A stretch of DNA of 64,000 bases from Campylobacterales bacterium (GTDB lineage: Bacteria; Campylobacterota; Campylobacteria; Campylobacterales; Sulfurimonadaceae), in the NCBI GenBank assembly GCA_014859655.1, contig JACUTT010000008.1, forward strand, positions 1 through 64,000, read 5' to 3'. Under the pieces are notes generated by a model. It was not told the origin of the DNA, ran no database searches, and saw only the letters and a list, made by a program, of their open reading frames with translations. Below, piece after piece: positions 1-64,000 of this stretch (position 1 is the first letter of the stretch; each line of letters begins with the position of its first letter). The position numbers were made by a program, and so were the translations under genes.

Positions 1-57
1 TAAACCATTAAATTTCTTATAAGCCCTCAGCGCGTCAGAGGAAAGTGATCCTTTCGG

Positions 58-63
58 TATAAT
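58..63 (+). promoter_or_regulatory. -10 promoter element upstream of the first gene
   Basis: A TATAAT hexamer lies 17 bases before the ATG at 81, and an AAAAAGGA ribosome site sits between them. No clear -35 box is visible, which is common in Campylobacterota sigma-70 promoters. Confidence 0.5.
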
Positions 64-80
64 TTACAAAAAGGATTTTT

Positions 81-575
81 ATGTCAAACTCGATATTTGT
101 GATGACGCTTGCGCTTCTTGGGCTGGGGCTTTATTTTTACATCAACAACAAATGGAAAAAGCGTGAGAGTGCCCTCAATGAATTTGCCTTTGAGATGCAG
201 CGCGAGTTTGCGAAAAAGACCCTGTCGGTGAGCAGCGGGACGGACTATTTTAAAACGGTCCAGGCCTTTTATGAGGCGCAGGGTTTTAGCGTCTCGAAGC
301 ACCCTGACTTCGTGAGCGATTTTATCGCCAAAAAAGCCAAAAACATCATCTTTATCCGCGTGCAGACTCCCGACAACACCCAGGGCATCAGCGCCAATTC
401 TTTTCAGACTTTCATCGGCCAGACCGTGCTCTATGCGATGGACAATCCGCTTTATGAGGCCTATGATCTGCAGTGGCATTATGTCTGTTCGAAGATGGTG
501 TGCGACCAGTCAGCGCGGATCTTTATCAAGAAGCATGAGGAGAAGTTGAAGTTTGAGTTGGTGGAGGCTGCGTAG
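81..575 (+). CDS. Hypothetical membrane-anchored protein
   Basis: The protein is 164 aa. Residues 4-21 form one hydrophobic segment followed by the basic stretch NNKWKKR, so it is probably anchored in the inner membrane with the rest in the cytoplasm. Residues 55-110 alternate strand and helix (for example NIIFIRVQ) and faintly recall a nuclease-like or restriction-endonuclease-like fold, but I cannot identify catalytic residues and do not assign a function. The start is supported by AAAAAGGA 7 bases upstream. The gene converges on gspG across a hairpin. A 131-codon minus-strand ORF over it is a shadow. Confidence 0.75.
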   Translation: MSNSIFVMTLALLGLGLYFYINNKWKKRESALNEFAFEMQREFAKKTLSVSSGTDYFKTVQAFYEAQGFSVSKHPDFVSDFIAKKAKNIIFIRVQTPDNTQGISANSFQTFIGQTVLYAMDNPLYEAYDLQWHYVCSKMVCDQSARIFIKKHEEKLKFELVEAA

Positions 576-591
576 GCGCTATATCAGGAAT

Positions 592-612
592 AGCGGCCAT
601 TTGCAGGCCGCT
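592..612. terminator. Hairpin between convergent genes
   Basis: AGCGGCC and GGCCGCT form a perfect 7-bp stem around a 7-base loop, between two genes that end toward each other. A strong T-run is missing on both sides, so termination is an inference from position and stem. Confidence 0.5.
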
Positions 613-619
613 GTGAGGG

Positions 620-1042
620 TTATTTTCTGCACTCCGAAAGGGTGATGTCTTTGCCCTCGTCTTTGCCGCCCTCTTTGTTGTCCGCGCCCAGAGAGATCAG
701 CTCTATCGTACCCTCGTCGTTAAGATAGATAAAAGGATTTCCCCAGGAATCTTTCGGAAGGATGCCATCTGTAAAATAGGCACCTTCGGCATAGTTCTTG
801 TACTTCTTTTCATCTGGGTTTTTTGCCAAGGCTTCCAGCCCCTCTTCGGTCGTCGGATAGATCCCGTTATCGACTTTGAACATACGCAGGGAGTCATTTA
901 TACTTTGCATCTGGACACAGACCAGCTTCTTCTTCGCTTTTTCGCTTTGGCCCAATATATTTGGCATAATTAGTGAGGCTAAAAGCCCCAGGATCACAAT
1001 AACGATCATTAACTCCATTAAAGAGAATGCACTTCTTTTCAT
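620..1042 (-). CDS. gspG: Type II secretion / type IV pseudopilin, GspG-like
   Basis: A 140-aa prepilin-like protein, the usual length of the GspG major pseudopilin. The N-terminus MKRSAFSLMEL is a class III signal: a prepilin peptidase would cut between Ala5 and Phe6, with the conserved glutamate at mature position +5. A hydrophobic helix follows (residues 11-30). The C-terminal part has the T2SG signatures DNGIYPTTEEGLEAL and DSWGNPF, and a late acidic loop (LGADNKEGG) of the calcium-binding type. It would form the pseudopilus that drives type II secretion. No other T2SS genes are near, so it is an orphan here or belongs to a dispersed system. Confidence 0.88.
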   Translation of the reverse strand: MKRSAFSLMELMIVIVILGLLASLIMPNILGQSEKAKKKLVCVQMQSINDSLRMFKVDNGIYPTTEEGLEALAKNPDEKKYKNYAEGAYFTDGILPKDSWGNPFIYLNDEGTIELISLGADNKEGGKDEGKDITLSECRK

Positions 1043-1214
1043 CTATTTCCTTCATTACAGGTCTCATTTTTGAGCCTGGATACTATTTATTTGAGAGATT
1101 ATACTGTAAAATAGTTTCTATAAAAACCTTCGGGCTGATTTGGGGGGCGATTTGATGTCGCAACAGCCAACTCTGCTCTGTTTTTGGGTATTATTTCTTC
1201 AAAAAAGGTACTCC

Positions 1215-1619
1215 ATGTTTTTTGACTATTTTCTCTCCTTCGGCCTCTTTTTCCTTAGTTCGATGGCCCTCTTTCTTCTCTTTCTTTTTCTCTATGCCAA
1301 GGTCACACCTTATGATGACTACGAGATGATCTTCGCACAAAACAACACGGCAGCCGCGCTTGGTTTTGGCGGAGCAGTTGTGGGTCTGTGTATTCCTCTT
1401 TACAGTGCACTTGTCCATTCGGTGTCGTATGGCGATTTTCTTATGTGGGGCGGCGTGGCCATCGGCATCCAGCTTCTTTTTGCCTTTTTGCTTACCCGCC
1501 TGAGCGGCAGGTTTTCTGTTGAAAAACACATCAACAGCGGCGATCTTTCCGTGGGTGTGTTGATGGCGTTTATGTCCATCTCCATCGGCCTTCTCAACGC
1601 CGGTTCGATGAGTTACTAA
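1215..1619 (+). CDS. DUF350 (UPF0719) inner-membrane protein
   Basis: The ORF track opens at 1140, but the ATG at 1215 begins directly with a hydrophobic segment and has an AAGG just upstream, so I use it (134 aa). Four hydrophobic segments are visible at about residues 6-26, 43-65, 74-93 and 108-128. Pairs such as NNTAAALGFGGAVVGLCIPL and the later SVGVLMAFMSISIGLLNA are the repeated small-residue helices of the DUF350 family. Members are small integral membrane proteins of unknown role. The downstream acetyltransferase gene starts 9 bases after the stop and is probably co-transcribed. Confidence 0.8.
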   Translation: MFFDYFLSFGLFFLSSMALFLLFLFLYAKVTPYDDYEMIFAQNNTAAALGFGGAVVGLCIPLYSALVHSVSYGDFLMWGGVAIGIQLLFAFLLTRLSGRFSVEKHINSGDLSVGVLMAFMSISIGLLNAGSMSY

Positions 1620-1628
1620 ACATAACAG

Positions 1629-2093
1629 ATGCAGATAGTTGCCGTCAACGAAGAGAACATGAGCGTCTATCTCAACCTCACTCAGTGCTATGAGGCGGAG
1701 TTCTCCGCTTTGACAGGCAAACGGGCGGACGCGAATGGGCTTTTCGCGCTCGATACCCGACTTTGCGAGGCCACAAAAGGCTTCCTTCTTATCATAGACG
1801 AGAGCCCGGTGGCACTCGCGGCCATTGCTTTCAAGGAAAACAGCTGCTACGAAGTCTGTGAGTTTTACGTCGTTCCCTCCTCTCGAAACAGCTCCACAGG
1901 AATGCATTTTGCCCATCTTCTGTGGAAGATGTTTCCCGGGGAATGGGAGACAAAGCAGATAGCCGGAGCCCATGGCGCAACCAAATTTTGGCGAAAGAGC
2001 ATCCGCGCCTTTGGCCAAGGCGCCTACGAAGAGGAGAGCTTCGAGGATAGCTACTGGGGAAACGTGACGCGTCAGCGCTTTAAGACAAAATAG
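1629..2093 (+). CDS. Predicted GNAT-like acetyltransferase (COG5628 type)
   Basis: A 154-aa soluble protein. The order of elements fits a GNAT fold: an N-terminal strand, a helical region, FLLIIDESPVALAAIAF (strands 2-3), CEFYVVPSSRNSSTGMHFAHLLW (strand 4 and the acetyl-CoA-binding loop and helix), then a C-terminal part with an aromatic FWRKSI segment. The pyrophosphate loop is degenerate compared with R/QxxGxG/A, so the substrate and even activity are uncertain. A long antisense ORF across this gene and its upstream neighbour is a shadow. Confidence 0.65.
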   Translation: MQIVAVNEENMSVYLNLTQCYEAEFSALTGKRADANGLFALDTRLCEATKGFLLIIDESPVALAAIAFKENSCYEVCEFYVVPSSRNSSTGMHFAHLLWKMFPGEWETKQIAGAHGATKFWRKSIRAFGQGAYEEESFEDSYWGNVTRQRFKTK

Positions 2094-2132
2094 TTCTAAA
2101 AATCTGCTAGAATAGTACAAAAAGGCCGCTCT

Positions 2133-3491
2133 GTGCAATTTCGACATATCATGGTATGTTTTACTCTTGCTCTTAGTCTCACAGCCTGTGGAGGCGGGGG
2201 AAGCAGTGACTCTTTGGCAGAAGAGCCGGAAACTGATATAAACCTTCCCATCCCAACGGCGCGCACACAAAAACCCATGCTGGCCATTCTGCTCTCCTAT
2301 AACGACATCTCCATTACCAGTGGTGTTTCTCTATGGAGTGCCAAGCTCTTCGGAACAAGCCCCCACCAGCTCAACCACTACTACAATGAGGTCTCCCTGG
2401 GCGAGTTTGGACTTGTTCCTGCCGACGAAAACGAGAGTACACTAAACGACGGTGTCATCTCTATAAAACTGGGCACGAACCATCCCGACTCCGGCTCTAA
2501 ACCCACCATCCATCCCGACCTCAAACAGGCACTTGAAGCAGCAAATGCCTATGTCGACTACGCCCGCTATGACACCAACAAAGATGGAAAAATCTCTTCG
2601 GACGAACTGTCGTTGCTCTTCATCGTCGCCGGAAACGAAGATGCCTATTCGGGTGCCACCGATAGCGAAGGGGTCTGGGCGCACAGCTGGTGCACGCAGC
2701 CGGAAAACACCCCTGTTCTGGATGGGGTTTCTCTGATGGGGTGTGCCACCGGCGGCAGCTACGCCCTTTTTGGCGAACGCCACAACAAAGACGGTGATGA
2801 CCATGACGCTACGATCGGGATCATTGCCCACGAGCTGGGACATTCGATCTTATTGCTGCCGGATCTCTATGATACCGACGGCACTGATGATACCGATGCC
2901 ACTTCGGGCGGAATAGGCTACTTCGGGATGATGGGAACGGGAAACTGGGGACGGGAGAGCACTGACTTTGCGGGGAACACTCCGACGCATTTTTGTGCAT
3001 GGAGCAAGGTGACCTTAGGATGGGTGAATCCGGAGCTTATCACGGCGACAAATGCCCTCAGCGTCGAACTCTACGAAAGTGCCTCGCAAGCCTTCAATAT
3101 CTTTAAACTCCCCGTGAACGCAAATGAGTATTTTCTGATCGAAAACAGAAACAACAGCGGCTATGACCGCGGTCTCTACCCCATAACAGGCATTTTCAAC
3201 GGCGGACTCGCCATCTGGCACATTGATGAAAAGATCATTGCCGATAAGCTCGCTACAAATACGGTTAATACCGACGAGACCCACAAGGGTGTAGACCTCG
3301 AAGAGGCCGCCTCTGCTCAACTCGATGCCTCCTCGTCAAATATAGGGCACGAGAAAAATCTCTATTATCAAGGAAATATCGACTTGTTTGAAGCCTCGCA
3401 GAGCTACAGCGGTGCCTCGACAGGCATACGCGTCGAGGCTATTTCAAGACGGGGCGCAACAATGACTGCGACCCTTTCAAACCCAAACTAG
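2133..3491 (+). CDS. Secreted M6-family zinc metalloprotease lipoprotein
   Basis: 452 aa from a GTG start with AAAAGG 9 bases upstream; an in-frame ATG at 2151 is the alternative. The lipobox LSLTACGGGG predicts a lipid-anchored, exported protein. The zinc motif HELGH (His233-Glu234-His237), followed by LLPDLYD, is the immune-inhibitor-A (M6) signature. Residues 147-158, DTNKDGKISSDE, form a textbook EF-hand calcium loop inside the catalytic domain. The usual N-terminal propeptide is absent, and a propeptide-like gene follows 8 bases downstream. A TAGAAT at 2108-2113 could be the -10 element. It probably degrades extracellular protein. Confidence 0.88.
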   Translation: MQFRHIMVCFTLALSLTACGGGGSSDSLAEEPETDINLPIPTARTQKPMLAILLSYNDISITSGVSLWSAKLFGTSPHQLNHYYNEVSLGEFGLVPADENESTLNDGVISIKLGTNHPDSGSKPTIHPDLKQALEAANAYVDYARYDTNKDGKISSDELSLLFIVAGNEDAYSGATDSEGVWAHSWCTQPENTPVLDGVSLMGCATGGSYALFGERHNKDGDDHDATIGIIAHELGHSILLLPDLYDTDGTDDTDATSGGIGYFGMMGTGNWGRESTDFAGNTPTHFCAWSKVTLGWVNPELITATNALSVELYESASQAFNIFKLPVNANEYFLIENRNNSGYDRGLYPITGIFNGGLAIWHIDEKIIADKLATNTVNTDETHKGVDLEEAASAQLDASSSNIGHEKNLYYQGNIDLFEASQSYSGASTGIRVEAISRRGATMTATLSNPN

Positions 3492-3499
3492 GAGAACCT

Positions 3500-3865
3500 A
3501 TGCTGCGATGTCTGCTTTTAGTCCTGTTCGCCACGCTCCACCTGGCGGCAGCACCCGCATTTCAAGAAGTGAGAGATTTCAAACAAGAGGACGGCAGCTC
3601 ATTTTCGGCGCGTCTGCAAGGCGATGAGTATCTCAACTGGATAGAGACCTCAGACGAAGAGATACTGCTCTTTAACAAGCAGAGCAAACAGTATGAGTAC
3701 GCCACCATCAAAGAGGGCAAGCTCCTTCCCTCGGGCCAAAAATTTGCACCCGCTTCCCAGAATAAAAAATCCGCTCCACTAGGCAAGAGCATCCAAAAAA
3801 AAGAGCTCCTTGAGCTGTGGAAGAAAAAACGCCGCGACGCACATGAAAACAGAAGACCCGAATAA
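3500..3865 (+). CDS. Secreted protein resembling a detached M6 protease propeptide
   Basis: 121 aa with a signal peptide (MLRCLLLVLFATLHLAAAPA). The mature part reads FKQEDGSSFSARLQGDEYLN followed by WIETSDEEILLFN, closely matching the conserved start of M6-protease propeptides (xPDGTxFxxRxxGDExxxWxETxDGY, quoted from memory). The C-terminal third is lysine-rich and charged (KSIQKKELLELWKKKRRDA), as is the stretch that usually links the propeptide to the catalytic domain. No catalytic domain follows. It lies 8 bases after the M6 gene and probably works on that enzyme as an inhibitor or folding helper in trans. That role is inferred. Confidence 0.7.
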   Translation: MLRCLLLVLFATLHLAAAPAFQEVRDFKQEDGSSFSARLQGDEYLNWIETSDEEILLFNKQSKQYEYATIKEGKLLPSGQKFAPASQNKKSAPLGKSIQKKELLELWKKKRRDAHENRRPE

Positions 3866-3887
3866 AAATATTTAAAGGCTCCACCCT

Positions 3888-6407
3888 ATGAAAAAAACCG
3901 CACTGATCATCATCTCCCTTCTCCTTCTGCTGCTTTTGCTTCTCTACACCCTGCTCTTTACGGCACCCGGCAACGCCCTGCTTCGCCCTGTGATCGAGTC
4001 AAAGATTAACAAAAACTCTCCGCTCAAGGTCAGCCTTGAGACCTTTGTCCTGCGCACGGACAGAGTGAAACTTCTGCTCACGCTCGACGAAGAGAACAGC
4101 TTTGCCGCAGAGGGAGTCTACTCTTTATTTTCGCAAAGCTTTGATCTTGATTACCGTCTGGGCTTCACCAGACTCTCACGCCTTAGTTCCATCTCCAAGC
4201 GCAGACTTTCGGGCGCACTTATGAGCGACGGAAAGGTCAGCGGGGATCTGGATCTGTTCAAAATCAAGGGAAAAAGTGATCTCGCGCGCAGTGATACGGA
4301 CTATGCCATCATCGTCAAAGAGATGAAACTTGACAAAGCCGCGATAAAACTCTCTGATCTGAACATCGCAGAACTTCTAGTCATGGCAGGTGAAAAACCC
4401 TATGCACAGGGAAATATCGACCTCCATCTTAAGCTCTTTGATCTCACCGAAAACGATATGCGCGGCTCGGTCTTGCTTAAGCTGAAAGAGGCGCGACTCA
4501 ATGCGAAGACGGTGCACAAAGAGTTCGGTGTCGCTCTTGCCAAAACAGGCATTCAAAGTCAGCTCAATGCGAGCTTTCAAGGCAACGATCTCACCTATAG
4601 TCTCAATCTGGACTCAGAACTTGCCACGCTCTTCTCTCAAGGAAAGATGCAGCTTCAAGAGAAGGCTGTCAATGCGAGCTACACCGTCGACATCAAAGAG
4701 CTCTCCCTTTTAAAGAGCATCACAAACACCCCGCTTCGCGGACCGCTTTTCACCCAGGGAGAGATCAGCGGAAACCAGAACCATCTCATCATCAAGGGCA
4801 AAAGCGATATCGCAAGCTCGCAGAGTTCTTATGATATTTCCCTCGATGAGATGAAACTCTCACAGGCAATCATCCATGTCAAAGACGGCCGGCTGAAGAA
4901 ACTCCTGCATATGGCTTCGCAGAGCGAGTTTGCCGATGCCAAGATCAATGCGAACATACAGTTCGATGATCTGAGTGCGCAAAACCTTAAGGGAGAAGCA
5001 GTCATCACGCTCAGCGAGGGGAAGTTTGATCAAAAGATCATGAAAAAAGAGTTTGACATCACCCTTCCGGCTACACATTTTGAACTTCAAACGAAAACCG
5101 GCCTGAGCCCTGAGAACATTCACTACACCCTCTTGCTCGAGTCCAATCTTGCCCGCATCGACTCAAGCGGAGACATCAAACCAAAAAACATGGGCACAGA
5201 AGCGCGCTATAACGTCAACATCAAAGAGCTTGCTCTCTTGAAGCCGCTGACAAAGGCTCCTTTGCGCGGCCCCATAGCCACTTCAGGCAAGATCAGCGGC
5301 GACCGGGAAGAGCTGAAGATCAGCGGGACATCAAACCTGGCAGCGTCTAAAACAAGCTACACCCTGACAATGAAGAATATGGCGCTTCACAGCGCCCAGG
5401 CTGCTATAGCAGGCGCGGAGCTTTCAAAACTCCTCTATCTTGTGGGAAAAAATGATTATGCCCAGGGGAAACTGTCTCTTGATGCTGACATCTCCTCTTT
5501 TACACCGCTCTCTGCCAAGACAAAGCTTTCTGTGGTGCAAGGGCAGGCGCAGACCAAGGCTATCCAAAAAGATTTCGATATCACGCTTCCCCATACAAAG
5601 TTCACCTTCAAAAGCGATGCGACTCTCAAGGACAATCTGCTCAGTGCAGAGAGTAAACTTGATTCAAACCTGGCGACACTGACGATGAAAAAGACAGATC
5701 TCAACCTGGACACCTCCGCCTTGGCAAGCGATTATCTCCTCTTCATTCCCTCACTTGAGCGCCTGGAGAGCATCTTGGGGCGCAAGCTTTATGGTCCGCT
5801 CACGCTCAATGGCGATGTTAAAAAAGATAAAAAACTTTTCATCAGTGCACACTCCGACCTTTTTAAGGGTCATTTTGACGCCAAGCTTATAGACGAGCAG
5901 CTAAATGCCGACTTCAAGGGGATTCATGCGATTGCGGTGCTAAAGATGCTGGGCTATCCGGAGGTCATGGATGCCCCAATCAACGGTAGCCTGAGCTACA
6001 ACACTGCCAGTAAAAAAGGGAGGTTTCAAAGCCGTTTTGAGCAGGCGACACTCGTGCCCTCACAATTTACCAAAATGATCCGCCAGTTCAGCAGCACCGA
6101 CCTGAGTAAAGAGCGCTTCAACGAAGGTATGCTCAATAGCGATATCAACAAAGAGATCATCTCCTCAGAGCTTCAGATGCAGAGTAAAAATGTCACTATG
6201 AAGAGTAAAAGGTTTATTCTCAACTCCGAAAAAGAGCTGATAGATGCCCGTTTTAGCTTAAAAGTGAAGCAATATCCGGGTGACATCATTGTCAAAGGCG
6301 ACATTAATACACCCAAAGTCACACTGGATGCGAAGTCGATGATCACACCGGAGATAGAAGAGAAGGTCGGAAAAGAGATAAACCGTTTCTTGAAAAAACT
6401 CTTTTAA
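3888..6407 (+). CDS. AsmA-like envelope protein with three exact-period internal repeats
   Basis: 839 aa with one N-terminal membrane helix (very leucine-rich, residues 4-25) and a long periplasmic body of short beta strands. Three copies of a 176-residue module follow in register; the GKSD/GTSN anchor glycines are at 4269, 4797 and 5325, exactly 528 bases apart. A degenerate fourth copy lies after residue 620. Each copy has IKGKSDLAxSxxxY, a LLxMAGxxxYAxGxI-like stretch and a VxIKELxLLKxxTxxPLRGP end. This looks like the AsmA/TamB/YdbH class of beta-rich bridge proteins that move lipid between membranes. The C-terminus (ITPEIEEKVGKEINRFLKKLF) is amphipathic. Function is inferred from architecture. 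Confidence 0.7.
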   Translation: MKKTALIIISLLLLLLLLLYTLLFTAPGNALLRPVIESKINKNSPLKVSLETFVLRTDRVKLLLTLDEENSFAAEGVYSLFSQSFDLDYRLGFTRLSRLSSISKRRLSGALMSDGKVSGDLDLFKIKGKSDLARSDTDYAIIVKEMKLDKAAIKLSDLNIAELLVMAGEKPYAQGNIDLHLKLFDLTENDMRGSVLLKLKEARLNAKTVHKEFGVALAKTGIQSQLNASFQGNDLTYSLNLDSELATLFSQGKMQLQEKAVNASYTVDIKELSLLKSITNTPLRGPLFTQGEISGNQNHLIIKGKSDIASSQSSYDISLDEMKLSQAIIHVKDGRLKKLLHMASQSEFADAKINANIQFDDLSAQNLKGEAVITLSEGKFDQKIMKKEFDITLPATHFELQTKTGLSPENIHYTLLLESNLARIDSSGDIKPKNMGTEARYNVNIKELALLKPLTKAPLRGPIATSGKISGDREELKISGTSNLAASKTSYTLTMKNMALHSAQAAIAGAELSKLLYLVGKNDYAQGKLSLDADISSFTPLSAKTKLSVVQGQAQTKAIQKDFDITLPHTKFTFKSDATLKDNLLSAESKLDSNLATLTMKKTDLNLDTSALASDYLLFIPSLERLESILGRKLYGPLTLNGDVKKDKKLFISAHSDLFKGHFDAKLIDEQLNADFKGIHAIAVLKMLGYPEVMDAPINGSLSYNTASKKGRFQSRFEQATLVPSQFTKMIRQFSSTDLSKERFNEGMLNSDINKEIISSELQMQSKNVTMKSKRFILNSEKELIDARFSLKVKQYPGDIIVKGDINTPKVTLDAKSMITPEIEEKVGKEINRFLKKLF
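4269..5852 (+). repeat. Three in-frame 528-bp repeats inside the AsmA-like gene
   Basis: The units start at 4269, 4797 and 5325 and diverge in sequence while keeping the 176-codon period exactly. This implies old duplications held under length selection and not recent slippage. Confidence 0.75.
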
Positions 6408-6412
6408 ATAAA

Positions 6413-7798
6413 TCAGGGGTTGTTTCTAAAATAGACATCAACACCGTTGGCGATACCATCTGCCAGATGCTGTTGATAGCGATGGTCCACTAAACGCTTC
6501 GCTTCAACAGGGTGAGAGATAAAGCCGAGCTCGATCAAGACGGCCGGCATCTGCGCACCGACAAGCACCCAAAACGGCCCTGACTGAACCCCGTTTCCCT
6601 GCACGTCCTTATAGTTGCTTCTGACTGAGGCGAGCATATTTGTCTGCAGGTCAATGGCCAGCTTGTTGGATGCAAAGATCTTCTCTCTGTTCATCAGATG
6701 CAGGGCATCCTGCATTCCCTCTTGCTTCATGTTTCCGATATCCGCATTCTCTATTGCCGCAACATTCATCGACCTCTCGCTACGGTTTGTGGAGAGAAAA
6801 TAGGTTTCAATACCTTGCGCCTTGTTCCAGTTTTTCTTCGGGACCGAGTTGGCATGAATGGAAAGAAAAAGATCTGCATTTTTCTTATTGGCAAAGTGGG
6901 TGCGATCGCGCAATTTAACAAAACTATCCCCGTTACGCGTCATATGTACGGTATATCCGCGTTTTAGCAAGAGGTCGCGCAGCTTTTTGGAGAGCTGCAG
7001 AGTGACCACCTTTTCTCTGTAGTTTCTGTATCCGACAGCACCCGCATCTTTGCCGCCATGTCCGGGGTCGATGACGATGACCTTTTTTGAGAGGTTTTGT
7101 TTCAGCGGGATATAGCTCAGTTCACGGTTAACAGAGGACATCTTGATGGTCAGCTCACTGCCTTCTACCTTGTACTCCTGCTTGATCTCACTGTCATTTT
7201 CAAATACTATGCGCAGGGTGTTCTTGTCAAACTGTGCCAGACGGATGTTTTTCATCGAGGAGTGTTTCAGCTCCATGGCCTTTTCCGACAAGACTGCATG
7301 GATGTCATAGATCTTTTTATACTTATTTATCTTGGTATAGTTCAGAGCAAAGGTGTTAAGTTCGTTGTCACGCAGCGCACGCGAGAACTTCAAGACCAAA
7401 CGCTGATTGTCTTTCCATCGTATGGATTTCAAGCTGTTCTCTGCGGCAATTGAGGGCTGGATATCTTTAGGCTCAGGTTTTTTATGCAGGGGTGCATCTT
7501 GTCCTGAGGCCTGTTTCAGTGTCTTTTTCTGCTGACGGCTTTTGAGTTCTTTTTCATACTCGATTACGTCGATTCGGAGTTTTTTGCCTGTTTTTATCAG
7601 ACCGTTCAGACAGGTGTCGCAAAGTTCCTCATCATTGTCCATAATCGAACGCACATAGAGGTTCTTATAATCATTATAAGCACGAAAGAGGTGTGATTTA
7701 TTGCTGCTTGTGCTGTTTTTGTGTGCGCGGCTCAATATCTCTGCATTGTTTGCAAAAAGAAGCGCAGCGAAGAGAAAAATACCCAAGAAGAGACGCAG
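6413..7798 (-). CDS. amiC: N-acetylmuramoyl-L-alanine amidase (AmiC type), probable CTG start
   Basis: The C-terminal half is an Amidase_3 domain: VIDPGHGGKDAG (zinc His), YREKVVTLQLS (zinc Glu), LSIHANS (zinc His) and LIELGFISH (catalytic Glu). An AMIN-like region (about residues 125-220) precedes it and should target septal peptidoglycan. It cuts the amide between MurNAc and the stem peptide during daughter-cell separation. The track starts at a TTG (7786), leaving a short signal peptide. A CTG at 7796-7798, six bases after AAGGGG, gives the normal signal MRLFLGIFLFAALLFANNA, and no ATG or GTG exists before the upstream in-frame stop. I therefore use the CTG (461 aa). C. jejuni has an amidase near tyrS too, as I recall. 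Confidence 0.88.
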   Translation of the reverse strand: MRLFLGIFLFAALLFANNAEILSRAHKNSTSSNKSHLFRAYNDYKNLYVRSIMDNDEELCDTCLNGLIKTGKKLRIDVIEYEKELKSRQQKKTLKQASGQDAPLHKKPEPKDIQPSIAAENSLKSIRWKDNQRLVLKFSRALRDNELNTFALNYTKINKYKKIYDIHAVLSEKAMELKHSSMKNIRLAQFDKNTLRIVFENDSEIKQEYKVEGSELTIKMSSVNRELSYIPLKQNLSKKVIVIDPGHGGKDAGAVGYRNYREKVVTLQLSKKLRDLLLKRGYTVHMTRNGDSFVKLRDRTHFANKKNADLFLSIHANSVPKKNWNKAQGIETYFLSTNRSERSMNVAAIENADIGNMKQEGMQDALHLMNREKIFASNKLAIDLQTNMLASVRSNYKDVQGNGVQSGPFWVLVGAQMPAVLIELGFISHPVEAKRLVDHRYQQHLADGIANGVDVYFRNNP

Positions 7799-7799
7799 A

Positions 7800-8891
7800 C
7801 TATTCCCCTTCGGTAAGCTTTTTCATCAACTCTTTCACAGAGATGATCTCCGTGATGCGGTAGCCGTTGGTGCCGGAAAAGAAAAGACCGAGTTCAAGAT
7901 TGCCCTCATAAGCATCAGAGAGTCTGTCCGCGATACAAAACCCGACCTCTTTGGCCTCAACGCCTCTGTGGCAGGGAGCGACGCAGTTGGAGATGCATTT
8001 TATCGCCGGGCCTTCGCGTCTTTCGACTAGACCTGTAAGATTGGTACGCACGCCGCGTGCAGGGTAGCCGACAGGGGAGCCCATCAGTATAATGTCCTCT
8101 TCTTTGGCACCCAGCAGTACATCTTTGAAGTTGCTGTGCGCGTCACACTCATGCGTTCCGATAAATCGTGTGCCCATCTGCACACCGCTTGCACCAAGAG
8201 CAAGCATCTCATCGATGTCCGCTTTATCCCAGATGCCGCCTGCTGCTATAACAGGCATTCCGCCCCATAGAGCGGCCTCTTCTACGACCGGTTTAACAAG
8301 GTTTTCAAGCTGATTTTCATCCAGGGCGCACTGCTCATAGGTAAAGCCCTGGTGCCCGCCGCTTTTTGGCCCTTCAAGGATAACCGCGTCAGGAAGACGG
8401 CCATAGCGCTTCTCCCATCGCTTACAGATAATCTTCAGGGCCTTTGCGGACGAGACGATCGGAACCAGGGCAACATCGGGATAGTCCGCCGTAAACTCGG
8501 GCATATTTGTCGGAAGACCCGCACCCGTAATAATGATATTTGCGCCTGCCTCACAGGCATCAGTCACGACACGTCCGTAGTCATTAATCGCATACAAAAC
8601 ATTGCAAGCAAGCGGTTTATCCCCGCAGACATTGCGTGCGTTTTCAAAGATCTTGAACAATGCATCTTTGGAGTAGAAGTTATGCACCTCCAAAGGACGT
8701 TCCGCGACAAGACGCTGCACATAAGCCTTGTCCTCATAGTATCCCGTTCCCACAGAAGAGATAACGCCCAGACCACCCTCTTTACTGACATTTCCGGCTA
8801 ATTTATCCCAAGAGATACCCACGCCCATTCCACCTTGGACGATAGGAATATCAATGATATGCTTTCCAATTTTTAGCGATTTGAATGCCAT
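7800..8891 (-). CDS. Nitronate monooxygenase / FabK-type FMN flavoprotein
   Basis: 363 aa, a TIM-barrel flavoprotein of the NMO/2-nitropropane dioxygenase and FabK superfamily. Visible motifs are IPIVQGGMGVGIS at the start, NIIITGAGLP, EGPKSGGHQGF (FMN phosphate loop with the family histidine), VIAAGGIWD and ALGASGVQMGTRF. The cysteine-containing tail CISNCVAPCHRG is found in the subgroup commonly annotated as nitronate monooxygenase. The substrate may be a nitronate or, in FabK-like members, enoyl-ACP; sequence alone does not decide. The ATG abuts the tyrS stop codon, so it is translated within the tyrS operon. Confidence 0.82.
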   Translation of the reverse strand: MAFKSLKIGKHIIDIPIVQGGMGVGISWDKLAGNVSKEGGLGVISSVGTGYYEDKAYVQRLVAERPLEVHNFYSKDALFKIFENARNVCGDKPLACNVLYAINDYGRVVTDACEAGANIIITGAGLPTNMPEFTADYPDVALVPIVSSAKALKIICKRWEKRYGRLPDAVILEGPKSGGHQGFTYEQCALDENQLENLVKPVVEEAALWGGMPVIAAGGIWDKADIDEMLALGASGVQMGTRFIGTHECDAHSNFKDVLLGAKEEDIILMGSPVGYPARGVRTNLTGLVERREGPAIKCISNCVAPCHRGVEAKEVGFCIADRLSDAYEGNLELGLFFSGTNGYRITEIISVKELMKKLTEGE

Positions 8892-10091
8892 TTACTTCAC
8901 CTTTAATACAGCAAATTTTCGTTTGCCTACCTGCAAGACGTATTCACCTGCATCAAGCTGCAGCTGCTCGTCTTGGACTTTTATTTGGTCAATTTTAACA
9001 GCACCTTGCTTAATATCTCTTCTAGCTTGTGTAGTAGATGCTTCAAGATTGCATTCGTGTAACGCTTTTGCAACCCAAATCGGACCCTCGCGTTCAAATG
9101 AGGGCATATCGGTGGGCAGGTCGTTGTTGGAGTGGACCCGATCGAACTCCGCTTTGGCCATTTCAGCCGCTTCATGATCGTGAAAACGCGCCGTTATTTC
9201 CAAGGCGAGCATCTCTTTGGCCCTCTTGGGATGGACCTCGCCCGAGGCCACACGCTGCTCAAGGGTTTTGATCTCTTCAAGCGTCTTGTCGCTGAGCAGT
9301 TCATAATAGCGCCACATCAGCTCGTCGCTGATGGAGAGTACTTTGGCAAACATATCGTTGGCACTGTCTGTCACGCCGATGTAGTTGTTCAGAGACTTGC
9401 TCATCTTTTGAACCCCGTCAAGTCCCTCTAGAATAGGCATCATCAGTACCGCCTGCTCTTTGCCGACATTATAGGCGCGCTGAAGATGGCGTCCCATCAG
9501 AAGATTGAACTTCTGATCAGTCCCGCCTATCTCGATATCGCTCTTGAGGTGTACGCTGTCGTAACCCTGAAGCAAGGGGTACAAGAACTCGCTGATGGAG
9601 ATGGAAGTGCCGCTTTTGTAGCGTTTGTCAAAATCATCGCGCTCAAGCATCCGTGCCACGTTGTAAAGCGTCGTCAGTTCCAGCATTCCCGCCGCACCCA
9701 AAGGCTCGATCCACTCCGAGTTGAAGACCGTCTGGGTATGCTCATGGTTCAAGATCTTGAAGACCTGCTCGTGATATGAGGCCGCATTCTCTTTGATCTG
9801 CTCTTCTGTAAGCAGTTTACGTGTTACGCTTTTTCCGGTAGGATCGCCTATCTTCGCCGTAAAGTCTCCAATAAGAAACTGCACATCTGCACCGTATTTT
9901 TGGAAGACAGATAGTTTTTGCAGGAGCACTGTGTGACCCAGGTGAAGGTCGGGAGCGGTCGGATCGAAACCCGCTTTGACCGTGTAGCGTCTGCCCTCTT
10001 CAAAAAATCTCTTGACGTTTTTTTCAATGCTCTCAATATCTATAATTTCTGCGCATCCGCGGCTGATCTCTTTTAGTGCTGTATTGACCAT
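8892..10091 (-). CDS. tyrS: Tyrosyl-tRNA synthetase
   Basis: 399 aa, class I synthetase that charges tRNA-Tyr. The HIGH-type motif is HLGH (in DLHLGHTVLLQKL) and the second signature is KMSKS (VQKMSKSLNNY). The use of KMSKS and the HLGH spacing place it in the TyrZ-like bacterial subgroup and not with E. coli TyrS (KFGKT). The last 60 residues (EASTTQARRDIKQGAVKID) form an S4 RNA-binding domain. A good AAGGA ribosome site precedes the ATG. It follows spoT by 11 bases. Confidence 0.96.
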   Translation of the reverse strand: MVNTALKEISRGCAEIIDIESIEKNVKRFFEEGRRYTVKAGFDPTAPDLHLGHTVLLQKLSVFQKYGADVQFLIGDFTAKIGDPTGKSVTRKLLTEEQIKENAASYHEQVFKILNHEHTQTVFNSEWIEPLGAAGMLELTTLYNVARMLERDDFDKRYKSGTSISISEFLYPLLQGYDSVHLKSDIEIGGTDQKFNLLMGRHLQRAYNVGKEQAVLMMPILEGLDGVQKMSKSLNNYIGVTDSANDMFAKVLSISDELMWRYYELLSDKTLEEIKTLEQRVASGEVHPKRAKEMLALEITARFHDHEAAEMAKAEFDRVHSNNDLPTDMPSFEREGPIWVAKALHECNLEASTTQARRDIKQGAVKIDQIKVQDEQLQLDAGEYVLQVGKRKFAVLKVK

Positions 10092-10102
10092 AGTTTTCCT
10101 TC

Positions 10103-12250
10103 TTAATTTCTGTAGGCATCATCCGTGCGGATAAGCTGTATTATTTTATGTTTGTTCTCTAGTTTCGTGCGGAGCTTAGCCAGATCGCCCTCCAGACTCT
10201 GCATCTCAATCTCGCAGTATTGCACATGGTCTTTCTGCTCTTTGCCCAGTTCGATACTGACAAGATCGATATTGAGCTTAGCCAGCAGCTGTAAAAATGC
10301 TGCGAGGGCACCCTTGGCATTTTGCAAGCTGACGATAAGATGGTAGTGATAATATTTCTGCGCGGCCCAGTAAACGCTAAGCATCGGTGTCTGCGATTTT
10401 ATCATATCGTAGGCGTGCTGGCAAAGTTTATGGTGGACATGCGCTTTGTTGGCAATCTTAAAAGCGACGATCTCATCTCCGGGCTTGGGATGGCAGCAGT
10501 AGTCATAGACCATATCGCTGATGGAGGTGTTGGACAAGACCTCCAAGGCGCCGAAACTGTACTGCTTCAACTTGAACTTGTGACGTTTCAAAAAGCCCTG
10601 AAAACGGCTATTTTTCTCGATGGCTCCCAGGTAAGAGCGCAGCAATACCTCCAAGTGTCCGGGGTCGGTAGCTACTTTGTACACCGCGTCTTTCAGCGCA
10701 CTTTTTTCCAGCCACTCTTTGATGCGGCTCTGGTTGAGCTTCAAGATCGTTGAGAGAATGTTGATGCCTGCGAGGGTATTGATATGACGCAGCCTCTGGC
10801 TACAGACAAGACGCATATTGTTTTTTGCGCGTGTCGTCTTGACCGAGTCGATCCAGCTGCAGCGCGTTATCAGCTCGTCAGTAGTGTCGATACGGACAAG
10901 ATCGCCGTTTTTAAGCTCGCTCAGAAGACTCGTCTTTGTCTTGTTGATCAGACAGCCCACCGCATGGTTTCCGACCTCCGAGTGCACCGCATAGGCAAAA
11001 TCAAGGGCAACCGCGCCGCGAGGAAGGGTAAAGGGGTCTCCGTTGGGCGAAAAGATCAAAATGTCTTCGCTATAGAGATCGTTTTTGATCAGTTCATAAA
11101 ACTCCTCTACCGAGTCGCCTTGAAACTGAAGGTTATGCATCCACTCAAGGTTTACGCTTGATTCTCCGCCCTTGTATTTCCAGTGCGCGGCAATGCCAAG
11201 CTCAGCCGTCTGGTGCATCTCGAAGGTACGGATCTGCACCTCGAAGATCGAGGTATTGTCAAACACCGTGGTATGCAGGGTCTGATAGCCATTGTCCTTG
11301 GCAATGGCCAGGTAGTCTTTGAAACGCGAGGAGAGAGGCTTGAAGTTCAGATGCATCAGACCCAGGACCTTGTAGCAATCCAGCGGATCTTTGACGAGAA
11401 TACGAATGGCAAGAAGGTCCAGGACCTCATCTATCGAGACCCCTTTGCGCTGCATTTTAAGATAAATGGAATAGGCGTGTTTGATCCGGCTCTTTATCTC
11501 AAAGTCATCTTCGCAAAAACCGTTTTTTATCATTGTCTTCGTGATCTTTTCCGTAAAATCATTGATGCTGACATGGATCTGATGAAAGTTCTCTTTGAGA
11601 TAGGCGGTGATGCGTTTGTAGTCATCGGGGAAGATATATTTGAAACTTAGATCTTCAAGCATATTTTTAAGTGCTGAGATACCAAGCCGGTGGGCAATGG
11701 GCGCATAAACGACCATGGTCTCTTCTGCTATGCGGATCTGTTTCAATTCGGAGAGGGCGTCAAGCGTCATCATATTGTGCAGTCTATCGCAAAGTTTTAC
11801 GACCAGAATACGGACATCCTGGATCGACGCGAGGACCATCTTTCTAAATGAAAGCGCAGAAACGACAAGCTTCTCCTCTGAGTCCGAGGCAGCGAGTTCC
11901 GCGGCTCTTATCTTGTCAATTTTTGTCAGACCCTCGACCAGATGGGCCACATCATCACCAAATTCGGCGGTCACTTCAACTATGCTCATCAGCGTGTCTT
12001 CCACTACATCATGTAAAAGTGCGGCGATAACCATAGCCTCATCTTCGCTGATGATATTGACAATGACAGAGACAAGAATGGGGTGTACGATGTAAGGTTC
12101 GCCGCTTTTTCGGGTCTGTCCCACATGGGCTTTCTCGGAAAAAAAAAGCGCCTTTTCTATAGCAGCAGAAGGTTTCACCCTGTCGTAGAACAGGGCTTTT
12201 GCTCGTTGCAGGTCATGAATATCACGAACGGCTTCAATCGTCTCTTTCAC
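10103..12250 (-). CDS. spoT: Bifunctional (p)ppGpp synthetase/hydrolase SpoT
   Basis: 715 aa from a GTG start with a GGAG site. The N-terminal HD hydrolase domain is visible (YIVHPILVS, then ALLHDVVEDT, the HD pair). The synthetase domain follows (SRIKHAYSIYLKMQ, DLLAIRILV, KDNGYQTLHTTV). A TGS domain (IFSPNGDPFTLPRGAVALDFAYAVH), a helical/zinc-finger-like region and a C-terminal ACT domain (VSLQNAKGALAAFLQLLAKL) complete it. The intact HD motif says it can both make and destroy the alarmone, consistent with a single RSH protein in most Campylobacterota. It sits between rpoZ and tyrS, an order I recall from C. jejuni. Confidence 0.96.
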   Translation of the reverse strand: MKETIEAVRDIHDLQRAKALFYDRVKPSAAIEKALFFSEKAHVGQTRKSGEPYIVHPILVSVIVNIISEDEAMVIAALLHDVVEDTLMSIVEVTAEFGDDVAHLVEGLTKIDKIRAAELAASDSEEKLVVSALSFRKMVLASIQDVRILVVKLCDRLHNMMTLDALSELKQIRIAEETMVVYAPIAHRLGISALKNMLEDLSFKYIFPDDYKRITAYLKENFHQIHVSINDFTEKITKTMIKNGFCEDDFEIKSRIKHAYSIYLKMQRKGVSIDEVLDLLAIRILVKDPLDCYKVLGLMHLNFKPLSSRFKDYLAIAKDNGYQTLHTTVFDNTSIFEVQIRTFEMHQTAELGIAAHWKYKGGESSVNLEWMHNLQFQGDSVEEFYELIKNDLYSEDILIFSPNGDPFTLPRGAVALDFAYAVHSEVGNHAVGCLINKTKTSLLSELKNGDLVRIDTTDELITRCSWIDSVKTTRAKNNMRLVCSQRLRHINTLAGINILSTILKLNQSRIKEWLEKSALKDAVYKVATDPGHLEVLLRSYLGAIEKNSRFQGFLKRHKFKLKQYSFGALEVLSNTSISDMVYDYCCHPKPGDEIVAFKIANKAHVHHKLCQHAYDMIKSQTPMLSVYWAAQKYYHYHLIVSLQNAKGALAAFLQLLAKLNIDLVSIELGKEQKDHVQYCEIEMQSLEGDLAKLRTKLENKHKIIQLIRTDDAYRN

Positions 12251-12272
12251 TTTTTGCTCCGTTCGATCTTAT

Positions 12273-12488
12273 TTATTTGCTGGCTTGAAAACCTTTGATA
12301 GTGATAACACCCTCTGCGATCTCCATCAATGCCAGATCAGCCGGTTTGAATGCTTTTGAATCAATATTCAGTCTGCTTTGTTCGCCGTTTTGCAAAGCCG
12401 TAGCACGCTTCGCGATCGCGATAGCCAATTGGTAACGGTCTGCACCGGTAACTTCTAATGCTTTCGCAGTCAGTTTTTCTAATCTCAT
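12273..12488 (-). CDS. rpoZ: RNA polymerase omega subunit
   Basis: 71 aa. The sequence MRLEKLTAKALEV, then DRYQLAIAIAKRATAL, is the conserved helix pair of omega that clamps the beta-prime C-terminus. A length of about 70 aa is normal for this phylum. Its position directly before spoT is widely conserved and fits the known role of omega in forming a ppGpp-binding site. It starts 24 bases after the pyrH stop. Confidence 0.93.
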   Translation of the reverse strand: MRLEKLTAKALEVTGADRYQLAIAIAKRATALQNGEQSRLNIDSKAFKPADLALMEIAEGVITIKGFQASK

Positions 12489-12512
12489 TGTGTTTCCTTG
12501 GTTTAAAAAGAT

Positions 12513-13238
<726 letters not shown>

Positions 13239-13290
13239 TTACTGTTTATGAAAATCTTGGAATTATACTTAAGATTTGCTTTATATGGGC

Positions 13291-13695
13291 TTATTTATTT
13301 CTGGCATCGACACCGCGCATCTGGAAGGCTTCGATCTGCTTTGCATACTTCGGGTTTCTCATTGTCAGCATTTTTTGCATATTGACGATCATCTTTGCAG
13401 AACTCAGTGGACTCCTCGCATAGTAGTAGACGAATTTAAAATAGTCGTTTGCCTCTTTTTCGTCTTCGGGAAAAGGAAAACTCTTTTCCATCTTCACCAA
13501 GGCGTTTTCAATCTTAGAACGCTCTTTTGTCTCATGCTGCAAGATAGAGATCAAGGACTCAAGTGTCACTTTTCCGTCATGCGCAGGTTCAAGTGTCTTT
13601 ATGACAGGCTCAGACGGTGATTTTTTAAAAATGATAAAGACGATTATCAAAATAAATACAATGAAAACAATAAAAAAACCGATCAGATAGAGCAT
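13291..13695 (-). CDS. Hypothetical membrane-anchored protein
   Basis: I use the ATG at 13695 because AAGG lies six bases upstream and the protein then begins straight into a membrane helix (LYLIGFFIVFIVFILIIVFIIF); the track start at 13737 adds 14 unlikely residues. The result is 134 aa: one N-terminal helix and a soluble helical domain with acidic and basic clusters. I recognise no family. It lies about 70 bases from pyrH with no clear operon link. Confidence 0.7.
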   Translation of the reverse strand: MLYLIGFFIVFIVFILIIVFIIFKKSPSEPVIKTLEPAHDGKVTLESLISILQHETKERSKIENALVKMEKSFPFPEDEKEANDYFKFVYYYARSPLSSAKMIVNMQKMLTMRNPKYAKQIEAFQMRGVDARNK

Positions 13696-13872
13696 GAAAA
13701 ACCTTGATATTTTTGATGGTGCACCCCAAAAGAGCACTCGGGGTTTAAAGTACCCTAAGTATAACAGTTTTAAATATAAATTTCAAAGCGTTTGTGCACA
13801 GCATCTCTTACGCCTTGAACTTCATATATGCTACAATGGCTGGCACAAAGTCTGATTTTTTAAGGGTCAAAG

Positions 13873-15186
13873 ATGTTTTTCTGGTCTTCATTGTTCGGCA
13901 GTGACGCCGCGTCTGAGCATTTCCATTTCGGACGTTTCATCAGCTACAAAAAAAGCTCCTTGCAGCAGGCGCAGTATCAAGAGTCTAAAAAGGCCTTCTC
14001 TGAGCAGCGCTGCATCGAAGGGTATGAGCACTACTTCAACTACCTCTGTTTTTACGATGCCGCCCAGGAGTGCACAAACATCAGCTATAGCAAAGACGAA
14101 AACACCCTTAATTTCAAGCTGATACAAGGCTCAGCCATCATCCAGGGCAGCATCACCCAAAGACGCATGAGCGCGCATGTCAATATCGCGCTCATGCCCA
14201 AAGAGAACATCTCCGTTATGCGCCGTCTGCTGGAAAAAAACTTTCTCTACACCTACAGCAGTTTTTTTCTTGACGAGGATACGCTCAAGGTAAAGATCTG
14301 TTTTGACAACATCTCGCTCTCTCCGCAGAAGGTATTTTTTCCCCTGCGCGAGCTTGCCATCAATGCCGACAGAGAAAAAGAGCTTATTTTGGATGAGTTT
14401 AATGACCTCGAACCTCTTGAACTTGACCACATCGAGGTGATGGACACGCATCTCAAAGAGACAAAACTGCGCTTTTTCAGAGAGTGGATAGACAAGACCG
14501 AACAAAAAGTCCTGCTTCTGCCTACCCAGGAGCAGTCCGGGGCCATCGCCTTTGTCTGGATAAACCTGCTCTTTAAGATCGACTATTTTGTCACCCCGCG
14601 CGGCAAGCTGGGGTATGATATTTATGAGGCGCTTCAGGCCTATTATCTCGACGACGGCAAACACATCGAAGAAAAAAACGATGCCCTGCAAAAAGCCGTG
14701 GAAAAGCTTAAAGAACTCGATACAAGCCGGCTGTCAAAAAATCTCTACTGCGTCAAGGAGACCTTTGATATTTTCAACAGCGAGGGGCTCGAGGAGGTGC
14801 ATGCCTTTATCGAAGAAACCCTGGCAAAAGCCGTCTGGTACAAAGAACACCGCTACGAAGAGATCATTCTGCCCATCTATGAATATTTGGGGCAGTATAT
14901 GCTCTATAACTACGGCATGAACCCTTGTCTGCGCGAATTGGTCCAGCTCAATGTCAGGCTGCACAACACGGATTTCTACTCTGCTCTGGGCATAGAGAGT
15001 CTCTACAAAAATGACAAACTGCGCAGTAAAAAGATCTCCTCACTTATCCGCCAGAGCATTCATGCCTATAACGAGCAATACCCCTATCTTCACGACTTCT
15101 CGCCTGAACTCAACTTCTCCACAAACGAGAAGTTTCACCACTCCTTTTTTCTAGCCTTGAAAAACCTCAACTTTAGCGAGCTCTAA
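13873..15186 (+). CDS. Unknown protein paired with a trypsin-like protease
   Basis: 437 aa, no signal peptide and no membrane segment, so cytoplasmic. Residues 70-185 alternate strands and helices (for example MSAHVNIALMPKENISVMRR, then a strand pair around LKVKICFDNISL) in a pattern like the YbjN / type-III-chaperone-like fold. The C-terminal half (residues 220-437) is mostly helical and rich in aromatic and acidic residues, with no motif I recognise. The stop is one base before the start of the protease gene at 15188, so the two are translationally coupled and probably act together. A TACAAT at about 13833 may be the -10 element. Confidence 0.7.
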   Translation: MFFWSSLFGSDAASEHFHFGRFISYKKSSLQQAQYQESKKAFSEQRCIEGYEHYFNYLCFYDAAQECTNISYSKDENTLNFKLIQGSAIIQGSITQRRMSAHVNIALMPKENISVMRRLLEKNFLYTYSSFFLDEDTLKVKICFDNISLSPQKVFFPLRELAINADREKELILDEFNDLEPLELDHIEVMDTHLKETKLRFFREWIDKTEQKVLLLPTQEQSGAIAFVWINLLFKIDYFVTPRGKLGYDIYEALQAYYLDDGKHIEEKNDALQKAVEKLKELDTSRLSKNLYCVKETFDIFNSEGLEEVHAFIEETLAKAVWYKEHRYEEIILPIYEYLGQYMLYNYGMNPCLRELVQLNVRLHNTDFYSALGIESLYKNDKLRSKKISSLIRQSIHAYNEQYPYLHDFSPELNFSTNEKFHHSFFLALKNLNFSEL

Positions 15187-15187
15187 G

Positions 15188-16282
15188 ATGAATACCAAAA
15201 AGATACTCGACACCTACCAGGACAGCATTATTCAGATCGAAACGCCTCTGGCTTCGGGAAGCGGATTTTATCTTGAAAAACACCGGCTCATCGTCACCAA
15301 CTCTCATGTTGTCACGGGCCTTAAAGAGGTCGTTATCAGCTCCAAAAACATGAAACGGCGCCAGGCAAAGGTTGTTTACGATGACCCGAAATATGACCTT
15401 GCCTTTATCGTCACAAAGGATCTGACGGTCAAAACACCACTGAATCTGGCGAGCGAAAACGTGCATGACGGGGACAAGGCCATTGCGGTCGGCCACCCTT
15501 ACGGACTGAACTATTCGGCAACAGAGGGGATCGTCTCCAAGGCTGCACGTTTGCAGGGCGAACTTGAATATATACAGATCGATGCCGCAATCAATCCCGG
15601 AAACAGCGGAGGACCGCTGCTAAACGAAAACGGCGAGGTCATCGGAGTCAATGCATTCATCATCCAAAACTCTAACAACCTCGGCTTTGCCCTGCCATTT
15701 TCTTATGTCCAGGAGGCCCTGGATGCCTTTAAAAAGCTGGGAAAAAACGACATCATCCGCTGCTCCTCCTGCCTTAACCTTGTGCAGGAGAGGCTGATAA
15801 AAGATGACTACTGTCCGATATGCGGGGTAAAGATCGACATCGCAAAACAGCGCCGGGAGGGCTACAAAGCCGTCGGAACCATCAAAACACTCGAGAAGAT
15901 CCTTGAAGAGATGGGAAAAGATGTTGCGCTGGCAAGACGCGGACAGAGAGCCTGGCAGATCGACGTCGGAACGGCGCGTATTGAGATCTCCTATTATGAC
16001 AACGGCATTATTATTGCCGATGCCTCGCTCTGCCGGTTGCCGCATGAAAAGATCAAAGAGATCTACCGCTTTTTACTGAGTGAAAATGCCAAGATGGACT
16101 ATCTTCATTTCAGCATTGATGACAACTCCATCGTCCTCTCCTACATCGTCGTTGACAGCTCGCTTGAAGAAAAAAGCGGCAGTTTTGCACTGGGACGGCT
16201 CTTTTCTTTGGCTGACAGCTATGACGACATCCTGATAAACGACTACGGCGCGCTTGTGATCAAGAGGGATGACTCTGTTTAG
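15188..16282 (+). CDS. Trypsin-like serine protease with zinc ribbon and YbjN-like tail, probably cytoplasmic
   Basis: 364 aa. Residues 1-185 are an S1C (HtrA-like) protease with the triad His40 (IVTNSHVV), Asp70 (KYDLAFI) and Ser140 (PGNSGGPLL). No signal peptide, membrane helix or PDZ domain is present, which separates it from DegP/DegQ. A zinc ribbon follows (Cys192, Cys195, Cys209, Cys212: CSSC and CPIC). Residues 225-364 (for example ARIEISYYDNGIIIADASL) look like a YbjN / type-III-chaperone-like fold, similar to the partner protein. A processing role on a cytoplasmic partner, perhaps the upstream protein, is possible but unproven. The 3' end overlaps the convergent DUF502 gene by 23 bases. 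Confidence 0.85.
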   Translation: MNTKKILDTYQDSIIQIETPLASGSGFYLEKHRLIVTNSHVVTGLKEVVISSKNMKRRQAKVVYDDPKYDLAFIVTKDLTVKTPLNLASENVHDGDKAIAVGHPYGLNYSATEGIVSKAARLQGELEYIQIDAAINPGNSGGPLLNENGEVIGVNAFIIQNSNNLGFALPFSYVQEALDAFKKLGKNDIIRCSSCLNLVQERLIKDDYCPICGVKIDIAKQRREGYKAVGTIKTLEKILEEMGKDVALARRGQRAWQIDVGTARIEISYYDNGIIIADASLCRLPHEKIKEIYRFLLSENAKMDYLHFSIDDNSIVLSYIVVDSSLEEKSGSFALGRLFSLADSYDDILINDYGALVIKRDDSV

Positions 16283-16877
16283 CTCTGGCCTCTTGCCTTA
16301 AAATGGTCTCTGTGATCTCCTCTTTTTTGACAAAATCCGCACCCATGGAGATGATAAAGGTCGAAGCCTCCTGTAAACTCAGGCTTGTCTTGACCAGGAT
16401 CTCGTTTTTGACGATGACCGTATAGCCGCTTGTGGGAATGGGCGAGGTCGGGATGAAGAGGACCGAAACCCCCGCGTGTTTGTTGATGACGTAGGCCGGG
16501 ACCCAGATCCCCTCTTTCGGGTACTCCAGCAAGACGACCTCTTTTACCCCGTTCTCCTCTTTTCCCGAAAACATCTGTGTCAGTTTTTTCATCACGCCGT
16601 AAATGGAGCGAACCGCCGGTACATTTTCAAAGACCTTGTCGATCGCAGAGATGATGAAGGACTTCCCGTACTTCTCGATCGAGTAGCCCAGAAAGACAAA
16701 GACCAAGAGTCCGACAAGGATAAACATTCCCGTCACCTCGTTGGAATGGGTAAAATCGCTGATCCTGAAAAAAGCCGTGATTCCGAGTTCTGCGAGCATC
16801 TTTAGAAAAATGACGACCAAAACAACGGGCATCAAAGAGAGTGCCCCGACAAACAGATAGCGCATTAAGTTTTTCAT
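16260..16877 (-). CDS. DUF502 family membrane protein
   Basis: 205 aa. Two hydrophobic segments lie near residues 8-27 and 50-68, followed by a cytoplasmic domain. The family signatures are VPAVRSIYGVMKKLTQMFSG, then VVLLEYPKEGIWVPAYV and VLFIPTSPIPTSGY. The role is unknown; a eukaryotic homologue is a plant Golgi-associated protein, as I recall. It overlaps the protease gene tail to tail by 23 bases. Confidence 0.85.
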   Translation of the reverse strand: MKNLMRYLFVGALSLMPVVLVVIFLKMLAELGITAFFRISDFTHSNEVTGMFILVGLLVFVFLGYSIEKYGKSFIISAIDKVFENVPAVRSIYGVMKKLTQMFSGKEENGVKEVVLLEYPKEGIWVPAYVINKHAGVSVLFIPTSPIPTSGYTVIVKNEILVKTSLSLQEASTFIISMGADFVKKEEITETILRQEARAKQSHPS

Positions 16878-16895
16878 AGTTTACAAGCCTTATGA

Positions 16896-16901
16896 TATAA
16901 T
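16896..16901 (+). promoter_or_regulatory. -10 promoter element of trxC
   Basis: TATAAT lies 30 bases before the trxC ATG, and AAAAGGAG is placed properly in between. The promoter looks intact although the gene is frameshifted. Confidence 0.55.
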
Positions 16902-16931
16902 CGGCCTAATTTTATCCAAAAGGAGCCACAT

Positions 16932-17367
16932 ATGAGCGAATTTATACATATTGTCTGCCCCCACTGCAACGCGACCAACCGCATCCCCGCAGAACAAACC
17001 CCAAAAGAGGCCAAATGCGGACGCTGCAAGGGCTCTATCTTAGAGACCAAACCCATTGAACTCACTCCGGACAACCTTGAACAGCATCTGCAAAAAAAAC
17101 GATATTCCCCTCATCATCGACTTCTGGGCGCCCTGGTGCGGACCGTGCAAGATGATGGGGCCCAACTTCGAGAAGGCAGCGAAAAACTTCAGAGGCCGGG
17201 TGCGTTTCGCCAAGATCAACACCGAGGAACAGCAAAGTCTGGGTGCGAAGTTCTCCATCCGCTCTATCCCCACCCTCATTCTCTTCAAAGGCGCAAAAGA
17301 GGTCGACAGGCTCTCAGGTGCTCTTGATGCAGAGCAGCTTAGCCAGTGGATCCGCTCCAGGATTTAA
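16932..17367 (+). pseudogene. trxC: Thioredoxin 2 (TrxC) split by a one-base shift in an A8 run
   Basis: The first frame encodes the zinc-binding head of TrxC (CPHCNATNRIP, then KCGRCKG). The active site WAPWCGPC and the rest of the thioredoxin fold (IRSIPTLILFKGAKEV, cis-Pro) are in the other frame. The switch falls at the eight adenines of 17092-17099: with seven, the protein reads LQKNDIPLIIDFWAPWC without a break and is 144 aa, close to E. coli TrxC (139). It should be a cytoplasmic disulfide reductase. The shift may be a real mutation, transcriptional slippage on the A-run, or a sequencing error. Everything else, including the promoter and ribosome site, is intact. Confidence 0.88.
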
Positions 17368-17448
17368 AAAACATTGCATCCCGCAGCGATAAACAAAAGA
17401 TTTAGGGCAAATACCTTACAATAGCCCCATAATAAAATAAGGAATTAT

Positions 17449-19398
17449 ATGTTTTTAGAATTTAACGTCAATCTGGACAGCGCCATTGATGAACTCACTG
17501 CTCTTTTAGAAAACAACAAAACACAGATAGAGCAGCTCTTAAAAATAGAAAACAAAAGCTATGAAAATTTCGTCAAACCCTTCGAGATGATAGACGAGCG
17601 CCTCAACTGGTTTTTTACCCCCATATCGCACCTCAACTCGGTCAACAACTCCGAGCAGACCCAAAAAGTCTACAGCGATGCCCTGCCCATTTTGACCGAC
17701 TACGGCACAGAGATCTCGCAAAATGAAGAGATCTACAAGGCCTTCAAGGTCATCAAAGAAAAAGAGGGCCCTGCCTTGAACCAGGAGCAAAACCAGGTGC
17801 TTGAGCACAATATCCGCGATTTTGAGCTCAGCGGTGCGCATCTGGAACAGGATAAAAAAGACCGCCTCAAAGCAATCAACCTCAAAAAAAGCACCCTGAC
17901 CAACGACTTCTCGCAAAACCTTCTAAATGCGACCAATGCCTACACTCTGCTCATTACAGAGGAGAAAGATATCGAAGGCATCGCTGAGTCTGACCTTGAG
18001 AGCGCCAGGCAGGAGGACGGCAGCTACAAGTTTACCCTGCAGATGCCCTCTTACATTGCCTACATGACCTACGGGAAAAACCGCACTTTGCGTGAGGAGC
18101 TCTACAAGGCCTACACGACCCGCGCGAGTGAAAATGCTGCCATCATCGATGAGCTGATGCAGCTTCGTCAGGAGATGGCGCAGCTGCTGGGCTTTAATAA
18201 CTACGCCGAACTCTCCATCGCGCCGAAGATGGCCACCTCCACACAGAAGGTCGTCGACTTTCTAGAAGAGCTGGCCTCTGCCTCCAAAAAACAGGCGCAA
18301 AAAGAGCTTGACGAACTCGAAAAACTGGCAAGATCCCGGGGAGAGGAGAATATCCAGAGTTTTGACACCGCCTTCTATAGCGAGATACTCAAAAAAGAGA
18401 AGTATGACATCGACGAAGAGCTCTACCGTCCCTATTTTGAGAAGAACTCTGTAGTTCAGGGGCTTTTTGAGTTCCTACACCGTCTCTTTGCCATCGAGTT
18501 CAAAGCCGTAGAGACAAGACTCTGGGATGACAAAGCAAATGCCTATGACCTCTACGTCAACGGCGCTCTGCGCTCACGCCTCTACCTCGACCTTGAGGCG
18601 CGCTCCTCTAAGCGCGGCGGTGCGTGGATGAACAACTGGCAGAGCCACTGCGAAGACGAGAGCGGAAATCCCCTGCTCTCTTCCGCCTTTGTCGTCTGCA
18701 ACTTTCCGCCCTCCTCTGCCGCCTCGCCTTCGCTGCTTCGCCATGACGATGTCGTCACCCTCTTTCACGAGATGGGCCACGCCCTTCACCACATGCTCAG
18801 CAATGTCAAAGAGAGCTCCGTCAGCGGTGTGGGCGGCGTAGAGTGGGACGCGGTCGAGTTCCCCTCGCAGTTTTTGGAGAACTTCGCCTATGAGCCCAAG
18901 GTCCTGAAACTCTTTGCCAAGCACTACAAGAGCGCCGAGGTGCTCAGCGACGACCTGATCGACAAACTTGATCGTGCGCGCAACTTCCAGTCGGCCATGC
19001 AGATGCTCCGTCAGATCGAGTTCTCCCTTTTTGATTTCAGACTGCACATGAGACTGCATACGGGCGAGCAGATTCAGACTCTTCTTGATGAGATCAGAGA
19101 GAAGTTCAGCCTTCTCAAGCCCCCTTCTTACAACAAGTTCCAAAACGGTTTCGCCCACATCTTTGCAGGCGGTTATGCGGCAGGCTACTACTCCTACAAA
19201 TGGGCAGAGGTGCTCTCAGCCGACGCTTTTTTCCATTTTGTCGACAACGGCATCTTCAACGAAGAGGTCTCCTCGGCCTATCGCGACATCGTCCTTTCGC
19301 GCGGCGGAAGCGAGAGCATGGGCGTTTTGTTTGAGAGGTTTATGGGAAGAGAGCTTGACACCACCGGCCTGCTGAGGCTTAACGGCATCACCGAATGA
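17449..19398 (+). CDS. prlC: M3-family oligopeptidase (oligopeptidase A type)
   Basis: 649 aa, near the 680 aa of E. coli PrlC/OpdA. The thimet-oligopeptidase zinc motif FHEMGHALHH is at about residue 440, followed by the downstream glutamate region (VSGVGGVEWDAVEFPSQFLE). The C-terminal GYAAGYYSYKWAEVLSADAF is the M3A substrate-binding signature. It is a cytoplasmic enzyme that finishes off peptides and cleaved signal peptides. A good AAGGA site precedes the ATG and a TACAAT lies near 17416. Its stop overlaps the next gene (ATGA). Confidence 0.94.
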   Translation: MFLEFNVNLDSAIDELTALLENNKTQIEQLLKIENKSYENFVKPFEMIDERLNWFFTPISHLNSVNNSEQTQKVYSDALPILTDYGTEISQNEEIYKAFKVIKEKEGPALNQEQNQVLEHNIRDFELSGAHLEQDKKDRLKAINLKKSTLTNDFSQNLLNATNAYTLLITEEKDIEGIAESDLESARQEDGSYKFTLQMPSYIAYMTYGKNRTLREELYKAYTTRASENAAIIDELMQLRQEMAQLLGFNNYAELSIAPKMATSTQKVVDFLEELASASKKQAQKELDELEKLARSRGEENIQSFDTAFYSEILKKEKYDIDEELYRPYFEKNSVVQGLFEFLHRLFAIEFKAVETRLWDDKANAYDLYVNGALRSRLYLDLEARSSKRGGAWMNNWQSHCEDESGNPLLSSAFVVCNFPPSSAASPSLLRHDDVVTLFHEMGHALHHMLSNVKESSVSGVGGVEWDAVEFPSQFLENFAYEPKVLKLFAKHYKSAEVLSDDLIDKLDRARNFQSAMQMLRQIEFSLFDFRLHMRLHTGEQIQTLLDEIREKFSLLKPPSYNKFQNGFAHIFAGGYAAGYYSYKWAEVLSADAFFHFVDNGIFNEEVSSAYRDIVLSRGGSESMGVLFERFMGRELDTTGLLRLNGITE

Positions 19399-20399
19399 GA
19401 AAGCTCTGCTTTCTTCTGCTCTTGCAACTTTGTCTTTTTGGAGGAACAAGTGTGAAAATAGCTTCGTATAATGTCGAAAACCTCTTTGATCTGAACTTTG
19501 ACGGCACCGAGTACAGCGAGTACATCCCCAACACGATCTGGCAGTGGAACGCCACGACCTACCGAAAAAAACTCCAAAATATCTCTACGGTCATTGCCGA
19601 GATCAACCCCGACATCATCGCACTCGCCGAGATTGAGTCAGACACCTCCCTCAAAGCCCTGCAAACAATGCTCTCTCAAAAAGGGGTCTACTTCAAATAC
19701 CGCGCTATAGCAGGGCGCAAAAAGAGCTCTGTCAAGACGGCACTTTTGAGCAAGTACCCGATTCAAACCAGAGAGATCCTCGTCTCGCCAAGCCGAAGTT
19801 TCCGCAACATCCTCGAAGCCAGGGTCACCATAGAGGGCAAGCCTCTGCACATTTTCGTCAACCACTGGAAGTCAAAATCGGGCCCGGAGAGCGAGCGCAT
19901 CCTTTATGCCAAAGCGCTCAAAAAACGGCTCTCTGAGCTGCCGCGAAACAGCGACTATGTCCTGGCCGGGGATTTCAATGCGGACTACGAAGAGCACAGA
20001 CGCTTTGTGAAAATACGCAAGCACAATGACACCAGAGGCATCACCGGCATCAACCACATTCTCCAGACCGTCGACAAAAACGGCGAGCTCTACACCACAA
20101 AAACACTCCCCAAAGAGGGGAATTACAACCTCTGGATGGAGCTGGAGAGCTCAAAACGCTGGACGCACATCTACAAGGGGAAAAAAGAGGCGCTTGACCA
20201 CCTCATCATCTCCCCCTCGCTGGCCGACGACACTACAAGCCGCTATATCAAAGGAACATTTCACAGCCACGCCCCGGCCTACCTTTTTAAGGGAAAAAGC
20301 CTTTATCGCTGGCAAAGAAGCCGAACCCGGCCAACACACCACACAGGACTGGGCTACTCCGACCATCTTCCCATCGTCGCTGAGTTTTATATCGAGTAG
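19395..20399 (+). CDS. Secreted endonuclease/exonuclease/phosphatase family protein
   Basis: 334 aa with a signal peptide (MRKLCFLLLLQLCLFGGTS). EEP-fold motifs appear in order: ASYNVENLFD (Asn), ALAEIES (metal Glu), HWKSKSG, LAGDFNAD (Asp/Asn pair) and YSDHLPIVAEF (SDH catalytic His). The family covers nucleases and phosphatases; with a signal peptide and in this phylum it is most likely a periplasmic or extracellular nuclease. It overlaps the M3 peptidase gene by 4 bases, so they share a message. Confidence 0.88.
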   Translation: MRKLCFLLLLQLCLFGGTSVKIASYNVENLFDLNFDGTEYSEYIPNTIWQWNATTYRKKLQNISTVIAEINPDIIALAEIESDTSLKALQTMLSQKGVYFKYRAIAGRKKSSVKTALLSKYPIQTREILVSPSRSFRNILEARVTIEGKPLHIFVNHWKSKSGPESERILYAKALKKRLSELPRNSDYVLAGDFNADYEEHRRFVKIRKHNDTRGITGINHILQTVDKNGELYTTKTLPKEGNYNLWMELESSKRWTHIYKGKKEALDHLIISPSLADDTTSRYIKGTFHSHAPAYLFKGKSLYRWQRSRTRPTHHTGLGYSDHLPIVAEFYIE

Positions 20400-20457
20400 A
20401 GAGGCTGGCCGTCTTGTGATAATAAAGAAGATTTATGGAAAAAGAAGTGAGAGAGAG

Positions 20458-20507
20458 GGGGAAATAACTTCCCCGTTGCACTAAACGGCAAGAGCCGAAC
20501 CCTTGCC
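20458..20507. terminator. Two small hairpins between convergent genes
   Basis: GGGGAA-ATAAC-TTCCCC (20458-20474) and GGCAAG...CTTGCC (20487-20507) lie in the 118-base gap between two converging genes. Neither has a strong T-tract, so a terminator role is tentative. Confidence 0.4.
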
Positions 20508-20517
20508 CTTTAGAGAT

Positions 20518-21797
20518 TTAGAAGGCAACCATTGCCATAAAGAGAAGGTCGCTTCCTGAGTAGTTTTGCGTAGCAGTATCCGGTATATCGCTTGAGGTAT
20601 AGGAGTACTCGAAGCAGAAGCGTACATTTTGTGTAAAGCTGTACTCCAAACCTGCCGAGTAGACCATGAACTTGTCGTCATTGACACCCAAGATGGCAGC
20701 TTTGACACCGAATGTGTCAAACGGATTGATCTGCGCGTCAAGGTGGAAACCTGTCTTGTCCTGCGCGGTAGGAGTATAGGTTGCCGAAGTTTTTTTAGGA
20801 CTAGTTGGGTTAATGTAAATACCGTTGTATTTGTTGCTCAGGACATAGCCCCCTGTCACCATCAACGGCATCCCTGAAATAGCACTCTCTACCTGAAGGT
20901 CGATACCGTAAGAGGTTCTGTCCAGGGCATCCGTGTCAATACTGTCCACCTTATGGATTATCTGAACATTGTCATCATCATCAGCTTCAGTATTGTAATC
21001 AATAAGCTTTCTGGCGACTTTACCACCGATGTGGTACCCGCCGATGGCCACGGTTGTGTCCTGTACATTGAACTCATAGACCGCTCTTGCGATGGTCTTG
21101 AAACCGTCGGTGTCCGATCGGGCAGAAGCTCCGAAAACCGGAACGTACAGACCCGCTGTCACATGAAGCCCGTTCCCGCCATAGTAGAGCTGCGCTCCCG
21201 TGGCCTCACCGTCGCCTATGCCAAGCGCCTGGAAGACGTTGGTCTTCTTGCGGTTTTCAAACTGTCGCACCGGTCGGTAGAGTCCGCTGCTGTAGATCTC
21301 TGTCGCCGCAAACGCTCCCAGCGCATCGGTCATGTAGTAGACCGCACCCACTCTTCCGCTGTAAACGCGATCTTGCCGCCGAGCAGACCATCCGCGAACT
21401 CTCCCGAGATACCGACATTGTCACCGATCTTACCCCCGAAGATAAAGGCCGCTTCGTCAAAGATCTCTGTCTTCACAGAGCCTTTCTTGCCATCGGGCTC
21501 GACCGTGTAGTCATTGCTAAGCACGCGCGCCTTGGTGACAAAACCCATGTTAAGATTGACAGGAAGGCTCAAGCCGCCCGATGCCTCACTCTTGAGGTCT
21601 TTCGTCGCTGTCATCGTGTAGCCTGATATTTTAAACTCTCTACCAAAAGAGTTCAGCTTAGGCATGTTCTGAAAGTGACATGACATACAGTCCGTATTCA
21701 TCTGTCGCGCAAACGCCGGTGTAGCCTCTGCTGCCGTTGCGCACATTAGCGACAAGCCTACAATGGCAGAGATTTTCTTTGTAATTAACCCACTCAT
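20518..21797 (-). pseudogene. c-type-haem porin-like outer-membrane protein, frameshifted
   Basis: Two track ORFs (172 and 277 aa) are parts of one gene. The start at 21797 is chosen because AAGGGG lies seven bases upstream. A signal peptide (LSLMCATAAEA) is followed by one CMSCH haem site (CxxCH) and then a beta-barrel-like body ending in LLFMAMVAF, with a terminal Phe as in outer-membrane proteins. Frame 1 ends EEWVRSTT; the other frame enters as VYSGRVGAVYYMTD. Adding one base near 21365-21370 restores KIAxVYSGRVGAVYY and an uninterrupted 426-aa protein. Such proteins in sulfur- and iron-oxidising bacteria are suspected electron-transfer porins. Lesion versus sequencing error is undecided. 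Confidence 0.85.
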
Positions 21798-22068
21798 AAA
21801 ACACCCCTTACATAAAAAAAATATTATGAATAAATACTTAATACCCATAAGTAAAAACTATACAGTCTGAAATATTAAAACAATCTTTAATGCATAGTAA
21901 TTTTATGTGTAATTAGATTTGTTGTTTTTTCCTCGTTCCATCCTCTCCTGAGACTGCAAAATGAGACATGATGTGTATATTAAAATTAACATAAGCTAAC
22001 CAATAAATAAGTTTAACTTAACTACAATAACCAACAAAAAAAAATAACACTCCATAAAGGTTCCCCTT

Positions 22069-23163
22069 ATGAAATATTTCCTTCACATCCTTCTCGCTCT
22101 TTTTATAGCATCTTTTCTCACGGCATGTTACGACGAAGAGACATTTCAAGTTGACAGCAATCTCACAAGCTATGCAAACGAAAAAGTAGACATTCATGCT
22201 CCGGGTGCTCTAAGCTATAGCTGGAGACAAGTAAGCGGAATTTCTGTAGTGCTTATAAACCAGAACCGTGCGACACTTAGCTTCATCGCTCCCGATGTAA
22301 CAGCACAGGAGATCTTAGTGTTTGAACTCGAAGCGATCACCCAAAAGACACAAAGTCGGAACATGACGCTAAAAGGACAAGTAAACGTTACTGTACTGCC
22401 TGAGCGCCAAAAAGAGAAAGACGCGAACAATACTAATAGAAGCCGCAAATCCCTCAAGCTCACCCTGGAAAAAACTTCCCTTGCTCTTGATACAAACACT
22501 ACTCTCAAAGTAGTAGCAAACTATAATAAAAATATATGCAAAGATGTCACAGCAGAGGTAGAGTGGATACTTTCTGACACAGATGCCGTAACGATAACAA
22601 ACACCACTCTGCATGCAAAAAAAGAGACGAATATCCTCATCCAAGCCAAATGTAAAAACCAAACCTCAAATACTCTTGCCCTGGAGATATACAAAGAGAT
22701 CAACGGACACAAACTCCCGCCTGAACCAAACATGACTGTCAATAATGCGACACTGCTTGGGATAGACTCTAATGACAATGGGGTGAGGGATGATGTGGAG
22801 AGATGGATATTTGCAGAGTATGATGAACCGATAGTCCAAGCTGTTGCTATGCAGAATGCCAGAGCGTTTCAAATAATTCTTGAAGACCCTTCTAATGCGA
22901 GGGAGACGAAAAAGTTTACAGAGGCACAATTAGATTGTCAATCATATTATATGTATCAAGATGAAAGAAAACTTATTCCAAGAGGAACAAATTTACATAA
23001 AGAATCAAGACCCCGCATGCTAAATACAAGAGAACGTTCTCGTGCTTATTATGAATTTAATCAAGCCTTGAGCGGAGGAGTTTACCCCGCACGTGATAGA
23101 TCTAAATATAAAGAGAGTTGTGACTTTAATAAAACGAAAATTTTGAATGGAGAATGGGAATGA
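22069..23163 (+). CDS. Lipoprotein with Ig/PKD-like domains, function unknown
   Basis: 364 aa with a lipobox (FIASFLTACYD), so exported and lipid-anchored. Residues 25-115 resemble a PKD/REJ Ig-like domain (YSWRQVSG, then ATLSFIAPDV). A linker leads to a second beta domain (residues 130-210), and the C-terminal part has a calcium-loop-like DSNDNGVRDDVERW. The last 120 residues are helical with no known motif. The region is visibly richer in A+T than its flanks. It lies after a 271-base non-coding AT-rich gap, in which I see no gene. The ATG of the next, broken gene overlaps its stop. Confidence 0.7.
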   Translation: MKYFLHILLALFIASFLTACYDEETFQVDSNLTSYANEKVDIHAPGALSYSWRQVSGISVVLINQNRATLSFIAPDVTAQEILVFELEAITQKTQSRNMTLKGQVNVTVLPERQKEKDANNTNRSRKSLKLTLEKTSLALDTNTTLKVVANYNKNICKDVTAEVEWILSDTDAVTITNTTLHAKKETNILIQAKCKNQTSNTLALEIYKEINGHKLPPEPNMTVNNATLLGIDSNDNGVRDDVERWIFAEYDEPIVQAVAMQNARAFQIILEDPSNARETKKFTEAQLDCQSYYMYQDERKLIPRGTNLHKESRPRMLNTRERSRAYYEFNQALSGGVYPARDRSKYKESCDFNKTKILNGEWE

Positions 23164-23601
23164 AAAAGTATATTCTGGTTTTTCTACTTTGTGTTTTTAG
23201 CGTAAGTAGATACGCCAGGCTGCGCACAGAGTGTCATCATCTCACCGGATGGCACAAAGGCTTATGTCACGGATAGTACAAACTTGCAAATCATAAATAT
23301 CAGTGGCATGGAAGTTCCTCAAAAAGCACCTGGGGTAAGGGGTTTTACAAGCATCATAGAAGCGAGTCTGGTTGAAGGGAGTGTTGTTGGAGAGGTGAAA
23401 GTTTACTATAGCGGAGAGAGCGGCATAACTTCTTTTAGACTGGAGTGGGACAGAGCAGAGGACTTCAGCATAGATGCACAGGGAAGAGTAACACTTGTAA
23501 ATGCCCTAGATCCTATACCAAACAACCTCTATACACTCAAAGCAGTAGCTGCAAACAGCATAGGTGAAAAACAGGCTGACATAAATATTCACATACGCTA
23601 A
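23160..23601 (+). pseudogene. Remnant of an LVIVD-repeat / cadherin-like secreted protein, frameshifted
   Basis: The ATG overlaps the previous stop (ATGA) and opens a signal peptide, MKKYILVFLLCVFSVS, that stops after 38 codons. In the next frame (+1), DTPGCAQSVIISPDGTKAYV and then LQIINIS form one LVIVD beta-propeller repeat, followed by a cadherin-like domain (FRLEWDRAEDFSIDAQGRVT ...). Removing one base joins the two into 146 codons. Normal family members have many LVIVD repeats, so the single copy suggests internal loss by recombination as well as the frameshift. The ORF-track start at 23284 is an internal TTG. Confidence 0.75.
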
Positions 23602-23611
23602 AGGGAAAAGA

Positions 23612-24634
23612 TTATTCTATCCAGCCTCCGCCGATGAGCTTGTTGCCGTCATAGAAAACGGCTGCCTGACCCTTGGCGACGCCCAGGACCGGCTCTTTGA
23701 GCTGGATGGTTCCCTTGTCACCGTTTATCTCGACGTGGCAGGGGACGGCTGTTGTGCGGTAGCGCAGTTTTACTGTTGTGTCAAAACTGGTGCGTTCATC
23801 AAACATGTTGATGTCGCGGATCTTCACGTCAAAACATTCCAGTTCTTCTTTTAGACCCACGACGATCTGGTTCGTTTCGGGCAGGATCTTTGTCACGTAA
23901 TGGGGCTCATGTGCGCCGTTTACGGTAAAGCCTTTGCGTTTGCCTATCGTGTAGTGCATGTAGCCCCTGTGCTCGCCGACGACATTTCCTTCAGCATCGA
24001 TCACTTCTCCGGGCTCATCGACCTGGACGTAGTCTTTGAGCACATCCGTGTAGGTCGTTTCGACAAAACAGATCTCGCTTGACTCCGCCTGGGAGGCAAA
24101 GGACTCCAGACCTTCGATGGCTGCCGCGTAGGCTTTTATATCCGACTTATGGCGTGTGCCGAGCGGAAAGATGAGTCTGGGCAGTATCTCTTTTTTGATG
24201 TAGAAGAGGAAGTAGCTCTGATCTTTGGTGTCGTCTTCAGCCTGCAGCAGGTATTTGCCGTCCGTCTGGATGTAGTGACCCGTCGCAAGATACTCCGCGC
24301 CGATCTGGTCGGCAAATTTAAGCATCTCGCCAAACTTGAGGTTGCGGTTGCACAGAGCGCAGGGGTTGGGGGTTTCACCTATTTTATACGAGTTGATAAA
24401 AGGCGTGACGACCTTCTCTTTGAAGGTCTCCTGCAGATCAAGGATATGAAGTTTTACGCCGGCAAAGTCTGCTGCTTTTTGCGCACGTACCTGATGGATC
24501 TCGTGATACCCGGGCTTGGAGTGCAGCTTCATATAGACACCCTCGACCTCATACCCCTCTTCTTTGAGCAGAAGCGTAGAAACGGTTGAGTCAACCCCTC
24601 CGCTCATGCCTATTAAAACCTTTTTTTTTGCCAT
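23612..24634 (-). CDS. mnmA: tRNA-specific 2-thiouridylase MnmA
   Basis: 340 aa from the ATG at 24634 (MAKKKVLIGMSGGVDSTVS); the longer track start lies in the upstream gene region. The PP-loop GMSGGVDS binds ATP, the first catalytic cysteine is in NPCALCNRNLKF and the second in SSEICFVE. LLQAEDDTKDQSYFL is the family signature. It makes 2-thiouridine at position 34 of Lys, Glu and Gln tRNAs. It converges on the LVIVD remnant with 10 bases between stops. Confidence 0.96.
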   Translation of the reverse strand: MAKKKVLIGMSGGVDSTVSTLLLKEEGYEVEGVYMKLHSKPGYHEIHQVRAQKAADFAGVKLHILDLQETFKEKVVTPFINSYKIGETPNPCALCNRNLKFGEMLKFADQIGAEYLATGHYIQTDGKYLLQAEDDTKDQSYFLFYIKKEILPRLIFPLGTRHKSDIKAYAAAIEGLESFASQAESSEICFVETTYTDVLKDYVQVDEPGEVIDAEGNVVGEHRGYMHYTIGKRKGFTVNGAHEPHYVTKILPETNQIVVGLKEELECFDVKIRDINMFDERTSFDTTVKLRYRTTAVPCHVEINGDKGTIQLKEPVLGVAKGQAAVFYDGNKLIGGGWIE

Positions 24635-24644
24635 TTGTCTTTTC

Positions 24645-25436
24645 CTATGTATCGTATGAGTCTTTGCCGTGCACGATGTCACGGTTCTCAAAAAAGTCAG
24701 CCAGAGAGTGGTAGTAGTCCGTATCTCGCAGACCGGCATCTTCTAAGACCTTCATCTGTACGCCCAATGAGGCTTTGATCTGGTCAGCGATATGATACAG
24801 ATCATCTGTAAGCGTAATGATATCCAAATCTTTTTCATCTATCATCCCCTGAGCCAACAAGGTGTTCCTCATAAAATCCATCAAAGGTTGGAAGAACTCT
24901 GTTCCGACAACAAAGATTCGTACCCCTCTGATCTTTTGCGTCTGCACCAGAGTCAAGGCCTCAAAGAGTTCATCCAGGGTGCCGAAACCGCCCGGAAAAA
25001 GCACATAGGCGATGGAGTACTTGACCAGCATCACCTTTCGCGAGAAGAAGTACTCAAAGGTACGCGCTTTTGTCGTATAGGGGTTGATCGACTGCTCTAA
25101 GGGAAGGTCGATGTTGAGGCCTATGGATTCTATACTGGGGTTATTGAAGGCCCCTTTGTTCGCCGCTTCCATGATGCCCGGTCCGCCGCCGGTGATCACG
25201 TTGAACCCTGCGGAACCTAGCATATCGCCCAGCAGAACAGCTTTTTTATAGTAGGCGTTTTCCTTGTCCGTGCGTGCGCTTCCGAAGATGGTCACCGAGG
25301 GGCCAAGCTCGCCCAGCTCGTCAAAACCGTGCACGAAGTCGGCAATGATCTTGAATACAGACCAGACATTGGCTGTTTTGATATCCCTGGCATAGCGCTG
25401 CGCAAGGATCTTGTTGTCATCTTGTTTTTGTTTCAT
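24645..25436 (-). CDS. LOG-family Rossmann-fold protein (TIGR00730 type)
   Basis: 263 aa with the lysine-decarboxylase-like signatures GGGPGIMEAANKGA and PGGFGTLDELFE. Family members with PGGxGTxxE are cytokinin-activating phosphoribohydrolases or related nucleotide 5'-monophosphate nucleosidases; a bacterial housekeeping role in nucleotide turnover is likely. VTIFGSART is the first strand of the fold. It ends 10 bases before mnmA begins, so the two are co-transcribed. Confidence 0.85.
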   Translation of the reverse strand: MKQKQDDNKILAQRYARDIKTANVWSVFKIIADFVHGFDELGELGPSVTIFGSARTDKENAYYKKAVLLGDMLGSAGFNVITGGGPGIMEAANKGAFNNPSIESIGLNIDLPLEQSINPYTTKARTFEYFFSRKVMLVKYSIAYVLFPGGFGTLDELFEALTLVQTQKIRGVRIFVVGTEFFQPLMDFMRNTLLAQGMIDEKDLDIITLTDDLYHIADQIKASLGVQMKVLEDAGLRDTDYYHSLADFFENRDIVHGKDSYDT

Positions 25437-25516
25437 TAAGGTGTTCCCTTGTAAATAGACAATGATTTTTTATGCTGAGGCAAAGGCCGGTTAAGACTGC
25501 AGAAAAGATCGTTTTC

Positions 25517-26389
25517 TCAGCCTTTGAGCTGCTGAAGGCGATCTTTTTTGGTGCCGATCGTTGTTATCTGAACACCGAAGTTACCGTCAACGATAACAAC
25601 CTCGCCTTGCGCGATGACATGGTTGTCAACCAAAATATCCAAAGGGTCGTTCGCCAGCTGGTTAAGCTCGATGACGGAGCCGATATCCATGCTCAAGACG
25701 TCGCGCAGAAGCATCTTCTTTTGTCCTATCCGCACACGAACAGGCAGCTTGACATCCATAATAAGGTTGATGTTATTATGTTCATCACCTTCGAACGCCG
25801 AAGAGCCCGATGGTACTTTTGCGGAAGGCGGCACCTGTTCAAACACGGCCGGACCTTCAGGAGAGGCTTTTTCCTCTTTCACCTTCAAGGCATTTTCGAT
25901 CTTCTCATCGACGACAAACATCAGCAAAGAGTTGATGTCGCCCAGACGAAAAGTGTAGACATACATCCTGGAAAAAGACCCAAGGTCTATCTCTGAATCT
26001 TCATCCACAAACTCGATGTCGGAGACTTTCAGGCTCAAGGTAGGAAGATGGGCCTGTGAGGCCAGAGAGGTGGAAAAGGCCGAGAAGATGTTGGAAACGA
26101 TCTCTTTTGTCGCGTCGAGGTCATCTGCGTCCATACTCTCCTTGCCTTCGCCCTCTCCGCCTAACATCAGGTCGCCCAGAGCAGTTGCCAGGGTCGGAGG
26201 AATAGCGACGGCCACCTTTGCATTAAAATCTCCGCTTGCCTCTGCTGTTATAAGCGCGGTAGGAGGGATGATATTTGAAACAATAGAGATAGCCTCTTCT
26301 TCTTTTAAGGTCAATACCGGTGTTTGCCCTGTCAGCCCCTCAATTGTCGCTATGGTCTCTTGTTCAAAAATCTTAATAAACTCATTCAT
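25517..26389 (-). CDS. fliY: Flagellar motor switch protein FliY (FliN/CheC-like)
   Basis: 290 aa using the ATG at 26389 with GAGGAG seven bases upstream; the track start adds seven residues. Residues 1-190 are CheC/FliM-like (TPVLTLKEEEAISIV, then GGEGEGKESMD and EIVSNIFSAFSTSLAS). Residues 210-290 are a FliN/SpoA domain (IMDVKLPVRVRIGQKKMLLR, DILVDNHVIAQGEVVIVDGNFGVQIT). It is part of the C-ring that reverses rotation. It overlaps fliM by 8 bases. Confidence 0.92.
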   Translation of the reverse strand: MNEFIKIFEQETIATIEGLTGQTPVLTLKEEEAISIVSNIIPPTALITAEASGDFNAKVAVAIPPTLATALGDLMLGGEGEGKESMDADDLDATKEIVSNIFSAFSTSLASQAHLPTLSLKVSDIEFVDEDSEIDLGSFSRMYVYTFRLGDINSLLMFVVDEKIENALKVKEEKASPEGPAVFEQVPPSAKVPSGSSAFEGDEHNNINLIMDVKLPVRVRIGQKKMLLRDVLSMDIGSVIELNQLANDPLDILVDNHVIAQGEVVIVDGNFGVQITTIGTKKDRLQQLKG

Positions 26390-27482
26390 CGTCGTACTCC
26401 TCATCTTCATGCGTATCGCGATACATAATCTCTTTTACTCCGGAGATCTTCTCTCGACGAAGCTCCTCGTAATGCTTAAGAATACGCTTGACGTCATCTC
26501 TTTCTGTATAAACAACCTCAGTGATCCTGATCGACTTTCTAAAACGGCGCAGACCGATCTCGCCCTTGAAGCGCTCTTTTCCATCCACGCTGAGGCCGAC
26601 AATATCATCGGCACTTGCGCTGAGTCTGATAATGTCACCGCCTTTTAGATCCAGCACTTCACGCAGGCTCAGCTCAGCCGTACCGAGGTTCGCCTCTACT
26701 GTCACGCCTGCCCCGCCGATAAGGACCTGAAGCTCCTGATTACGGCTTTTTTTAGAGCTTGTCTCATTAAGCATCAGGTCCCGACTAGCCAGCTTTGGCA
26801 GGACCGGCTCAAGGGCGATAACAGGATAGCAGATGTTCATCATCCCCGAACTGTGGCCGATAATGATCTCCATAACGACCATAACAACGATCTCATTTTG
26901 CGCAACGATCTGAACGACATTGGGGCTTGACTCTTTGGACTCGATGGTAGGATAGATCTCCGCCACAGGTCCCCATGCCTCTTTAAGCGTGCCCATCATT
27001 ACCCGAAGAACCGTCTCAAAGAGGCTCAGTTCGATGTCTGAAAACTCCCGGCTTGACTCAAAAGGTTCCCCTTTTCCGCCGAGCAGGCGATCAAGCATCG
27101 GAAAGGCGATAGAGGGATTGATCTCTAAAACACCCGAGCCCTCTAGCGGTTTCATCGAGAAGACGTTAAAGCTCGTCGGATTTGGAAGTGACATCAAAAA
27201 CTCGCCATAGGTCATCTGGTCGACCGAGTGTAGCTGTATCTCTACGATGGAGCGCATAATGGAAGAGATCTGCGAGGAGAGCGAACGGGCCATTTTGTCG
27301 TGGATTCCTCTGAAGGCGCGCAGCTGCTCTTTGGAGACACGGTTGGGACGTTTGAAATCATAAAGCGTGATCTGCTTTTGCTGAAAACTCTCTTCTTCTT
27401 CATACTCCAGAGCATCATCACCCTCGTCATCGACAACATCTAAAAGGGCGTCGATCTCTTCTTGGGAGAGTATATCAGCCAT
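26382..27482 (-). CDS. fliM: Flagellar motor switch protein FliM
   Basis: 366 aa. The N-terminal MADILSQEEIDALL is the CheY-P-binding peptide of FliM. The middle domain includes ALEYEEEE..., GIHDKMARSLSSQISS and YGEFLMSLPNPT. The C-terminal SpoA domain (VEANLGTAELSLREVLDLKG) stacks with FliN/FliY. An acidic tail (HEDEEYDDE) ends the protein. The gene overlaps fliA and fliY by 8 bases each, so stoichiometry is probably tied to coupled translation. Confidence 0.96.
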   Translation of the reverse strand: MADILSQEEIDALLDVVDDEGDDALEYEEEESFQQKQITLYDFKRPNRVSKEQLRAFRGIHDKMARSLSSQISSIMRSIVEIQLHSVDQMTYGEFLMSLPNPTSFNVFSMKPLEGSGVLEINPSIAFPMLDRLLGGKGEPFESSREFSDIELSLFETVLRVMMGTLKEAWGPVAEIYPTIESKESSPNVVQIVAQNEIVVMVVMEIIIGHSSGMMNICYPVIALEPVLPKLASRDLMLNETSSKKSRNQELQVLIGGAGVTVEANLGTAELSLREVLDLKGGDIIRLSASADDIVGLSVDGKERFKGEIGLRRFRKSIRITEVVYTERDDVKRILKHYEELRREKISGVKEIMYRDTHEDEEYDDE

Positions 27483-28179
27483 TATCGGCTCCTATGGAAT
27501 CTCGAATTTTTGTCAGTAGCGCCTTGTGGATCTGAGAGATGCGCGACTCGGTAATGTCCAGGATCTGCGATATCTCTTTCAAGGAGAGCTCTTCAAAATA
27601 GTAGAGCTGGATGATCATCTGTTCACGCTCGCTCTGTCCTTGTAGTGCATGTTCTATCACCTCTATCAGGTCCTCTTTTTCTATCGTATCGAGCGTTGCG
27701 CTCTCATTAGTCAAAGAGAGCTGCTCGTCAATAGGCATGACCGCATAGATCTCCGAAGCGATGCGGGCCTCGTTGATCTTCTCTTCCTCTTCGCCCAAGA
27801 TAAGCGCCAGTTCCGCATTGCTCGGCTCGTCTTCGTTTTCCGCCATATGCACGGTGATGGCGCGCTCTATTGATTTGATCAGCTTTCGGTTTGAGCGGCT
27901 AAGAATGTCCAAAGAGCGAAGATAGTCCAGCATCGCTCCGTAGACTCGCGCCTTCGCATATCCCCAGAAGGAGTCATTTTGCGTAATGTCATAGCGACGC
28001 GCCAGTTTCACCAACTCTTCGGTTCCTATGGCAGAGAGGTCGCAAAAGTCTATCGAGCTAGGTAGGCGCTCTTTAAGCCGAAATGCCATCGCTTTGACCG
28101 CGGGAAGATACTGGATTGCCAGCTCATCTTCTTTGAACCTAAGGTCGCTGACATAAGCATTGGTATGTAAACATTCCAT
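27475..28179 (-). CDS. fliA: Flagellar sigma factor 28 (FliA)
   Basis: 234 aa from the ATG at 28179, which overlaps the upstream stop as TGATG with AAAGG seven bases before; the track start is the adjacent GTG. Region 2 (IDFCDLSAIGTEELVKLARR), region 3 and region 4 (SLKEISQILDITESRISQIH, the helix-turn-helix) are complete. It directs RNA polymerase to late flagellar promoters (flagellin and others), under control of an anti-sigma FlgM not in this window. The neighbourhood flhF-flhG-hyp-fliA-fliM-fliY matches my memory of C. jejuni. Confidence 0.95.
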   Translation of the reverse strand: MECLHTNAYVSDLRFKEDELAIQYLPAVKAMAFRLKERLPSSIDFCDLSAIGTEELVKLARRYDITQNDSFWGYAKARVYGAMLDYLRSLDILSRSNRKLIKSIERAITVHMAENEDEPSNAELALILGEEEEKINEARIASEIYAVMPIDEQLSLTNESATLDTIEKEDLIEVIEHALQGQSEREQMIIQLYYFEELSLKEISQILDITESRISQIHKALLTKIRDSIGADNG

Positions 28180-28517
28180 CACGAGGCCTTTCTTTGTGCC
28201 TTGGGCTTTGCATATTTTTTATCCAAAGCCTCTATAAAGTCGTATGAGCTCTCGATCACCTTCTCCCGCTTGGAGATCTCATTGGCATAATAGTCCAGAT
28301 CGCTCTCATGGCGCAGCTTTGGGAAAAACTCCCGTCTAAACCCGCTATAGCGGATAAAAAACGATATCGTAAAGTGTGAAAAAAGGTAAAAGAAGACAGT
28401 GATCAGCAGCGTGTAGATCAAGATCCCCTCAGCACTTTGTGCCTTTAAGATTGCAAATACAAAGCCGATGAAAAAACCCTGCACGGTTAAGAAGGAGACA
28501 AAATTACTACTAAGCAT
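28179..28517 (-). CDS. Small membrane protein between flhG and fliA (Cj0062c-like position)
   Basis: 112 aa with two hydrophobic segments (about residues 8-26 and 32-55) and a charged, lysine-rich C-terminal tail. No domain is recognised. A gene of similar size holds the same slot in C. jejuni as I recall, so it may serve flagellar assembly, but this is position-based only. Confidence 0.7.
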   Translation of the reverse strand: MLSSNFVSFLTVQGFFIGFVFAILKAQSAEGILIYTLLITVFFYLFSHFTISFFIRYSGFRREFFPKLRHESDLDYYANEISKREKVIESSYDFIEALDKKYAKPKAQRKAS

Positions 28518-28561
28518 GCTCTAGTTGAATCCTTTCTCGTTCTTCTTGGGTATAGATGTGC

Positions 28562-29434
28562 TCAAAAATGCGTGATCAAACGCTTGAAGAGTCCCTGAAT
28601 ACCGCTTTCTTCAGGAGTTACTAGCACATTTCGTTCCAGGTTGCGCGAAAGTTTTTTTACTATTTTCTCCAGATCACGCGTCGTCGGTGAGATCGGATTT
28701 TCCTGGGCAAAGATCTTTCTTTGCTTGATCGAGCGCGAGACCTTCTCGTCTGCGTTGACTTTTCCAAGCAGATCAAGCTGCAGTCCCGGACCGATATTGG
28801 CACGTGCTACCTTTGCTATTTTATCATAGAGCAGCTGTGCTTCTTTCTCGGAACGGACCTGATTGAAGATAATGCTGATTTTAGAGCGTATTCGAGACGT
28901 CACCTTGATTGTCGCATAGGCATCCGTGATGGCGGCAGGATCAGGAACGGTAACAACGATAACATCATCGGCCACGTTTAAAAAGAGCTGGATATGGTCG
29001 CCGATCCCCGCACCCGTGTCGATCAGCAGGACATCCAGGTCATCGAGCACATCGGCTTCTTGCATAAAACGCTCAAAAAGGCTCCCATCGCTGTATTTGA
29101 GTATCTCGTCGCCGCTTTCGCCGGGAATAAGCACAAGGTTGGGCGCTACGGGGATGAGGATCTCGCTCACGCTCGCTTCGCCCTTGAGCACATGCAGAAT
29201 GTTCTTTTTTATCTTGACATTGAACATTACATCAAGGTTAGCCAGACCGATATCCGCATCAAAGATGCCGACCTTAAGCCCGTAGTGTGCCATCAGATAG
29301 GCGAGGTTCGAGCTGATGGTGCTTTTTCCCACGCCCCCTTTTCCGCTTGTCACGGCGATAAAACGGGTCTTTTTTGCGCTGGGACGGTTGTTCTTGTCGA
29401 CAAGCTCCTGGAGCTTGTGAGCCTGGGTTTTCAT
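28562..29434 (-). CDS. flhG: Flagellar number regulator FlhG (MinD-like ATPase)
   Basis: 290 aa. It has the deviant Walker A TSGKGGVGKSTISSNLA, the switch region VGIFDADIGLANLDVM and VLLIDTGAGIG (Walker B). The C-terminus is the usual membrane-targeting type. FlhG antagonises FlhF to limit flagellum number and, in Campylobacter, also influences division. It overlaps flhF by 4 bases (ATGA). Confidence 0.95.
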   Translation of the reverse strand: MKTQAHKLQELVDKNNRPSAKKTRFIAVTSGKGGVGKSTISSNLAYLMAHYGLKVGIFDADIGLANLDVMFNVKIKKNILHVLKGEASVSEILIPVAPNLVLIPGESGDEILKYSDGSLFERFMQEADVLDDLDVLLIDTGAGIGDHIQLFLNVADDVIVVTVPDPAAITDAYATIKVTSRIRSKISIIFNQVRSEKEAQLLYDKIAKVARANIGPGLQLDLLGKVNADEKVSRSIKQRKIFAQENPISPTTRDLEKIVKKLSRNLERNVLVTPEESGIQGLFKRLITHF

Positions 29435-30723
29435 CTTTTGTTCCTGTCAAAGCCATTAAGCATACAGTCTATCAGATAGTCGCTGCTGGCGACGACCAGG
29501 TCTTCAGGCACCTCTTGTCCTATGGAAAAGTAGGAGATCGGCTTTGATGTCTCGTACATCAAAGAGAAAATATTTCCAAAACCGCGGGTCTCGTCAAGCT
29601 TGGTAAACATCATCGTATCCACGCCCAAAGGCTCGAAGTTGTCATAGGTCGCCTTGAGGTCCTCATACTTGATCGAACTTGGAAGCACCAGGACGGTCTC
29701 AATCTGCATGTTTGAGGTGTTGTGCTGAAGACAGTCATAGATCTTCGTGATCTTCTCTTTGTCATACGGTGAGGAGCCCATCGTGTCAATCAGAATATAG
29801 TCACAATAGCTCATCGCATTCAGCGCAGACGCAAACTCCGGCGGGTCAACAACGGTTTCAATCCCCAGCTTCATCATCCGCGCGTACTGCATCAGCTGCT
29901 CGACGGCGCCGATCCGGTAGGTATCAAGCACAATGAGTCCGACCTTATACTTCTTTTGCATCATAAACGAGTAGCGTGCCGCGAGTTTGGCGATGCTGGT
30001 CGTCTTTCCTACGCCTGTAGGACCCACGAGCATAATGACCTTTTTGTCCCCTTTTGGCGGAACCCTCTCCATCCTTACAGGCACCATCTTGCGCAGCAAG
30101 ACCTGAAAGTAGCGCTTGACTGTTTCCGAGTTTTCGCGCATCTTAAGTGGCATATGTTCCAGGGTCAGCTTCATAATCTCTTCGATATGTGCCGTATTCA
30201 TCCCGCTTTGCAGGGTCAGCTTGTATATCTCTGAGAACTCGGGAGGAATGTGCAGGTTGACCATCTTGTCCGAGCGCTCGTCCCAAAACATATTTTGGAT
30301 AAGCTTGACCTTATCGCCGAGTTTGGAGATCTCGTCTTTGATCTGTTTGAACTCCAGCGGATCGGTACTCTTCTCTTTGACGCGCGCAACGACTCTGTTG
30401 ACATCATAATCTTTGGCCAAACTGGAGTCTTCATCCGTGACCTCCGCGATTTTAGAGATCTGGCGTGCGGCTTCTGAAATACCGTAGAGCACATCCGCCG
30501 GGCTTCGGTTTATCGTAGCGGCGGTACTGCTCTTTTTTTTCGCATCCAGCGCCGCCGCCGCCGCATCGTCGATACCGACAATGATCTCATACAGGGCGGT
30601 TTGCGTCAGGCTTTTTTTGCGGATCTCTTTGGTCTCGATCAGCATCGCCTCTTCGCCCACAGACTGCTGCGCTTTTTTCAGTGCCTCTGCCGGGGATGTG
30701 CCGCTAAACGTCAGAATCTTCAT
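29431..30723 (-). CDS. flhF: Flagellar placement GTPase FlhF
   Basis: 430 aa SRP-type GTPase. The N-terminal domain (KILTFSGTSPAEALKKAQQS) is FlhF-specific. The NG domain follows, with G1 VGPTGVGKTTSIAKLAARY, VLDTYRIGAVEQLMQYA, DYILIDTMG and TKLDETRGFGNIFSL. It marks the pole for flagellar assembly and, in C. jejuni, feeds into sigma-54 control. It is followed by flhG and preceded by folK. Confidence 0.96.
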   Translation of the reverse strand: MKILTFSGTSPAEALKKAQQSVGEEAMLIETKEIRKKSLTQTALYEIIVGIDDAAAAALDAKKKSSTAATINRSPADVLYGISEAARQISKIAEVTDEDSSLAKDYDVNRVVARVKEKSTDPLEFKQIKDEISKLGDKVKLIQNMFWDERSDKMVNLHIPPEFSEIYKLTLQSGMNTAHIEEIMKLTLEHMPLKMRENSETVKRYFQVLLRKMVPVRMERVPPKGDKKVIMLVGPTGVGKTTSIAKLAARYSFMMQKKYKVGLIVLDTYRIGAVEQLMQYARMMKLGIETVVDPPEFASALNAMSYCDYILIDTMGSSPYDKEKITKIYDCLQHNTSNMQIETVLVLPSSIKYEDLKATYDNFEPLGVDTMMFTKLDETRGFGNIFSLMYETSKPISYFSIGQEVPEDLVVASSDYLIDCMLNGFDRNKR

Positions 30724-30733
30724 CTACTCTCCA

Positions 30734-31210
30734 TTATAAATATGCCATCGGGATCACTACGCTTGCCCTGTCTTTCCAAGCGGGATGCGGTAAAGTCAAC
30801 TCTTTGGTGTTCATCTTTCGCTCTTCGTAAAATATCATGTCGATGTCGAGCGTACGCGGCGCATTTGCAAAACTGCGCTTTCGTCCGAACCGGCGTTCGA
30901 CGTTCAAGATGTATTTCAAAAAAGCCCTTGGCTGAAGGTTGGTCTGCACAATCATAACCGAGTTATAAAAGTCATCCTGCTCCGTATAGCCAAAGGGCGG
31001 ATTTTTTAAAATAGACCCTGTCTGTAGCAGATCGCACAAAGGCGAGCGTTTGAAAAAAAGAACCAGCTTTTCGAGACGGCGGATAAGGTCTCCGATATTA
31101 CCGCCGACGCCGAGGGTGACACGGTAGCGTTTTGAAGATTTCGCATAAGTGCAGGGGTAGAGCCTTGTCCTTATCAGCGTAAGCTTGTCGTCAAAACGCT
31201 TAGAGAGCAT
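30734..31210 (-). CDS. folK: 2-amino-4-hydroxy-6-hydroxymethyldihydropteridine pyrophosphokinase
   Basis: 158 aa. VTLGVGGNIGDLIRRLEKLVLFF is the HPPK start (GxNxGD). FYNSVMIVQTNLQPRAFLKYI and RTLDIDMIFYEE (the double-Asp magnesium motif) follow. It transfers pyrophosphate from ATP to the pterin in folate synthesis. The N-terminal 30 residues are longer than in many HPPKs. It ends 10 bases before flhF. Confidence 0.92.
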   Translation of the reverse strand: MLSKRFDDKLTLIRTRLYPCTYAKSSKRYRVTLGVGGNIGDLIRRLEKLVLFFKRSPLCDLLQTGSILKNPPFGYTEQDDFYNSVMIVQTNLQPRAFLKYILNVERRFGRKRSFANAPRTLDIDMIFYEERKMNTKELTLPHPAWKDRASVVIPMAYL

Positions 31211-31211
31211 A

Positions 31212-31694
31212 TTAGGCTTGCGCTGCTGCTTGCTGTTTTTGCGCTTCTTGCATCGCCTGGATCTCTGAAAAGATCTGTATCATGCCCGTCATCGCAAGAT
31301 GGTACCCGAAAGGACCGAAACCGACAACTGATGAGGCGCATACGGGTGCTATCATGTTGACCTTGCGGAACTCTTCACGGCGATGGATGTTAGAAATATG
31401 GACTTCGATCGTCGGAAGCGACACGGCCGAGATCGCGTCGCGGATCGCTATGGAGGTGTGAGTGTAGGCTGCTGGGTTGATGATGATCCCGTTGGCATCG
31501 CCTAGGCACTCCTGGATGCGGTCAACGATCTCGCCCTCTAAGTTACTTTGGAAGAATTCGATCTCAATCTTGTTTTGATCAGCAAACTCTTTCATCTGCG
31601 CATGAATCTGCTCTAGCTTCATCGGCCCGTAAATATTCTGTTCACGTACGCCAAGCATATTTAAATTTGGTCCCTGGATCACTACAACTTTCAT
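31212..31694 (-). CDS. aroQ: Type II 3-dehydroquinate dehydratase
   Basis: 160 aa. [19 protein letters not shown] is the signature with the catalytic tyrosine (IYG), [16 protein letters not shown] follows, and [17 protein letters not shown] supplies the histidine. It makes 3-dehydroshikimate in the shikimate pathway. It heads the minus-strand aroQ-folK-flhF cluster and shares a divergent promoter region with the gene at 31801. Confidence 0.95.
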
Positions 31695-31723
31695 TCTTAA
31701 CCTTGTATCTTAAATTTAAATAT

Positions 31724-31729
31724 ATTATA
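31724..31729 (-). promoter_or_regulatory. -10 element of the aroQ operon
   Basis: TATAAT on the minus strand, 30 bases before the aroQ ATG, in the AT-rich divergent gap. Confidence 0.5.
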
Positions 31730-31762
31730 CCTTTGTAAAGCATAATCTTTTTTTAGTTTCAC

Positions 31763-31768
31763 TATACT
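31763..31768 (+). promoter_or_regulatory. -10 element of the aminofutalosine deaminase gene
   Basis: TATACT lies 33 bases before the TTG start, preceded by a T-rich stretch typical of Campylobacterota promoters. Confidence 0.45.
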
Positions 31769-31800
31769 TCTCTCAATACTTTCTAAAGGCTTTTAAAATC

Positions 31801-33012
31801 TTGAAAATACTCAACGTCTCCTATCTTTGGCACAACAATGAACTGCTCAGCGGACAATCCGTCGCTTTTGATGCGACCATACTGAAGATCGCCCCGCTCG
31901 ATCAACTCCTCACGCTTTATCCCGAGGCCGAAGTCATCGACACACCGCCCTACTCCCTGCTCATGCCAGGACTCATCAACGCCCATGTCCATCTGGAGTT
32001 CTCGGCCAACAAAACGCAGCTGAAATACGGCAAGTTTCTCCCCTGGCTGCACAGCGTCATCGAAAACCGCGAAGAGCTCATCAGCAACTGCGACAGTGAA
32101 TGCATGAAAAACGCGACCGAAAAGATGCTGCGTTCGGGCATTACAACCTTCGGTGCGGTAAGCTCTCACGGTATGGACCTCGACGCCGCGGCAGAGGCCA
32201 AACAGAATGTTGTCTTCTTCAACGAGGTGATCGGCTCGCAGGCGAATATGGCAGACACCCTTTTTAGCGACTTCAACGCGCGTCTTGAAGCCTCGGAAAG
32301 CATCAAAAGAGAGGGTTTCCATCCTGCTATAGCCGTCCATTCGCCCTACTCTGTCCATCCGGCCCTGATCAAAAAAGCGCTCTTTTTGGCCAAGTCGCGC
32401 GGCTATAGCGTCTCCGCGCACTACATGGAGAGTCCGGCAGAGCGTGCCTGGCTGGATGAAAACAGCGGCGATTTCAAACCCTTTTTCAAAGAGTTCTTAA
32501 GCCAGGAGTACGCCCTCAGCAGCTCTGAAGCCTTTTTGGAGCTTTTTAACGAGATACCGACGCTTTTCACCCATGTTGTACATGCCAACACAAAAGAGCT
32601 TCAATTACTCAAGGAGGGAGGCCACACCGTCATCCACTGCCCCATCTCCAACCGCCTTCTGGGCAACGGCGCGCTTGACCTTGACGCGCTTGAAGCCCAA
32701 AAGCTCCGCTGGCTCTGCGCGACGGACGGGCTGAGCTCGAACTATGAGCTCAGCCTCTTTGAAGAGATGAAGATCGCCCTGTTTATGCACAAAGAGAGCG
32801 ATCTTCTCACCCTGGCAAAAGATCTATTGAATGCTGTTACAATAGAGGCCGCAAAAGCCCTTAGTCTTAACACGGGTGAGATTTCTGAGGGCAAAAACGC
32901 AGACCTGCTGCTCCTCTCTTTGGAAGAGGAGCCCAACGAACAGCTCGCCCTGCATCTGATCTTGCATCAGTATCCGATCTCAGCAATCTACATCAACGGC
33001 AAGGAAGTCTAA
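31801..33012 (+). CDS. mqnX: Aminofutalosine deaminase family amidohydrolase
   Basis: 403 aa from a TTG start with AAAGG 11 bases upstream. Amidohydrolase motifs: LMPGLINAHVHLEFS (HxH metal ligands), AVHSPYSVHPAL, SVSAHYMES, HVVHAN (His) and LRWLCATDGLSSN (Asp). The segment SANKTQLKYGKFLPWL marks the subgroup near C. jejuni Cj0067, which deaminates aminodeoxyfutalosine in the futalosine route to menaquinone. Its place beside aroQ (shikimate/chorismate supply) and sppA repeats the Campylobacter order as I remember it. ATP-independent and cytoplasmic. Confidence 0.87.
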   Translation: MKILNVSYLWHNNELLSGQSVAFDATILKIAPLDQLLTLYPEAEVIDTPPYSLLMPGLINAHVHLEFSANKTQLKYGKFLPWLHSVIENREELISNCDSECMKNATEKMLRSGITTFGAVSSHGMDLDAAAEAKQNVVFFNEVIGSQANMADTLFSDFNARLEASESIKREGFHPAIAVHSPYSVHPALIKKALFLAKSRGYSVSAHYMESPAERAWLDENSGDFKPFFKEFLSQEYALSSSEAFLELFNEIPTLFTHVVHANTKELQLLKEGGHTVIHCPISNRLLGNGALDLDALEAQKLRWLCATDGLSSNYELSLFEEMKIALFMHKESDLLTLAKDLLNAVTIEAAKALSLNTGEISEGKNADLLLLSLEEEPNEQLALHLILHQYPISAIYINGKEV

Positions 33013-33878
33013 TGGACGGTATCAAACAGTTTTTTTCACCCTTTTTCGCAGTCATGCGTTTTATTCAAAACCACTTCAAGGCGATGCTCTTTCTGCTGCT
33101 GCTTTTTTTGATCTTTTCGCCCAGCGGAGCGGAGCTGGTCCCGGCAAATCTGGCCAAGGTAAAGCTTGAAGGCGTGATCATCGACGCCACCGCAGTAGTC
33201 AAACAGCTTGATGAGCTGCGGACGGACGAGAAGATCAAAGGGGTGCTCTTCGTCATCAACTCCCCCGGCGGTGCAGTCTCTCCCTCTATAGAGATCATGG
33301 AAGCGGTCAAGCGTCTGCGCGCAAGCAAGCCTGTCATCGCCTACGCGGCGGGCACTATTGCTAGCGGCTCCTACTATGCGTCGATCTACGCCAATGAGAT
33401 CTATGCGAACCCCGGCTCTATGGTCGGCTCCATTGGTGTCATCATGCAAGGCAGCAACTTCGAGGAGCTGGCAAAAAAGATCGGCGTCTCCGCGCAGACC
33501 GTCAAGGCAGGAAAGTACAAGGAGGTAGGCACCGCCGCGCGCACCTGGACAGCGTATGAGACCGCAGAGCTTGAAAAAGTCGTTAACGACACCTACACTC
33601 TTTTTGTCAATGATGTCGCGCATGCGCGCAAACTTAACCCTGCAAAACACACACAGTTTGCGGATGCCCATATCTTTACGGCCTCTCAGGCGAAAGAGGT
33701 GGGGCTTATCGATACGATCGGAGTCGGCTATGACGCCGAAAATGCCCTGATCGCATTGAGCGGCGTGAAAAAACCCGTCTGGCTCGAAGAGGACAGACTG
33801 AAGTCCTTTATGCGCCAGGTCAGCGGCGAAACTGCCTCTTTTCTGGGTGCTTATCTCTCCGAACTTACCCTCAAATAG
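33012..33878 (+). CDS. sppA: Signal peptide peptidase SppA
   Basis: 288 aa, a single-domain SppA. The N-terminal membrane helix (MLFLLLLFLIFSP) anchors it on the periplasmic side. FVINSPGGAVSPSIEIMEAV, AGTIASGSYYAS (catalytic Ser) and GKYKEVGTAARTW (catalytic Lys) form the Ser-Lys dyad region. It cleaves membrane-embedded signal peptides. The ATG overlaps the upstream stop (TAATGG). Confidence 0.94.
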   Translation: MDGIKQFFSPFFAVMRFIQNHFKAMLFLLLLFLIFSPSGAELVPANLAKVKLEGVIIDATAVVKQLDELRTDEKIKGVLFVINSPGGAVSPSIEIMEAVKRLRASKPVIAYAAGTIASGSYYASIYANEIYANPGSMVGSIGVIMQGSNFEELAKKIGVSAQTVKAGKYKEVGTAARTWTAYETAELEKVVNDTYTLFVNDVAHARKLNPAKHTQFADAHIFTASQAKEVGLIDTIGVGYDAENALIALSGVKKPVWLEEDRLKSFMRQVSGETASFLGAYLSELTLK

Positions 33879-33880
33879 CC

Positions 33881-33902
33881 GTTTTCCTCTTTGAGGGGAA
33901 AG
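33881..33902 (+). terminator. Possible terminator after sppA
   Basis: TTTTCCTC-TTT-GAGGGGAAA makes a stem with a small bulge directly after the sppA stop, followed by a T-containing stretch. Confidence 0.4.
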
Positions 33903-33987
33903 CTTAACTTTTCTGATTAATCCTCTTGACATCCCCAAAACATATTCATGCTTTTTTATAATTAGAAGTGTGACAAAGGAGATAAAA

Positions 33988-34404
33988 ATGAAGACTTTTT
34001 TACTGATCCTCTCTCTAGGCTTTTCGCTTTTCGCCGCAGAGAAACTGGGCTACTACACCGACTACGACAAAGCCGTGAAAGCCGCTTTGAAAGCCGACAA
34101 GCCTATTATGCTGGTGCAGGCTACGGACTCCTGTTCCTGGTGCAAAAGACTCGAAAGCCGCACGCTGAGCCATCCGGAAGTCAAAGCGGCCGTTTCAAAA
34201 GGCACCATTCCTCTTCTGCTTGAGCGCGACAGTAGCATCTACCCTGAAAAATTCTACACAACACGGGTGCCGACGATCTTTTTTATAAGGCCCAAGGGCG
34301 AGGAAGAGTATTGGGAGGTCATGGGTTTTGTAGACAGTGAGGAGATGCTTGATAACCTTGAGACCGCTCTTGAGATGTACACAGAGAAGCCGGACTTAGA
34401 GTAA
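33988..34404 (+). CDS. Periplasmic thioredoxin-fold protein (CSWC)
   Basis: I use the ATG at 33988 because AAAGGAG is ideally placed; the track GTG at 33970 is too early. The result is 138 aa with a signal peptide (MKTFLLILSLGFSLFAA) and a thioredoxin domain: IMLVQATDSCSWCKRLESRT (redox CxxC), then TTRVPTIFFIRP (cis-Pro). The EDxxC-like arrangement and the C-terminal acidic helix resemble SoxW/DUF255-type periplasmic thioredoxins. A TATAAT at 33957-33962 is a likely -10 element. It probably reduces periplasmic disulfides. Confidence 0.85.
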   Translation: MKTFLLILSLGFSLFAAEKLGYYTDYDKAVKAALKADKPIMLVQATDSCSWCKRLESRTLSHPEVKAAVSKGTIPLLLERDSSIYPEKFYTTRVPTIFFIRPKGEEEYWEVMGFVDSEEMLDNLETALEMYTEKPDLE

Positions 34405-34460
34405 TACCAAATGCCATTAACCTTGCATGCTTAAGTATATAAGGTTAGTGGCATTTGGTA
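34405..34460. repeat. Long inverted repeat after a stop codon (terminator-like)
   Basis: TACCAAATGCCATTAACCTT (34405-34424) and its near-perfect complement (34441-34460, one mismatch in 20) flank a 16-base loop. It sits immediately after the TAA of the thioredoxin gene and runs into the last codons of the convergent LRR-kinase. It could terminate both transcripts. A shorter relative occurs at 61835. Confidence 0.75.
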
Positions 34461-35711
34461 TAATATCTGCGAAAAAAGCGGTCTCTCTTCGGCCTCTTCG
34501 CTGAGGCATCTCTCTGTGAGCTCATCAAGCTTTTTGTAAATTTCCAACTCTTTTTCATTGCAGCGCGACAAGAGATCATCCAGCAGACAGCCGAAGGCGC
34601 GCACTTCGATCTTCTCAAAGCCCTTGTTTTGCTTCTCATAAAAAGTGGCCGCGCCAAAGTCGCCCAGATAGCAGCTGTTGTGCGCATCTATCAAGATATT
34701 GTGCGCATAAAGATCACCGTGCATCAGACCCCTCTTATGCAGATGCGCCGCAGCCGAAGCAATCGCTCTTGCCACCTCATATACCGCTGCTATAGCAAAC
34801 CTTTTGTCCTTCTCGAAGGTGTCTCGGGTGCAGCTCTCAAAGTCGGGCGGGAAGCCGAGGTTCTGGTAGCTCGCAGGAATGTACTCCATCAACAGCCCCG
34901 AACGCTCGCTCCCCTCTATCGTCGAGAAGACCTTTATGAGGTGCAAATGCTCGCCCGCGCTCAGACAGGCGTGCATCTCGTCTTTGGCATAGCCGTCGCT
35001 GGTCACCTCGCCTTTGAAAAACTTGATGGCCACCTCTTTTTCATGCACCCGGGAGTAGCCCCGAAAGATCTCCCCCGAAGCGCCCTCGCCCAGACGCTCA
35101 TGCACATCAAGCTCCGTAAAGGGTGTCTTGGGATGCGAAAACTTTTCATACGCTGCGCAGGGGTTTCCCGAAAAAGCGAGCCAGGAGAGCTTGGGAAGCT
35201 TCAGCAGCCAAGAGGGTAAAACTTCGATACGGTTGGCCGAGAGGCGCAGCAGTTCAAGGTTTCTGCACGCAGCCATCTCAGGCGGCAGCGTCTTTATCTG
35301 ATTGCCGGCGAGGGCACATTTTTGCAGCTTGTGCAGCTTGCCTATCGAACGCGGAAGCTGTGTGAGCTTGTTGTCGGTCAAGATCAGCCAGCTGATCCCA
35401 AGTGGCAAGATATCTTCATCAAAGCTCTCGATCTTGTTTGCCTTGAAGCCCAGCATATAGAGCTTTTCGCAGTTTTTAAAGGCCGAGGGGAGTGTCGTAA
35501 AATTATTGTTTGAGAAAAAAGCGATCTTGAGTTTTTTCAATCGGCTGATCTCATCAGGAACAGACTCAAGCGCATTATTACTCAGATCGAGTATCTCCAG
35601 GCTCTGGGCCAGTTCAAATATTTCTTCAGGGAAAACGCTGAGATTTTCACTAAGCGTCAACCGTGTGATCCCTTTTAAGGCGCCGGAACGAAGCTCTGCT
35701 AAGGTGTGCAT
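34431..35711 (-). CDS. Leucine-rich-repeat protein kinase
   Basis: 426 aa, no signal or membrane segment. Residues 15-195 hold about seven LRRs (for example LEILDLSNNALESVPDEISR, LEILRLSANRIEVLPSWLLK-like units). Residues 205-426 form a eukaryotic-type kinase: ERLGEGASGEIFRG (Gly loop), VAIKFFKG (ATP Lys), LMHGDLYAHNILID (catalytic loop, HGD for HRD) and YLGDFGAATF (DFG). All core residues are present, so it should be active. The LRR-kinase fusion is known in a few proteobacteria but uncommon. The last residues (YQMPLTLYT) are encoded by one arm of the inverted repeat at 34405-34460. Confidence 0.87.
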   Translation of the reverse strand: MHTLAELRSGALKGITRLTLSENLSVFPEEIFELAQSLEILDLSNNALESVPDEISRLKKLKIAFFSNNNFTTLPSAFKNCEKLYMLGFKANKIESFDEDILPLGISWLILTDNKLTQLPRSIGKLHKLQKCALAGNQIKTLPPEMAACRNLELLRLSANRIEVLPSWLLKLPKLSWLAFSGNPCAAYEKFSHPKTPFTELDVHERLGEGASGEIFRGYSRVHEKEVAIKFFKGEVTSDGYAKDEMHACLSAGEHLHLIKVFSTIEGSERSGLLMEYIPASYQNLGFPPDFESCTRDTFEKDKRFAIAAVYEVARAIASAAAHLHKRGLMHGDLYAHNILIDAHNSCYLGDFGAATFYEKQNKGFEKIEVRAFGCLLDDLLSRCNEKELEIYKKLDELTERCLSEEAEERPLFSQILYQMPLTLYT

Positions 35712-35767
35712 AGGTGCCTTTTTTATGAATAATTTTCAGAAATTTTAGCGTAAAGGAGCTTTAGTGC

Positions 35768-35773
35768 TATAAT
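35768..35773 (+). promoter_or_regulatory. -10 element of psiE
   Basis: TATAAT 46 bases before the ATG, with AGGAG further downstream at the ribosome position. Confidence 0.5.
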
Positions 35774-35819
35774 CCTTCTCAATCTAAAAAATCCAGCCCT
35801 TTAAACAGGAGAAGAAACT

Positions 35820-36287
35820 ATGGAAAGACATGATGAGCTGCCGACAGAACACGAAGACAAGCTAATCGCTTTTTTGCATAAAATGATAAAAATTGCTGTC
35901 AAGGCCTTGGCTATTTTGATGGTCCTTGTAATATTTTGGGGCGTTATTGATGTCGTCTATGTGCTCTACACAAATCTGACCGCGCCCCCTTTTATGATGC
36001 TGAACATTGCAGATATATTTAAAACTTTTGCCGCTTTTCTTGCGGTGCTCATTGCCGTAGAGATTTTTCAAAATATCGTCATGTACCTAAGAACAGACAT
36101 TATCCCCATAAAGCTGGTGGTTGCAACCGCCCTGATGGCGATTGCAAGAAAGGTGATCATCATCGACTTCGATACGATCTCTGCGATGTACATATTTGCT
36201 ACCGCCGCCGTTGTTCTCTCCCTTGGCATCACCTACTATCTCATCAGCCATCATCACAAAGAGATCAACCCGCCAACGCATATGTGA
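35820..36287 (+). CDS. psiE: PsiE-family membrane protein
   Basis: 155 aa with four hydrophobic segments. The signature run is NIADIFKTFAAFLAVLIAVE then FQNIVMYLR, with VATALMAIARKVIIIDFD and a C-terminal helix. This is the phosphate-starvation-inducible PsiE family; the name comes from E. coli regulation, and biochemical function is unknown. AGGAG 8 bases before the ATG supports the start. Confidence 0.85.
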   Translation: MERHDELPTEHEDKLIAFLHKMIKIAVKALAILMVLVIFWGVIDVVYVLYTNLTAPPFMMLNIADIFKTFAAFLAVLIAVEIFQNIVMYLRTDIIPIKLVVATALMAIARKVIIIDFDTISAMYIFATAAVVLSLGITYYLISHHHKEINPPTHM

Positions 36288-36376
36288 AAATGTACTGATT
36301 TGCAAAAGTTTGTTTACTAATCCTTCTTTTGGTAAAAAACCAGCATAATACGCTTATTATTTTCACAGGATGTACA

Positions 36377-36727
36377 ATGCCAGCAGAACTCTCAAAACTC
36401 CATGTCCGCTATATCCAAACGCAAAAGAGCTTCTCTCTTCTACGAGGCGAAAAAAAGGAGAAACTGCCCCTTTCTCAGCTCTACGTCAAGGATAATGGCC
36501 ATTTTTACCTCATCATTCAAAACACTCCACTTCACGAAGCTGAAGCGGTGAGCGTACGCTTCAGCGAGCCGACCGACGCGCTCACATCGCTCACCTGCGA
36601 TGCCCGCGTCCAAGAGCTTGCACCTTCAAATGAAGCCTATGAAGATGCCCTTCTCTTTTTCAATTTGGACACTTCGAACCTCAAACAGCTGCTGCTGCTG
36701 AGCATCAGTGCGCTTAGCGAAAACTGA
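36377..36727 (+). CDS. Hypothetical protein
   Basis: 116 aa from the ATG at 36377 with CAGGAT upstream; the track start (TTG at 36329) lies across a likely -10 (CATAAT). No signal peptide or known motif. The protein alternates strands and short helices (FSLLRGEKKEKLPLSQLYVK) and could be a small beta-rich cytoplasmic protein. The next ORF begins 3 bases after its stop. Confidence 0.6.
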   Translation: MPAELSKLHVRYIQTQKSFSLLRGEKKEKLPLSQLYVKDNGHFYLIIQNTPLHEAEAVSVRFSEPTDALTSLTCDARVQELAPSNEAYEDALLFFNLDTSNLKQLLLLSISALSEN

Positions 36728-36730
36728 CCG

Positions 36731-36955
36731 ATGAAACTCTGGATGTCGGACGAAAAAGCCCCCAGCCACCGGCTGGTGCGCTTTTATGGGGAGCAGCACA
36801 GCGGCTATGCCTATCTGGGCGATCTGGATGATGAGCAGATAAAGGCTCTTTTTAAAGAGATAAAACCCGATCTTGAGCTGGAGAAAAACCTCGAAACACT
36901 TAAATATTTCGGCTACCTGAATCTCTTTGTCATTTCGAAAACAAAACACTCTTAG
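36731..36955 (+). CDS. Small hypothetical protein
   Basis: 74 aa, no membrane segment. The middle (YAYLGDLDDEQIKALFKEIK) resembles short helical proteins. It starts 3 bases after the preceding unknown gene, so the two probably form a unit. Function unknown. Confidence 0.6.
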   Translation: MKLWMSDEKAPSHRLVRFYGEQHSGYAYLGDLDDEQIKALFKEIKPDLELEKNLETLKYFGYLNLFVISKTKHS

Positions 36956-36969
36956 GACCCGTATCTGCT

Positions 36970-37806
36970 ATGATGTCGTTTATGAATAAAACAATACTCA
37001 TTACAGGCTGCTCCAGCGGCATCGGATATGCTGCGGCGCATTATCTACACGCGCACGGCTATCGCGTTTTCGCCACGGCCAGAAAAGTTCAGGATGTGGC
37101 GCGTCTGAGAGATGAGGGGCTTGATGCCTATCTGCTTGATGTCACCAAGAGCGAAACGATCTCGCTGGCTCTCAACGAAATCTTGGAACAGACAGAGGGA
37201 AAGCTCTACGCCCTCTTCAACAACGCGGGCTACGGCCAGCCCGGAGCCCTTGAGGATATTTCGACGGCCGTCTTAAAAGAGCAGTTCGAGACCAATCTCT
37301 TCGGTCTGCATGAGCTGACCCGCCAGGTTCTGCCCATCATGCGCTCCCAAGGCTACGGACGCATCATCCAGCACTCTTCGGTTCTAGGCCTTGTTTCCCT
37401 GCGTTTCAGAGGGGCTTACAATGCGAGCAAGTACGCGATAGAGGGGCTTTGCGATACCCTGCGCCTGGAGCTGGCTGATGAAAAGGTCTACGTCATCACA
37501 ATCAACACCGGTCCTGTCCACTCCGACTTCAGAAAAAATGCGACAAAAAAATATTTTGAGCATATCGACGCTGAAAAGAGCCGCTTTGCGCAGGCCTACA
37601 AGAGAGAACTTTTAGGGCAGGAAGGGAAGAAGACAAGCTCCTCCTTTACTAAAGGTCCCGACGTCGTTATTGCCAATATCATCCATGCGCTTGAATCCAA
37701 AAAACCGCGTCCGAGGTACTACAACACCTTAGCCACGCATATTTTGGGCTTTTTCAAACGCATTCTGCCGACCGCCCTTCTGGACAGGCTTTTATTAAAA
37801 ATATAA
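36970..37806 (+). CDS. Short-chain dehydrogenase/reductase
   Basis: 278 aa classical SDR. TILITGCSSGIGYAAAHYL is the TGxxxGxG cofactor loop, NNAGYGQPGAL the NNAG motif, HSSVLG gives the catalytic Ser and YNASKYAIEG the YxxxK pair. An N-terminal pattern ending in TARK suggests NADP preference. Substrate unknown; the closest families are often annotated as oxidoreductases acting on lipids or sugars. The start at 36970 (ATGATG) is likely but 36982 is possible. Confidence 0.85.
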   Translation: MMSFMNKTILITGCSSGIGYAAAHYLHAHGYRVFATARKVQDVARLRDEGLDAYLLDVTKSETISLALNEILEQTEGKLYALFNNAGYGQPGALEDISTAVLKEQFETNLFGLHELTRQVLPIMRSQGYGRIIQHSSVLGLVSLRFRGAYNASKYAIEGLCDTLRLELADEKVYVITINTGPVHSDFRKNATKKYFEHIDAEKSRFAQAYKRELLGQEGKKTSSSFTKGPDVVIANIIHALESKKPRPRYYNTLATHILGFFKRILPTALLDRLLLKI

Positions 37807-37826
37807 CAAACAATTAGAGGAATTTT

Positions 37827-38663
37827 ATGCAGACCGTAAACGAAACATTTTTATCTTTAGGCGTGGATGATGCCGGCGATATCGGCGAGGCTCAACTTGT
37901 TCTGCTGGGCATCGAAGCCGACAAGAAAGCGCAGTGGTATGAGCGTGTACTCGGCAGTAAGATCTCCGATGCGCGTGCGGAACTCTTTGTCCTGCTCAAA
38001 GGCATCGATGCCAAAGAGGATCAGGAGAGGGTCATTTCCAACTACAAGGCCTTACAGAGTTTCAAAGAGACAAAACGGAGCGCGAACGAAGCCGTACTGG
38101 CACCTGCTCCTTCTTCTAAAAAAGAGGCTGCTATAGCACCTATAAAAGGCGACGTCGTCATCTATTGCGACGGCGGCTGCTCGCCCAACCCGGGCCAGTC
38201 GGGTTCGGGCATCGCGGTCTATAGAGGGGGCACAGTTTCGGAGCTTTGGTACGGGCTGTATGAAAAGAGAGGCACGAATAACACGGCCGAACTCAATGCC
38301 CTCTACCACTCCCTTTTGCTCAGTGAAAAAGAGTGCGCGCTGGGTAATCCTGTCGAGATCAAGTGCGACTCCATGTACTCGATCAACTGCATCCAGACCT
38401 GGGCGATAAGCTGGGAAAAAAACGGCTGGAGCAAAAAAGGCGGGGAGATCAAGAACCTTGAGATCATCCAGAAATCCTATCACCTCTACAACCAGCTCAA
38501 ATCACGGGTCAGACTCTCCCACATCAAAGCTCACGCCGGTCTTGAGGGCAACGAGCTCGCCGACCGCATGACAGTGCATGCCCGCGAACAAAAAAACAGC
38601 GCCTTTGTGCAGTATGACAAGGAAATTGACATAGCACTAATCCTGAGCATGCGTGCGGGATAA
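37827..38663 (+). CDS. rnhA: Ribonuclease HI with an extra N-terminal domain
   Basis: 278 aa. The C-terminal 170 residues are RNase H: Asp115 (YCDGG), Glu155 (NNTAELNA), Asp181 (CDSM) and Asp246 (ELADRM) are the metal ligands, and HIKAHAGLEGN follows the basic region. The first 105 residues are not the usual hybrid-binding domain; they are helical and acidic (FVLLKGIDAKEDQERV) and end in a proline/alanine linker. The enzyme removes RNA from RNA:DNA hybrids. GAGGAA sits properly upstream. Confidence 0.88.
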   Translation: MQTVNETFLSLGVDDAGDIGEAQLVLLGIEADKKAQWYERVLGSKISDARAELFVLLKGIDAKEDQERVISNYKALQSFKETKRSANEAVLAPAPSSKKEAAIAPIKGDVVIYCDGGCSPNPGQSGSGIAVYRGGTVSELWYGLYEKRGTNNTAELNALYHSLLLSEKECALGNPVEIKCDSMYSINCIQTWAISWEKNGWSKKGGEIKNLEIIQKSYHLYNQLKSRVRLSHIKAHAGLEGNELADRMTVHAREQKNSAFVQYDKEIDIALILSMRAG

Positions 38664-39062
38664 TTAACGTACCAGAGAAATCTCGTAGCGGCTCGCCTGC
38701 GCTATCTGACGGATTGCTCTGAGTTCGGACTCGCTCAAAACGCTGCTATAGACCTGCTGCATCATTCCCAAGACCTGATCATAGGAGTTCAGCGCCATCG
38801 TCTCTTTCAGCAGTGCCTTGTGGGCGATATAGCCGTAGACTCTTTGGATGATCTCTGCACCAAAATAGTTGTTAAGGTTATGAAAAAAGAGGTTTGCTCT
38901 TTCGATCTCCTCGCCAAAAACACCCCTTGAATGCACGATGGCCTTCTCAGGATTCATCCCCTTGGCCTGCAGAATATCCGCTATCTTCTCGACGGCAAAA
39001 CTTCTCACATATCGCAGATGAAAAGCGGAAACATTGCACAAAAGCAGTTCATTATAAAACAT
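38664..39062 (-). CDS. Hypothetical helical protein
   Basis: 132 aa using the ATG at 39062 (AAAGGG five bases upstream). The longer track start lies inside the structured repeat. All-helical, no signal or membrane segment, no recognised family. It converges on the RNase H gene with only a stop-to-stop abutment. Confidence 0.65.
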   Translation of the reverse strand: MFYNELLLCNVSAFHLRYVRSFAVEKIADILQAKGMNPEKAIVHSRGVFGEEIERANLFFHNLNNYFGAEIIQRVYGYIAHKALLKETMALNSYDQVLGMMQQVYSSVLSESELRAIRQIAQASRYEISLVR

Positions 39063-39078
39063 AGACACCCTTTCATTA

Positions 39079-39272
39079 GAGTTCTTGAAGAACTCCATTA
39101 ACACGCAAGATGGCAAAGCCCATCTTTGCTACGCTAGCCGCTGAGGCACTAAAGCTAGCCTCTTGCGAGGCAGAGGAGTTTTTGTAAAACTCCATTAACA
39201 CGCAAGATGGGCAAAGCCCATCTCTGTGGCACTAAAGCTGGCTTCTTCCTAGGCAGAGAAGTTCTAAGATCA
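39079..39272. repeat. Tandem structured repeat, two ~97-base units with palindromes
   Basis: Unit 1 begins AACTCCATTAACACGCAAG at 39091 and unit 2 the same way at 39188. Palindromes GAGTTCTTGAAGAACTC (39079-39095) and GGAGTTTTTGTAAAACTCC (39175-39193) flank the first unit. Unit 2 holds a perfect hairpin GATGGGC-AAA-GCCCATC (39206-39222). The non-coding gap (39063-39327) is otherwise empty. This resembles a REP/BIME-type dispersed element or a structured RNA. Confidence 0.7.
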
Positions 39273-39327
39273 CTCTATCACAGAATGCTTAGATTCTAAA
39301 GGGTGGGTGTGTTGAAAAAGTGTGCAC

Positions 39328-40410
39328 TCAGCTCTGAGGGCTCAAATCTCTGTTGGCAAGGGTTTCCAGTAACACTGTGGCGTAGGCGCCCTTGGGGAGG
39401 GTGAAGCTGAGCTCAAAGAATTTATCGTTTTTTTTGTATTTGTGGCGGATGGACTTCGGGTAGATCCACGCTTCTCTTCGTGTTCCCGCCGCATCTACGG
39501 TGAAATCGTCAAAATGGTGTTCGATCTCGCCCGCGACTCCTTTTGCCCGCCATGCCTTGGAACCGGCCAGAAGGCCTGTCGGTACCATCTTGTGCTCTTT
39601 GTAAGGCTTGCGAACAGCGTCAAGGTCTGTAACATTGATCCACTTTCGGCTTTGAAAATCCATCATGATATCGCCAGGAAGCACCGTGAAAAGGCCGGCC
39701 TGGTTTTTCATCTGCTCGCACTCCGTCTGGCTAATCTTGAGTGTTTTCAAAAGCTCTTCGCAGGGTTTTGTCTTGATCTCTTTTGAGAGGGCTACCCGCT
39801 TGGCCAGCCAGTCATTAAACAAGTAGGACTGGTAGGCGTGAAGCATGATCTTATGGACCTTGTTGTCCTTCATGATTTCTTCGCCCTGGGCCACATCGCG
39901 CGCCTTTTCAAAGTTGTCGCTGTCACGTCCGAAACGCTGATAACCGAAGTAGTTCGGTATTCCCTGGCGCATGATCTCGTCCAGAACAGCCGCAAGCCTT
40001 TGCGCAGATTCGGGGCTTACTTCTTTGAGGCGGATAAAAAAGTTATTTCCCTTGAGATCGCCTATGGAGATCTTATCCTTGGCCAGAAAACTCTCTATGA
40101 CCTTGAGTTTGGGGTGATAAAACTTCTCGAAACTTTTGGAGTATTTCAAGGGCATGGAGATGTACTGGGTCGTCGTGGCATGCTTGTCTTTCAGCCCAGC
40201 ATAGCCGATGTTTTGGCAGCGCAGCTCGGATTCTAGAATATTCAGCATCTCCATCGTCGAGAGATCCTGCTTTTGTATCTTGACGATGAGCTGGTTGCCT
40301 TTGTTGGAAGGCGCATCAAAAAGCCCCTCCTCGATAACGATAAAGTCATCGCGGGTCTGTCTAAAGACAAAGGGGATAGGCTCGTGCTCTTGGGGGAAAA
40401 TTCGTTTCAT
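39328..40410 (-). CDS. truD: tRNA pseudouridine synthase TruD
   Basis: 360 aa. AGLKDKHATTTQYIS carries the catalytic Asp in the TruD signature, with NFFIRLKEV and IPNYFGYQRFGRD the other conserved parts; the TRUD insertion domain lies in the C-terminal half. It makes pseudouridine 13 in tRNA-Glu. It follows xseA by 14 bases on the same strand. Confidence 0.95.
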   Translation of the reverse strand: MKRIFPQEHEPIPFVFRQTRDDFIVIEEGLFDAPSNKGNQLIVKIQKQDLSTMEMLNILESELRCQNIGYAGLKDKHATTTQYISMPLKYSKSFEKFYHPKLKVIESFLAKDKISIGDLKGNNFFIRLKEVSPESAQRLAAVLDEIMRQGIPNYFGYQRFGRDSDNFEKARDVAQGEEIMKDNKVHKIMLHAYQSYLFNDWLAKRVALSKEIKTKPCEELLKTLKISQTECEQMKNQAGLFTVLPGDIMMDFQSRKWINVTDLDAVRKPYKEHKMVPTGLLAGSKAWRAKGVAGEIEHHFDDFTVDAAGTRREAWIYPKSIRHKYKKNDKFFELSFTLPKGAYATVLLETLANRDLSPQS

Positions 40411-40424
40411 TCGTTTGCTTCTTT

Positions 40425-41675
40425 CTAGTTGATTGTGATCGTTTTGACTTCGCTCTTCAGCGTGACCTTGTCGCTCATCGCTTCAAAAAGGTCACCTGCC
40501 TTCAGACTCTCTAGCGCAACAAGTTTTCCCCCTTTGGAGATCTGGGCATACCCTTTTTTGCTTTTGAGCTTGGGATCCTGGGAGAGAAAGGCGCTGTGCA
40601 GATGTTTAAGCTCTGCGGCCTTGCTTTGCACGATGCTGCGTGCCTGGCGCTGCATCATCTGCACAAGTGGAGAGATGTCGCGCTGGGCACTTTCTAAAAG
40701 ATGCTGCATCTTCTGGTTAAACACACTTTGAAGCTGTTTGACCTCGTCGAGCTTCATCTTCAGCCGGTTTTCTATGGCATTTTGCGCAAAGGAGGCTTTG
40801 AGATGGGAGAGCTTCTCCTGCGCGCGCTGCAGTCTCTGCGCCTGTGTCCGCGTGAGCTGCTGCATAATCGCGTCCATGTTCATCAGGATCTCGTTTCTGT
40901 CCGGCAGGATCATCTCCATCGCGGCTGAAGGGGTCGGTGCGCGAAGATCGGCCACATAGTCCGATATCACCCAGTCGATCTCATGGCCGACTGCGGAGAT
41001 GATCGGTGTCTGGCAGTGGTAAATCGCATTGGCAACAAGCTCTTCGTTGAAGGCCCACAGATCTTCCATGCTTCCGCCGCCGCGTCCGACGACGATAGCG
41101 TCATGTCCAGCGCTATCAGCTAACTTGATGGCGCGCGCTATAGAAGCGGCCGCGCTCTCTCCCTGCACAAGCACATCGTACAAAGAGATCTTCAGCAGTG
41201 GCCAGCGCACGGATGCGACGCGCAGCATATCCTGCAAAGCCGCTCCCGTCTCGGAGGTTATGAGGGCCAGATCCATGATATATTTCGGTATCTCTTTTTT
41301 GTGCTCGGGAGCAAAATAGCCCTGAGCCGAGAGCTTTGCCTTGAGCTGTTCAAAGGCCAAAGCCAAAGCGCCATGCCCTGAGGGCTCAATGCTGACGCAG
41401 TTGAGCTGGTAGCTTCCACGCGGCTTGTAGACCGTCACCGCGCCCTCTATAATAACCTTCAGCCCCTCTTCCAGACGGAACTTAAGACGCGCCGCGTTCC
41501 CCTTGAACATCACACAGGAGATCGACGAGTCCGCGTCTTTGAGCGTAAAGTAGACATGGCCGCTGTTGTGGTAGGTCACACGAGAGAGCTCGCCTTCGAC
41601 AAAGGTGCGTATAAAGGTCGTTTCCAAAAGATTTTTGATCTGCTCGTTAAGGCCATCGACCGTGAGGACATTCAT
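40425..41675 (-). CDS. xseA: Exodeoxyribonuclease VII large subunit
   Basis: 416 aa. An OB domain (FVEGELSRVTYHNSGHVYFT) precedes the catalytic region: LITSETGAALQDML, VGRGGGSMEDLWAFN and ISAVGHEIDW. A long coiled coil (residues 270-350) and a C-terminal beta hairpin follow, the usual layout. It works with the small subunit XseB, not in this window, to digest single-stranded DNA. Confidence 0.95.
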   Translation of the reverse strand: MNVLTVDGLNEQIKNLLETTFIRTFVEGELSRVTYHNSGHVYFTLKDADSSISCVMFKGNAARLKFRLEEGLKVIIEGAVTVYKPRGSYQLNCVSIEPSGHGALALAFEQLKAKLSAQGYFAPEHKKEIPKYIMDLALITSETGAALQDMLRVASVRWPLLKISLYDVLVQGESAAASIARAIKLADSAGHDAIVVGRGGGSMEDLWAFNEELVANAIYHCQTPIISAVGHEIDWVISDYVADLRAPTPSAAMEMILPDRNEILMNMDAIMQQLTRTQAQRLQRAQEKLSHLKASFAQNAIENRLKMKLDEVKQLQSVFNQKMQHLLESAQRDISPLVQMMQRQARSIVQSKAAELKHLHSAFLSQDPKLKSKKGYAQISKGGKLVALESLKAGDLFEAMSDKVTLKSEVKTITIN

Positions 41676-41710
41676 TTTAGGCCTTTATGAATGGGCATTG
41701 AAAACTCTTT

Positions 41711-42427
41711 TTACCGTTTGCGCGCGATGATCAGCGAACTGATATTCATCGAAAAGCTTTTGGCATAGCAGACCTCAAAGCCTGCCTCGCTGAGCTCCTC
41801 CTGCATCTTTTCCGCGGTCAAAAAGCCCTCTATAGAGTTGGGAAGGTACTCATAGGCCGCCTTGTTGTTCGAGATGAGTCCGCCGATCTTTGGGAGGATG
41901 CGGTTGAGATAGAAGTCGGTCACCTTGGCCAAAAAGCCTGGATTTTCGCGTTTCATAAACTCCAGAATTACGATAAATCCGCCCGGCTTGAGCACACGGT
42001 TGAACTCAGTGAGTGCCTCTTTGCGCTCGACTACATTTCGTATGCCATAAGAGATGCTTAAAAAGTCAGCCTCCGCGTCTTTGACCGGGATCTGCGTCGC
42101 CTTGGAGATCGCATAGTCGAATTTTGGGAACTTTTCGCGGGCGACATTGACCATCCCTTCAGAGGGATCGATCCCGAGAATCTTCTTAACCTCGATACCG
42201 TTTTTGGACGCTCTGCGCATCCAGTAGTCCATCATATCCCCTGTGCCGCAGGCGATATCCAAGATAAGATCGACCTTTTTTGCGCCATAGAGCCGATAGG
42301 TCAAGTCACACCCTTTTTTTCGCCAGCTTCTGTCGATACCCATGCTTAGCACGCGGTTTGCCCTGTCGTAAGTCGGCGCGATCTCGTTGAACATCTCTAC
42401 AATTTTTTCTTGGGTTTCTATGGCCAT
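41711..42427 (-). CDS. ubiE: Demethylmenaquinone methyltransferase
   Basis: 238 aa class I SAM methyltransferase of the UbiE/MenG family. Motifs are LILDIACGTGDMMDYW (SAM loop), ILGIDPSEGM, FLSISYGIRNV and VLKPGGFIVILEF. In this phylum only menaquinone is made, so the last methylation is the expected job. Its ATG overlaps the ribD stop (TGATG). Confidence 0.94.
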   Translation of the reverse strand: MAIETQEKIVEMFNEIAPTYDRANRVLSMGIDRSWRKKGCDLTYRLYGAKKVDLILDIACGTGDMMDYWMRRASKNGIEVKKILGIDPSEGMVNVAREKFPKFDYAISKATQIPVKDAEADFLSISYGIRNVVERKEALTEFNRVLKPGGFIVILEFMKRENPGFLAKVTDFYLNRILPKIGGLISNNKAAYEYLPNSIEGFLTAEKMQEELSEAGFEVCYAKSFSMNISSLIIARKR

Positions 42428-43407
42428 CAGTTCTCCTGCATCCAGATCATCAGATCGTTTTCAAGTTTTTGTGTGTTTAATATATCGAAGTTTCTCTTGC
42501 CCTGCAGGAACTTCAGCTCTCCGCCGCTTGAGGGAGCCAAAAAGCAGAGGTATCTGTCCACGATATCCCTGCTAGCCGCAAACATCTGCGGGCCGCCTTC
42601 TATCATGATGTTCTTATAGTCCTTGAGCTTTTCAAAACTCTTTTCAATAAAAACAGTTCTGTTTGGAACATTGAAAAGAGGAATACTCTGATCGAAGGCT
42701 TTCCCATTTGAGAAGATAAGCACATCGGGCGCATTTGCGCCAACTAGACGCGCATCCAGCGTCGGCCTGTCGGTGCGCACCGTATTGCCGCCGATAACGA
42801 TCAGATCGCACACGGAGCGCATCGCATGCATCCTGGTGCGCGAGGTCGCATCCGAGATCACCCCGCCGTCCACCGTACCGTCAAGGCGCTGCGCCCACTT
42901 AAAAAAGACAAAGCTCTTCTCACTCCACTTCATAAAAGGCGCAAGAAGTGCTCTCCCCTCCTCTTCGCAAAGGCCGTACTCAACATCGATTCCGCTGCTG
43001 ATTAGCACCTGTGATCCGCCTGTAGCTTCAGGGTTGGGGTCGTAATGGGAGATATAGACTGTTTTAGGACGCAGGGCTTGGATCAGACTTGAACACGCAG
43101 GTGTTCTGCCACGATGAGTACAGGGTTCTAGCGTGATGTAGAGCTCGCAAAAGAGGAAAATACCGTTGTGGTGCTTCAGAAGATAGGTGTGTATCTCTTC
43201 TGAACTTTCAAGTCTCTCTATTGCTCTGTCACCGCTAAGCAACACATAGGCCTCTTTGAGCGCCATCACTTCGGCATGCGGCTCGCCTGCCTTGACATGT
43301 GCACCCACGGCAATAACTGAACCGTTTTGAACGACAACACAGCCTACGGCTGGATTGGGATAGGTGAGACCTTGATACTGCCAGGCAGCGTCAAGGGCCA
43401 GACGCAT
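42427..43407 (-). CDS. ribD: Bifunctional riboflavin biosynthesis protein RibD
   Basis: 326 aa from the ATG at 43407, 10 bases after the rimP stop; the track start at 43488 lies inside rimP. The deaminase domain has PNPAVGCVVV, PHAEVMAL (zinc His/Glu) and EPCTHRGRTPAC (zinc Cys pair). The reductase domain follows (FFKWAQRLDGTVD, VIGGNTVRTDRPTLDARLV, IMIEGGPQ). It performs steps 2 and 3 of riboflavin synthesis. Both domains look intact. Confidence 0.94.
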   Translation of the reverse strand: MRLALDAAWQYQGLTYPNPAVGCVVVQNGSVIAVGAHVKAGEPHAEVMALKEAYVLLSGDRAIERLESSEEIHTYLLKHHNGIFLFCELYITLEPCTHRGRTPACSSLIQALRPKTVYISHYDPNPEATGGSQVLISSGIDVEYGLCEEEGRALLAPFMKWSEKSFVFFKWAQRLDGTVDGGVISDATSRTRMHAMRSVCDLIVIGGNTVRTDRPTLDARLVGANAPDVLIFSNGKAFDQSIPLFNVPNRTVFIEKSFEKLKDYKNIMIEGGPQMFAASRDIVDRYLCFLAPSSGGELKFLQGKRNFDILNTQKLENDLMIWMQEN

Positions 43408-43417
43408 ATATCTCTCT

Positions 43418-43849
43418 TTACCACTCAAAATAGGTAGATGCCTTGGTGATCTCGTCATAAGGAACAGTCTGCTCGCCGACCTGCTCATCTTTAATCGTTA
43501 TCGTGTTGCCTTCGACCTTTATCAGTTCACCCTTTAAGACCTCATTGGAGATCAGAACAGCTTTTACTTTTTCGCCGACAGACTTTTTAAAATGGCTCAG
43601 GTTTTTCAACTTACGCTCAATACCCGGTGAGCTAACTTCCAGACGGTAGTCCCCTGAAACAGGAGGTGTAACGTCCAAAAGCGGAGAGATGATGCGTGTC
43701 ACTTCTCCGCACTTGTCAAGGCTGACGCCATCTTCAGCGTCGATCATAACACGGTAGATTGTCGCGCCAAACTCGCTTACCGTTGCGATATCGTATAAAG
43801 AGAGTCCCATAGACTCGACAACATTTTTTATATCTTGCTCAAGACTCAT
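43418..43849 (-). CDS. rimP: Ribosome maturation factor RimP
   Basis: 143 aa. SLYDIATVSEFGATIYRVMI, LDKCGEVTRIISPLLD and YRLEVSSPGIERKL are the RimP signatures. It assists 30S assembly. It overlaps rbfA by 11 bases. Confidence 0.93.
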   Translation of the reverse strand: MSLEQDIKNVVESMGLSLYDIATVSEFGATIYRVMIDAEDGVSLDKCGEVTRIISPLLDVTPPVSGDYRLEVSSPGIERKLKNLSHFKKSVGEKVKAVLISNEVLKGELIKVEGNTITIKDEQVGEQTVPYDEITKASTYFEW

Positions 43850-44210
43850 CTTTGTCTTCCTTGGGTTTGGCTATCTTTTTAAAAAGCTCTTCTACTTTTG
43901 TGACACGCTGAAAATGCTCATCGAACTCAAACGTGAGGTTCGGACATCGGTACCAGCCCTGGTCCTGCATACAGTGTGCTTCGATAAGGGGACGGGCTTT
44001 ACTGAGAAGTTTTAAAAAAAGATTTCTCTCTTTTTCCGTATAAGCGTGCGGATCAAGATAGACCTTTGCATCGCTCCGTCCTTTTGAACAGATGACTTCG
44101 ATCACATCAACTTCGTGCAGACGGGCATCGTTAAGGGAGCTTAGCGCTTCAGGAATCAGCTCTTGAAGGAGTGACTCCGTGCGCTTTTGTTTTATCTGAG
44201 AAGGCGTCAC
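43839..44210 (-). CDS. rbfA: Ribosome-binding factor A
   Basis: 123 aa from a GTG that overlaps the infB stop (GTGA). [20 protein letters not shown] and [20 protein letters not shown] are the RbfA start and KH-like strands. It aids 16S 5'-end maturation. Order infB-rbfA-rimP is shared with H. pylori as I recall. Confidence 0.9.
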
Positions 44211-46834
44211 AGTTCTACTTTTTGCTCTACCTTCGTAAATGTCTCAATAACATCACCCGGCTGAACATCCTCATATCCATTAATAACGACACCACATTCG
44301 TAGCCATTACTGATCTCTTTAACATCCTCTTTGAAACGCTTGAGTGAACTGAGCTCGCCTTCAAAGATAACAACACCGTCACGAATGACACGGACCAACC
44401 CGCCGCGGACAAGTTTACCGTCGACAACCAAACAGCCGGCAACAACACCTTTAGGGATCTTGAAGACCTCTTTGACATCTGCCTGGCCTGTATTTGTCTC
44501 TTTGAATTTCGGAGACATCATGCCCGTAAGCATTCCAGTAACATCATCGATCATCTGGTAGATGATGTTGTAGGTCCTGATCTCGACGCCGAACTGCTTA
44601 GCCGCCGCTTTGACCGTACCGGTAGGACGTACGTTAAATCCTAAGATCACGCAGTCACTTGAACCGTTAGCCAGCGCAACGTCGTTTTCAGTGATACCGC
44701 CGACACTTGAAGAGATGATATTAACCTTCACTTCATCATTACGAAGTTCCGTCAATGCCGTTCTTAGTGCTTCGAGTGAACCGTGAACATCCGCTTTAAG
44801 GATGATGTTCAAGGCTTTTAACTTGCCTTCAGCGATCATTGCAGTCAGGTCATCCATCGTAGACTTCGTAGAGATGGAGAGCTCTTTATGGCGGTCATAC
44901 TCATGACGTTTCATAGCGATCTCTTTCGCCTCTTTTTCTGTCTCCATCGCAACAAGTATCTCGCCTGCACCAGGGACTATGTTCAGACCCACGACAACAC
45001 CTGTTTCTGACGGCCCGATCATGTCGATCGATTTCTTCATATCGTTCAGCAAGGCACGGACGCGTCCGTACGCTGAACCGACAACGATATTGTCACCTAC
45101 ACGCAAGGTTCCGTTATTTACGATAATCGTTGCAACAGGTCCGCGTCCTTTTTCAACTGTCGACTCAACCACTGTTGCTCTTGCGAGCGTATCAGGGTTG
45201 GCTTTAAGTTCCATGATCTCAGCCTGTAAAAGAATCGCTTCAAGCAGATGGTCAATTCCCTGACCAGTTTTTGCAGAAACCGGAATAAACTCGACATCCC
45301 CGCCCCAGGCGACAGGACTTAGTCCATGTTCAGCCATACCGGCCATTGCCATGTCCGGGTTTGCATTCTCTTTGTCGATCTTGTTCACAGCAACAATGAC
45401 CGGATTGCCCGACTCTTTGGCAAGTTTGATCGACTCGATTGTCTGAGGCTTGACCCCGTCATCTGCCGCAACAACGATAATAATAATATCGGTGACATGT
45501 GCTCCGCGTGAACGGATCGCCGAGAAGGCAGCGTGTCCCGGAGTATCTAAGAAAGTGATCTTCTCGCCGTTTTGGTTAATCGTATAGGCACCGATGTGCT
45601 GCGTGATCCCGCCGGCTTCGCCAGAAGCGACTTTGGCAGAACGGATTGCGTCCAGAAGGGATGTCTTACCATGGTCAACGTGTCCCATAATAGTGATAAC
45701 AGGAGGACGCTTGACCGCGTCCGCATCTTCTTCTTGGCTTTCGCTCTTCGCCATGTTTTCAAGGTCAAAGGCTGCTTTTGGATCGATCGTCGTGACTTCA
45801 ACCTCAAACTCTTCGGCAAGGATCTCAATCTCTTCTTTACTCAAGAAGTCATTCTTCGTTGCCATCTTGCCCAGATCAAAAAGAACCTTAATGATCTCAA
45901 TCATCGGTCGGTTGATCTTTTCGGCAAACTCATAGATACGGATATCTTCCGGGATCTCTACGCTGGTAACGATAACATCGTCCGTCACCTCTTTACGACG
46001 GCGTTTTTTAGATCTGCCTCGAGAGACTGAACGCGGACGGTTGTTGGTCGGACGGCGATTTACCTGACCCTTGTTTGCTGCGTTTCTCGCTTCACGCTCT
46101 TTACGCTCTTCTTCAATCGCTTTTTCACGTTCTTTACGTGCCTCTTCTTCACGGAAGTCAAGCAGAACAACCTCGTCTTTATCAAAGTCCATGGAGACAT
46201 CGGCCATATCACCGCCGAAGATATTCATCTTGTTACCTTGATTTTTTGTCGTTTGTACGGCTGTTGTCTTCTTTTTTTTCTTTGACTTGCTGTTCATCTC
46301 AGCGATTGCTTCGGCGCTGAGTTTTCCGTAGGTAGAAGTAAACTCAGGATCTTTGTAGGCATTGGCGCTTGCAAAGGTTTCTGCCGCAGTAGGCACAGGT
46401 TTTTTCTTCTTGACAATTTTCAGACCTGAGCGCTTTCGCTCACTTGTCACCCTATTGATAGGAGAAACTTTTTCCTGCTCCGGTTCGACTGCGACTTGAG
46501 CTTTTTTCTCTGCAACTATCTCTGCTTCTGCGTTTTCTACTTTTACAGAGGCTGGTGCTTCTTCTTTTAACGGTTGCTCGACGTCAACCTTGACTTCTGC
46601 AGTCGCTGCAGCCTGGCCTTCTTCTTGAGGAGCTTTTTTGACTATGGGTTGTTGTTTTGGTGCAGCTGCGGCAGGATTCATGATATAGTTCATGATCTTT
46701 TCTGCTTCTTCTGGAGAAACGCCACTGGAAGCGGTTTTAACATCAAGCCCCATCTCTGTAGCCTTGTCAACAACCTCTTTGCTTTTTATGCCCAGTTCTT
46801 TCGCGATCTCGTGTACTCTAACCTTATCTAACAT
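44207..46834 (-). CDS. infB: Translation initiation factor IF-2
   Basis: 875 aa. Starting at the ATG 46834 with AAGGAG upstream (the track adds a TTG codon). The N-terminal IF2N motif ([20 protein letters not shown]) is followed by a long charged linker, then a second IF2N ([15 protein letters not shown]). The GTPase has [16 protein letters not shown] (G1), DTPGHAAF (G3) and NKIDKEN (G4). Domains II-IV follow. It brings fMet-tRNA to the 30S subunit. Confidence 0.97.
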
Positions 46835-47084
46835 CAATTATTAGCTCCTTCAATAAACTACTTATTTCTTCTTGTAATTCTTTTGCACATTTGCAGCGCC
46901 CTGCGAGATGTTTTACCAGCTTAGGGTTTTCCAGACATGCGGCACAGACGTAAAGACTGCGCCCCTCACCATCAAATGCTTGCACTCTGTTCGCTTTACA
47001 TTGCAGGCGAACCAAGTTCTTCTGTTCTATGCGCGTACGACATTGCACGCACATCCGAATCGGAACGTGTGAATTTTGCGCCAT
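46824..47084 (-). CDS. ylxR: YlxR-family RNA-binding protein (DUF448)
   Basis: 86 aa. [20 protein letters not shown] and [11 protein letters not shown] give the two CxxC pairs, and the typical YlxR GR(S)xYVC motif is intact. Members bind RNA and sit upstream of infB in many bacteria. It overlaps infB by 11 bases. Confidence 0.9.
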
Positions 47085-47133
47085 TATATCTTATTCTTTC
47101 TTATATTCTTTCTATAATCCACATTATTTAAGA

Positions 47134-48015
47134 TCAACGTTCAATCTTGAGACCATAATTGTCAAAATCGAGTGTTTTAACGACGAAATCCGGAAATTTA
47201 AGTTCCAGTTTTGCCTGAATCGCCTCAGCATCTTCATCATAGCACATGTTAAAAAAAGTCGAGCCGCTTCCTGAGAGCGTACTCATCAATGCACCGACTT
47301 CATACGCCGTTTTTTGCACCGTAAATAGCTCTGGAAGCATCTTCATGCGTTGGCGCTGATGGAACCTGTCTTTGGATGCGATGCGCAGCATCTCCCAGTT
47401 CTCACTGTAAAATGAGGCCACCAGGAGTGAAGCATGCGAAAGGTTGTAGATCGCGTTCTCTTTGTTATAGGATTTCGGCAGTGTTGTGCGTGAATGTGCG
47501 GTTGAGATCGGCTTGTTCGGAATCACGACTATTGCCTTGAGATAAGGGGGCATATGCTTCTTTTCGGAGAAGACCTTCCCTTTTTCAACAACAGCTGTGT
47601 TGAATCCGCCCATTACAGCCGGCGTGATATTGTCCGGGTGTGCTTCGTAAAAAAGCGCATGGTTCAAAATACGGCGGCGCGAAACTCTCACCCCTGCGGC
47701 TTCATGCGCCGACGCGATAGCCGAGACGATCACTGCTGACGAGCTTCCCAAACCGCGAGAAAGCGGTATCTGGTTGTGAAAGGTAAACTTGAAGTTCTGG
47801 CGGTTTTGCGTCAGGCGGTTATAATGGTCGTTAAATATCCCCACAAAAAGGTTGTTTCCTTTGAGTTTCGGGTTGTTTTCTCCCTCTCCTCGAACAGAGA
47901 CGGAATGAAAACGCGAAGGTCTGATATCAACACTGTTTCTTAGGTCCAAGGCAAGGCCTAGGGAGTCAAAACCTGGGCCGAGATTGGCGCTTGTAGCCGG
48001 TACACTTATAATCAC
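47134..48015 (-). CDS. thrB: Homoserine kinase
   Basis: 293 aa using a GTG start at 48015 with AAGGA five bases upstream, which gives [20 protein letters not shown] at the exact GHMP N-terminus; the track start lies in the upstream gene. [16 protein letters not shown] is the ATP loop and [11 protein letters not shown] the C-terminal glycine motif. It phosphorylates homoserine for threonine synthesis. Length equals the H. pylori enzyme as I remember. Confidence 0.93.
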
Positions 48016-48049
48016 ATGGATCCTTGTTTGAGCGAAAAGACAGTCACAC

Positions 48050-48505
48050 TTACACAGCAGGCAAGACATACAAAGGTGCTGTCTCTTCGGAATAGTTGCT
48101 CAATTCTAATTTTTTAGGAAGTTTAAAAGGGGCTGTTTGAGGCTCTTCAAACTTTTTGGTCGTAATTGTACCATTGCTTTGTATAAAATAGAGTTGGCCG
48201 AATGCTTTAATCGGCTGATTTTCATTAAAAGCAAAGGCATTTGCGGCCAAAAGCTTTATGTTGTTAACGATACAGAGTGTTCTCAGAAAGATATAGGCGA
48301 CTTTTATCGCCATAAACGACCCGGGACCTCTGGCATAGATGATATGTTCTATTGTGTAGTGTCCCACGATGTTTTTAAACAAAGTAGGCAGAGCTTCCGA
48401 GCTTTGCTCCGAAGAGGAAAGCGTTTCGATAAGCTCCCCTTTCTGGTAGATCCCCACTAGAATCGGCGAGCCCAGTTCAAGGACAACAAGGTCGACCTTA
48501 TGCAT
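48050..48505 (-). CDS. tsaB: TsaB-like subunit of the tRNA t6A system, short form
   Basis: 151 aa, shorter than the usual 200-230. [20 protein letters not shown] matches the TsaB first strand-hairpin and [18 protein letters not shown] the GPGSFTGLR signature in altered form (no T-G-L). The second ASKHA lobe is reduced. It would scaffold TsaD for threonylcarbamoyl-adenosine at tRNA position 37. It overlaps lpxC by 8 bases. Confidence 0.78.
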
Positions 48506-49382
48506 AGGCGTGCGCTAATTCCTTCGCTTCACTTCCGCTTAGCTCGACGACCTCATAGTTCTCTTTTTCTTTGAGCAGCGCCACTGTCAGCTTGTGATTA
48601 AGGTCGTGGCTTCCCGCAAATGCCTCATAATTTCCGATAAAGTTTATGCCTAGAAGAGACATATCGCCGATCGCGTCGAGTATCTTGTGTCGGACAAACT
48701 CATCAGGATAGCGCAGGCCTTCGGTATTGAGCACTTTTTTATCATCAAGCACAACAGCGTTGTCGAGGCTTCCGCCAAGGGCAAGCCCCTTTGAACGAAG
48801 ATACTGGACCTCATGCAAGAAACCGAAGGTACGCGCTTTGGAGATCTTCTCTTTGTACTCTGCCTTGGTGAAGTTGAGGGTGAAGCTCTGCTGTTCGATC
48901 ACGGGATGGTTAAACTTGATCGTAAAGTCATAACTCAGGTCGTTTGAGGGAGAGAGCTTGACATATTTGTCTCCTTCTCGCACGATGACCTCTTTTTTGA
49001 TCCTCATGATCTTTTTAGGCGCATCCAGCTCCAGCATGCCCGCTTCGTCCAGGAGCATACAAAAACTCGCAGAACTTCCGTCCATGACCGGGATCTCGTC
49101 CGCATCGACAATGACGCGCAGGTTGTCTATGCCATAGGCATACACAGCTGAGAGCATATGTTCGATCGTTGAGATGAAATAGCCCTCTTTTCCGATGACC
49201 GTGGCCATCTTTGTGTCCACGACATATTCCGGCTTCAAAGGGATGGAAACATTCACATCCGAGCGGTAAAACTCAATACCTCTGTCTGCTCCGAGCGGCT
49301 CGAGTCGCAGACGAACGGGAACACCTTTATGTAGACCGATGCCCACCAGAGAAACAGGTTTTGCTATTGTTGTTTGTTTCAT
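48498..49382 (-). CDS. lpxC: UDP-3-O-acyl-N-acetylglucosamine deacetylase
   Basis: 294 aa. [34 protein letters not shown] (zinc His), DGSSASF and [17 protein letters not shown] (HKxxDxxGD zinc motif) are all present, then FAGSHDLNH (catalytic His). It commits precursors to lipid A and is the first irreversible step. The gene starts right before the minC stop. Confidence 0.96.
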
Positions 49383-49961
49383 TTATATGTCCTTAAAAAT
49401 AATGCCATTATCATATTTTATAAGTTTTAATTTTCCGTCAAAGCGACTCTTATCGAGCTCTTCACCGTGAAAAAAGACAGACCCTTGCCCTATCTCTTTA
49501 AGCAAAAGGTATTCCCCATCGCTTCGGACCAATCCGTCAATTATACCAAATATCTGTACCGAACGCGAACACTCGATCACCGCGCCGCTGTTGATCCGAC
49601 CAAAAAAAACAAGCTCCTCATCCGCATAGATCTCTTCGCCTGAACGCACAGTGCGGTAGTAGACCGAGGCATTTTTACCTGGTGTGATCTCATCTGAATA
49701 GACAGAAGGCTCCTTTGCAGAGGTATCGTCCAAAACAGCCGTCGAGCGCTTTTTTCGCATTTGAAGGCTTTTCGTATTGGTATCGATATAAACAGCCTCT
49801 TTCTCATCTAAAAATCCAGTCACCTCAGCACTTACTTCTCCGCTGAGCATCAAAAGATAGCCCTGTAGCAGGGGCGCATTTTTTGTATAGTACTCAACAA
49901 ATGCCCGGCTCTCATCTATCTCAAATTCAAAGGCTTTGAGCGTCTGCTGTTTTACTTTCAT
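49383..49961 (-). CDS. minC: Septum site-determining protein MinC
   Basis: 192 aa. The C-terminal half has the MinC beta-helix pattern (VRSGEEIYADEELVFFGRIN, then GAVIECSRSVQIFGIIDGLV). The N-terminal domain is divergent from E. coli. It blocks FtsZ assembly with MinD. Order M23-minC-lpxC agrees with H. pylori as I recall; a 4-base overlap joins it to the M23 gene. Confidence 0.86.
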   Translation of the reverse strand: MKVKQQTLKAFEFEIDESRAFVEYYTKNAPLLQGYLLMLSGEVSAEVTGFLDEKEAVYIDTNTKSLQMRKKRSTAVLDDTSAKEPSVYSDEITPGKNASVYYRTVRSGEEIYADEELVFFGRINSGAVIECSRSVQIFGIIDGLVRSDGEYLLLKEIGQGSVFFHGEELDKSRFDGKLKLIKYDNGIIFKDI

Positions 49962-51325
49962 GACCTGCCGATCAGTTTTTTCGCATTTTTCATCACATCG
50001 GTGATATTAAGACGGATCCACTCCTCATCCATCCACTCTTCAGGCCGGACTTCCACGCCTTGCACAAGAATACCAAAATGCAGATGATCGCCCATCGCGT
50101 AACCGCTCAAGCCCGTATTTGCGATCTGCTGGCTAGGTTTTACCGCATCGCCGGGGGCGACTTTTAGGCTTGAACAGTGCCCATAGATCGTGTAAAGGCC
50201 CATGCCGTGATGAATGATCGGGAGATTGCCGTAGATGCCGTTCTCTTCGGCAAAAACAGTCACGCCGTGATTTTGAGACTTGATCTCTGCCATCTTCACG
50301 CTGGCAAGGTCAAGACCCAGGTGATACGATTCGCTCACTTTCTGATTGTCATAATAGTAGAGTCTGTGATCGCCAAAACTTGCGACTTTCTGGCCATTTT
50401 TCAAAGGGTAGAAAGGCTTAATTGAAAACTCGGAGATCGTCTCATTTGAAACCTTTGACGTAATGGTGTGAATAGTCTTTTCATTATTTGCACGTACCTG
50501 TTCATTGATGATCTTGAACTGTTCTATCGGGTCATCTACGCCCTGTGTCTCTGGATACTCCGCCGCCAAAGTTGCGATCTTGCCTTTTAAAAAGCGGTCC
50601 GAAAGCTTCATCTTTGAGACACGGTAGTTTTTAGCCTTGTGATAGTAGGGGATGTGAATCTGCGTCTTATTTCCCGCTTTGTCTGTAGCTACAACCCGTG
50701 CATCAAAGTTCTTCTGCACCACCGGCCAGGCGACCAGGGCGACATAATATCCCTCTTTATAAAAAGGCTGGACTTTGAAGCGTTTTTCTTTGTTGACCTC
50801 AACATAGAGTTCGTTCATATTTTCATCATTTGCCTTGAAGACGACAAGAGCAGAGCCCCCTTTGTAGATCCCGTAAGAGTTCGTCACAAGGGTCACCAGA
50901 GGTTTTCTCTTGTCTATAATAAAACGTTTCTCTATGCTGGCACTGTTCCCGGAAAAGAAATTCCATTGGCTTCCGTCAACAGCCGTGACAACGATCGCGA
51001 TTTCTTTGTCTTGTATCCTTTGGCTCATCTGCGGAAACTCGACTTTAAGCTCAAGCTTCTTCTGCGGTACCAGCAGCGCCTCATGACTGAGGACTTTTTC
51101 ACCGTCTGCACTGATCATCTTGACTTCATAATACTTTATGCCGCTCTCATCTTCGATACTCACATCGATCGGCTCTTTGAGGTTCCAGTACTGCGCGCTT
51201 GTCATTGTCACAATCGGCAGATCGCGCTCAAAGAGCTTGGAGTTATAGAGGTAGATAATCCCGCTGATAATCCCTACAAAAATAATTAAAAACAGTACCG
51301 TCGATGAATTTCTTTTTTGTCTCAA
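49958..51325 (-). CDS. Membrane-anchored M23 peptidase (cell-shape type)
   Basis: 455 aa with an N-terminal membrane helix (FLIIFVGIISGIIYLY). The C-terminal LytM/M23 domain has ESYHLGLDLAS (zinc His and Asp), GLYTIYGHCSSL and GDHLHFGILV (HxH). All zinc ligands are present, so it should be an active peptidoglycan endopeptidase. The middle is a beta-rich domain of unknown use. Related Helicobacter genes help set cell shape. Confidence 0.9.
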   Translation of the reverse strand: MRQKRNSSTVLFLIIFVGIISGIIYLYNSKLFERDLPIVTMTSAQYWNLKEPIDVSIEDESGIKYYEVKMISADGEKVLSHEALLVPQKKLELKVEFPQMSQRIQDKEIAIVVTAVDGSQWNFFSGNSASIEKRFIIDKRKPLVTLVTNSYGIYKGGSALVVFKANDENMNELYVEVNKEKRFKVQPFYKEGYYVALVAWPVVQKNFDARVVATDKAGNKTQIHIPYYHKAKNYRVSKMKLSDRFLKGKIATLAAEYPETQGVDDPIEQFKIINEQVRANNEKTIHTITSKVSNETISEFSIKPFYPLKNGQKVASFGDHRLYYYDNQKVSESYHLGLDLASVKMAEIKSQNHGVTVFAEENGIYGNLPIIHHGMGLYTIYGHCSSLKVAPGDAVKPSQQIANTGLSGYAMGDHLHFGILVQGVEVRPEEWMDEEWIRLNITDVMKNAKKLIGRS

Positions 51326-52257
51326 ATCTTACCCTTTATTATACGTATAATCTTTTTTTCAATCTCTTCCAAGGAGGCCCCTGCTGTCACAAAGCCGGCC
51401 GAATGAAGATGTCCGCCTCCGCCAAAAACAGAGGCGATCTTATTCATATCCAGGCTGCTTTTGCTGCGAAGAGAACCTTTGATCTGTCCATCTTTTGTAT
51501 GGCGGAGCATCAATGCAACCTCGACGTTTACAAGCTCAAGGCTCTCATGCAGAGCCTCTTCACAATCGACATCATACGCACCGCTCTCTTCAAAAAAACT
51601 CTTTTCCACCAGCGTCGTAACCAGTTTCCCCGAGCACTGAAGCCGGGCGCCAGAGAGCATCTTTGCCTTCATCCGAACGGAGGCGAGTGAACGCTCTTTG
51701 AAAAGCATCTGTGTGCACAAAGCATTATCTGCTCCACATCCGATCAGGTCCGCCGCCATAAGAAAAGCCCTTTGATCTGTTTTTGCCGTGGTAAAACACT
51801 GCGAATCATCGATCAGACCGGCATAGAGGGCCGTTGCTATCTTGGCATTGAGCGCTATAACGTTCTTTTTAAAAAAGTCATACACGACTTCAGAGGTACT
51901 GATCGCAGAGGCGTCAATAAGGTTGATCTCTCCGTACTTCTCGTTTGAAACATGATGGTCGATGTTTACCAGCGGCGCATTCACCTCTATGCCAAGGCGT
52001 CTATAGCTACCGCAGTCAAAACTCATGGCCAAGTCATACGCTTTAGGAAGAGAAGATTTGACCTTATCAAAAAAGGGCAAAAACCGCAGGGCGGGATTTA
52101 TCTTTTCTGTTTTGCAAAAAAGGGTGACCTTTTTGTGCAGGCGCAGGATATGGGTGTACATGGCAATCGCCGAGCCCAAAGAATCGGCATCAGGATTGAC
52201 ATGGGCGATGATAAGGATATGTTTTGCATCTTCGATCGCTTTGATCACGCTGTCCAT
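51322..52257 (-). CDS. DHH-family phosphoesterase (NrnA-like)
   Basis: 311 aa from the ATG at 52257 (a G-rich ribosome site upstream); the track start is 14 residues longer. Motifs: IIAHVNPDADSLGSAIAMY (DxD), FDCGS, VNIDHHVSN (DHH), ALYAGLIDDS, and GGGHLHSAGF (DHHA1 GGGH). Members degrade nanoRNA and pAp or cyclic dinucleotides. It overlaps the M23 gene by 4 bases. Confidence 0.9.
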   Translation of the reverse strand: MDSVIKAIEDAKHILIIAHVNPDADSLGSAIAMYTHILRLHKKVTLFCKTEKINPALRFLPFFDKVKSSLPKAYDLAMSFDCGSYRRLGIEVNAPLVNIDHHVSNEKYGEINLIDASAISTSEVVYDFFKKNVIALNAKIATALYAGLIDDSQCFTTAKTDQRAFLMAADLIGCGADNALCTQMLFKERSLASVRMKAKMLSGARLQCSGKLVTTLVEKSFFEESGAYDVDCEEALHESLELVNVEVALMLRHTKDGQIKGSLRSKSSLDMNKIASVFGGGGHLHSAGFVTAGASLEEIEKKIIRIIKGKI

Positions 52258-52342
52258 AACCGCCCGTCCCCCTTCATATAGTTTTGGAATTGTACTCAAA
52301 AGATGGTTAACGGCTGGTTAAAACAGAAGGCTCAAAGCAAAA

Positions 52343-53674
52343 TCAGATAGCTATAACACAGTTTCTTCCGCTGCTTTTTGCCTGATACATCGCTGTGTCT
52401 GTACGATGCAGAAGCGAATTTGGGCTGTCCCCTTTTTGGTACTGTGAAACGCCGAAACTGCAGCTGATACTGCCGACCTGCTCAAAAATATACTCCGCGA
52501 TAAATGCGCGCATCTTTTCGGCTACCTGAATAGCACCGGCGGCATCAACAAGCGGAAGGATAACAACGAACTCTTCGCCTCCCCACCTCGCAATCATATC
52601 ATTGCTGCGCAGCAGCTCTTTGCACTGTGTTGAGATGGATTTGAGGACCTTGTCACCCACAAGATGGCCATAGCTGTCATTGATCGACTTGAAATGGTCG
52701 ATGTCAAAGAAGATCAAAGAGAAGACCCCGCTGCTATAGCGCTCTATGCGCGTAAACTCGTCAAGCATCTTCGTTTCAAAACTGCTTCGGTTCGGCAGGT
52801 GTGTCAAGGGATCAAACTGAGCCATCTCCTCGTATTTTGATGCCCGCGCCTCCAGCAAGCGGTTCACTTCTTCAAGCTGCTTGTCGCGCGCTTTAAGGTT
52901 CTCTGCCCAGCGGCTGTAGACCTTGGCTAAGAGCTCCTGCTGGCTGATCTGGCCGATGATCTCGCCTTTTTTATTCGATACGATCACTCTTTTGAAGTGT
53001 TCTCTTTGCACAAACTCCAATGCCTCGTGGATACTGCTATCCTCGTCAATGCTATAGACCGGAGAGGACATAAAGTCGCAAATAGGCCGGTTCAGGTCGC
53101 AGCCGTCATTGAGCAGTCTTATTGTGTCTTTTGTCGTGATAATGCCGACGGCCTTGCTCTGCTCATAAAGGATGACAGAATCCAGATGTGAACTGTTCAT
53201 CACACGCAATATATCGTAGGTATCTGACTGCGCATCAGCGCGCATGAGCACATTTCTCCATAAGATATCTTTGATTTTCTGCTCTTTCATCAAGAGCGCA
53301 GGATCTATGCTTGAGATGATGTCTGTGTAGGTGACAAATCCGCAAAGTTTCTCATCTTTGTCTGTTACACAAAGACAGCTGCAGCTGTTATTTAGCTCTT
53401 TCAAGGCATCCGAGAGAGAGGTATCATAGGGGACACTACTGATCATCTCTAGTTTCAGCACTTTTATCGGCATGTCGAAGCTGACACGCTCCACCTTAAA
53501 ACGAATCAGGTCGTTTGCCGTTATCATCCGATAACGACTGCTTCCTTCTTTGGTAACAACAATGTCACGGACACTGTGCCAGTACATCAACTGCACAGCT
53601 TCTTCAAGCTTTTGGTTTTCGTCGATTTTGATCACTTCTCTTGTCGCGAGGTCGATCACATAGGGAAAGGTCAT
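52343..53674 (-). CDS. Diguanylate cyclase with tandem CBS domains
   Basis: 443 aa. Residues 1-245 hold four CBS motifs in two pairs (for example KLEEAVQLMYWHSVRDIVVT and SIHEALEFVQREHFKRVIVS). A short coiled coil (about 250-285) joins a GGDEF domain: LTHLPNRSSFE, FFDIDHFKSIND and RWGGEEFVVILP. The active site is GGEEF, so catalysis is expected, and an RSND inhibitory I-site sits five residues upstream. The CBS pairs probably sense an adenine nucleotide. No signal peptide or membrane helix. Confidence 0.92.
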   Translation of the reverse strand: MTFPYVIDLATREVIKIDENQKLEEAVQLMYWHSVRDIVVTKEGSSRYRMITANDLIRFKVERVSFDMPIKVLKLEMISSVPYDTSLSDALKELNNSCSCLCVTDKDEKLCGFVTYTDIISSIDPALLMKEQKIKDILWRNVLMRADAQSDTYDILRVMNSSHLDSVILYEQSKAVGIITTKDTIRLLNDGCDLNRPICDFMSSPVYSIDEDSSIHEALEFVQREHFKRVIVSNKKGEIIGQISQQELLAKVYSRWAENLKARDKQLEEVNRLLEARASKYEEMAQFDPLTHLPNRSSFETKMLDEFTRIERYSSGVFSLIFFDIDHFKSINDSYGHLVGDKVLKSISTQCKELLRSNDMIARWGGEEFVVILPLVDAAGAIQVAEKMRAFIAEYIFEQVGSISCSFGVSQYQKGDSPNSLLHRTDTAMYQAKSSGRNCVIAI

Positions 53675-53734
53675 ATACTAGACTCCTTTGTCATTGAAGA
53701 ATTATACTCACTTGCCCCTGAATAATGACAATTT

Positions 53735-54790
53735 CTAGCGTTTTTTGTCCATCTTGTAGACATAGGCCAAAACCTCCGCAACCGCCTGAAAAAGCGACTC
53801 CGGGATTGGGGCATCCAGATCGACTTCGGCATAGAGCGAACGCGCAAGCGGAGGATTTTGAACAATGTGCACGCCGTTTTCACGGGCAATCTTTTTGATA
53901 TTTAGTGCGATCTGGTTCATCCCCTTGGCGACAACCACGGGCGCTCTGTGCTTGTCCTCTTTGTAGCGTATAGCCACCGCATAGTGGGTGGGGTTGGTGA
54001 TGACAACATCCGCAGTCGGCACCTCCGCCATCATCCGTTTTCGCGACATCTGCATCTGGATCTGGCGGATTTTCGCCTTGACCATAGGGTCTCCGTCCAT
54101 GTTTTTCATCTCGTCTTTAACCTCTTGTTTGCTCATCTTCAGCTGACTAAAATACTGTTTACGCACAATAATGATATCCGCCAGAGCAAAGACAAAAGTG
54201 ATCAACAGCATTACAAGCGCCAGTATGATCGCCTTGTCGCGCAGCCAAAGAAGCTGATCGTTCAAGCCAAAGGCTGTCACCAGAGGAAGCTCTTCGATAA
54301 ACATAAAAAAGAAGATAAACCCTATGCCCAAGGTGATAAACGACTTCAAGGTGATCTTGATCGATTCGATCAGCTTTTTCATCGAGACAAGGTTTTTTAT
54401 CCCCTTTATCGGATCAATCTTCTTAAAATCGGGGATCAGCGGCTTGGTCGTAAACAAAAATCCGAACTGCGCAAAACTTGCCGCTACCCCAGCTATAGCA
54501 ACCAGCAACGCAAGCGGAATAATCATTATCAAGACTTCCCTCATCGTTACAAAGGTGATCTCAAAAATAAGTTCGCGGTTAAACTCATGGGAAAAAAGAG
54601 AGTAGTAGTAGCGGTAAAGATTAAAAAAATGCTCTTCGATGAAACCAAATAGCATCAAAAAGCCTAAAATCGCGACAAAAAGGGTAAAGAGTCCCGACAT
54701 ATCCTGACTCTTGGGAACATTCCCCTCTGTGCGCGCATCGTCTATTTTTTTTTGAGTAGGTTCTTCTGTCTTCTCCTGATCGTCTGCCAT
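53735..54790 (-). CDS. flhB: Flagellar export switch protein FlhB
   Basis: 351 aa. Four membrane segments (about residues 30-50, 88-108, 140-162, 185-205) and a cytoplasmic domain with VITNPTHYAVAI, the NPTH autocleavage site that switches export substrate from hook to filament. PQKxxDAxxxG-like N-terminal motif (EEPTQKKIDDARTEGNVPKS) is intact. The start is well supported by TAAGGAG, which is itself part of a duplicated block (see the repeat at 54763). Confidence 0.96.
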   Translation of the reverse strand: MADDQEKTEEPTQKKIDDARTEGNVPKSQDMSGLFTLFVAILGFLMLFGFIEEHFFNLYRYYYSLFSHEFNRELIFEITFVTMREVLIMIIPLALLVAIAGVAASFAQFGFLFTTKPLIPDFKKIDPIKGIKNLVSMKKLIESIKITLKSFITLGIGFIFFFMFIEELPLVTAFGLNDQLLWLRDKAIILALVMLLITFVFALADIIIVRKQYFSQLKMSKQEVKDEMKNMDGDPMVKAKIRQIQMQMSRKRMMAEVPTADVVITNPTHYAVAIRYKEDKHRAPVVVAKGMNQIALNIKKIARENGVHIVQNPPLARSLYAEVDLDAPIPESLFQAVAEVLAYVYKMDKKR

Positions 54791-54980
54791 AAAAGCTCCT
54801 TAGAAGAACATGCAAAAATTTATTTTAAATTTTGCTTTAGCGGTCATAGCGGGCCCAGCGTAAGAAAAGGAATGTATTTCTTTTCTGTTCTCATCAAAAA
54901 ATACTTCTGTCTTCTCCTGATCGTCTGCCATAAAAGCTCCTTAGAAGAACCTGCAAAAATTTCTAAGAAATTTGGCTTTA
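54763..54980. repeat. Direct repeat duplicating the start of flhB
   Basis: A 59-base block (54763-54821) recurs at 54904-54962 with one mismatch and weaker similarity continues to 54839/54980. The period is 141 bases. Each copy has the flhB ribosome site, ATG and codons for MADDQEKTE. Confidence 0.88.
54800..54931 (-). other. 43-codon mini-ORF upstream of flhB made by the duplication
   Basis: The upstream copy opens with the same AAGGAG and ATG, encodes MADDQEKTE, then runs into unrelated sequence (VFFDENRKEIHSFSYAG) and stops at a TAA that overlaps the flhB ribosome site. It could be translated as a leader and affect flhB translation, or be a silent by-product. Confidence 0.6.
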
Positions 54981-54992
54981 CTCAAACTGATC

Positions 54993-55808
54993 TCAGTCCA
55001 TCTTCATTGAGAAGTCGATCCATTTTGCCTGGTGGATCAAGGCACCCGAACTGATGGCGTCCACGCCTGTTTTGGCATAAGACTCGATCGTCTCGAGTGA
55101 GATATTGCCGCTAGCTTCGAGCAGGATATTGGGGAAGTTTTTCTGCTTGTAGGCCACGACTTCGCGAAGCTCATCTGTGCTCATATTGTCGCACATCACG
55201 ATATCTGCGCCGGCAGCCATAAAGCTTTTTGCCTGCTCAAAGGTTTCGGCCTCTATCTCTATCTTGGAGGTAAAAGGGATCATTTTGCGTGCCTGTGCCA
55301 TAAAAAGCGAGATATCCTCTATCGTTTTGAGATGGGTATCTTTGAGCATCAGACAATCATCCAGCCCCAGACGGTGATTGACCGCGCCGCCCATACGCGT
55401 TGCGTATTTTTCAAAAATGCGCAGCTGGGGGCGGGTTTTTCGGGTATCGAGAAGTTTTGTACCATAAGGCGCAATGATCTGCACAAAGGCATGGGTATAA
55501 GTAGAGATAGAGCTCGCGTGCAGGAGCATGTTCAAAAGAGTGCGTTCAATGCGCAGCAGGGTATGCGAATCGCCCTTTATCTGTGCGAGCAGATCGCCCT
55601 TTTCAAAGGAGGCCGCATCTTTGGTGTGCCAGATGATCTCAAAGTTCTCCAGCTCCGCCAGCGCGTCCGCATAGATTTGTCCGGAAAAGATCCCCGAACT
55701 TTTGGCAATGATCCTTGCGCTCGCAGGTACAGCGGCGCTTACGAGTGCATAGAGATCGCCGCGCCCCACATCCTCGGCCAGAACCTCTTTTACAAACTTC
55801 TCAATCAT
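54993..55808 (-). CDS. nadC: Nicotinate-nucleotide pyrophosphorylase (carboxylating)
   Basis: 271 aa. EDVGRGDLYA, TLLNMLLHASSISTYTH, DTRKTRPQLRIFEKYA (PRPP loop), GGAVNHRLGLDDCLMLKDTH and IEIEAETFEQA are conserved. It converts quinolinate and PRPP to NaMN in de novo NAD synthesis. It overlaps nadA by 4 bases, pairing the last two steps. Confidence 0.96.
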   Translation of the reverse strand: MIEKFVKEVLAEDVGRGDLYALVSAAVPASARIIAKSSGIFSGQIYADALAELENFEIIWHTKDAASFEKGDLLAQIKGDSHTLLRIERTLLNMLLHASSISTYTHAFVQIIAPYGTKLLDTRKTRPQLRIFEKYATRMGGAVNHRLGLDDCLMLKDTHLKTIEDISLFMAQARKMIPFTSKIEIEAETFEQAKSFMAAGADIVMCDNMSTDELREVVAYKQKNFPNILLEASGNISLETIESYAKTGVDAISSGALIHQAKWIDFSMKMD

Positions 55809-56803
55809 AGGGCCATCATTCTTTCAAGAGCGACCTTGGCCCATTTTGCCGTTTCAGGATCGACAGTGATCTCGTTGATCGGCTCTGCCTCGTCGATCGC
55901 TTTGAGCGTCAGGTATACATCTTCAAGCGTCGTCTCGTTCATCGTCGGACATTCAGGCTTGGTCGAGGAGAGGACGTAGGTGTTTTCCGGACGCAAACGA
56001 TTCACCAGGTTGAACTCCGTTCCCACGGCGATCTTCTGCTCTTTTGGCGCCTCTTCGATGTACTTGATGATCTGCGACGTGGAGCCGACAAAATCGGCCA
56101 GGGCGCAGACAGAAGGGTCGCACTCGGGGTGGACGACGATCTTTATTCCCGGATATTTTTTGCGGTAGAACTTGATGTCATCCACGCTAAAAAGCTGGTG
56201 CACGGAACAAAAGCCGTTAAAGCAGATGATGTCTGAGTCTTTGGGGTCTTTTCCGTCGCCTATCACACAGGACTTCAGGCCCATCTGTTGGGCAATGTTT
56301 TGGCCCAGACAGCGGTCCGGGACAAAGAGTATTTTTTTTCCCTCTTCGAGCGCTTTGGAAATAATCTTTTTGGCGTTTGAGCTGGTACAGACCATGCCAC
56401 CCATCTTACCTACTTTTGCCTTGACGTCCGCGTTTGAGTTGATGTAGGTGATCGGCAGGATATCTTCCGAAGAGATGCCGGCCTTGTTCATGAAGGCGAT
56501 CGACTCGTCAAAATAGAGCGCGTCCATCATTCTTGCCATAGCGCAGCAGGCGATCTTTGGCATCACGACACGTTTTTCAGGGCTCAAGACCTTGACGCTC
56601 TGTCCCATAAACCCGACCCCGCAAAAGAGCACGAATGTAGAATCGTCTTCCATTGTTTTTTTGGCAAGTTCCAGACTGTCGCCCGTGATATCCGCTATCT
56701 CAAAGACCTCGTCTCTTTGGTAAAAATGGGCTACTATCGTAACATCCAGCTTCTCTTTTAGCGCGATTATCTTCTCTTTGAGTTCTTCCTGCGTGTTTTT
56801 CAA
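55805..56803 (-). CDS. nadA: Quinolinate synthase A
   Basis: 332 aa. VAHFYQRDEVFEIADITGDS, FCGVGFMGQSVKVL (first cluster Cys), MVCTSSNAKKI (second Cys), HPECDPSVCALADFVGSTS and TEFNLVNRL are visible; a later Cys in TKPECPTMN completes the [4Fe-4S] ligand set. It condenses iminoaspartate with DHAP to quinolinate, and the cluster is oxygen-sensitive. No nadB is in the window. Confidence 0.96.
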   Translation of the reverse strand: MKNTQEELKEKIIALKEKLDVTIVAHFYQRDEVFEIADITGDSLELAKKTMEDDSTFVLFCGVGFMGQSVKVLSPEKRVVMPKIACCAMARMMDALYFDESIAFMNKAGISSEDILPITYINSNADVKAKVGKMGGMVCTSSNAKKIISKALEEGKKILFVPDRCLGQNIAQQMGLKSCVIGDGKDPKDSDIICFNGFCSVHQLFSVDDIKFYRKKYPGIKIVVHPECDPSVCALADFVGSTSQIIKYIEEAPKEQKIAVGTEFNLVNRLRPENTYVLSSTKPECPTMNETTLEDVYLTLKAIDEAEPINEITVDPETAKWAKVALERMMAL

Positions 56804-56869
56804 AACTTATCCTAAATTATAATTAATGCAAGTATAACAAATTTTTCACTACACTTTCGTCACTAAATC

Positions 56870-56892
56870 AATTTTAGAGCCACTCTAAAATT
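56870..56892. promoter_or_regulatory. Perfect inverted repeat just before plsY
   Basis: AATTTTAGAG-CCA-CTCTAAAATT is an exact 10-bp inverted repeat with a 3-base centre, directly upstream of the TGGAG ribosome site of plsY and within the divergent nadA/plsY gap. It may be a repressor operator or an RNA hairpin that limits ribosome access. Confidence 0.6.
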
Positions 56893-56902
56893 TGGAGAAA
56901 CC

Positions 56903-57517
56903 ATGGAAATCCTCTTTAATATCAATGTGCAGTTCTATCTGGCAGCCTACCTTGTCGGTTCTATTCCCTTCGGTCTTCTGCTGGCCAAGTTTTTTGCCGG
57001 TGTCAACATCAAAGAGTCCGGCTCGCAGAGCATCGGCGCGACGAATGTGCTTCGCGTCGTCAAGCAGAGCAATCCTGCTTTGGCCAAAAAACTCGGCGCC
57101 GCCACTCTGGCTTTGGATGCGCTGAAGGGTATAGCGGTTTTGGCCCTTGCCATGCTGATGGATATGCCTGAGTCAACCCTCTGGGCAGTCGCCGTGCTTG
57201 CTGTCATCGGACATTGTTTCAGCGTCTATCTGATGTTTGAGGGCGGGAAAGGCGTGGCGACCGGCCTGGGCGTACTTGCGGTGATGCTTCCGATCGAGAC
57301 GGCCATCGCCTTTGGCGTCTGGTTTCTTGCGGCAAAGACCCTTAAAATCTCTTCACTCTCTTCGCTTATTGCACTGCTTTCACTGGTGATCGCCTCTTTT
57401 TTCATTCACCCCGATATGGCGCATGCCCCGGTTTTGATCATTGCCTTTATCATTATCTATAAACATATTCCAAACATCATCCGCCTGATCAAGGGCGAAG
57501 AGAAAAAGGTGATATGA
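56903..57517 (+). CDS. plsY: Glycerol-3-phosphate acyltransferase PlsY
   Basis: 204 aa, five-pass membrane protein. GSIPFGLLLAKFF, GSQSIGATNVLR and FEGGKGVATGLGVLA are the three conserved PlsY motifs. It acylates G3P from acyl-phosphate to start phospholipid synthesis. Its stop overlaps folB (ATGA). Confidence 0.96.
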   Translation: MEILFNINVQFYLAAYLVGSIPFGLLLAKFFAGVNIKESGSQSIGATNVLRVVKQSNPALAKKLGAATLALDALKGIAVLALAMLMDMPESTLWAVAVLAVIGHCFSVYLMFEGGKGVATGLGVLAVMLPIETAIAFGVWFLAAKTLKISSLSSLIALLSLVIASFFIHPDMAHAPVLIIAFIIIYKHIPNIIRLIKGEEKKVI

Positions 57518-57837
57518 AGATCCATATCGAAGAGCTCCGTTTCAACTGCATTATCGGCCTGCTTGAAACGGAGCGTCATACGCCGCAAGAGGTTATCATA
57601 AACCTCGAACTCGACTATGACTACAAGAATGAGTTTATGAATTATGCGGAGCTTTGTGCCGATGTACAATCGAACATGCAGGAGAAAAAATACGAGCTTC
57701 TCGAAACAGCGCTCGATGCTCTTTTTGCTCTAATCTATGCGCGCTATCCCCTCGCAAAACGTCTCTTTATAAAGATCACAAAACCTGATATTTTAGACAA
57801 TTGCCGCGTCAGCGTCAGCAACATTAAAAAATTCTGA
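57514..57837 (+). CDS. folB: Dihydroneopterin aldolase FolB
   Basis: 107 aa. The FolB start IHIEELRFNCIIGLLETERHT, the Glu-containing PQEVIINLELDY and the C-terminal RLFIKITKPDI are recognised. It is shorter than the usual ~120 aa. It makes 6-hydroxymethyl-dihydropterin for FolK, which is encoded far away at 30.7 kb. Its last codons overlap the first copy of the direct repeat in the hsrA promoter region. Confidence 0.85.
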   Translation: MKIHIEELRFNCIIGLLETERHTPQEVIINLELDYDYKNEFMNYAELCADVQSNMQEKKYELLETALDALFALIYARYPLAKRLFIKITKPDILDNCRVSVSNIKKF

Positions 57838-57871
57838 AAGAAATATTAAGATTTGCTGAAAGAAATATTAA
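57835..57871 (+). promoter_or_regulatory. 15-base direct repeat upstream of hsrA
   Basis: TGAAAGAAATATTAA occurs at 57835-57849 and again at 57857-57871, 22 bases apart, which is two helical turns. It lies about 40 bases before the hsrA -10 element, a suitable place for a dimeric activator or for autoregulation. Confidence 0.55.
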
Positions 57872-57911
57872 TGTTTATTGAAAAATACTTTAAAAATTTC
57901 TAAAACTGTGT

Positions 57912-57917
57912 TATAAT
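57912..57917 (+). promoter_or_regulatory. -10 element of hsrA
   Basis: TATAAT lies 29 bases before the hsrA ATG, with a T/A-rich upstream stretch and a GTGAGGA ribosome site in between. Confidence 0.55.
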
Positions 57918-57946
57918 CCACAAAATTTTACATGTGAGGACGCTAA

Positions 57947-58621
57947 ATGCGCATTCTTATTATTGAAGATGAAGTAACTCTTAATAAAACACTCGCAGAA
58001 GGTTTGAAAGAGTTCGGCTACCAGAGTGATGTTGTTGAAAACATCAAAGACGGTGAGTATTATCTAGATATTCGAAATTATGACTTAGTATTAATGGACT
58101 GGATGCTTCCAGATGGAAATGGGATCGATATTATCGGAAACATAAAACGCAATACACCGAAGACGTGCGTTGTAGTTATCTCTGCTCGTGATGACAATGA
58201 GAGCGAGATCGAAGCGCTTAATGCGGGTGCGGATGACTATATCCGAAAGCCTTTCGATTTTGATGTTCTGGTAGCGCGTCTTGCGGCGCGTCTGCGTTTT
58301 GGCGGATCAAACATCATCGAGATTGAAGATCTTATCATCAATCCTGAAGAAGAGAAGATCACCTACAAAGAGAAGGATATCGAGCTCAAAGGCAAGCCTT
58401 TTGAGGTCTTGACCCACTTGGCACGCCACCGTGATCAGATCGTCTCCAAAGAGCAGCTTCTCGACGCGATCTGGGAAGAGCCGGAACTGGTAACACCAAA
58501 CGTTATCGAAGTTGCGATCAACCAGATTCGCCAGAAAATGGACAAGCCTTTGAATATCACTACCATAGAGACGGTTCGCCGACGCGGTTACCGTTTCTGT
58601 TTTCCAAAAGAGATAAACTAA
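57947..58621 (+). CDS. hsrA: OmpR-family response regulator, HsrA orthologue with intact phosphoacceptor
   Basis: 224 aa. The DNA-binding half (GKPFEVLTHLARHRDQIVSK, VTPNVIEVAINQIRQKMDKP) is nearly identical to H. pylori HsrA/HP1043 as I remember it. HsrA there lacks the phosphoacceptor Asp. Here the receiver is complete: acidic pair Glu7/Asp8, Asp51 in MDWMLPDG, Ser79 and Lys101. It is followed by a histidine kinase, so it probably works as a normal two-component regulator of essential and redox genes. RBS GTGAGGA is visible. Confidence 0.9.
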   Translation: MRILIIEDEVTLNKTLAEGLKEFGYQSDVVENIKDGEYYLDIRNYDLVLMDWMLPDGNGIDIIGNIKRNTPKTCVVVISARDDNESEIEALNAGADDYIRKPFDFDVLVARLAARLRFGGSNIIEIEDLIINPEEEKITYKEKDIELKGKPFEVLTHLARHRDQIVSKEQLLDAIWEEPELVTPNVIEVAINQIRQKMDKPLNITTIETVRRRGYRFCFPKEIN

Positions 58622-58628
58622 TCTCCCC

Positions 58629-58647
58629 TGACTCCCTTTCGGGGTCA
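58629..58647 (+). terminator. Hairpin between hsrA and the kinase gene
   Basis: TGACTCCC-TTTC-GGGGTCA pairs with one wobble, just after the hsrA stop. No T-run follows, so it may attenuate more than terminate. Confidence 0.45.
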
Positions 58648-58670
58648 CTGCTATTTAACCTTGCATCTGA

Positions 58671-58676
58671 TATAAT
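58671..58676 (+). promoter_or_regulatory. -10 element of the histidine kinase gene
   Basis: TATAAT 28 bases before the kinase ATG, after the hairpin, which suggests the kinase can be transcribed separately from hsrA. Confidence 0.5.
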
Positions 58677-58698
58677 CACCCTTAAATTATCCTAAAGA

Positions 58699-60036
58699 AT
58701 GCTAATGTTGCTATCTCAAAAAAGTATCCGCAGCCGATTTTTAATTCAGCTTATTGTTGCCTCAGCTTCGCTCATCTTTATATTTTCATCTCTCCTGTAC
58801 CTTTTTATACAACAATCTGTTTATGAAGACAAAAAAGAGGAGCTTTTGAACATTGCCAAGAATGTATGCGCTTATGAATCCATTCAGACCGTCAAAGAGG
58901 GTTCAAACACCGTCTTGGGTCTGAATATCGAGATGGTTGAGCACCCTGAAGCGGACGGTTCCATTGAATTTATTGAGACGACACGTGACAAGAGGGTATA
59001 CCTGAGCCTTCTTTATCCCTTTGACCTCAATGACAACAGCTATATCAAAGTGACCGAAAATATAAGCAACACAAAAGCGCTTCTCAAAAAGATACTCAAC
59101 TCTATCTTCATTATTAATATACTCGGGTTTGTTATTATCATCATTTACGCAATCGCTCTGTCTACCATGCTTATACGCCCCATCAAGGCGCTTACAAACC
59201 GCCTCTCAAATATGAATGAACACCTTATCCGGCCGATCAAAACAGAGCAGCTTCCCATCGAGTTTCTTCCTCTTGGAGAGACAATAAACCACCTGATCGC
59301 ACGTCTTCAAAACTTTGTGAAGTACCAAAAAGAGCTCTTTATCGGAACAGCGCATGAACTCAAGACCCCGCTTGCCGTGATGAAGCTTAAAAACCAGGTG
59401 ACCCTGATCAAGATGCGTGAGCCAAAAGAGTATGTTGCTACGATCAAGCTCAACAATAAGACAATCGACGAGATGAACAAAATTATCGCTGATATCTTGA
59501 ATATCGGCCGCCAAGAAGGCGCCCAGCTAGAAGCACCTCAAAAAGTCGATGTCATCGCCTATCTGCGTGCGAAGGGAAATGATTTCAAACTGCTTGCGGA
59601 AAACGAAAAAAAAGAGCTCATTATGGATTTCAAACCGGACCTCTTTATGGCCACCCTGCAGCCTACTTTGCTCAATCAGATCATACAAAACTTTTTGCAA
59701 AATGCGCTTAAGTTCACAGAATCAAATAAAGTCGTTCTCTTAAAAAGTTTTCAGACCGAAAGAGGGCTCTGCATTCAGGTCGTCGACGAAGGCGTCGGTG
59801 TAGATGAGAGTTTTGACCATTACGCACCCTTCAAGCGCTCTGGAAATAGGTCAGGTGTGGGATTGGGACTCTTCTTGTCCAAGAGTGCTGCAGATGCCCT
59901 CAATGCGAAGATCAGCATAAAAAACCGTACCGACGGTGTGCAGGGAACAGTCGCCTCGCTTGAGCTGGCTTCTTCACTGAGCTGCGCGCTGCCTGCGGCA
60001 AAACTGCATCCAAAAAACAATAGAAAATCCTCTTGA
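58699..60036 (+). CDS. Sensor histidine kinase next to hsrA
   Basis: 445 aa. Membrane helix at residues 15-38, a small periplasmic loop of about 105 residues and a second helix (residues 140-162), then a HAMP-like linker. HisKA: GTAHELKTPLAV with His219. The N box (LLNQIIQNFLQNALKF), G1 (VVDEGVGVD) and G2 (SGVGLGLFL) form the ATPase. The periplasmic domain has no known ligand fold. It is the obvious partner of the HsrA-type regulator. The start could also be the ATG at 58705. Confidence 0.88.
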   Translation: MLMLLSQKSIRSRFLIQLIVASASLIFIFSSLLYLFIQQSVYEDKKEELLNIAKNVCAYESIQTVKEGSNTVLGLNIEMVEHPEADGSIEFIETTRDKRVYLSLLYPFDLNDNSYIKVTENISNTKALLKKILNSIFIINILGFVIIIIYAIALSTMLIRPIKALTNRLSNMNEHLIRPIKTEQLPIEFLPLGETINHLIARLQNFVKYQKELFIGTAHELKTPLAVMKLKNQVTLIKMREPKEYVATIKLNNKTIDEMNKIIADILNIGRQEGAQLEAPQKVDVIAYLRAKGNDFKLLAENEKKELIMDFKPDLFMATLQPTLLNQIIQNFLQNALKFTESNKVVLLKSFQTERGLCIQVVDEGVGVDESFDHYAPFKRSGNRSGVGLGLFLSKSAADALNAKISIKNRTDGVQGTVASLELASSLSCALPAAKLHPKNNRKSS

Positions 60037-60054
60037 AGTTTAAAACAACTTCAA
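60033..60054 (+). terminator. Hairpin at the end of the kinase gene
   Basis: TTGAAGTT-TAAAAC-AACTTCAA is a perfect 8-bp stem that includes the TGA stop, followed by GCTTTATT. A terminator is likely but the T-tract is short. Confidence 0.5.
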
Positions 60055-60117
60055 GCTTTATTCTGCTATAAATCCCTACATAATTTTTGGGCAAAAATAG
60101 CCCTACGAAGGTACCTA

Positions 60118-60369
60118 ATGTCTTTATTGATAAATGATGAATGTATAGCCTGTGATGCATGTCGCGAAGAGTGTCCAACCATGGCCATAGAAGAGGGTGA
60201 TCCTATCTATATTATCGATCCGGACCGTTGTACGGAGTGTGTGGGCGACTATGATGAGCCGGCATGTATTGCCGTATGTCCTGTAGACTGTTTTGTTCCT
60301 GACAAAGACAATGTTGAGACGATTGCCGAGCTAAAATTTAAATACGATCAAATCCAAAAAGAAGAGTAA
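60118..60369 (+). CDS. 2[4Fe-4S] ferredoxin (YfhL / Alvin type)
   Basis: 83 aa. The first cluster motif is CIACDACREECP and the second CTECVGDYDEPACIAVCP, where eight residues separate the second and third cysteines, as in Allochromatium-type ferredoxins. It carries low-potential electrons in the cytoplasm. It starts 80 bases after the kinase stop and precedes ppx by 7 bases, so the two are a likely unit. Confidence 0.92.
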   Translation: MSLLINDECIACDACREECPTMAIEEGDPIYIIDPDRCTECVGDYDEPACIAVCPVDCFVPDKDNVETIAELKFKYDQIQKEE

Positions 60370-60376
60370 GCACTTT

Positions 60377-61837
60377 ATGGCAAAACGTACTGCAATTATA
60401 GATATCGGATCTAATTCCGTACGTATGGTTATTTTTGAACGCACAAGTCGTTTTGCCTTCCATCTTATCCATGAGACAAAATCACGAGTTCGCATCAGCG
60501 AGCGTGCTTACGAAAACGGCAACGCTCTTCAGGAGGAGCCCGTAGAGAGGGCCTACAAAGCCTTAGAAGAGTTCCTTCTTACCATCAAACACTACAAGGT
60601 CAGAAAGACCCTTTGCGTTGCCACCTCTGCGCTTCGCGACGCCCCCAACAAACAGACTTTCATCTCCCGGATAAAAAAAGAGCTAGGACTGCATATCAAA
60701 GTGATCAACGGGGAAGAAGAGGCCTATCTGGGCGGAATCGCGGCGGCAAACCTTCTTCATCTGCAAAGCGGCTTAACGGCGGATATTGGCGGCGGTTCTA
60801 CTGAGCTTGCCGTGTATGACAATAAGAAAGTCCAGCATACTGTTTCACTTAACCTGGGAACGGTACGCCTTAAGGAGCTCTATTTCGACAATGGAAACAT
60901 TGAAGGTGCTAAAAACTATATACGGGCCGAACTGGCGAAACTCCCCTCCGTATTCAAGCACAACGATATCATAGGCATCGGCGGAACGCTGCGGGCACTA
61001 AGCAAGATCATTATGCTCAAAGAAGATGTTGCTTTCAAAAAACTTCATGGCTTCAGCTATAGCGTGAGTTCGCAGCAGAGCTATTTCAACGAGATTTTGC
61101 ATGCCGACGAGAAGAAGTTGAAAAAAATAGGCATAAAGGAGGAGCGTCTTGATGTCATACAACCGGGCGTCTTGATACTTGATCTTCTGATAAAACATAT
61201 CGAAGCAAAACAGATCATTACATCCGGAGTCGGCGTTCGAGAGGGTGTCTTCTTGCACGATCTTTTGCGTACACAGCAGGACAGGTTCCCGTCTAACTAC
61301 AATCCGAGCGTTAAAAGTCTGCTCGATCGTTTTGGCGAAGAGCGTGAGAGTGAGCTTTTCAGCAGCGCGAGCAAACTTTTTGACATCAGCGCAGAGCACC
61401 TAAAAATAGAGCTCTCCTTTAAACCGCTCTTCTTGCATGCCGTCAAACTGAGCCAGATCGGCAAAGAGATCGATTTTTACGAGGGCCACCGTCATGCCTA
61501 CTACATTTTGCTCAATGGGCTTAATTATGGCTTTTCTCACAGTGACACCCTGCTGATATCGACGCTGGTACGCTATCAGCGCAAAAAGTCCCCCTCATCC
61601 GCACACATCAGCGACTATAAGCACTACCTACCTTCACAGGAGACTACGAATGCTCTGAGTTTTCTGATGAACCTCTCTCTATCTTTGTTTGGTGAGTTCA
61701 ATCATGGCGATGACTTGAGCATAACGCTAAGCGGGGAGTGTTTGAGTATTCGCGCCAAGCAGCGCTACCTGATTCATGAAAAGCTCAAGGATATTTACAG
61801 CAATGATTTCTTAGATATCTCCATCTGTGATCTTTAA
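60377..61837 (+). CDS. ppx: Ppx/GppA exopolyphosphatase / pppGpp phosphatase
   Basis: 486 aa. AIIDIGSNSVRMVIFE is the phosphate-1 motif, VINGEEEAYLGGIAA and ADIGGGSTELAVYD (phosphate-2) follow, then IIGIGGTLRAL and ITSGVGVREGVF. It has the longer helical C-terminus of bacterial Ppx/GppA. It removes terminal phosphate from polyphosphate or pppGpp. Coupled with SpoT in the same window, it can affect alarmone balance. The stop codon TAA is the first part of a repeat element. Confidence 0.93.
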   Translation: MAKRTAIIDIGSNSVRMVIFERTSRFAFHLIHETKSRVRISERAYENGNALQEEPVERAYKALEEFLLTIKHYKVRKTLCVATSALRDAPNKQTFISRIKKELGLHIKVINGEEEAYLGGIAAANLLHLQSGLTADIGGGSTELAVYDNKKVQHTVSLNLGTVRLKELYFDNGNIEGAKNYIRAELAKLPSVFKHNDIIGIGGTLRALSKIIMLKEDVAFKKLHGFSYSVSSQQSYFNEILHADEKKLKKIGIKEERLDVIQPGVLILDLLIKHIEAKQIITSGVGVREGVFLHDLLRTQQDRFPSNYNPSVKSLLDRFGEERESELFSSASKLFDISAEHLKIELSFKPLFLHAVKLSQIGKEIDFYEGHRHAYYILLNGLNYGFSHSDTLLISTLVRYQRKKSPSSAHISDYKHYLPSQETTNALSFLMNLSLSLFGEFNHGDDLSITLSGECLSIRAKQRYLIHEKLKDIYSNDFLDISICDL

Positions 61838-61863
61838 TACCAGGTTAGCAGGATTTAGTATAA
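61835..61863. repeat. Short relative of the inverted repeat at 34405
   Basis: TAATACCAGG begins at the ppx stop, as TAATACCAAA begins at the thioredoxin-gene stop. The run AGGTTAG-N4-ATTT-R-GTATAA matches the right arm of the 34405 element with about 5 differences in 24. Both sit between convergent genes. Confidence 0.55.
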
Positions 61864-61887
61864 GCAGACTCGTCACGGCGCTGCCTG

Positions 61888-64000
61888 CTAGAAACGCTGG
61901 CCTATAGTAAACTCAAAAGTGGATGTTCTGTCACCGACTTCGGCGTCAATCGCACGGGCAAAGATCAGCTGGATCGGTCCCATGGGTGAGAACCACTCAA
62001 CGGCCGTACCATAGCTTGAACGCGCTATTGTCTTTAGCTCATACAATGAAACATCATCTGCAGCATCTCCCGGCTCCTGGCCATACCCCTGCAGCACTCC
62101 GTAGTCATAAAAGGCAGTCAGGCGCAGCTTTGCCTTGGGTACAAGAGGGAAACTCGCTTCAACAGAGTTGATAAACATCGTTCTGCCCCCCATACGTCTG
62201 CCCAAAGGAAGGGTGCCGTCACGAGGCGATAGCGTATAGGGCTCATACCCGCGCACAGAACCTACTCCTCCCATATAGAAGCGCTCGGCTGTCGGAAGGT
62301 CTACTCTGGTGTTGTCCGAGTTTTCATCATAGAAGATATGCGAGAATCGTGCCTTATAGCGCAGGATAAGATCAAATCCGACGTAATCCGCTACACCCTT
62401 GTAGGCTTTGAAGGTGTTATTGTTCTTGATAAACCTGGCTGTTCCGCCCAGTCCCGCAAACTCTAGGCTTGTGCTGGCAGAGAGTCCGCTTCTGGGAACA
62501 TAGTAGTCATCCGTGTTGTCATAACGCAAAGAGACGCTGACGGCAGATTTTTTGTAATCTTCAAACATGATCATGATATTAGGATTTACATTTGTGCTTA
62601 AATTGTTTGAGATATTGCTGTACTGCGACTCGGCGTAGGTGTAGTTCAGCGATCCACTTAGAAAACGGCTCAAACGGCGTCCTAATCCTAAACCGACCCC
62701 CTGTGTTGCAATCGTGTAGTCAATATAATTAGTTTCGTTACTGTAGATTGATGCGGAACCGGAGTAGTCGCTGTCATTAAGGCGCGGATTGCTCACATTC
62801 ACACTGAAGCTTTTCGTCCGCTGCGATGATTCAACAGAAAATCCCATATTGATCCCCGAGCCGAAAATATTTCGGTCCGAGATACTCGCGCTGAGCAGGA
62901 TGCCTCCGAAGCTTCCATATCCTCCGCCGAGCTGGATATTTCCTGTCTGTGTCTCCTTTACTTTGACGATCAGGTCCATTGTCTCGTCATCAATACGCAT
63001 CTCTTCGATCGTCGTGGACTCAAAATAGCCTGTTCGTTGAAGCGCATTTCGCGAATCTCTGATATCCGTCATGCTGTACAGATCAGCCGGAGCAAGATAG
63101 ATCTCGCGGCGTGTTACCCGATCGAGTGTGCGGGTGTTTCCCGAGATCAGGACATCACGGATATAGACTTTTTTGCCCGCATTTATCTTATAGACCACAT
63201 CAACCGTATGCGCTTTTTTGTCTTTTCTAAGGTCCGGCGAAACCTTCACATAGGCGTAACCCAAGTCAGCGATAATGTTTTTAATACGGTCAGAGTCCTC
63301 TCTAAAGGTCTTGATATTAAAGGCTTTGTTCAGCTCAAGCTTGATGACTTCTCGTATCTTTTCATCGTCTATAACATGAGAGGACTGTTCCAAAATAATG
63401 TTGCTGACACGGTAAACCTCTCCCTCATAAAGCGTATAAGACATGTCAGCGATATACTGGTTAAAGTCCACGCGCACAAAAGGATCATCGACTTTCGAGT
63501 CGAGATAACCATGCTGCATATAGGTGTCACGGATACGAAGCGAGTCATACTGCAGTTCGCCCAGCTTCATCTCCCCATTGTTTCGTCCCCAGAACCAGCC
63601 CATGAACTGATGCTCTTTATTGGCGATCACCTCATTAAAATCACTGGCTTCAAATGCGCTCATCCCCTCAAAAGAGAGTTTTTCGATAATAATATTTTCG
63701 CCCTTGTTCACCTTGAAGGTAAGCTCGATACTTCCGTTGTCAAGTGTCTTTGTCTCTACCTCGACAATCGTATCGATGTACCCCTCTTGTGAAATGGTTT
63801 CCACCAGGCGCTTTTTCGCATCATCGATTTTTTTCTTGTCATAGAGTGCGCCTTTTTTCAGCTGCAGGAGTGCGCTGTTCTCCGTCTCGTCACCCTGTCC
63901 GTAACCATCGATCTCTATGCGGGATATGACAGATTTTTCTTGAAAATAGTAGGTCAGAATACCATTTTCTTCATCCACCCAGATATCTGTAAAGTACCCA
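61888..64000 (-). CDS. bamA: Outer-membrane assembly factor BamA (start outside the window)
   Basis: At least 704 codons are in the window; the frame is open to the right end (GYFTDIWVDEENG precedes the track start), so the N-terminal signal and the start of POTRA 1 are missing. Several POTRA domains follow (for example IVVEVETKTLDNGSIELTFK, then KVYIRDVLISGNTRTLDRVT with the RG-type NTRT). The barrel ends with EFTIGQRF, the aromatic C-terminal signature. VRGYEPYTLSPRDG carries the conserved VRGY loop. It folds proteins into the outer membrane and is essential. It converges on ppx. Confidence 0.96.
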   Translation of the reverse strand, partial: GYFTDIWVDEENGILTYYFQEKSVISRIEIDGYGQGDETENSALLQLKKGALYDKKKIDDAKKRLVETISQEGYIDTIVEVETKTLDNGSIELTFKVNKGENIIIEKLSFEGMSAFEASDFNEVIANKEHQFMGWFWGRNNGEMKLGELQYDSLRIRDTYMQHGYLDSKVDDPFVRVDFNQYIADMSYTLYEGEVYRVSNIILEQSSHVIDDEKIREVIKLELNKAFNIKTFREDSDRIKNIIADLGYAYVKVSPDLRKDKKAHTVDVVYKINAGKKVYIRDVLISGNTRTLDRVTRREIYLAPADLYSMTDIRDSRNALQRTGYFESTTIEEMRIDDETMDLIVKVKETQTGNIQLGGGYGSFGGILLSASISDRNIFGSGINMGFSVESSQRTKSFSVNVSNPRLNDSDYSGSASIYSNETNYIDYTIATQGVGLGLGRRLSRFLSGSLNYTYAESQYSNISNNLSTNVNPNIMIMFEDYKKSAVSVSLRYDNTDDYYVPRSGLSASTSLEFAGLGGTARFIKNNNTFKAYKGVADYVGFDLILRYKARFSHIFYDENSDNTRVDLPTAERFYMGGVGSVRGYEPYTLSPRDGTLPLGRRMGGRTMFINSVEASFPLVPKAKLRLTAFYDYGVLQGYGQEPGDAADDVSLYELKTIARSSYGTAVEWFSPMGPIQLIFARAIDAEVGDRTSTFEFTIGQRF

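Follow-up and report, generated by a model that had tools for sequence, protein, structure and literature searches.

The locus under study lies in a window of 64,000 nucleotides, the whole stretch of DNA that was analysed. It comprises two genes, here named A and B, followed at a short distance by the gene for oligopeptidase A:

13873..15186, + strand: gene A, a partner protein of 437 aa (open reading frame, orthologues, AlphaFold model and Foldseek)
15188..16282, + strand: gene B, a serine protease of 364 aa (open reading frame, Trypsin_2, NCBIfam, AlphaFold and Foldseek)
17449..19398, + strand: opdA, oligopeptidase A (M3 peptidase), the usual downstream neighbour (best match NCBIfam PRK10911)

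A single base separated the stop of A from the start of B in the open reading frames of the window, whereas in relatives the gap ranged from -98 (a matter of start-codon choice) to +11 bases. Both genes were under purifying selection (dN/dS 0.12 for A and 0.08 for B). A promoter and terminator scan of the locus gave nothing clearly over expectation, and no terminator was found between A and B. The stop end of a convergent DUF502 gene on the opposite strand (E 1.5e-18) overlapped the last bases of B (window 16260-16282), an overlap also present in the relative L021. A TrxC-like thioredoxin gene whose product has a ribbon at its N-terminus (window 16932-17367) was split over two frames, which reflects either a frameshift or an assembly error; its counterpart in the relative L040 (11060-11494) was a single intact frame.

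Protein B matched the Pfam family Trypsin_2 (PF13365) with an E-value of 3.5e-29. Its protease domain was nearest to the Do family of NCBIfam (degP_htrA_DO), whose cut-off it did not reach (162.5 vs. 416.2 bits). Solved relatives recovered by sequence were HhoA (the best, E 3.6e-28), DegP, HtrA1 and HtrA2, and a Foldseek search with the AlphaFold model (mean pLDDT 88.9, trypsin domain at residues 1-185) returned HtrA1 (3.9e-16), DegQ and DegS. The catalytic residues were located as follows:

15305..15307, + strand: codon of the catalytic His40, invariant in 75 orthologues, B' and the Bacteroidota B
15395..15397, + strand: codon of the catalytic Asp70, invariant in the same set
15605..15607, + strand: codon of the catalytic Ser140, within NPGNSGGP, invariant in the same set

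The GNSGG motif and the triad were thus unchanged in the 75 orthologues and in the diverged relatives, the latter being covered by a second alignment that included three diverged proteins (B') and a relative from Bacteroidota, with identities of 26-41%. By sequence, B belongs to the S1C-type trypsin folds and its triad is intact, and it would be expected to act as a protease. Just 39 residues precede His40, a hydrophobic N-terminus is absent, and in relatives the alignment of B has the same starting point. Neither a signal peptide nor a membrane anchor was found in B, the search for a transmembrane segment was negative (best 19-residue Kyte-Doolittle mean 1.0), and a PDZ family sought with Pfam gave no match. 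Residue 15 of B aligned to residue 40 of the HtrA2 chain, so that B begins around 25 residues later than the solved HtrA2 chains, and because of this later start the N-terminal trimerisation segment of HtrA proteins seems to be absent. The same genome also encodes a Do-type protease (L175 699-2117) that is longer than B and, unlike B, begins with a hydrophobic leader.

The region of B behind the trypsin domain contained two further elements:

15761..15823, + strand: four-cysteine ribbon of B, C192-x2-C195 ... C209-x2-C212 (invariant cysteines, weak zinc-ribbon Pfam matches)
15863..16255, + strand: residues 226-356 of B, a TY-chaperone-like tail in the PDZ position (secondary-structure order of the model; sub-threshold YbjN, CesT_Tir and TY-Chap1 matches)

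The ribbon occupied residues 189-215 of the model. Its four cysteines (C192, C195, C209 and C212) formed two CxxC-type knuckles that were invariant in the 75 orthologues, in B' and in the Bacteroidota relative, in keeping with a putative zinc ribbon. Taken together, the absent signal, the absent PDZ domain and the four conserved cysteines support a location inside the cell, and B is apparently cytoplasmic. Weak ribbon-only matches (E near 1e-4) were also obtained in frames of 630-660 aa from several families of the order (G200, G151, G110 and others). In these frames, of about 640 aa, the matches were confined to the start of the model (about its first 32 to 57 positions), and they probably correspond to an unrelated zinc-ribbon protein.

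In the model of the B tail, a helix (230-241) was followed by three main strands, a helix (289-300), two strands and a last helix (328-353); the first strands are preceded, at 246-252, by a short helix and strand. The same order of secondary-structure elements has been described for BacA and for type III secretion (T3S) chaperones (PMC10948618). The gathering score of the TY-chaperone Pfam families was not reached by sequence; the tail of the window B scored 15.4 bits against YbjN, for which the cut-off is 22, and the best E-value among members was 1.8e-4. The model suggests that the tail is a TY (YbjN/type-III-secretion chaperone-like) domain replacing PDZ, an assignment of element order only, the whole-chain Foldseek list of B being filled by HtrA proteins. 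A sequence-only reading of the window had described a protease with an intact His40/Asp70/Ser140 triad and a four-cysteine ribbon, without signal peptide or PDZ domain, probably cytoplasmic and ending in a region like YbjN and type-III chaperones. The alignments and searches bore out this description, and for the C-terminal region the agreement lies in the AlphaFold element order, with the sequence below the Pfam cut-offs.

Protein A was divided by its model into three parts:

13873..13914, + strand: residues 1-14 of A, a short aromatic N-terminal peptide of the M-x-W-[LF]-x-x-[FL] type (78 orthologue N-termini; pLDDT < 50)
13942..14418, + strand: residues 24-182 of A, a TY-chaperone-like (YbjN/CesT) domain (element order; Foldseek)
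14440..15183, + strand: residues 190-437 of A, an all-helical half (no family, PDB sequence or PDB fold match)

No significant family was found for A in Pfam, NCBIfam or PADLOC. The AlphaFold model was confident (mean pLDDT 89.7, pTM 0.87), and the window A displayed neither a signal peptide nor a transmembrane segment (best 19-residue Kyte-Doolittle mean 1.4). The N-terminal aromatic motif (e.g. MSWLNFF) recurred in orthologues and was predicted to be disordered. In Foldseek, the TY region of A matched 2plg, 5z38, 8q8o (BacA) and 6vu7 with a probability of 1.00, and CesT, ExsC and YbjN were matched as well, with modest E-values of 1.7e-4 and up. In the model, residues 29-175 presented the element order of the B tail with a helix and a strand added, and residues 192-430 were helical. 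Searches of Pfam, PDB sequences, PDB folds and a viral fold library gave no relatives of the helical half; a Herpes_UL69 match (E 0.015) was taken as chance. Pfam, PDB and Foldseek searches revealed no effector domain in A, whether of a nuclease, a pore-forming protein or another kind, and a gasdermin-like partner was discarded, no such fold appearing in the Foldseek lists shown for A (PDB and viral library). Confident models with TY-like folds were thus obtained for both proteins. They agree with the earlier description of A as a partner sharing a region with the protease tail, for which Foldseek finds YbjN, CesT and BacA, and carrying a helical half that was unrecognised then and has no match now in Pfam, PDB or the viral fold library.

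The two TY domains resembled each other at a low level. A profile of the A domain matched B with a best score of 17.7 bits, all the top matches falling within B residues 242-326, whereas reversed sequences scored 2.6 or less, and a search with A matched the B tail of genome G028 (E 1.4e-5). Comparison of the two domains with hhalign gave a probability of 49.5% with one alignment set and 17.1% with another. This weak but consistent similarity makes a common ancestry of the A and B TY domains likely, not proven. Covariation between the two proteins was analysed in 74 pairs with an effective number of sequences (Neff) of around 43; TY-TY pairs were as frequent as expected (16 observed vs. 15.7 expected), a result that is uninformative and neither supports nor excludes a TY-TY contact.

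Among 60 relatives, A and a full-length B orthologue were found in an identical set of 18 genomes. B lay on the same strand as A in all 80 A loci fetched and was its direct neighbour in 79 of them, and in 16 further genomes found through the B tail, A was also present at the expected direct-neighbour position. Two cassette-free sites were recovered, one with pyrH directly beside opdA (L167) and the other with a PP2C-kinase gene beside opdA (L169); at matching sites, carriers hold A-B in between. Pairwise distances of A and B were correlated (0.92), and a partial correlation of 0.68-0.73 was left once a control gene of these loci had been accounted for. B was strongly conserved and A evolved about twice as fast (mean distance 0.44 vs. 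0.84). A and B are inherited as one cassette, and the proposal that genes one base apart form a coupled unit has gained, besides confirmed reading frames, a paired inheritance far beyond chance.

Two loci departed from this arrangement. In the only interrupted pair of the 80 loci (L046 9312-13005, also L028 8932-12625), around 3.7 kb separated A and B, and the insert carried opposite-strand genes, one of them coding for a GGDEF-type sensor. In Sulfurimonas sp. MAG313 (L044 8001-9325, on the same contig as L025), A was read in two frames next to an intact B; here B may be kept without a full-length A, or the assembly may be in error.

Within Campylobacterota, carriers were mainly Sulfurimonas, Sulfuricurvum and relatives, together with a genome of another family (G038). 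Most carriers belonged to one family, the pair spanned at least three families of one order, and the distribution was patchy within one genus. Three congeneric genomes of the third family (L140, L141 and L161) carried a diverged pair, A' and B'. B' was recognised with E-values of 4e-61 in L140 and 3.3e-56 in L141, and through its tail in L161 (E 1.3e-36). A' adjoins B' and was missed by genome searches with the A profile, while profile comparison with hhalign showed it to be homologous to A (97.6%, E 4.3e-12). A transmembrane-like hydrophobic helix was present at the C-terminus of A' in all three genomes, no TY family was detected in A' with Pfam, and the pair sat in a gene context different from that of the main-family cassette. 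A further relative of B was found in Bernardetia sp. Wsw4-3y2 (NZ_CP147018.1; Bacteroidota; L162 8443-9522), on a replicon of 602 kb, where it was flanked by unrelated genes and no A was found on the replicon. The window B was closer to this protein (41% identical over the full length) than to B' of the sister family (26-31%), which suggests horizontal transfer of B; as the Bernardetia B has no neighbouring A, A is not universally required. Co-occurrence of the two genes outside close relatives was thus upheld in part: the pair occurs in at least three families of the order, and outside the phylum B was found by itself.

The opdA product of the window scored 623 bits against PRK10911, below the cut-off of 927. 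A gene of the opdA family lay five genes away or less in 61 of 78 loci, at a median of 17 bases after B, and opdA followed by an endonuclease/exonuclease-type gene and a uracil-DNA-glycosylase-like gene were the most frequent neighbours. The other flank was a pyrH-rpoZ-relA/spoT-tyrS block in about one third of the 78 loci, so that in many carriers the cassette lies between housekeeping genes (pyrH, oligopeptidase A). A gene for a fused PP2C phosphatase-Ser/Thr kinase preceded A directly in around 19 of the 78 loci (L041 6312-7958 and relatives), and it is apparently part of a nitrate-assimilation gene group. As candidates for a third member of the unit, an upstream DUF4136-type lipoprotein gene, the PP2C-kinase gene and the nitrate genes were rejected, being lineage-specific and not constant. 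The core gene opdA and its neighbour aside, the 78 loci offered no conserved third gene as a dedicated target, and among their recurrent neighbours, judged by the families seen, there was no T3S system (T3SS) or T3SS effector gene. Since opdA belongs to the core genes and also occurs in genomes that lack the cassette, a functional link is suggestive only and the position may be incidental.

HtrA-type proteases act outside the cytoplasm in most bacteria and read peptides through their PDZ domains, and protein degradation in the bacterial cytoplasm is thought to be mainly the work of ATP-dependent machines. With moderate confidence, we favour for the cassette a cytoplasmic, membrane-proximal HtrA-like protease, B, that has a TY domain for PDZ and works with a TY-bearing adaptor, A. 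B would cleave independently of ATP, its PDZ reader being replaced by the zinc ribbon and the TY domain, and A, with its own TY domain and the helical half, would serve as its adaptor through a TY-mediated contact. The C-terminal transmembrane helix of A' would place A near the inner membrane face, where the aromatic N-terminal peptide of A could perhaps, as a guess, contribute. The TY domains would catch extended or unfolded segments of clients, as T3S chaperones do, and offer them to the active site of B; the resulting peptides could pass to oligopeptidase A. T3S chaperones are described to wrap unfolded client chains around their dimer (AmyR paper, PMC5398634), and a role as peptide-binding chaperones has been proposed for the TY domains of other bacterial systems (PMC9503650).

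The strongest rival, which we consider somewhat unlikely, makes A mainly a regulator (chaperone or inhibitor) that would bind the tail of B through its TY domain and maintain the protease in a folded or inactive state, the choice of clients being left to B alone. The strong conservation of B against an A that changes about twice as fast, their joint gain and loss and the B relative without a neighbouring A would suit this role; on the other hand, the size and conservation of the helical half of A, like the transmembrane helix found in A', suggest that A does more than inhibit, and the contact between A and B is as much a supposition here as in the adaptor model. Sequence alone does not separate the regulator from the adaptor.

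We judge it unlikely that A is an inactive proenzyme or effector that B, as its dedicated protease, cleaves upon a stress or phage signal. Bacterial gasdermin operons are, besides the pairs cited below, a further example of an effector with a dedicated protease. In favour of this analogy are the position of the partner gene directly ahead of a gene for a trypsin-like protease, the correlated trees and the PADLOC matches between B and the protease domains found in defence proteins, and in nuclease-protease (HamM/Avs) antiviral pairs the partner gene is likewise followed by a trypsin-like protease gene and co-inherited (PMC12799240). However, A lacks an effector domain, be it nuclease, pore-forming or other, and outside residues 1-14 it is predicted to be well ordered, without an obvious gating loop; B has no fused sensor. 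An origin in defence or mobile elements was also rejected, A being absent from the viral contigs, phages and plasmids where it was sought; the B tail was likewise not found in viral contigs, phages or plasmids, one Bacteroidota replicon aside. The role in a conflict system put forward in the sequence-only reading finds no support, given the housekeeping surroundings in many carriers, the lack of viral or phage relatives, PADLOC matches that concern mainly the protease domain and the lack of an effector domain.

Single targets are known for HtrA-fold proteases (DegS), and A and B could form a regulatory protease that processes one specific cytoplasmic protein at a defined site, as opposed to quality control. 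The patchy distribution within one genus suggests a dispensable, specialised role of this kind, but besides the core opdA and its neighbour no constant third gene offers itself as the dedicated target, and we regard this option as quite improbable. That A and B are unrelated ordinary neighbours, adjacent by shared inheritance alone, gains something from one family holding most carriers and is very improbable in view of the genomes that have or lack both genes, the sites without both, the partial correlation and the persistence of the pair in another gene context of another family, where A is barely recognisable.

The architecture is real and uncommon, and it is experimentally approachable. If the adaptor-assisted protease is confirmed, it would give a widespread group of sulfur-oxidising bacteria an ATP-independent route of cytoplasmic proteolysis, and evolution would have exchanged one substrate-reading module directly for another, PDZ for a chaperone type. 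The YbjN/CesT fold would moreover gain a defined enzymatic partner, which bears on stand-alone YbjN-type proteins. A possible, still doubtful, extension is that a class of HtrA-like proteases, cytoplasmic and membrane-associated, begins with this cassette; client recognition would have passed from PDZ to a TY module split between protease and adaptor, which makes up a heteromeric client-binding unit, and the adaptor would bring a new helical fold.

Among known systems, a true T3SS chaperone would be encoded beside a T3SS or its effector, a setting not seen here among the recurrent neighbours. The link to the oligopeptidase A (M3) pathway consists of a gene directly downstream of the cassette in most carriers, yet one that also belongs to the core of genomes without it. 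HamM-type nuclease-protease pairs share with A and B the gene order (partner, then trypsin-like protease) and the co-inheritance, but here the partner is no MBL nuclease, no defence enzyme is fused to the protease and the locus is not mobile or defence-like. In the models, the B tail and the N-terminal half of A follow the fold order of the YbjN, class I T3S chaperone and TY-Chap group (CesT, AmyR, BacA, TY-Chap1); the solved members of this superfamily are small and stand-alone, whereas in the cassette the domain is joined with either a protease or a helical half and scores below the Pfam cut-offs. With the HtrA/Deg proteases (MEROPS S1C; DegP, DegQ, DegS, HtrA1, HhoA), B has in common the trypsin fold, the triad and GNSGGP; it scores far under the NCBIfam family cut-offs and differs from them in having neither PDZ domain, signal nor anchor and apparently no long N-terminal segment, and in carrying instead a ribbon and a TY tail.
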